Shown: positions 1 to 18,508 of the stretch, one piece after another | How positions within the stretch are numbered: position 1 is the first letter of the stretch | Layout of the letters: each line of letters begins with the position of its first letter | The notes under the pieces: generated by a model | Seen by the model: the letters and a program-made list of their open reading frames with translations, nothing else | The model's database searches: none | Told to the model about the DNA's origin: nothing | Assembly (NCBI GenBank): GCA_017631775.1 | Contig: JAGBSQ010000222.1 | Coordinates: 1-18,508 of the forward strand | Length of the DNA: 18,508 nucleotides | Reading direction: 5' to 3' | Origin: Clostridia bacterium | GTDB lineage: Bacteria > Bacillota_A > Clostridia > Oscillospirales > CAG-272 | Made by a program: the position numbers and the translations under genes

Positions 1-60
1 GCCGGCGAGCACGCGATTTTTTTCTTTTGCACGGTCTTCAAGATTTTTAATGGAGCTCAT
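1..60 (-). CDS. 5' end of an unidentified gene, cut by the window edge
   Basis: On the minus strand an ATG at 58-60 opens a frame that stays open to base 1, giving 20 residues (MSSIKNLEDRAKEK, then NRVLAG). An AGAAAGGA-type ribosome binding site lies just upstream of the ATG (about 68-76). The fragment is charged, with no signal peptide or membrane segment in the visible part. The N-terminus loosely resembles starts of phosphotransacetylase-like enzymes, but 20 residues cannot support a call. A structured repeat copy begins 28 bp upstream of the start. No clear sigma-A promoter is seen between them. Confidence 0.6.
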   Translation of the reverse strand, partial: MSSIKNLEDRAKEKNRVLAG

Positions 61-88
61 AAGGTGTCCTTTCTGAAGGAGGATTTTT

Positions 89-329
89 TGTCGGAACCTT
101 CTAGAAAGAAGGTTCCGACACCTCCAAGAACTTTTCTAACATATTTTCAAAAGCAAATCTGTTACAAACGAATAGACGGTTGACGCGAGGAAAAACCTCG
201 CTTTTGCTGCCGCGAGCTGCTAGGTAGCAAAGCGGCGCGAACGTAATGAATGACAGTCCGGTGGACTGTCAGAACGTGAGCGTGACCGAGCCGCAGCGAG
301 ACCCGCCAAGACCCTATCCGCTAAGAAAG
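89..329 (+). repeat. Structured three-hairpin repeat, copy A (interrupted)
   Basis: First of three copies of one repeat (others at 6191-6363 and 6731-6905). Hairpin 1 has 14-bp arms at 89-102 and 107-120. An AT-rich linker contains CCAAGAACTTTT. Hairpin 2 is GCGAGG (185-190), loop AAAAA, CCTCGC (196-201), followed by TTTTGC. Hairpin 3 has its left arm around 216-224 and its right arm at 312-321 (CCCTATCCGC). The two arms are separated by an 80-bp module (225-304) that the other copies lack at this place. The copy ends in TAAGAAAG. It sits upstream of the partial gene at 1-60 and reads away from it. Confidence 0.75.
225..304 (+). repeat. 80-bp nested module, copy 1
   Basis: This 80-bp block matches 6576-6655 on the opposite strand at 73 of 80 positions with no gaps. 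It begins TAGC and ends GCGAGACCC. It carries a perfect palindromic core, GACAGTCC-GGT-GGACTGTC (251-269). Here it splits hairpin 3 of repeat copy A, while the related copy at 6328-6355 has only a short loop between the same arms. No terminal inverted repeats or clear target duplication can be seen. A frame starting at 246 reads through it, but the base changes between the two copies do not favour silent sites, so I do not call a gene. Confidence 0.75.
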
Positions 330-428
330 TTGTTTGCCTGTGTTTATCTTTCTTATATTCTACCACAAATCCCCCCCATTTGCAACCCCCCTTTGGCAAT
401 TTTCTCCTTGTTTGCATATACTGTAACA
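330..428. other. AT-rich spacer with C-runs
   Basis: Spacer between repeat copy A and the amidase leader. It has runs of six to seven C at 371-377 and 386-391, and a candidate promoter at 393-422. No gene is seen in it; short open frames crossing it have no convincing start or ribosome binding site. Confidence 0.4.
393..422 (+). promoter_or_regulatory. Candidate sigma-A promoter for the first amidase
   Basis: TTGGCA (393-398), an 18-bp spacer and TATACT (417-422). Transcription would start near 429, leaving a leader of about 170 nt before the ATG at 600. The match is fair rather than perfect, so this is weaker than the other promoters in the window. Confidence 0.42.
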
Positions 429-450
429 GAATGAGAACAGGGGGAGGATA

Positions 451-584
451 GCGTGAAAGTTTTGTAATCAAAAAGCTCAAATGTATTTCTTTCACGCACA
501 AAATTCCCTAAAAATGGAGCCAATCCATTTTTGTCGCAAGCGACACGGGAATTTTACCATTATTTTGTGTAGCCGCATAGCGGC
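451..584 (+). promoter_or_regulatory. Structured 5' leader of the amidase gene, possible cis-regulatory RNA
   Basis: Several nested inverted repeats fall in the untranslated leader. The first pairs GCGTGAAAG (451-459) with CTTTCACGC (489-497). The second pairs 500-508 with 547-555 (AAAATTCCC with GGGAATTTT) and encloses two smaller hairpins, 510-518/524-532 and 533-537/540-544. Together these form a compact three-way junction. A last small hairpin (572-576/580-584) ends just before the ribosome binding site AAGGGAGAG (587-595). c-di-AMP (ydaO) riboswitches often control cell-wall amidases, but I do not see that motif's conserved bases. It may be a new regulatory RNA or an inserted palindromic repeat. 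Confidence 0.45.
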
Positions 585-599
585 AGAAGGGAGAGTATT

Positions 600-1163
600 A
601 TGGCAATCAAGATATACATCGATCAAGGACACAACCCCGAGGCACCGAATGGGGGAGCGGAAGGGAACGGACTGCGAGAGCAGGACATCACATACAGAGT
701 AGGTGAGGAGCTTGCCACGCTTTTGCGAGCGGACGGTGACTATGAGGTTCGCCTTTCACGTCCCACGCCCACCTCCGCGCTTGGAACGAGCAATTCCACA
801 AGCCTGCGAGCGCGCGTAGAGGACGCCAACGCGTGGGGAGCAGATTATTTCATCAGTATTCACACCAATGCATCAACCAATCCCGATGTCAGCGGCACCG
901 AGGCATTTGCCTATTCTCGGCCTTCGCGCGCGTTTTCACTCGGTGAAGATATCGTCGAGGGAATTACCAACGTTACGGGACTTCGCAACAGAGGCATGAA
1001 GGTACGCCCCGGCTTGTACGTTCTCCGTCGAACCGCAATGCCGGCGGTTTTGGTAGAGCTTGGTTTCATCTCCAACCCGGGGGATGCGGCACTCATGAAC
1101 GAAAATCCAAGACTTTTTGCACAAGGCATTTATCAAGGAATTGAACGTTATTTTTCTGCTTGA
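600..1163 (+). CDS. N-acetylmuramoyl-L-alanine amidase (Amidase_3), no signal peptide
   Basis: A 187-residue protein made up almost entirely of one zinc amidase domain, which cuts the bond between N-acetylmuramic acid and the stem-peptide L-alanine. The expected metal ligands are present: His11 (DQGHN), Glu27 (REQDIT) and His88 (SIHTNA). Glu153 (VELGFISN) is the likely catalytic glutamate. The ATG at 600 follows AAGGGAGAG with good spacing and begins directly at the domain (MAIKIYIDQGHN). There is no signal peptide, membrane segment or wall-binding repeat, so export is unexplained. It could act inside the cell (as mother-cell lysis amidases do) or leave on lysis. Its closest relative in view is the next gene, an exported paralogue. 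Confidence 0.9.
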   Translation: MAIKIYIDQGHNPEAPNGGAEGNGLREQDITYRVGEELATLLRADGDYEVRLSRPTPTSALGTSNSTSLRARVEDANAWGADYFISIHTNASTNPDVSGTEAFAYSRPSRAFSLGEDIVEGITNVTGLRNRGMKVRPGLYVLRRTAMPAVLVELGFISNPGDAALMNENPRLFAQGIYQGIERYFSA

Positions 1164-1190
1164 TTTTTGCTAAAACCGAGGCGAAACACC

Positions 1191-1219
1191 TTGACAAAAA
1201 GCTGTTTTTTTGGTACAAT
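1191..1219 (+). promoter_or_regulatory. Sigma-A promoter of the amidase lipoprotein gene
   Basis: Consensus TTGACA (1191-1196), 17-bp spacer, TACAAT (1214-1219). It lies between the two amidase genes, so the second has its own promoter, with a leader of only about 25 nt. Confidence 0.8.
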
Positions 1220-1249
1220 AATATAGATAAACAAAAGAACGGAGACTTT

Positions 1250-2170
1250 ATGAATCAACATACAAAAAGAGTCCTTTTGCTCTCTCTCTTGTTGGTGGTT
1301 TGTGTCGCACTTTTGGGCAGTTGCATCAATCCTTTGCCGGGTGATTTTCACACTACGGTAATCGATACCACTCTTCCCACACCCGAAGAGATCGGTGCAA
1401 CAACACCCGAACAAACAACGCCTAACGTAACCACTCCCGAGGAGATCACCACAAAAGAACCCGAAACAGAAACCACTCCCGAAGTAACCACTCCTGAGGA
1501 AACCACCCCCGAGCAGGAAACGACTACACAGCCGCCCGAGCCCGAAACTCCTCCGGTAGAAAAAATCAAAATTTACATCGACCAAGGCCACAATCCCTTC
1601 TCGCCCACACATCCGCCGTCTTGGAACACGGGTGCATCTAACGTCAATCTTGGACTTTACGAGCAGGATATCACATACGATTTTGGCGTTCGCTTGGCAG
1701 CATTGCTCAAGGCGGACGGCCGTTTTGAGGTTCGTCTTTCCCGTCCCACCGCCGATACCATTCTTGGTACCGATAACGATTCGGCACTCGATTTTCGTGT
1801 AAATGATGCCGCAGAGTGGGGAGCAGATTATTTTATCAGCCTGCACACCAACGCCGCAGATATCACCTCGGCAAGAGGACTTGAGGTTTACACAACCACA
1901 AACGATACCGAAGGATATGAGCTTGGCGAACAGATTTTGAACGCATTGGTCAAATCTACCGGCATGCGCGACCGCGGTATGAAGAACGGTGACCATTTGC
2001 GCGTTCTCAAAAACGCAAAAATGCCTGCCGCACTTATCGAAATGGGCTTTATCAGCAACGAGGACGATGCTATTTTGCTGCGTGACTCCTCCGAACTCTT
2101 TATCAATGGCCTTTACAACGGCATTGTATCTTATTTCGAAAGCCTCGAAGAAGCTACCGTAACCGAATAA
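1250..2170 (+). CDS. N-acetylmuramoyl-L-alanine amidase lipoprotein (Amidase_3)
   Basis: 306 residues from the ATG at 1250, preceded by GGAG (1241-1244). An in-frame upstream ATG at 1160 is rejected because it lies ahead of the promoter. Residues 1-24 form a lipoprotein signal peptide ending LLGSC, with Cys25 the likely lipidated residue. Residues about 40-104 are a linker of imperfect TTPE repeats, probably a spacer through the wall. From residue 105 comes an amidase domain with zinc ligands His114, Glu138 and His199 and catalytic Glu264 (IEMGFISN). The domain is closely similar to the preceding gene (KIYIDQGHNP, WGADYFIS, RGMK), so the pair looks like a tandem duplication with the signal and linker gained or lost. 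Confidence 0.92.
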   Translation: MNQHTKRVLLLSLLLVVCVALLGSCINPLPGDFHTTVIDTTLPTPEEIGATTPEQTTPNVTTPEEITTKEPETETTPEVTTPEETTPEQETTTQPPEPETPPVEKIKIYIDQGHNPFSPTHPPSWNTGASNVNLGLYEQDITYDFGVRLAALLKADGRFEVRLSRPTADTILGTDNDSALDFRVNDAAEWGADYFISLHTNAADITSARGLEVYTTTNDTEGYELGEQILNALVKSTGMRDRGMKNGDHLRVLKNAKMPAALIEMGFISNEDDAILLRDSSELFINGLYNGIVSYFESLEEATVTE

Positions 2171-2174
2171 AAGC

Positions 2175-2212
2175 AAAAGAGAGAACGTTGCAAAACGTTC
2201 TCTCTTTTTTCT
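2175..2212. terminator. Bidirectional terminator between amidase and udk
   Basis: A perfect 15-bp stem (2175-2189 with 2194-2208) closed by a GCAA tetraloop, with a T-run after it on the plus strand and a T-rich stretch on the minus strand. It serves the two convergent genes. Confidence 0.9.
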
Positions 2213-2221
2213 CTTGTAGGC

Positions 2222-2839
2222 TTACTCTTTTTGAGAAAGTCTTTTTTGAATTCTTGTTGCCACTATATCAAGTGCGGTTTTGTTTCTGCCGCCGTTGATA
2301 ATAATGTCGGCATATTTTTTGGTGGGCTCAACGTAAATGCCGTGCATAATCTTAACGGTGCCTACGTATTGGTTGATAACACCGTCAATATCTCTGCCTC
2401 TTTCGGTTACGTCACGGCGCAAACGGCGCAAAATGCGCTCATCTGCATCGGCGTCGGCAAAGATCTTCACGTCAAAAAGTTCGCGCAAACGCTCATCGTG
2501 GAAGGTGAGAATACCGTCTACAATAATAACGGGGGTGGGGGAGATGTGGATCACATCACTTTTGCGGGTGTGAATGCAAAAGTCATAATCGGGTATATCC
2601 ACGCACTTGCCCAAAAGAAGCTGGCGCAAATGCTTTACAAGCAGATCGGTATCAAGCGCATCGGGGCAATCGTAGTTGGTTTTTACGCGTTCATCCATCG
2701 AGAGGTGATCCTGCGGCTTGTAGTAGTTATCGTAAGAAATAATCGTAATATCATTGGGGAAGAGTGCTTTCAATCCTTCGGCAAAGGTGGATTTTCCCGA
2801 ACCGGTGCCGCCTGCAATTCCTATGAGCATGGGTGTCAT
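2222..2839 (-). CDS. udk: Uridine kinase
   Basis: A 205-residue cytoplasmic kinase that phosphorylates uridine (usually also cytidine) in pyrimidine salvage. The Walker A loop is GGTGSGKST (residues 10-18). NYDCPDALD (56-64) matches the family's NYDHPxA substrate segment, and VIIVDGIL (104-111) the strand that in relatives reads IILEGIL. EPTKKYADIIINGG (171-184) is a typical family C-terminal segment. The length is normal. The ATG at 2837-2839 has AAGGGAGA upstream (2847-2854); a second Met at codon 4 is possible but too far from this site. It lies downstream of lepA on the same strand but has its own promoter. Confidence 0.9.
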   Translation of the reverse strand: MTPMLIGIAGGTGSGKSTFAEGLKALFPNDITIISYDNYYKPQDHLSMDERVKTNYDCPDALDTDLLVKHLRQLLLGKCVDIPDYDFCIHTRKSDVIHISPTPVIIVDGILTFHDERLRELFDVKIFADADADERILRRLRRDVTERGRDIDGVINQYVGTVKIMHGIYVEPTKKYADIIINGGRNKTALDIVATRIQKRLSQKE

Positions 2840-2887
2840 TTTTGTGTCTCCCTTGTTTTAAATGTGTTTTGGGGTCCTGTTTTCCCC

Positions 2888-2916
2888 ATTATATCACGTT
2901 TTTCGACGTTTGACAA
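2888..2916 (-). promoter_or_regulatory. Sigma-A promoter of udk
   Basis: Read on the minus strand: TTGTCA (2911-2916), 17-bp spacer, perfect TATAAT (2888-2893). It lies about 50 bp upstream of the udk start. Confidence 0.75.
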
Positions 2917-2948
2917 GATTGATTTTGATTTTTGCAGATAAAAAAGGA

Positions 2949-2995
2949 AAATGCATAAAGAAAGCGACAGATGGAGGGGTTCCTTCTGTCGCTTT
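2949..2995 (-). terminator. Probable terminator of lepA
   Basis: An 11-bp stem, 2961-2971 with 2985-2995 (AAAGCGACAGA with TCTGTCGCTTT), lies just after the lepA stop on the minus strand and is followed by a moderately T-rich tail. The tail is less regular than in a textbook terminator. Confidence 0.6.
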
Positions 2996-3002
2996 GCAAA
3001 TA

Positions 3003-4823
3003 TTATTGCTCGTCGTCGAGCTTGAGAACTGCCATAAATGCCTCGGGGGAAACTTGAACCGAACCGAGCTGGCGCATCTTCTTTTTGCCTTCCTTTTGCT
3101 TTTCGAGAAGCTTCTTCTTACGGGTAATGTCACCGCCATAGCACTTTGCGAGCACGTCCTTGCGCATTGCCTTAACGGTTTCGCGGGCAATGATCTTTGT
3201 GCCGATAGCCGCTTGAATAGGAACTTCAAACAGCTGGCGCGGAATGTTTTCCTTGAGCTTTTCTGCAAGCTTGCGCGCACGTCCGTAAGCCTTTTCTTCG
3301 TGCACGATAAAGGAGAGTGCATCCACTTGCTCGCCGTTGAGCAAGAAATCGAGCTTTACAAGCTTACTCGGCTCATAACCGAGCAATTCGTAGTCGAGAG
3401 ATGCATAACCGCGAGAGCGGCTCTTGAGCGCGTCAAAGAAGTCGTAAATGATTTCGTTGAGCGGCAAATTGTAGTGCAATTCCACGCGCGTAGGGTCGAG
3501 GTATTTCATATCGATGAACACGCCGCGGCGGTTTTGGCAAAGCTCCATCAAACCGCCAACGTAATCAACGGGAGTGATGATGTTTGCCTTTACAAGCGGC
3601 TCGTAAGCCACCTCAATGTTGTCGGGGGTGGGGAAGTTCGTAGGGTTATCAATGCGAACAACCTCGCCGCCCTTGAGCTTGATTTCATAAATTACGCTGG
3701 GAGCGGTGGTGATGAGGTCGAGGTTGAACTCTCTTTCAAGACGCTCTTCAATGATCTCCATGTGGAGCAGTCCCAAAAATCCGCAACGGAAGCCAAAGCC
3801 AAGAGCAATCGATGTCTCGGGTTCAAACAAAAGAGCAGCATCGTTGAGCTGAAGCTTTTCAAGGGCATCGCGAAGGTCACCGTAGCGTGCGCCGTCTGCA
3901 GGGTAAATACCTGCATAAACCATGGGTTGAACAGCCTTAAAGCCGGGCAGAGGCTCGGCAGTAGGTGTTGCCGCCAAGGTAACGGTATCGCCAACACGCG
4001 TATCACTTACGCTCTTAATCGATGCGGTAAAGTAACCAACCTCACCGGCAGAGAGGCGCTCGCACTTCGAAAGTCCAAAAGGCTCCATAGTGCCAACTTC
4101 AACAATATCAAACACAGCGTCGGTGCTCATCAGGCGAATTTTGTCGCCTGCGGCAATGCTGCCGTCAACCACGCGAATGTTAACTACAACGCCAAGATAG
4201 CTATCGTAGTAAGAGTCAAAAATGAGCGCCTTGAGCGGTGCATTCTCGTCACCCTCGGGGGAGGGAATATCACGCACAACCGCTTCGAGAACGTCCTCAA
4301 TATTGAGTCCTGTCTTTGCCGAAACAGCAGGGCAACCCTCTGCGGGAATGCCGATGACGTCCTCAATTTCGGCACGGCACTTGTCAATGTCTGCCGAGGG
4401 GAGGTCAATCTTGTTGATAACGGGAATGATCTCAAGATCTGCATCCACAGCGAGATAAGCATTTGCGAGCGTTTGCGCCTCAATGCCTTGTGTAGCGTCA
4501 ACCACCAAAAGGGCGCCGTCGCACGCGTTGAGCGAGCGAGAGACCTCATAGTTAAAGTCGACGTGGCCGGGGGTATCGATGAGGTTGAAGGTATAAGCCT
4601 CGCCGTCTTTTGCATTGTATATCAATTTTACTGCGCGCGCTTTGATGGTGATGCCGCGCTCGCGTTCAAGATCCATGTTGTCAAGGATCTGCTCTTCCAT
4701 ATCGCGCTTTGCAACCGTTTGGGTGTGCTCCAAAATACGGTCGGCCAAGGTCGATTTGCCGTGGTCGATGTGGGCGATGATGGAAAAATTACGAATGTGA
4801 TTTTGACGTTCGGATTTTTGCAC
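3003..4823 (-). CDS. lepA: Elongation factor 4 (LepA), translational GTPase
   Basis: 606 residues from a GTG at 4821-4823. The frame is open to 4913, but that stretch contains the promoter (4875-4903), and the GTG start gives the family's usual length and N-terminus ([19 protein letters not shown]). LepA is a ribosome-binding GTPase linked to back-translocation and to ribosome assembly or initiation. GTPase motifs in order: AHIDHGKST (17-25), RERGIT (54-59), DTPGH (83-87), NKID (137-140), SAKTG (about residue 170). The LepA-specific C-terminal domain is present ([20 protein letters not shown] and MRQLGSVQV), which separates it from EF-G. The ribosome binding site is weak (AAAGGA about 12 nt upstream, GGA closer). 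Confidence 0.96.
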
Positions 4824-4874
4824 GTTTGTATCCAATCCTTTCAAAAAAATCGGGAACTGTATCTTAACTAAATT

Positions 4875-4903
4875 ATTATACCACAAAGCGGCGGAAATGT
4901 CAA
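4875..4903 (-). promoter_or_regulatory. Consensus sigma-A promoter of lepA
   Basis: On the minus strand: TTGACA (4898-4903), exactly 17 bp, TATAAT (4875-4880), a perfect match in both boxes. It fixes the lepA start downstream of 4868 and excludes the longer reading frame. Confidence 0.9.
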
Positions 4904-4969
4904 GAAAAAGCATTCAGAATACCCAATTTTTTATTCTTTTCCGTTTTTTCAAAAAGGCATCTGATTTTT

Positions 4970-5044
4970 GCAATATTTTTCCTTCTAAAAGCAAAAAACA
5001 ATCGGCATATAGCAATATTTGTCTACTAAAAAGCAAAAAACATC
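4970..5044 (+). repeat. Two-unit direct repeat, 42-bp period, next to a promoter
   Basis: Two blocks repeat in register 42 bp apart. GCAATATTT occurs at 4970-4978 and 5012-5020. AAAAGCAAAAAACA occurs at 4987-5000 and 5029-5042. The sequence between the blocks differs. The second unit ends directly against the -35 box at 5045. A period of 42 bp is four helical turns, so both units face the same side of the DNA, as expected for activator or repressor sites. The A- and T-runs also suggest bent DNA. Confidence 0.65.
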
Positions 5045-5073
5045 TTGACAGACCATAAAAAGTACTATATACT
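5045..5073 (+). promoter_or_regulatory. Sigma-A promoter of the oxidoreductase gene
   Basis: TTGACA (5045-5050), 17-bp spacer, TATACT (5068-5073). An imperfect inverted repeat, GTACT (5062-5066) with AGTAC further on (5077-5081), overlaps the -10 region and could be an operator. Confidence 0.75.
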
Positions 5074-5126
5074 ATAAGTACAGTAATATAGCGGTTTTTC
5101 CGCTTTTTTGCCGAAAGGATCAAATT

Positions 5127-6176
5127 ATGAAAAAAATGAAGGTTGCCGTTGTTGGATATGGCGGCATGGGCGGCTGGCACACCGAACATCTTTTAAAGAG
5201 CGACGTTTGCGAACTTGCAGGCGTGTATGACATCAAGCCCGAAAGAAATACATTGGCCCAGAGCCGTGGCATTTATGCATATCCTACCTATCAGGCACTG
5301 CTTGACGATAAGAGCGTAGAACTTATCACCGTAGCCATCCCCAACGATGACCACGAAGGTGTTGTTGTTGCTGCTCTCAACGCAGGCAAAAACGTCATTT
5401 GCGAAAAACCCGTAGCCCTCTCCCTTGAGGCGCTTGAAAATATGATCGCCGCAGCCGAGAAGAACGGTGTTCGTTTTGCCGTTCACCAAAATCGTCGTTG
5501 GGACGTTGACTATCTCGCAATGCAACAAATTCACGATTCGGGCGAGATCGGTAACGTTTTCAACATCGAATCCCGCATTCACGGCAGCCGTGGCATTCCC
5601 TCCGACTGGAGAGGTGAAAAGGAACACGGTGGCGGCATGATCTACGACTGGGGCATTCACTTAATCGACCAAGTTATGATGGTTTACCACTGGGCACCCA
5701 TCAAGAGCGTGTATTGCATTTGCGATAACATTACCAACAAAGAGGTTGATGACGGCTTCAAACTTCAAATCTTCTTCGAGAACGGCAAGCAGGCACACAT
5801 CGAGGTTGGAACCTATAACTTCATTGCAATGCCTCGCTTCTATCTCAGAGCCGAAAAGGGAACCGCCCTCATTACCGACTGGCGTGAGGAGACCAAGGTT
5901 GTCAAGTGCAAGTATTGGCACGAGAACGACGTTCTTCCCGTACAAACCGCGGCAGGCCTTACCAAAACAATGGCACCGCGCGATGAGATCACCACCGACA
6001 CCTATACCGTTGCCCGTCCCGCTTCCGACGTGCACGATTATTACCGTCATTTCGTCAACGCCATCCGTACCGGATGCGAGCAGGACGTAACCTATGACCA
6101 TATGCGTACCGACCTCAAAATCATCCTTGCCGCCTTCCGCTCCGCAGAACTCGGCATGCCTGTTGGATTAGAATGA
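5127..6176 (+). CDS. Gfo/Idh/MocA family NAD(P)-dependent oxidoreductase
   Basis: 349 residues, normal for the family. It probably oxidises or reduces a sugar, inositol or similar polyol; the substrate cannot be read from sequence. The N-terminal Rossmann fold has GYGGMG (10-15). EKPVALS (93-99) holds the family's catalytic lysine (Lys94). The C-terminal alpha/beta domain has HGGGMIYDWGIHLIDQ (167-182), giving the usual Asp174 and His178. The ATG at 5127 follows GAAAGGAT (5113-5120). No signal peptide, so cytoplasmic. It stands alone, with a strong promoter and a phased direct repeat upstream, and no transporter or kinase beside it to hint at the substrate. A repeat hairpin starts 14 bp after the stop. 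Confidence 0.9.
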   Translation: MKKMKVAVVGYGGMGGWHTEHLLKSDVCELAGVYDIKPERNTLAQSRGIYAYPTYQALLDDKSVELITVAIPNDDHEGVVVAALNAGKNVICEKPVALSLEALENMIAAAEKNGVRFAVHQNRRWDVDYLAMQQIHDSGEIGNVFNIESRIHGSRGIPSDWRGEKEHGGGMIYDWGIHLIDQVMMVYHWAPIKSVYCICDNITNKEVDDGFKLQIFFENGKQAHIEVGTYNFIAMPRFYLRAEKGTALITDWREETKVVKCKYWHENDVLPVQTAAGLTKTMAPRDEITTDTYTVARPASDVHDYYRHFVNAIRTGCEQDVTYDHMRTDLKIILAAFRSAELGMPVGLE

Positions 6177-6190
6177 TTTATGAAAGAGAT

Positions 6191-6363
6191 TGCAGGGGGG
6201 AACTTTTTGAAAAAAGTTCCCCCCTGCACCCCCTTCAAAAACTTTCGCACAAACAATATCTAAATAAATTCGTCAGTTTACAAATGGACAGTCGGCGCGA
6301 AGTGAAACTTCGCTTTTGCTATCGCGAGCGGCTAGGGACCACTAACCCTATCCGCTAAGAAAG
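6191..6363 (+). repeat. Structured three-hairpin repeat, copy B-left
   Basis: Hairpin 1 has 18-bp arms (6191-6208 and 6211-6228) around a 2-base centre. The linker CCCCCTTCAAAAACTTTCGC then continues into an AT-rich part. Hairpin 2 is GCGAAG (6297-6302), TGAAA, CTTCGC (6308-6313), followed by TTTTGC. Hairpin 3 is GCGGCTAGGG (6328-6337) with CCCTATCCGC (6346-6355), one mismatch. The copy ends TAAGAAAG. It lies just after the oxidoreductase stop, so hairpin 2 with its T-run could act as a terminator. It faces copy B-right in opposite orientation. Confidence 0.8.
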
Positions 6364-6376
6364 TAGAATAGAAAAA

Positions 6377-6410
6377 AGGGATAGCGTACTTGCTATCCCT
6401 ATTATTGTAT
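6377..6410 (+). terminator. Terminator-like hairpin inside the repeat region
   Basis: A 9-bp stem AGGGATAGC (6377-6385) with GCTATCCCT (6392-6400), loop GTACTT, followed by ATTATTGTATC. The tail is only partly T-rich. It may be a terminator or another palindromic unit of the mosaic. Confidence 0.45.
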
Positions 6411-6412
6411 CT

Positions 6413-6440
6413 TTGTAGGGGACGACGTCCTCGGCGTCCC
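6413..6440 (+). repeat. TTGTAGGG palindromic unit 1
   Basis: Starts TTGTAGGGGACGACG and folds by GGGACG (6419-6424) with CGTCCC (6435-6440). This is the uninterrupted form of the unit that the 80-bp module splits at 6566-6670. Confidence 0.65.
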
Positions 6441-6469
6441 GAAATCGAGCGGTTACCGCAAACAAAATG

Positions 6470-6493
6470 CGGGCGAACAAAGTTCGCCCCTAC
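6470..6493 (-). repeat. TTGTAGGG palindromic unit 2 (reverse)
   Basis: GTAGGGGCGAAC on the minus strand. An 8-bp perfect stem (6471-6478 with 6482-6489) encloses a 3-base loop. Same family as the units at 6413 and 6510. Confidence 0.65.
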
Positions 6494-6509
6494 GGCTATA
6501 AAAAACACA

Positions 6510-6537
6510 TTGTAGGGGCGATTCACGAATCGCCCGC
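6510..6537 (+). repeat. TTGTAGGG palindromic unit 3
   Basis: TTGTAGGGGCGATTC opens a perfect 9-bp stem (6516-6524 with 6527-6535) and a 2-base loop. Palindromes of this GTAGGGGCG type are, from memory, common between genes in many Clostridia genomes; I could not check this here. Confidence 0.65.
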
Positions 6538-6565
6538 TTCTCATTTTGCTAACTTCCATAAAGGC

Positions 6566-6670
6566 GGGACGCCGAGGGTCTCGCTGTGGCTCGGTCTCGC
6601 TCGCGTTCTGACAGTCCACCGGACTGTCATTCATTACGCTCACGCCGCTACGCTACGTCGTCCCCTACAA
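6566..6670 (-). repeat. TTGTAGGG palindromic unit 4, split by the 80-bp module
   Basis: On the minus strand TTGTAGGGGACGACG (6656-6670) matches unit 1 exactly. The other half, CTCGGCGTCCC (6566-6576, overlapping the module end by a base), also matches unit 1. Between them sits the 80-bp module. Compared with unit 1, this is an insertion at a definable point. Confidence 0.7.
6576..6655 (-). repeat. 80-bp nested module, copy 2
   Basis: Reverse-strand copy of 225-304, with 7 substitutions in 80 bp and no gaps. The palindromic core GACAGTCC-GGT-GGACTGTC is unchanged. It is inserted inside TTGTAGGG unit 4. Confidence 0.75.
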
Positions 6671-6685
6671 TGTGACACGTAAACC

Positions 6686-6714
6686 TTGTAGGGACCGGCG
6701 TCCTCGACAGTCCG
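6686..6714 (+). repeat. TTGTAGGG palindromic unit 5 (diverged)
   Basis: TTGTAGGGACCGGCGTCCTC followed by GACAGTCCG. Only a weak GGAC/GTCC pairing remains. Its tail GACAGTCCG resembles the core of the 80-bp module, which may be chance. Confidence 0.45.
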
Positions 6715-6730
6715 TTTTATTATTCCCAAC

Positions 6731-6905
6731 AACTCTCTTAGAAATCAGGGTCTCGGTGGCCCCTGATTTCTTGCGACAGCAAAAGCGAGGTTTACCCTCG
6801 CGCCGCCCGTCTATCCGCACACTAACAATTCTATTTAGATAATTATTGTGCGAAAGTTCTTGAAAGGGGTGTGGGGGAAACTTCTTGCAAGAAGTTTCCC
6901 CCACA
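6731..6905 (-). repeat. Structured three-hairpin repeat, copy B-right
   Basis: Read on the minus strand, hairpin 1 is a perfect 36-bp palindrome (6870-6905), 5 bp beyond the tyrS stop. The linker is CCCCTTTCAAGAACTTTCGC and continues AT-rich. Hairpin 2 is GCGAGG, GTAAA, CCTCGC (6785-6801), followed by TTTTGC. Hairpin 3 is a perfect 10-bp stem (6741-6750 with 6761-6770). It ends CTAAGAGAG. It is the inverted partner of copy B-left, and the hairpin arms differ in paired fashion from that copy. Confidence 0.8.
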
Positions 6906-6910
6906 AAAAA

Positions 6911-8134
6911 TTATTTCAATTCACCAAGATAATACTTCTTTTTACCGCGGCGAACAACGATATACTTGCCGCCAAGAGCTACGTCGGCGTTGATTTCGAG
7001 GTTCATATCGGCGATAGGCTCACCGTTGAGAGTGAGGGACTTGTTGGAGATGAACTCACGAGCTTCACGCTTAGAGGAGCAGATGCCTGCGCCAACGAGA
7101 ACGTCCATAATGAGACCGCCTTCGGTTTCGAAGTGGGGAACGTCCTTAAGACCTGCCAAAAGGTCTTGCATCGGAATTTCCTTGATGTTGCCGGCAAAGA
7201 GTTGTTCGCTGATCTTAACGGCAGACTCATAAGCGCCTTCACCGTGCAGGTCGCGCAGAATCTCTTCTGCAAGCTTCTTTTGAGCAAGACGACGCTCGGG
7301 AGCGGCATTGTGCTCAGCCTCAATAGCCTCAATCTCTTCGCGAGAGAGGAAGGTGAGTCTCTTAAGGTACTCAATTACCATGCTGTCCTCAGAGTTGAGC
7401 AGGAATTGGTAGAGTTGATAGGAGCTTGTCTTGTTCTTGTCGAGCCAAACTGCGTTGCCCTCGCTCTTACCAAACTTGTTGCCGTGAGAGTCGGTAACAA
7501 GAGGCATGGTCATAGCAAATACTTCATCACCCGTGGTCTTGCGGATAAGCTCAATACCGGTGGTAATGTTACCCCATTGGTCGGAGCCTGCAACCTGCAG
7601 ATCAACGCCGCGAGTTTCGTGCAGATACTTAAAGTCAAGACCTTGAATGAGCATGTAGGAGAACTCTGCATAAGAAATACCGGTCTCCATTTGACGGCGG
7701 ATGAGGTCCTTGCTCAGCATGTAGCCAACGTTAATGTACTTACCGTAGTCACGGAAGAAATCGATGATATTAAGATCTTTTACCCAATCGTAGTTGTTAA
7801 CAACCTCGTAGGGGAAGATTTTTTGCAATTGTGTTTTGAGGCATTCGTAGTTGTGAATGACCTCGTCACGGTCGGAAAGCTTGCGCTCAACGGTTCCGCG
7901 AGGGTCGCCAATGAGGGCGGTCGCCATACCGACAAGCAAGAGGGGAGTGTGACCTGCTGCTGCAAGACGGCGAGTGATTAAGAAAGAAGAGTAGTGACCC
8001 AAGTGCAGGCTGTCAGCCGTGGGGTCAGTACCAATATAAAAGGTCATGCCACCGGCGTTGAGCTTGTCAACGAGCTCGGGGCTGGAGATGTCTTGAATTA
8101 AGCCTCTCCATTTCAGATCTTCATACAAAGTCAT
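6911..8134 (-). CDS. tyrS: Tyrosyl-tRNA synthetase
   Basis: 407 residues from the ATG at 8132-8134, preceded by GGAGGA. A longer frame open to 8221 would begin upstream of the promoter and is rejected. The enzyme activates tyrosine with ATP and charges tRNA-Tyr in the cytoplasm. The class I HIGH motif appears as HLGH within GTDPTADSLHLGHYSS, and KMSKS as KFGKS (GNKFGKSEGNAVW), the form usual in TyrS. The C-terminus is an S4-type RNA-binding domain (SSKREAREFISNKSLTLNGE). The leader is only about 28 nt, too short for a T-box, so tRNA-sensing control of this gene is unlikely. A repeat copy follows the stop directly. Confidence 0.96.
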   Translation of the reverse strand: MTLYEDLKWRGLIQDISSPELVDKLNAGGMTFYIGTDPTADSLHLGHYSSFLITRRLAAAGHTPLLLVGMATALIGDPRGTVERKLSDRDEVIHNYECLKTQLQKIFPYEVVNNYDWVKDLNIIDFFRDYGKYINVGYMLSKDLIRRQMETGISYAEFSYMLIQGLDFKYLHETRGVDLQVAGSDQWGNITTGIELIRKTTGDEVFAMTMPLVTDSHGNKFGKSEGNAVWLDKNKTSSYQLYQFLLNSEDSMVIEYLKRLTFLSREEIEAIEAEHNAAPERRLAQKKLAEEILRDLHGEGAYESAVKISEQLFAGNIKEIPMQDLLAGLKDVPHFETEGGLIMDVLVGAGICSSKREAREFISNKSLTLNGEPIADMNLEINADVALGGKYIVVRRGKKKYYLGELK

Positions 8135-8168
8135 GTGGGGTTCCTCCAAAAAACAATTTAACTGATAT

Positions 8169-8197
8169 ATTATACCATATAATTTATATTTCGTCAA
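8169..8197 (-). promoter_or_regulatory. Sigma-A promoter of tyrS
   Basis: On the minus strand: TTGACG (8192-8197), 17-bp spacer, TATAAT (8169-8174). Confidence 0.85.
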
Positions 8198-8200
8198 CAC

Positions 8201-8223
8201 AAAAACGAAAAATGCTTGCATTT
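8201..8223 (-). terminator. Weak terminator after the SGNH lipoprotein gene
   Basis: On the minus strand AAATGC-AA-GCATTT (8210-8223) overlaps the stop codon and is followed by TTCGTTTTT. The stem is short with a 2-base loop, so termination may be partial and some transcripts could run on into tyrS. Confidence 0.4.
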
Positions 8224-9436
8224 AATTCACATTATCAAGCAAATTTTTCTCTTTGATGAACGCTGTAAGCTGTTCGCTTGCCGCATAATGTGCTTCCAAC
8301 GAGGGGTGATTGCCCGCGCCCAATTTGTTAGGTGTGAGCTGCAAGGTATAAATGCCCGCGCCCTCGCCACCAAACTCTGCTATAATGGGGCGCGCCCAGG
8401 TAAAGCAACCGTAGGTCATCATATTGTACATCCATATAATCGGCACATTGGGATATTGCTCGCGGATATAGGTGAGTAGCTTGCGCATACCGCTCTTAAA
8501 TGCTTGCTCCTCGCAGCCGCGGTCTTGATCGTTGGTTCCAAGATTGATCACAATCAGGTCGGGGGAGCGCACACTGCCGTGGTATCTTGCATCGGGATCT
8601 CTGTAATAGCAGTCTCTTTGGTAAAAATCAAGCTCGTTAATGGCAGTCCAACCCTTGGCAATGCCAATGCCACTACAGGAGACCATATTGTGGTCAACGT
8701 CAAGTGTCTCGGCGGTTAGAAATGCAAATGCCTGTGTGCCGTCTTGCATCAGAGCAATGCCCGCAACGGGAGTGGATGGATCTCCAAGATTGCCATATCC
8801 GCTTGTAATACTGTCGCCTATGAATTCAATGAGGAATTCGCGCTCGGCAGGGGCAGGGTAAAGGAAGCCTGTAACAGATACATTTTTAAGTACGCAAAGC
8901 GACCACTGCGCCTCAGTCTGCTTGAGCACGCGAACGGTATGCTCACCTGCCTCGGCAAAGCTTGCGATGCATAACTGTTCGGTAGTGGATGTTGCATAAA
9001 ATCTTTCTTCTTGACGTACGTTGTCAATAAACACAGTAAAGTAAGTATCTGCACTGCAAGAGAGCGAAAGAATAACGTCTCCTTGCAAAATGCCATAAAA
9101 TTCAATCCCCGATGCGGTAAAATCGCAGGTGAGACCGTCTTTGTGCTCGGTCATGCGTCCGTAACGCTTAAAGTTTTCGCGGTTGTTGCAAAGGTGATAG
9201 GTATTTGCCACAAGTTCCAAGGGCTTGGTAGGAGTGTTCGGCTTTTCTTCGGGAGTGGTTACGGGCGTTTTATCCATCGTTGTTTGGTCTGTCCTTTCTG
9301 TGGTGTTGGGGGTGGTCTCATTCGTTGTGGGATCGGTTAGAACCGACGGCGGAGCTTGCCGGCACCCGCTCACAAAAAGGGAAGAGAGGAGCAGTATCGA
9401 CAAAAACAGACACGCAAAAGCTTTTGAACGTTGCAT
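8222..9436 (-). CDS. SGNH/GDSL hydrolase lipoprotein, CE2-like carbohydrate esterase
   Basis: 404 residues from the ATG at 9434-9436, with AGGGAGAA upstream; the longer frame to 9595 runs across the promoter. Residues 1-24 are a lipoprotein signal peptide with lipobox FVSGC (Cys25). A Thr/Pro-rich linker (35-72) follows, then a beta-rich domain (about 75-195) like the jelly roll that precedes the catalytic domain in family CE2 esterases. The SGNH domain has FIGDSITSGYG (205-215, nucleophile Ser209), NLGTND (298-303) and GNHPS (375-379, His377). It probably removes acetyl groups from a polysaccharide outside the cell. The substrate is not shown; acetyl-xylan or acetylated wall glycan both fit. 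It is divergent from rplS. Confidence 0.82.
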   Translation of the reverse strand: MQRSKAFACLFLSILLLSSLFVSGCRQAPPSVLTDPTTNETTPNTTERTDQTTMDKTPVTTPEEKPNTPTKPLELVANTYHLCNNRENFKRYGRMTEHKDGLTCDFTASGIEFYGILQGDVILSLSCSADTYFTVFIDNVRQEERFYATSTTEQLCIASFAEAGEHTVRVLKQTEAQWSLCVLKNVSVTGFLYPAPAEREFLIEFIGDSITSGYGNLGDPSTPVAGIALMQDGTQAFAFLTAETLDVDHNMVSCSGIGIAKGWTAINELDFYQRDCYYRDPDARYHGSVRSPDLIVINLGTNDQDRGCEEQAFKSGMRKLLTYIREQYPNVPIIWMYNMMTYGCFTWARPIIAEFGGEGAGIYTLQLTPNKLGAGNHPSLEAHYAASEQLTAFIKEKNLLDNVN

Positions 9437-9470
9437 AAGATTCTCCCTGTAAAGTAAAATTTTTAAAGTT

Positions 9471-9499
9471 ATTATAACATTAGAAGATATTTTTGTCAA
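9471..9499 (-). promoter_or_regulatory. Sigma-A promoter of the SGNH lipoprotein gene
   Basis: On the minus strand: TTGACA (9494-9499), 17-bp spacer, TATAAT (9471-9476), a perfect consensus. Confidence 0.9.
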
Positions 9500-9589
9500 G
9501 AAAATAGCATAAAACCTCGCACTTTTTCTTTTCTTTTCAGAAAAACACCAAAATTTTGAAAAAAAAGTATAGAAATTTTCAAAAAACTC

Positions 9590-9618
9590 TTGCAAAATGC
9601 AAAACCTTGTGGTATAAT
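9590..9618 (+). promoter_or_regulatory. Sigma-A promoter of rplS
   Basis: TTGCAA (9590-9595), 17-bp spacer, TATAAT (9613-9618). Transcription from about 9625 begins right at the leader's first hairpin. Confidence 0.8.
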
Positions 9619-9624
9619 ACTCGT

Positions 9625-9690
9625 GTTGCGCTGTGGCGCAAGAATTTTAGGATGGTCCGCTGCATGCTCGCATGAACGTCCGGTATATTA
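9625..9690 (+). ncRNA. Candidate L19 ribosomal-protein leader
   Basis: The leader opens with TTGCGC-TGTG-GCGCAA (9626-9641). A second region then pairs GGATG (9650-9654) with CGTCC (9677-9681), with an inner CATG-CTCG-CATG hairpin. Firmicutes rplS genes commonly carry an autoregulatory 'L19 leader' made of a short hairpin followed by a GGATGGTCCG/CGTCCGG region, and this resembles it in place and form. Bound L19 would be expected to lower its own synthesis. Assignment is from memory of the family, not from a search. Confidence 0.6.
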
Positions 9691-9705
9691 TAGGAGGGCT
9701 CAAAA

Positions 9706-10047
9706 ATGAATTTGGTTGAGGCTTTTACAAACGAGCAATTGAAGAAGGAACTCCCCGTGATCCGTATCGGTGACACCATCCGTGTACACAACAAGATCAA
9801 AGAGGGTAACCGCGAGAGAATCCAGATGTTCGAAGGCACCGTGATCGCAAAGCACGGCGGCGGCATCTCTGAAACTTTCACCGTAAGACGTATGTCCTAT
9901 GGCGTAGGCGTAGAGAAGACCTTCCCCATCCATTCTCCCAATGTTGAAAAGGTTGACGTTATCCGCGTTGGTAAGGTAAGACGTGCAAAACTGTACTACC
10001 TCCGTGACCGCGTTGGTAAGGCATCCAAGGTTAAGGAACAGATCTAA
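9706..10047 (+). CDS. rplS: 50S ribosomal protein L19
   Basis: 113 residues, the usual length. L19 sits at the interface of the 30S and 50S subunits. Family hallmarks include [26 protein letters not shown], split here as [10 protein letters not shown] then [15 protein letters not shown], and [18 protein letters not shown]. The C-terminus reads [24 protein letters not shown]. The ATG at 9706 has AGGAGGG (9692-9698). It is transcribed alone: the usual neighbours rpsP, rimM and trmD are not upstream. A strong terminator follows. Confidence 0.97.
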
Positions 10048-10063
10048 TCTATTCTTAACAGAT

Positions 10064-10097
10064 AAAAACCATTCCCAAGCGGGAATGGTTTTTGTTT
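10064..10097. terminator. Bidirectional terminator between rplS and the XRE gene
   Basis: A perfect 13-bp stem (10064-10076 with 10081-10093), loop AAGC, with T-runs following on both strands. It serves two convergent genes. Confidence 0.92.
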
Positions 10098-10109
10098 TCT
10101 CAAAGCAAA

Positions 10110-11165
10110 TTATAATTTTGCAAGTTGCTCTTTGATTGCGGCATAGCGAGCGGAGCCTTTTATAGGTGCAAAGACACTTTCGGAGCTGTTGAGGTGTCTC
10201 CAATAAGCGTGACCGAGCGTTTCGGCTTGGCTTTTGAAAATATTACTTTGAGCAACCTTGACTTTGTTGACAAGTAGGGAAGTGTGCTCGGTTTTTGAAA
10301 AATTCTGCAGGCCTTCAAGGTGATTGAGCATTGTTTCAAGTTCGTCAAGTGCTCTCTCAAACTTTTCCGCCTTTGCACTTTGTGCCGCCATAAAGAAGCT
10401 GATTGTTGCCAAACGGTCATCGTAAAATCCAAAATCTTTGTCGGCAAAGATCATACCGATCATGTCGTAGAGCATTTTCCACATCGAGTGCTTTTCCTCG
10501 GGGGTATATTCTGCTTCCGGGCAATCCAACAGATATTTCATATAAAGGTGCATAGTGTCGCACACCTTCCAAAAATAGTTTTGACAGTGTGTAACAAGTT
10601 CGTCACCTTCAAGCACGTGTAGGTGCAAATCTGTGCCTTCCGGTATCATATCAGCATACTGCCGTGCAATTTTTCGGTCTCCCACCATCAAATAGGTAAA
10701 ACAAAGGCAACGAATGGCGCCCATTCTGTAAGTGGCATTCTCCGACTTTAGGAGTTGTTCACCAATAGAAACGATTTCGTCAAAATTTTCTCTGCCCGAT
10801 ACGTTTCGCAAAATCCACATCAAACGGTAGCGCACGGTTTCGTCGTTGGGATATTTCTTTTGCATTGCGCGGCAGAGCTGCAAGCGTTCTTCGGTTCTTC
10901 CTTGATTAAAAAGAGCGCTTTCTTCAGCAAGGAATTCCTCAATTTCTGCCTTCTTTTTGCTTTTGGCTATGTCAATTTCCAAAAGGATGTCAGCACTCAC
11001 CTCAAAGATGTTAGCGAGAATTGGCAAATTTGAAATATCAGGAGCGGTTTTATCGCACTCCCATTGGGAAATGGCGTTGGTAGAAAGCCCCAACAGTTCG
11101 GCAAGCTGTTCTTGCGTCATTCCTCTGTCGCGGCGAAGCTTTTTGATTGTGGTTCCAATAGACAT
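10110..11165 (-). CDS. XRE-family transcriptional regulator with a long C-terminal domain
   Basis: 351 residues from the ATG at 11163-11165, with AAGGAGGAT upstream; an in-frame ATG at 11213 lies upstream of the probable transcription start and is not chosen. Residues about 6-60 form a Cro/C1-type helix-turn-helix (RGMTQEQLAELLGLSTNAIS, then QWECDKTAPDISNLPILANI). The remaining 280 residues are predicted mostly helical, with repeat-like stretches such as FNQGRTEERLQLCRAMQKKY, in the manner of regulators with TPR-like sensor domains. The ligand or peptide sensed is unknown. It is divergent from a DMT transporter, its likely target, and a perfect palindrome lies in its own leader. Confidence 0.85.
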   Translation of the reverse strand: MSIGTTIKKLRRDRGMTQEQLAELLGLSTNAISQWECDKTAPDISNLPILANIFEVSADILLEIDIAKSKKKAEIEEFLAEESALFNQGRTEERLQLCRAMQKKYPNDETVRYRLMWILRNVSGRENFDEIVSIGEQLLKSENATYRMGAIRCLCFTYLMVGDRKIARQYADMIPEGTDLHLHVLEGDELVTHCQNYFWKVCDTMHLYMKYLLDCPEAEYTPEEKHSMWKMLYDMIGMIFADKDFGFYDDRLATISFFMAAQSAKAEKFERALDELETMLNHLEGLQNFSKTEHTSLLVNKVKVAQSNIFKSQAETLGHAYWRHLNSSESVFAPIKGSARYAAIKEQLAKL

Positions 11166-11190
11166 AACATATCCTCCTTGTGTAGTGATG

Positions 11191-11204
11191 CAAAAGCGCT
11201 TTTG
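11191..11204. promoter_or_regulatory. Candidate operator, perfect 14-bp palindrome
   Basis: CAAAAGCGCTTTTG is fully self-complementary. It lies between the -10 element of the XRE gene (11212-11217) and its ribosome binding site, the usual place for an autoregulatory operator. A second palindrome, ACACGTGT (11217-11224), touches the -10 box. Confidence 0.55.
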
Positions 11205-11211
11205 TACCTTC

Positions 11212-11240
11212 ATTATACACGTGTGGGGAGAACTTTTACA
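11212..11240 (-). promoter_or_regulatory. Probable promoter of the XRE gene
   Basis: On the minus strand a perfect TATAAT (11212-11217). The -35 region 17 bp upstream (about 11235-11240) reads TGTAAA, a poor match, so this promoter is weak or needs an activator. Confidence 0.5.
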
Positions 11241-11258
11241 CCAAGCATTTTACAAGTT

Positions 11259-11288
11259 TTGTTCAATCATTGCTTTATTTTTTATAGT
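11259..11288 (+). promoter_or_regulatory. Possible promoter of the DMT transporter gene
   Basis: TTGTTC (11259-11264), 18-bp spacer, TATAGT (11283-11288). A modest match, but the best on this strand between the two divergent genes. Confidence 0.35.
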
Positions 11289-11345
11289 ATCAGTTTACCA
11301 TAGACAAATAGAAAAGTCAACGGTTTACAGAAAGGAGACCAACAA

Positions 11346-12251
11346 ATGTCCTACCCACTACAATTCCTTATTGTTTTGGTCATGTCGCTGCTTGGTTGCG
11401 CAAAGGTGACCCTGCAAGGTCGCGCGAGCCGACAATTTTTCAAAAACGGAGCGGATAGCGTACTGTTCCATGCAATGCTGTTTTTATTTGTGGCACTCAC
11501 GCTCGTTGTCATTTTCCCAACCGCAGGCTTGACGTGGCAGGGATTTTGGCTCTCCGTTTTGTGTGCGCTGTTCACATTCTTTTATCAAGTTTTCTACGCG
11601 CAAGCGCTCAAAGAGGGCCCCGTGTCGCTCACCGTCCTCATTTGCAGCTTCAGCAGCTTTTTGGTGGTTCTTTATAGTACAATCGCCTTTGGCGAGACCT
11701 TGTATCTTTCCCACCTTGTGGGCATGCTGTTCTTAATTCTTTCAATGTTCCTCAACGTCAAAAAGGAAGAAAAAGAGAAGGGCAAACGTTGGCTGCTTTT
11801 AACCCTCGCCGCAATGGTAAGCACCGCGGTGGGAACAGGCATCATCAAACTCTTTGGCAAAACCGAAGCGGCAGAGGTCGCAGGCTCTGACATTACTTTC
11901 TTGGCACTCTCCTATGTGGCTGCAGCGGTGTTCGCGCTCGCATATTACATCATCAACCGCTGCGCGGGCAAAAAAGAGAAGCACACCTTCAAGTTTTCTT
12001 GGAAGGTTCTTGCCTACGCTCTTGCCATTGGAGTCGTGCTCGGCGTGTTCCAAAAGTTTTATGCGCTAGGCATGCAAGCACTCGATGCCGCATTCATGAT
12101 GCCCACGTGGTATGGACTCCAAACTCTTGGCATGACTGTCATTGGCATTTGTGCCTTTGGCGACCGCTTGACAAACCGCCAAAAGCTTGGCGTTACCTGC
12201 GGGATTTTGTGCATCATCATTATGAATTTGCGCCTGTGTCCGCTATTTTAA
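11346..12251 (+). CDS. EamA-like (DMT superfamily) membrane transporter
   Basis: 301 residues with about ten hydrophobic segments spread along the whole length, and charged breaks such as KKEEKEKGKR (about 139-148) and KKEKHTFKF at the middle loops. This is the two-times-five layout of EamA/DMT permeases, which export small metabolites, amino acids or drugs. The substrate cannot be told. The ATG at 11346 follows AAAGGAGA (11331-11338). It is divergent from the XRE regulator, with 180 bp between the start codons, so local control is likely. A terminator directly follows the stop. Confidence 0.78.
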   Translation: MSYPLQFLIVLVMSLLGCAKVTLQGRASRQFFKNGADSVLFHAMLFLFVALTLVVIFPTAGLTWQGFWLSVLCALFTFFYQVFYAQALKEGPVSLTVLICSFSSFLVVLYSTIAFGETLYLSHLVGMLFLILSMFLNVKKEEKEKGKRWLLLTLAAMVSTAVGTGIIKLFGKTEAAEVAGSDITFLALSYVAAAVFALAYYIINRCAGKKEKHTFKFSWKVLAYALAIGVVLGVFQKFYALGMQALDAAFMMPTWYGLQTLGMTVIGICAFGDRLTNRQKLGVTCGILCIIIMNLRLCPLF

Positions 12252-12257
12252 AATCTT

Positions 12258-12289
12258 CCCGATAAAGCCTTTGCTTTGTCGGGATTTTT
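12258..12289 (+). terminator. Terminator of the DMT transporter gene
   Basis: An 11-bp stem CCCGATAAAGC (12258-12268) with GCTTTGTCGGG (12273-12283), one G-T pair, loop CTTT, then ATTTTT. Confidence 0.85.
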
Positions 12290-12339
12290 GCATTTTCTGC
12301 ACTTTTTTTCAAAAAATCCAACAAATCCTTCACATCTTG

Positions 12340-12348
12340 TGCTATAAT
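12340..12348 (+). promoter_or_regulatory. Extended -10 promoter of metH
   Basis: TGC followed by perfect TATAAT (12343-12348), an extended -10 form. No good -35 box is seen 17 bp upstream. The leader would be about 35 nt, too short for a SAM or cobalamin riboswitch. Confidence 0.65.
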
Positions 12349-12388
12349 GATAATGAAGTAATATTTTTTGTTAGAAGCGAGGATGTGT

Positions 12389-14782
12389 ATGAATATTTTA
12401 CAATACCTCAAAAACAATATACTGTACCTCGATGGCGGCATGGGAACACTCTTGCAAGCACGCGGCCTTTCGGCAGGCGAGCTTCCCGAGCGTTGGAACC
12501 TTTCCAACCCCGACGCCATTGTCGAAATTCATAAGGCATACTTCAATGCAGGCTCCAACGTGGTCAACACCAACACCTTTGGCGCAAACAGCCTCAAATT
12601 TGGCGCGGACGAGCTCGATGCAATCATCGGTGCTGCCATTGCAAATGCGCGCCGTGCCGCCTGCGAGAGCAGAGGAGAGCAACCCAAGTGGGTGGCCCTT
12701 GACATAGGCCCCACCGGCCGTATGCTCGCCCCTTACGGTGACCTCGATTTTGAAGAAGCCGTCTCTGTTTTTGCCGAGACGGTACGCCTTGGTGTAAAGC
12801 ATGGGGCAGATCTCGTTATGATCGAAACCATGAGCGACAGTTACGAAACACGCGCCGCGCTCCTCGCCGCAAAAGAGAACTGCGACCTGCCCGTGTTCGT
12901 TTCCTGCGCCTTTGGCGAGGATGGCAAACTGATGACGGGTGCCGATCCGTGCGCTATGGTCGCCATGCTCGAGGGCATGGGAGCCGATGCCATTGGCATC
13001 AACTGCTCCTTCGGTCCCCAAAAGCTGATGGACGTTATTGGAGAATATCTCAAATATGCTTCTATTCCTGTTCTTTTCAAACCCAATGCAGGTCTGCCTG
13101 CCGTAAGAGAGGGAAGAACCGTTTACGATCTTTCCCCTGAGGATTTTGCCACCGATATGGCAGATGCTGTATCTCTTGGCGCGCGCATCGTTGGCGGATG
13201 CTGTGGCACAACGCCCGAATATATTGCGGCACTTGTGCAAAAAACAAAGGGTGCCGTTCCGCAACCCATCACACAAAAAAATATCACCTGCGTGTCCTCT
13301 TACACCCACGCGGTCATCTTTGATAAAGAGCCTATTCTCATAGGCGAGCGCATCAACCCCACCGGCAAAAAGAAGTTCAAAGAGGCCCTCAAGTCGGGCG
13401 ACATGGACTACATTTTGCGCGAGGGACTTTCGCAAGCCGAGGCAGGCGTGCATATCCTCGACGTTAACGTAGGACTTCCCGAAATTGACGAGATAGCCAT
13501 GCTCACAAGTGCCGTTTGCCGCCTGCAAGAGGTCACCGACCTGCCTCTGCAGATCGATACCGCCGACCCCATCGCTATGGAAAGCGCCCTTCGTCGCTAC
13601 AACGGCAAGGCGATGATCAACTCTGTCAACGGCAAGATGGAAAGCATGAAGAGTGTCTTTCCGCTGGTCAAAAAATACGGCGGCCTTGTGGTCGCCCTCA
13701 CGCTTGATGAGAGCGGCATTCCCACACGCGCCGAGGAACGCGTAGCCATTGCCGAGCACATCCTCGCGGTTGCCGCCGAGTACGGCATCGACAAAAAGGA
13801 CATCATTTTTGACCCCTTGGCGCTCACCATCAGCGCCGATGGAAATGCCGCACGCGAAACCCTGCGCGCGGTGTCTATCATCAAGCACAAGCTTGGCTGT
13901 CACACCTCTTTGGGCGTTTCCAACGTTTCGTTCGGACTCCCAAACCGCGACGTCATCAACAGCACCTTCTTCGCGCTTGCCCTTGGCGGCGGTCTTTCGG
14001 CGGCTATCATGAACCCCTATTCTGCCGAAATGATGAAGACCTATCGCGCCTTCTGCGCTCTTGATGGGCAGGACGAAAACTGCGCTACGTATATCGATTT
14101 CGCATCTAAATTGCCAACCGAGGCTACAACCGTTGTTCCCACAGGGGAGAAGGTTCAGCAAGATAGCGGCAAAAGCGAATTGCAAAAAGCGGTTATTCGC
14201 GGTCTGCGTGACCGCGCTGCCGCACTCACGCGTGAGGCGCTTGCCACACGCGCACCGCTTGATGTGGTGCAAAGTGAGATTATTCCCGCGCTCGACGTTG
14301 TTGGCGACGGCTTTGAAAAGAAAACAGTTTACCTGCCTCAGCTCCTGATGGCGGCAGAGGCGACAAAAGCGGCATTCGAAGAGGTCAAAGCACAGCTTCC
14401 GGCAGGTGCCAACAATGGCATTGCCATCGTTCTTGCAACGGTCAAGGGTGACATCCACGACATTGGCAAAAACATCGTCAAGCTGCTGCTCGAAAACTAC
14501 GGCTTTGTTGTAAGTGACCTTGGCAGAGACGTTCCCCCCGAGGCGGTTGTCGAGGCAGTTGTGCGCGAGCGTGCTCCAATAGCGGCACTCAGCGCACTCA
14601 TGACCACCACCGTTCCCGCAATGGAGGAGACCGTCAAAGCGCTTCGCAAGAGCGCACCATGGTGCAAAATTGTTGTTGGCGGAGCGGTTTTGACCGAGGA
14701 ATACGCCGCCAAGATTGGTGCCGATCATTACGCTAAGGATGCCATGGAAGCCGTCCGCTATGCCGAAACCTTTCTTGCATAA
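12389..14782 (+). CDS. metH: Cobalamin-dependent methionine synthase, without activation domain
   Basis: 797 residues from the ATG at 12389, placed 6 nt after GAGG; an in-frame TTG at 12368 and ATG at 12383 are less well spaced. It transfers a methyl group from 5-methyltetrahydrofolate through B12 to homocysteine. Domain order: homocysteine methyltransferase (about 1-290) with zinc ligands Cys206 (INCSFGP) and Cys271-Cys272 (GGCCGTTPEY); pterin-binding barrel from about 313 (PILIGERINPTGKKKF); B12 cap (about 590-660, LPQLLMAAEATKAAF); and B12-binding domain with DIHDIGKNIV, where His690 is the axial ligand. The protein stops after that, so the C-terminal SAM-binding reactivation domain of E. 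coli MetH is absent, as in many anaerobes. It heads a four-gene run. Confidence 0.94.
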   Translation: MNILQYLKNNILYLDGGMGTLLQARGLSAGELPERWNLSNPDAIVEIHKAYFNAGSNVVNTNTFGANSLKFGADELDAIIGAAIANARRAACESRGEQPKWVALDIGPTGRMLAPYGDLDFEEAVSVFAETVRLGVKHGADLVMIETMSDSYETRAALLAAKENCDLPVFVSCAFGEDGKLMTGADPCAMVAMLEGMGADAIGINCSFGPQKLMDVIGEYLKYASIPVLFKPNAGLPAVREGRTVYDLSPEDFATDMADAVSLGARIVGGCCGTTPEYIAALVQKTKGAVPQPITQKNITCVSSYTHAVIFDKEPILIGERINPTGKKKFKEALKSGDMDYILREGLSQAEAGVHILDVNVGLPEIDEIAMLTSAVCRLQEVTDLPLQIDTADPIAMESALRRYNGKAMINSVNGKMESMKSVFPLVKKYGGLVVALTLDESGIPTRAEERVAIAEHILAVAAEYGIDKKDIIFDPLALTISADGNAARETLRAVSIIKHKLGCHTSLGVSNVSFGLPNRDVINSTFFALALGGGLSAAIMNPYSAEMMKTYRAFCALDGQDENCATYIDFASKLPTEATTVVPTGEKVQQDSGKSELQKAVIRGLRDRAAALTREALATRAPLDVVQSEIIPALDVVGDGFEKKTVYLPQLLMAAEATKAAFEEVKAQLPAGANNGIAIVLATVKGDIHDIGKNIVKLLLENYGFVVSDLGRDVPPEAVVEAVVRERAPIAALSALMTTTVPAMEETVKALRKSAPWCKIVVGGAVLTEEYAAKIGADHYAKDAMEAVRYAETFLA

Positions 14783-14788
14783 ACAAAT

Positions 14789-15634
14789 ATGAAAAAGAGT
14801 ATTTGCTTTTTACTCACCCTCGTTCTTTTGTGTGCCTTGCTTTCTGCATGCGTGCAAAAGCCGATGAGTGACGAGGCTCTTTGCCGCGTCTATTTTCTCG
14901 ACGTAGGGCAAGGAGATGCTACCCTCATTCGCACGCGTCATGGGGATGTTCTCATCGATGCAGGACCCGAGTCGGCACAGGATGCACTTTGCTTGCGCTT
15001 GCAACAGCTCGGTGTCAAAGAGATTGCATTGGCAATCTTTACACACCCCGACGAGGACCACGTAGGCGGTGCCGACGGTGTCTTTGATCATTTTTCCGTG
15101 CGCGAGGTCTGGCTTCCCGTAGAGGAAATGGACAATCCATCTGCCGCGCGCATGGAGCAAGCCATTCAAAAGAGCGGTGCCGTTCGCAAGAACGTGAGAG
15201 CCGGGGAGGTACTTTCCTTGGGAGATGTTCACGTAGCGGCGCTTACTCCCATTAGAGAGGCAAGCGGCAACACCAATGATAGCAGTATTGTCGTGCGCGT
15301 TGGTTGTGGCGAAGTTGCTATGCTCTTTATGGGGGATGCAGGCACACAGGTAGAGCAAGAGCTTATGGATACCTACGTCGCGGCACATCTTACGGCACAG
15401 CTGTACAAGGTGGGGCATCACGGCTCTTCTACTTCAAACACCGAGGCTTTTCTCGATGTTGTAAAACCGACTTATGCGGTTGTTTGTTCATCAGCCGATA
15501 ATTCCTACGGCCATCCCCATGGCGTTGTTATACAGCGCTTGCAAAGCATTGGTGCCACCGTTTTTATGACGGCCACCGACGGCGAGGTCGTGTTGGAATG
15601 CAATAAAAGTGCCATTTGGCACATAGAAGATTAA
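14789..15634 (+). CDS. ComEC-like metallo-beta-lactamase-fold hydrolase, lipoprotein
   Basis: 281 residues. Residues 1-20 are a lipoprotein signal peptide with lipobox LLSAC (Cys21). The rest is the MBL domain found at the C-terminus of the DNA-uptake protein ComEC: FLDVGQGDATLIRT (36-49), LIDAGP (55-60), metal motif HPDEDHVGG (86-94), NDSSIVVR (163-170), MGDA with Asp183, and HHGSS (210-214). No ComEC membrane channel is present. It probably acts at the outer face of the membrane as a phosphodiesterase or nuclease; the substrate is unknown. It starts 6 nt after the metH stop and has no clear ribosome binding site, so it may be translated by coupling to metH. Confidence 0.85.
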   Translation: MKKSICFLLTLVLLCALLSACVQKPMSDEALCRVYFLDVGQGDATLIRTRHGDVLIDAGPESAQDALCLRLQQLGVKEIALAIFTHPDEDHVGGADGVFDHFSVREVWLPVEEMDNPSAARMEQAIQKSGAVRKNVRAGEVLSLGDVHVAALTPIREASGNTNDSSIVVRVGCGEVAMLFMGDAGTQVEQELMDTYVAAHLTAQLYKVGHHGSSTSNTEAFLDVVKPTYAVVCSSADNSYGHPHGVVIQRLQSIGATVFMTATDGEVVLECNKSAIWHIED

Positions 15635-15645
15635 GGAGAAAACCT

Positions 15646-16359
15646 ATGAAAGTTTTGATAACCGGCGGCTCGCGCGGTATTGGCGAGGCGTGTGTTCGCG
15701 CATTTTGCAAAAAGGGCGATAGCGTTGCCTTTTTGTACCGCGCAAATCACGAGCGCGCAAAGGCACTCGAAAACGAAACCGGTGCCATTGCCATTTGTGC
15801 CGACGTAGCCGATGCAATCTCTGCCACAGCCGCCACCCAAAAGGCGATTGAGGCACTTGGCGGCATCGACGTGCTTGTCAACAATGCAGGCATTGCGCAA
15901 AGCAAGCTTTTTACAGATATTACAAACGAGGATTGGCGCAAAATGATCGATACCAACCTTGGTGGCGCGTTTTACGTCACTCGCGAGGTAACAAGGGCTA
16001 TGGTTGCGCAGCACGCCGGCAAAATCATCAATATTGGCTCCATGTGGGGCAAAACGGGCGCTTCCTGCGAGGTGCATTACTCGGCATCTAAGGCAGGCCT
16101 GCGCGGCATGACAATGGCACTTGCCAAGGAGCTTGGCCCCTCGGGCATTACGGTCAATTGCATCGAACCCGGTGTTATCGATACCGAAATGACCGCTTTT
16201 CTGGATGAGGAAACTCGCCACGAGCTTTGCGATAGCACACCTCTTTGCCGCATTGGCACCGCAGAGGAGGTTGCATCTGCCGTTTGCTTTTTGGCATCTG
16301 AGGGCGCAGCCTTTATCACCGGCCAGATCCTTGGTGTTGACGGCGGCTTTGCGATTTGA
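15646..16359 (+). CDS. Short-chain dehydrogenase/reductase, FabG-like
   Basis: 237 residues from the ATG at 15646, with TAAGGAG ahead of it. It is a classical SDR with NAD(P)-binding TGGSRGIG (6-13), NNAG (79-82) and the full catalytic tetrad Asn104, Ser132, Tyr145 and Lys149 (YSASK). LGVDGGF near the end is typical of 3-oxoacyl-ACP reductases. It could reduce 3-oxoacyl-ACP to 3-hydroxyacyl-ACP in fatty-acid synthesis, but there are no fab genes beside it, and many SDRs of other specificity look the same. It starts 11 nt after the MBL gene and is followed 19 nt later by the VanY-like gene, so all are probably on one message. Confidence 0.85.
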   Translation: MKVLITGGSRGIGEACVRAFCKKGDSVAFLYRANHERAKALENETGAIAICADVADAISATAATQKAIEALGGIDVLVNNAGIAQSKLFTDITNEDWRKMIDTNLGGAFYVTREVTRAMVAQHAGKIINIGSMWGKTGASCEVHYSASKAGLRGMTMALAKELGPSGITVNCIEPGVIDTEMTAFLDEETRHELCDSTPLCRIGTAEEVASAVCFLASEGAAFITGQILGVDGGFAI

Positions 16360-16378
16360 TAGATAAAAAGGAAAAAAC

Positions 16379-17236
16379 ATGAAAACTTTTTTAAACGTTG
16401 TTGCGCTTATTCTCTTTGTGTGCATCTTGGCCACCGGCATTGTAAGCTTTGAAAACCACCAAAGCGGCACGCTGTTTGCCTATTTGCGCATGCACCAAGA
16501 GCACGCGCCTCTCGCGCTCACCCCTACAACCCCTCAGGGCAATACGCAAACCCAAACGCTTTGGGAGTGGGTAGAGGATAGCCGCGTAACCTTTGACCAA
16601 ACCCTCATACTCGTCAATCTCCAAAATCCTCTCCCCGAGGATTACAAGGCAGACATTAAAGAATATAACGGTGCCAGAATGCACCCGTCAATGGTAGAGA
16701 ATTATGCCGCCATGCGCGATGCCGTAAAGCTGGCAACAGGCACTCGCATCTACGTTTCCAGCGACTTCCGCACAGCCGAGGAGCAAGCCGAACTGTTGGA
16801 ACAATATGGCCCCGACCGCGCGGCTCCCGTTGGTTGTAGCGAGCACGAAGCCGGACTTTCGCTCGACCTTTACGCGCCCGAGCATGCAAGCTATGCGTTT
16901 TTAAACTGTGCGGCAGGCCGCATGGTCAATCGCATTTGCCATAAGTATGGCTTTATCATTCGTTACGAGGTCGATAAAACCGAGGTCACCGGCTTTGATT
17001 ATGAGCCTTGGCACCTGCGCTACGTAGGTGCGCCCCATGCCGAGCTGATTGCAAACAGCGGCTTGGCTCTTGAGGAATACATCGAGGCCATCACCCCCGA
17101 AACATGGTATTCTTACGAGAACTACTTAATTTTGCGCACCTCTGACACAGAGGAGATTGCACTCCCCACATCCTTTACATCTTGTCACATTTCTCCCGAT
17201 AATACGGGATATTACATTGTAACAATAGAATTGTAA
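16379..17236 (+). CDS. VanY-like D-alanyl-D-alanine carboxypeptidase (M15B), membrane-anchored
   Basis: 285 residues. Residues 5-23 are a hydrophobic segment with no lipobox, so a membrane anchor or cleavable signal. The M15B peptidase domain spans about 95-225. It has SSDFRTAEEQAELL (127-140), zinc motif SEHEAGLSLD (154-163; His156 and Asp163) and YEPWHLRYV (208-216), with catalytic Glu209 and third zinc ligand His212. Such enzymes trim the last D-Ala from peptidoglycan stem peptides. No vanR/S or vanHAX genes are nearby, so a housekeeping role in wall turnover is more likely than glycopeptide resistance. A ribosome binding site AAAAGGAAA precedes the ATG. About 45 residues after the domain have no recognised motif. 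Confidence 0.88.
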   Translation: MKTFLNVVALILFVCILATGIVSFENHQSGTLFAYLRMHQEHAPLALTPTTPQGNTQTQTLWEWVEDSRVTFDQTLILVNLQNPLPEDYKADIKEYNGARMHPSMVENYAAMRDAVKLATGTRIYVSSDFRTAEEQAELLEQYGPDRAAPVGCSEHEAGLSLDLYAPEHASYAFLNCAAGRMVNRICHKYGFIIRYEVDKTEVTGFDYEPWHLRYVGAPHAELIANSGLALEEYIEAITPETWYSYENYLILRTSDTEEIALPTSFTSCHISPDNTGYYIVTIEL

Positions 17237-17258
17237 TTTCTATAGCAAACAGAGGTAT

Positions 17259-17300
17259 GGGGAGCTTTTCTCAAAAAGTTCCCCCGATATATATATTTAT
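17259..17300 (+). terminator. Hairpin after the VanY-like gene, possible terminator
   Basis: An 11-bp stem (17259-17269 with 17274-17284, one G-T pair) with loop CTCA, followed by an AT-rich but not T-only tail. The arms (GGGGAGCTTTT and AAAAGTTCCCC) resemble hairpin 1 of the structured repeat, so it may be a remnant of that family. Confidence 0.5.
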
Positions 17301-17324
17301 AGTAAAAAACTTTTCAAAAAACTA

Positions 17325-17354
17325 TTGACAAAGGCATTGAAAATATGCTATAAT
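17325..17354 (+). promoter_or_regulatory. Sigma-A promoter of rplU-prp-rpmA
   Basis: TTGACA (17325-17330), 18-bp spacer, TATAAT (17349-17354) with an extended TGC just before it. A strong promoter, as expected for ribosomal proteins. Confidence 0.9.
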
Positions 17355-17360
17355 AATATG

Positions 17361-17436
17361 CCGCATGAAAAAGGCTCTTTTAAGTGCGCCCAAAAACGCC
17401 GCCTTTATATCAGCGAGTCTATCAAGAAAGAGAGGT
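17361..17436 (+). ncRNA. Candidate L21 ribosomal-protein leader
   Basis: The roughly 80-nt leader can pair AAAGGC (17370-17375) with GCCTTT (17401-17406) around an inner region containing GTGCGCC and ACGCC. Firmicutes rplU genes commonly carry an 'L21 leader' at this place. The position and size fit, but I recognise it by context more than by conserved bases. Confidence 0.45.
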
Positions 17437-17443
17437 GCTTTTC

Positions 17444-17755
17444 GTGTTTGCTATTATCGAAACCGGCGGAAAGCAGTACAAAGTAATCGAGCAGGACATT
17501 ATTTTTGTTGAAAAGCTCGACGTTAACGAAGGAGACGAAATCGTCTTCGACAGCGTTAAGGCATTGTCCACTGACAACGGCTTTGTAGCTGGTACTCCCA
17601 ACGTAGCTGGCGCTAAGGTTACTGCTAAAGTTCTTAAGAACGGCAAGAACAAGAAGATCTACGTTATGAAGTACAAGTCCAAGAAGAACGAAAAGAAGAA
17701 GATCGGTCACCGTCAACCTTTTACCAAGGTTCAAATCTTGACCATCGAGGGCTAA
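17444..17755 (+). CDS. rplU: 50S ribosomal protein L21
   Basis: 103 residues, the standard length, from a GTG at 17444 that follows GAGGTG by 6 nt. An ATG at 17384 in the same frame would add 20 unrelated residues and lies inside the leader. Hallmarks are FAIIETGGKQYKV at the start and KKNEKKKIGHRQPFTKVQI at the end. L21 binds 23S rRNA in the large subunit. It is first of the conserved rplU-prp-rpmA group. Confidence 0.96.
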   Translation: MFAIIETGGKQYKVIEQDIIFVEKLDVNEGDEIVFDSVKALSTDNGFVAGTPNVAGAKVTAKVLKNGKNKKIYVMKYKSKKNEKKKIGHRQPFTKVQILTIEG

Positions 17756-17771
17756 TTGCTCAGTCAGTACG

Positions 17772-18137
17772 ATGACAAAAATCGTGTTTTTCAGAAGCGG
17801 TGGAGTTTTCTACGGCTTCCAAGAGCAGGGTCACGCAGGGTATGCTGAGGCAGGCGACGACATTTTGTGTGCCGCCATCTCGTCCATGACAATGCTCGTC
17901 ATCAATACCATTGAGGTTGCATATGCATCAAGCGTTGATTATGACATCGACGAGGGCGCGACAAAAATTACGGTAAGAGCCAAAGCGGCGCTTCCCGAGT
18001 TCGAGTCGGATGATTACAAGCGTTATGCAGTTTCGGGCATTATGATGGGTTACTACTGTCAGCTGTCTGACATGCTTGAGGAATACGGCGATTATCTTGA
18101 CGTTTGTGTCATTGATAAGCCGTGGGAAGAAGAATAA
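17772..18137 (+). CDS. prp: Ribosomal-processing cysteine protease Prp
   Basis: 121 residues, slightly longer than the roughly 110 typical. Prp removes the N-terminal extension of ribosomal protein L27, a step essential in Staphylococcus aureus and expected wherever L27 carries the extension. The signature GHAGYAEAGDDILCAAISS (20-38) supplies the catalytic His21 and Cys33. Its place between rplU and rpmA is conserved in Firmicutes, and the L27 encoded next has the matching cleavage site. The ATG at 17772 has no recognisable ribosome binding site. Translation may depend on reading through from rplU, keeping the protease low relative to the ribosomal proteins. Confidence 0.93.
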   Translation: MTKIVFFRSGGVFYGFQEQGHAGYAEAGDDILCAAISSMTMLVINTIEVAYASSVDYDIDEGATKITVRAKAALPEFESDDYKRYAVSGIMMGYYCQLSDMLEEYGDYLDVCVIDKPWEEE

Positions 18138-18194
18138 TTCACCAAACCCCTGTGATTCCAAAATAGGGAATCGAAAAAATTTAGGAGGATAAGA

Positions 18195-18476
18195 ATGATG
18201 TTAAAGCTCAGTTTACAGTTCTTTGCTCATAAGAAAGGTGTCGGTTCTACCAAGAACGGTCGTGATAGCGAATCTAAGCGCCTTGGCGTTAAGAAAGCTG
18301 ACGGTCAATCCGTTGTAGCCGGCAACATCATCGTAAGACAAAGAGGTTCCGCTATCTGCGCAGGCGAAAACGTTGGCGTTGGTAAGGACTACACTCTGTT
18401 CGCTCTTATCGATGGTAAGGTTAAGTTCGAGCATAAGACTAAGTCTCAGAAGAAGGTTAGCGTATACGCTGACTAA
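18195..18476 (+). CDS. rpmA: 50S ribosomal protein L27, with cleavable N-terminal extension
   Basis: 93 residues. AGGAGG at 18183-18188 could serve the ATG at 18195 or the next one at 18198; the second gives the usual MLKLSLQFF start. The extension ends LQFF and the mature protein should begin [15 protein letters not shown], matching the Firmicutes site cut by Prp after the second Phe. The trimmed N-terminus of L27 reaches the peptidyl-transferase centre. The body is standard ([21 protein letters not shown]). The usual downstream gene obg is not in the window. A small hairpin, GATTCC (18154-18159) with GGAATC (18167-18172), lies between prp and rpmA. Confidence 0.97.
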
Positions 18477-18508
18477 TCCATTCTGATAGGAATATACGGC
18501 ATAGGTCA

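Follow-up and report, generated by a model that had tools for sequence, protein, structure and literature searches.

Among the described bacterial repeats, potential intrastrand triplex motifs are one of the nearest comparisons to the family analyzed here. In Holder et al. 2015 (PMC4666352), intrastrand triplexes are divided into classes I–IV, and 988,588 candidates are reported in 5246 genomes and plasmids, as against 276,270 in scrambled ones. According to that paper, the G/C-rich motif TM-ECO (earlier BoxC/PIT) is present in 262 proteobacterial genomes, folds in solution, and has neither promoter nor terminator activity, while in vivo footprinting of the E. coli motif gave no stable triplex. 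Loci with triplex motifs are described there as more variable, triplexes are linked with local instability, and purine-motif triplexes are stated to be unable to form in RNA. This earlier work on intrastrand DNA triplexes in bacteria drew its evidence from searches of sequences, folding in the test tube, and the variation seen near the motif (PMC4666352). Neither the present family nor strand-switching triplex repeats in bacteria were found described in searches of an open-licence paper library.

The analyzed window is the whole stretch of 18,508 nucleotides of contig JAGBSQ010000222.1 from a Clostridia bacterium. Our analysis on balance leans toward a family of dispersed composite DNA repeats of the REP/BIME-like kind, with a potential intrastrand triple helix as the first module, a barrier role at gene edges, and exchange of hairpins, in one rumen Oscillospiraceae lineage. 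The traits that can be read from the sequences themselves are the anatomy of the unit, a rule relating an arm to its tail and the co-change of the two, placement at gene edges, mostly stable sites, and exchanged hairpins.

Three matching stretches, in the order given by an earlier note on this DNA, were confirmed in the window, two on the plus strand and one on the minus strand (Table 1). Each of them folds much better than its dinucleotide shuffles (z of -6.7 for copy A, -8.6 for copy B, and -6.2 for copy C), none of the 200 shuffles per copy being as good. The arms of hairpin 2 (GCGAGG/CCTCGC in two copies and GCGAAG/CTTCGC in one) and of hairpin 3 (GCGGCTAGGG/CCCTATCCGC, with one C.T mismatch, and GAAATCAGGG/CCCTGATTTC) were also read correctly in that note. 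Its description of hairpin 1 as differing almost wholly between copies had to be revised, since copies A and B are 81% alike over 27 nt; among the three window copies, a very different hairpin 1 is found only in copy C.

Table 1. Copies of the repeat and their parts in the window (CM R1, covariance model built from 29 copies).
Feature	Positions	Strand	Basis and remarks
Full copy A	6188..6368	+	CM R1, 183.6 bits; begins 12 nt past the stop of gene 5127-6176
Copy A hairpin 1 (TGCAGGGGGGAACTTTTT/AAAAAGTTCCCCCCTGCA)	6191..6228	+	sequence and fold
Copy A tail CCCCCTTCAAAAA, proposed third strand	6229..6241	+	parallel complement of hairpin 1 5' arm less one base
Copy A hairpin 2	6297..6313	+	fold and terminator-consensus scan
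Copy A hairpin 3 (GCGGCTAGGG/CCCTATCCGC; 3' arm class TATCCGCT)	6327..6355	+	sequence, fold
Full copy B	6728..6908	-	CM R1, 191.3 bits; begins 3 nt past tyrS (6911-8134, minus strand)
Copy B hairpin 1	6870..6905	-	sequence and fold
Copy B tail CCCCTTTCAAGAA, proposed third strand	6857..6869	-	arm-tail rule
Copy B hairpin 2	6785..6801	-	fold and terminator-consensus scan
Copy B hairpin 3 (AGAAATCAGGG/CCCTGATTTCT)	6740..6771	-	sequence, fold, arm classes
Full copy C	86..334	+	CM R1, 119.1 bits; hairpin 1 side adjoins start of minus-strand gene beginning near position 60
Copy C hairpin 1	89..120	+	sequence and fold
Copy C tail CCTCCAAGAAC, proposed third strand	121..131	+	read from sequence; arm-tail rule
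Copy C hairpin 2	185..201	+	fold and terminator-consensus scan
Copy C hairpin 3, loop holding second repeat of ~80 nt (224-304)	215..322	+	repeat comparison, sequence, arm classes

The unit is about 180 nt long and consists of three hairpins plus a tail. Hairpin 1 is followed by the short pyrimidine-then-adenine tail, a variable A+T-rich linker, the word GACNG..GGCGC, hairpin 2, TTTTGCTNTCGCGAG, hairpin 3, and CTAAGARAGTTG. The second and third modules are simple hairpins whose edges are conserved; in hairpin 3 the loop is conserved too, as GGGACCACTAACCC or GGNRCCRCCRAGACCC. The covariance model omitted one copy cut by a contig end and copy C of the window, which was unmatched by the core pattern. 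All three helices covary more strongly in the alignment of these 29 copies than in its shuffles. The share of paired cells was 97.2% versus 86.9% in shuffles, double-change cells numbered 109 versus 35.5, and the covariation score was 0.357 versus 0.164, with 0 of 500 shuffles reaching the observed value in each case; further pair types showed no excess (32 versus 29.9, 83 of 500 shuffles). Shifting the helix partners abolishes the signal. Much of this covariation is the re-use of a limited set of hairpin alleles, which are exchanged as discrete units. Selection on structure in a dispersed repeat, as suggested in the earlier note, is well supported by the covariation and the copy number, and independent simple palindromes are excluded as an explanation. 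A candidate closing helix, AACTCTCT/AGAGAGTT, was 84.5% paired with covariation not above shuffles; it was rejected as a helix and retained as a conserved inverted word pair.

The second repeat in the hairpin 3 loop of copy C has an inverted counterpart at 6576-6656, which lies inside a GTAGGGG..CGTCCC palindrome. The core of this second repeat, GACAGTCCGGTGGACTGTC, is present in 8 of the 122 family copies considered below, and an exact 14-mer of it was counted 14 times in the window and the fetched stretches together. Another class of palindromes (GTAGGGGACG..CGTCCC, GGGCGATTCACGAATCGCCC) occupies positions 6410-6680 of the window, which separate copy A from copy B, and palindromes resembling this class are also located behind many family copies elsewhere. 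A hairpin similar to hairpin 1, without a rule-obeying tail and without the core, was found at 17259-17285, 23 nt past the stop codon at 17236. No tRNA was found in the window.

A core-pattern search of 84,980 species genomes yielded 32 stretches, 27 of them in two Oscillospiraceae MAGs, SIG623 (G001) and SIG698 (G002); the other five, in unrelated genomes, were chance-like. Judging by their isolate names, the two MAGs are presumably of rumen origin. The window comes from a close relative of both, since its TyrRS is 97-98% identical to theirs. The family comprises 122 strong copies, 3 in the window, 59 in G001, and 60 in G002, counted as matches of at least 96 bits in the fetched stretches (1.37 Mb of G002 and 475 kb of G001, the latter selected largely for holding matches). 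The 144 and 141 model matches obtained per genome come from 150 candidates scored per genome and are not copy numbers; low-score antisense matches (about 25-35 bits) stem from the palindromic hairpin 1.

The model was matched at E<=0.001 by 39 of the 60 nearest genomes (both MAGs included), mostly more weakly, the best scores dropping from 194 to below 70 bits. Some hairpin 3 alleles recur, by eye, in the more distant G033. An order-wide sample of 197 genomes contained six with matches to R1 at E<=1e-8, namely G002 and five others (scoring no more than 54 bits); in three outside loci inspected by eye (L256-L258), hairpin 1 with its tail was all that was present. Therefore, the full repeat is a trait of one lineage. 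An exact allele of hairpin 1 plus tail was found across the class in 1 of 291 genomes, G002 itself, this query being too allele-specific to gauge the spread of the rule. The core pattern had no matches in viral contigs; phage records gave three weak partial matches only (E 7), and plasmid records gave three partial matches limited to hairpin 1 and tail. Small Clostridioides difficile and Enterococcus plasmids (L001 176-222, L002 3001-3046, L003 1384-1429) carry a hairpin of this kind, not accompanied by the core, close to genes for replication or mobilisation. A TPP riboswitch (68.2 bits, above the gathering score) was identified in G033 at L067 1090-1193 on the minus strand, apart from the repeat.

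The copies are located at gene edges, with genes called by a custom gene caller. A start within 45 nt past a same-strand stop codon was observed for 95 of the 122 copies, the median distance among those 95 being 9 nt. Of the 118 copies with a 5' neighbour, 94 lie within 25 nt past such a stop (46/56 in G001, 46/60 in G002, and 2/2 in the window), and overlap with a called gene exceeded 20 nt in none of the 79 tested copies. Twelve of the other 27 copies, copy C included, have a reversed start codon with a ribosome-binding site beside hairpin 1, followed in 11 cases by an open frame of at least 40 codons; as controls, reversed starts occurred in 2 of the 95 copies behind stops, 15 of 122 right-hand flanks, and 8.8% of random 60-mers. 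With both placements counted, hairpin 1 adjoins a gene in 107 of the 122 copies. The minus-strand gene next to copy C runs off the window, and beyond this copy a promoter-like match was found on the minus strand at 357-385 (one of 3 found, 0.8 expected). In G033, 8 of 15 tested copies lie within 40 nt past a same-strand stop; in G024 none of 13 does, with 9 located further behind one, and therefore tight spacing from the stop codon is not universal.

The tail of hairpin 1 follows a rule whose starting point was the perfect covariation of column 26 in the arm with column 68 in the linker/tail. An alternative duplex between these regions had, by eye, six pairs only versus the 16-bp hairpin and was replaced by a parallel rule. 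The tail equals the 5' arm of hairpin 1 complemented without reversal, i.e., the mirror of the 3' arm: G is answered by C, A by T, and T by A. One base is left out, and where the arm passes from purines to pyrimidines its junction C is answered by C. Examples of arm and tail are GGGGGAAACTTCTT / CCCCTTTCAAGAA in copy B, GGGGGGAACTTTTT / CCCCCTTCAAAAA in copy A, and GGGAGGAACTTTTTC / CCCTCTTCAAAAAG in G033. The rule was derived from the same sequences, and the controls are its test.

Statistics were collected for 152 copies from six sources, 145 of which were parsed and 7 were not. Among the parsed copies, the C-run lengths at the junction agree in 138, the arm exceeds the tail by exactly 1 nt in 125, and TTCTT/AAGAA agreement is found in 134. 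For the 65 distinct arm-tail pairs, C-run lengths correlated with an r of 0.917, A-run lengths with 0.824 (each 0 of 5000 permutations), and G-run lengths with 0.451 (1 of 5000). The fit to an arm was 0.858 for its own tail, 0.685 for the tail of a copy with another arm, and 0.391 for shuffled tails. Own tails surpassed swapped ones in 118 of 120 distinct cases. When the 5' arm was read antiparallel, direct or as a mirror, the fit was 0.39-0.47. Under a looser rule, in which C may answer C or G, a fit of 0.7 was reached by 116 of 130 distinct hairpins 1 and by 27 of 516 other intergenic hairpins (mean 0.417, each strand counted). Among the best 25 of these other hairpins that were listed, 22 are by eye further units of hairpin 1 plus tail beyond the 122 copies, such as arm GGAGAGGGGGAAAACTTCTT with tail CCTCTCCCCTTTTCAAGAA; some of these units are weak model matches.

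The co-change is also visible between species. Of 26 orthologous sites, 18 have unlike arms, and there the tails are unlike as well, with own tails fitting better than those of the ortholog (0.879 versus 0.681; own better in 30 of 36 comparisons). The linker that follows these tails, by contrast, is still recognisably orthologous (0.670 versus 0.614 for random pairs, P 0.001). Arm and tail are adjacent and change together, and hairpin 1 alleles are common to both genomes, as they would be if a few units of hairpin 1 plus tail had been copied around and their symmetry were a by-product of ancestry, free of selection on a third strand. This explanation seems very improbable to us, since distinct units obey the rule separately, even with interrupted tracts (GGGAGG with CCCTC, GGAGAG with CCTCTC), duplication or inversion cannot yield mirror symmetry, and hairpins in general do not have it.

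In many G033 copies (L067, L232-L238) the tail word also opens an additional hairpin (AAGAACTTCC..GGAAGTTCTT) as its first arm; this hairpin changes together with hairpin 1 and, by eye, adds a further strand to the co-variation. Hairpins with a seemingly matching tail (by eye) and without the core were also observed behind tyrS of more distant relatives (L082, L087, L091).

Since the mirror relation yields no ordinary duplex, a strand-switching intrastrand DNA triplex is proposed as the explanation of the arm-tail rule. In module 1, comprising hairpin 1 and its tail, the tail would fold back along the hairpin. It would first run parallel to the purine half of the 5' arm, placing C on G-C and T on A-T, and then cross to the purines of the 3' arm, running antiparallel with A on T-A and G on C-G. 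Read in this way, three consecutive tracts on one strand follow the triplet rules of a PIT-type motif, except for one non-canonical position at the junction of the top strand. There, C answered by C makes a non-canonical triplet, and the complementary strand, with G on that pair, fits better. We take it from general triplex chemistry that the complementary strand offers a known triplet at every position, junction included, and that a base would presumably be skipped where the third strand crosses over. A DNA structure, on one strand or the other, is favoured, since the complementary strand fits triplets throughout and RNA, according to Holder et al. 2015 (PMC4666352), is unable to take up a purine third strand. 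More tentatively, the lineage may keep this strand-switching triple helix at gene edges by natural selection, and the triple helix may drive rapid exchange of the neighbouring hairpins.

The position of the 95 copies behind same-strand stops, the covarying helices, and the conserved single-stranded blocks would also suit a structured 3'-UTR RNA, transcribed behind the stop codon, that protects the mRNA end, terminates transcription through hairpin 2 and TTTT, or binds a protein via the hairpin 3 loop. Mismatches in hairpin 1 are in keeping with such an RNA: in 104 distinct arm pairs, G.T outnumbers A.C by 48 to 13. This excess may point to selection acting on the top strand, perhaps as RNA, or to a strand bias in mutation, and it leaves room for an added transcript role. 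Hairpin 1 has no T-tract on its own strand; hairpin 2 is followed by TTTT or TTTGG. A script-based test for intrinsic terminators was passed by 6 of 94 elements, and a looser consensus scan lists as terminator-like hairpin 2 of all three window copies, along with hairpin 1 of copy A on the minus strand. On the other hand, the T-tracts behind hairpin 2 are just 3-4 long. An ordinary terminator is found within 200 nt behind 31 of 93 copies (1-3 in shuffles, 26 on the reverse strand of the same stretches). Further points against an RNA are the twelve copies antisense beside gene starts, the purine third strand implied by the tail rule, and the Rfam searches, which found no match at the gathering score in the window and only chance-level matches to the element at E<=1 in five loci. 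We regard the 3'-UTR RNA as an unlikely reading of the family. Of the readings suggested in the earlier note (structured RNA, terminator family, mobile palindromic element), all under selection on structure, the selection stood, and a conventional structured RNA alone became less likely because the hairpin 1 tail fits the triple-helix rule, 12 copies are antisense beside gene starts, and hairpins are swapped as modules. The repeat may yet have a role as 3'-UTR RNA or terminator.

The swapping of hairpins was revealed by comparison of orthologous sites. After exclusion of sites with no fetched ortholog (6 and 14), without reciprocal best matches (3 and 4), or at a contig end (1), the element was kept at 26 of 36 comparable gene ends from G001 to G002 and at 25 of 29 from G002 to G001, and several of the 14 sites scored as absent retain, by eye, a hairpin similar to hairpin 1. 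Gene ends at shared sites are 86% identical. Behind tyrS, the window, G001, and G002 each carry a copy at the same place with different hairpins; the whole element was found by eye at 2 of 20 tyrS ends of relatives, those of G001 and G002 (one end was only 79 nt long).

Arm alleles could be parsed in 111 of the 122 copies. Hairpin 3 draws on a restricted repertoire of arm pairs, in several of which an identical internal mismatch recurs, and its 3' arm has 17 alleles in G001 and 15 in G002, 11 of them common to both. At parsed orthologous sites the hairpin 3 allele agrees in 2 of 22 cases, with 2.69 expected by chance; the hairpin 2 class agrees in 7 of 22 (3.82 expected, P 0.046) and the hairpin 1 class in 8 of 26 (1.93 expected). 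Over the 26 shared sites, similarity of the hairpin 3 arms was 0.709 versus 0.708 in random pairs, compared with 0.768 versus 0.751 for hairpin 2, 0.835 versus 0.800 for hairpin 1, 0.711 versus 0.642 for the linker, and 0.622 versus 0.553 for the DNA behind the element. Complete loss of orthology memory is thus limited to hairpin 3; hairpin 1 keeps some of it and hairpin 2 a little. Some orthologous copies are near-identical save for one swapped hairpin (L154/L192 for hairpin 3, L137/L119 for hairpin 2). Since sites are shared, hairpin 3 has lost its orthology, and single hairpins are swapped, hairpins are replaced as modules at mostly fixed sites.

The same comparison bears on whether these are non-autonomous elements of the MITE/REP kind that are still moved by a transposase, with the gene edge as target preference and the apparent exchange as re-insertion at the same spot. 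High copy number, full elements lacking in the other species at 10 of 36 and 4 of 29 comparable sites, frequent facing pairs (16 '+-' versus 2 '-+' among copies within 1.5 kb of each other), and direct flank words slightly longer than in swapped flanks (5.29 versus 5.03, sd 0.09) are what such movement would leave; direct flank words of at least 7 nt were counted, without a control, in 17 of 122 copies. We nevertheless consider it improbable, given that both species have the element at the majority of comparable sites, individual hairpins are swapped in copies that are otherwise alike, and inverted flank words, which would point to the terminal inverted repeats of a MITE, are no longer than in swapped flanks (4.65 versus 4.69). 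Nor did G001 or G002 contain a match to the Y1 (REP/IS200-type) transposase. No Y1 match (PF01797) was found in G001, G002, G010, G011, and G033, all drafts and maybe incomplete, and the family-carrying relatives G016, G019, G024, and G025 have one or two matches each. A reverse transcriptase was considered as the driver and rejected, because none was found in G010, G013, G024, and G033, all of which match the model; G002 and G001 have one frame of ~310 aa each (G002:C36:68961-69533, G001:C111:5410-5982), and some relatives have one too.

Exchange at fixed gene edges could instead be linked to the proposed triplex. Single-stranded DNA arising there during replication, or during transcription past the gene end, would let module 1 fold, and the folded module would hinder polymerases and form a barrier at the gene border. 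Stalled forks or breaks, followed by repair or template switching, would allow hairpins 2 and 3 to be re-copied from other members of the family, the short conserved words around them guiding the copying. Such a mechanism would account for the fixed sites, the shared alleles, the lost orthology of hairpin 3, and the kept orthology of the linker. We infer both this mechanism of exchange and the function of the repeat as a polymerase barrier and recombination hot spot.

Co-change of arm and tail across many alleles and orthologous places means that evolution itself tests the third strand; if the triplex reading is true, this would be comparative evidence for a triple helix, akin to compensatory changes for duplexes. 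With its hairpin modules exchanged at sites that stay in place, the family is also an experiment provided by nature and supplies ready-made alleles for measuring fork stalling, termination, and recombination.

Integron attC sites likewise keep structure while sequence varies and lie directly past a stop codon; the present family, unlike them, occurs on both strands and beside ordinary housekeeping genes (tyrS), with no cassette array seen. MITEs are similarly short, non-coding, dispersed, and foldable, whereas this family is without terminal inverted repeats, has at most a weak sign of target duplication, and occupies sites mostly shared between two species; by its ends, it is not a MITE. With REP/BIME repeats and their RAYT transposases it shares high-copy extragenic palindromes, frequent facing pairs, and a mosaic build, but its unit is about 180 nt long with three hairpins and a tail, and no Y1 match was found in the five genomes searched; the status of a RAYT-linked REP is not supported in G001 and G002. 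The TM-ECO pattern CCCTCNCCC-N3-6-GGGNGAGGG-NNN-GGGNGAGGG had 0 exact matches in the window and was absent from 258 of 258 loci, so by pattern the family is not BoxC/TM-ECO, while by its arm-tail rule it belongs to the broad class of potential intrastrand triplex motifs. As described by Holder et al. 2015 (PMC4666352), the PIT/BoxC/TM-ECO motifs are also dispersed bacterial repeats with many copies per genome, in which one strand holds an arm, its complementary arm, and a third tract able to occupy the major groove. TM-ECO is portrayed there as a G/C-rich purine-motif triplex of conserved sequence in proteobacteria. In the Oscillospiraceae family, by contrast, the rule persists although sequences differ, and the motif opens a gene-edge repeat as the first of its three hairpin modules. 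Its purines switch arms and the third tract switches too, skipping one base. Module 1 would combine two of the triplex classes within a single stem, its third strand passing from one arm to the other. By analogy, the whole unit would work like a PIT-type triplex motif combined with a REP-like mosaic repeat.
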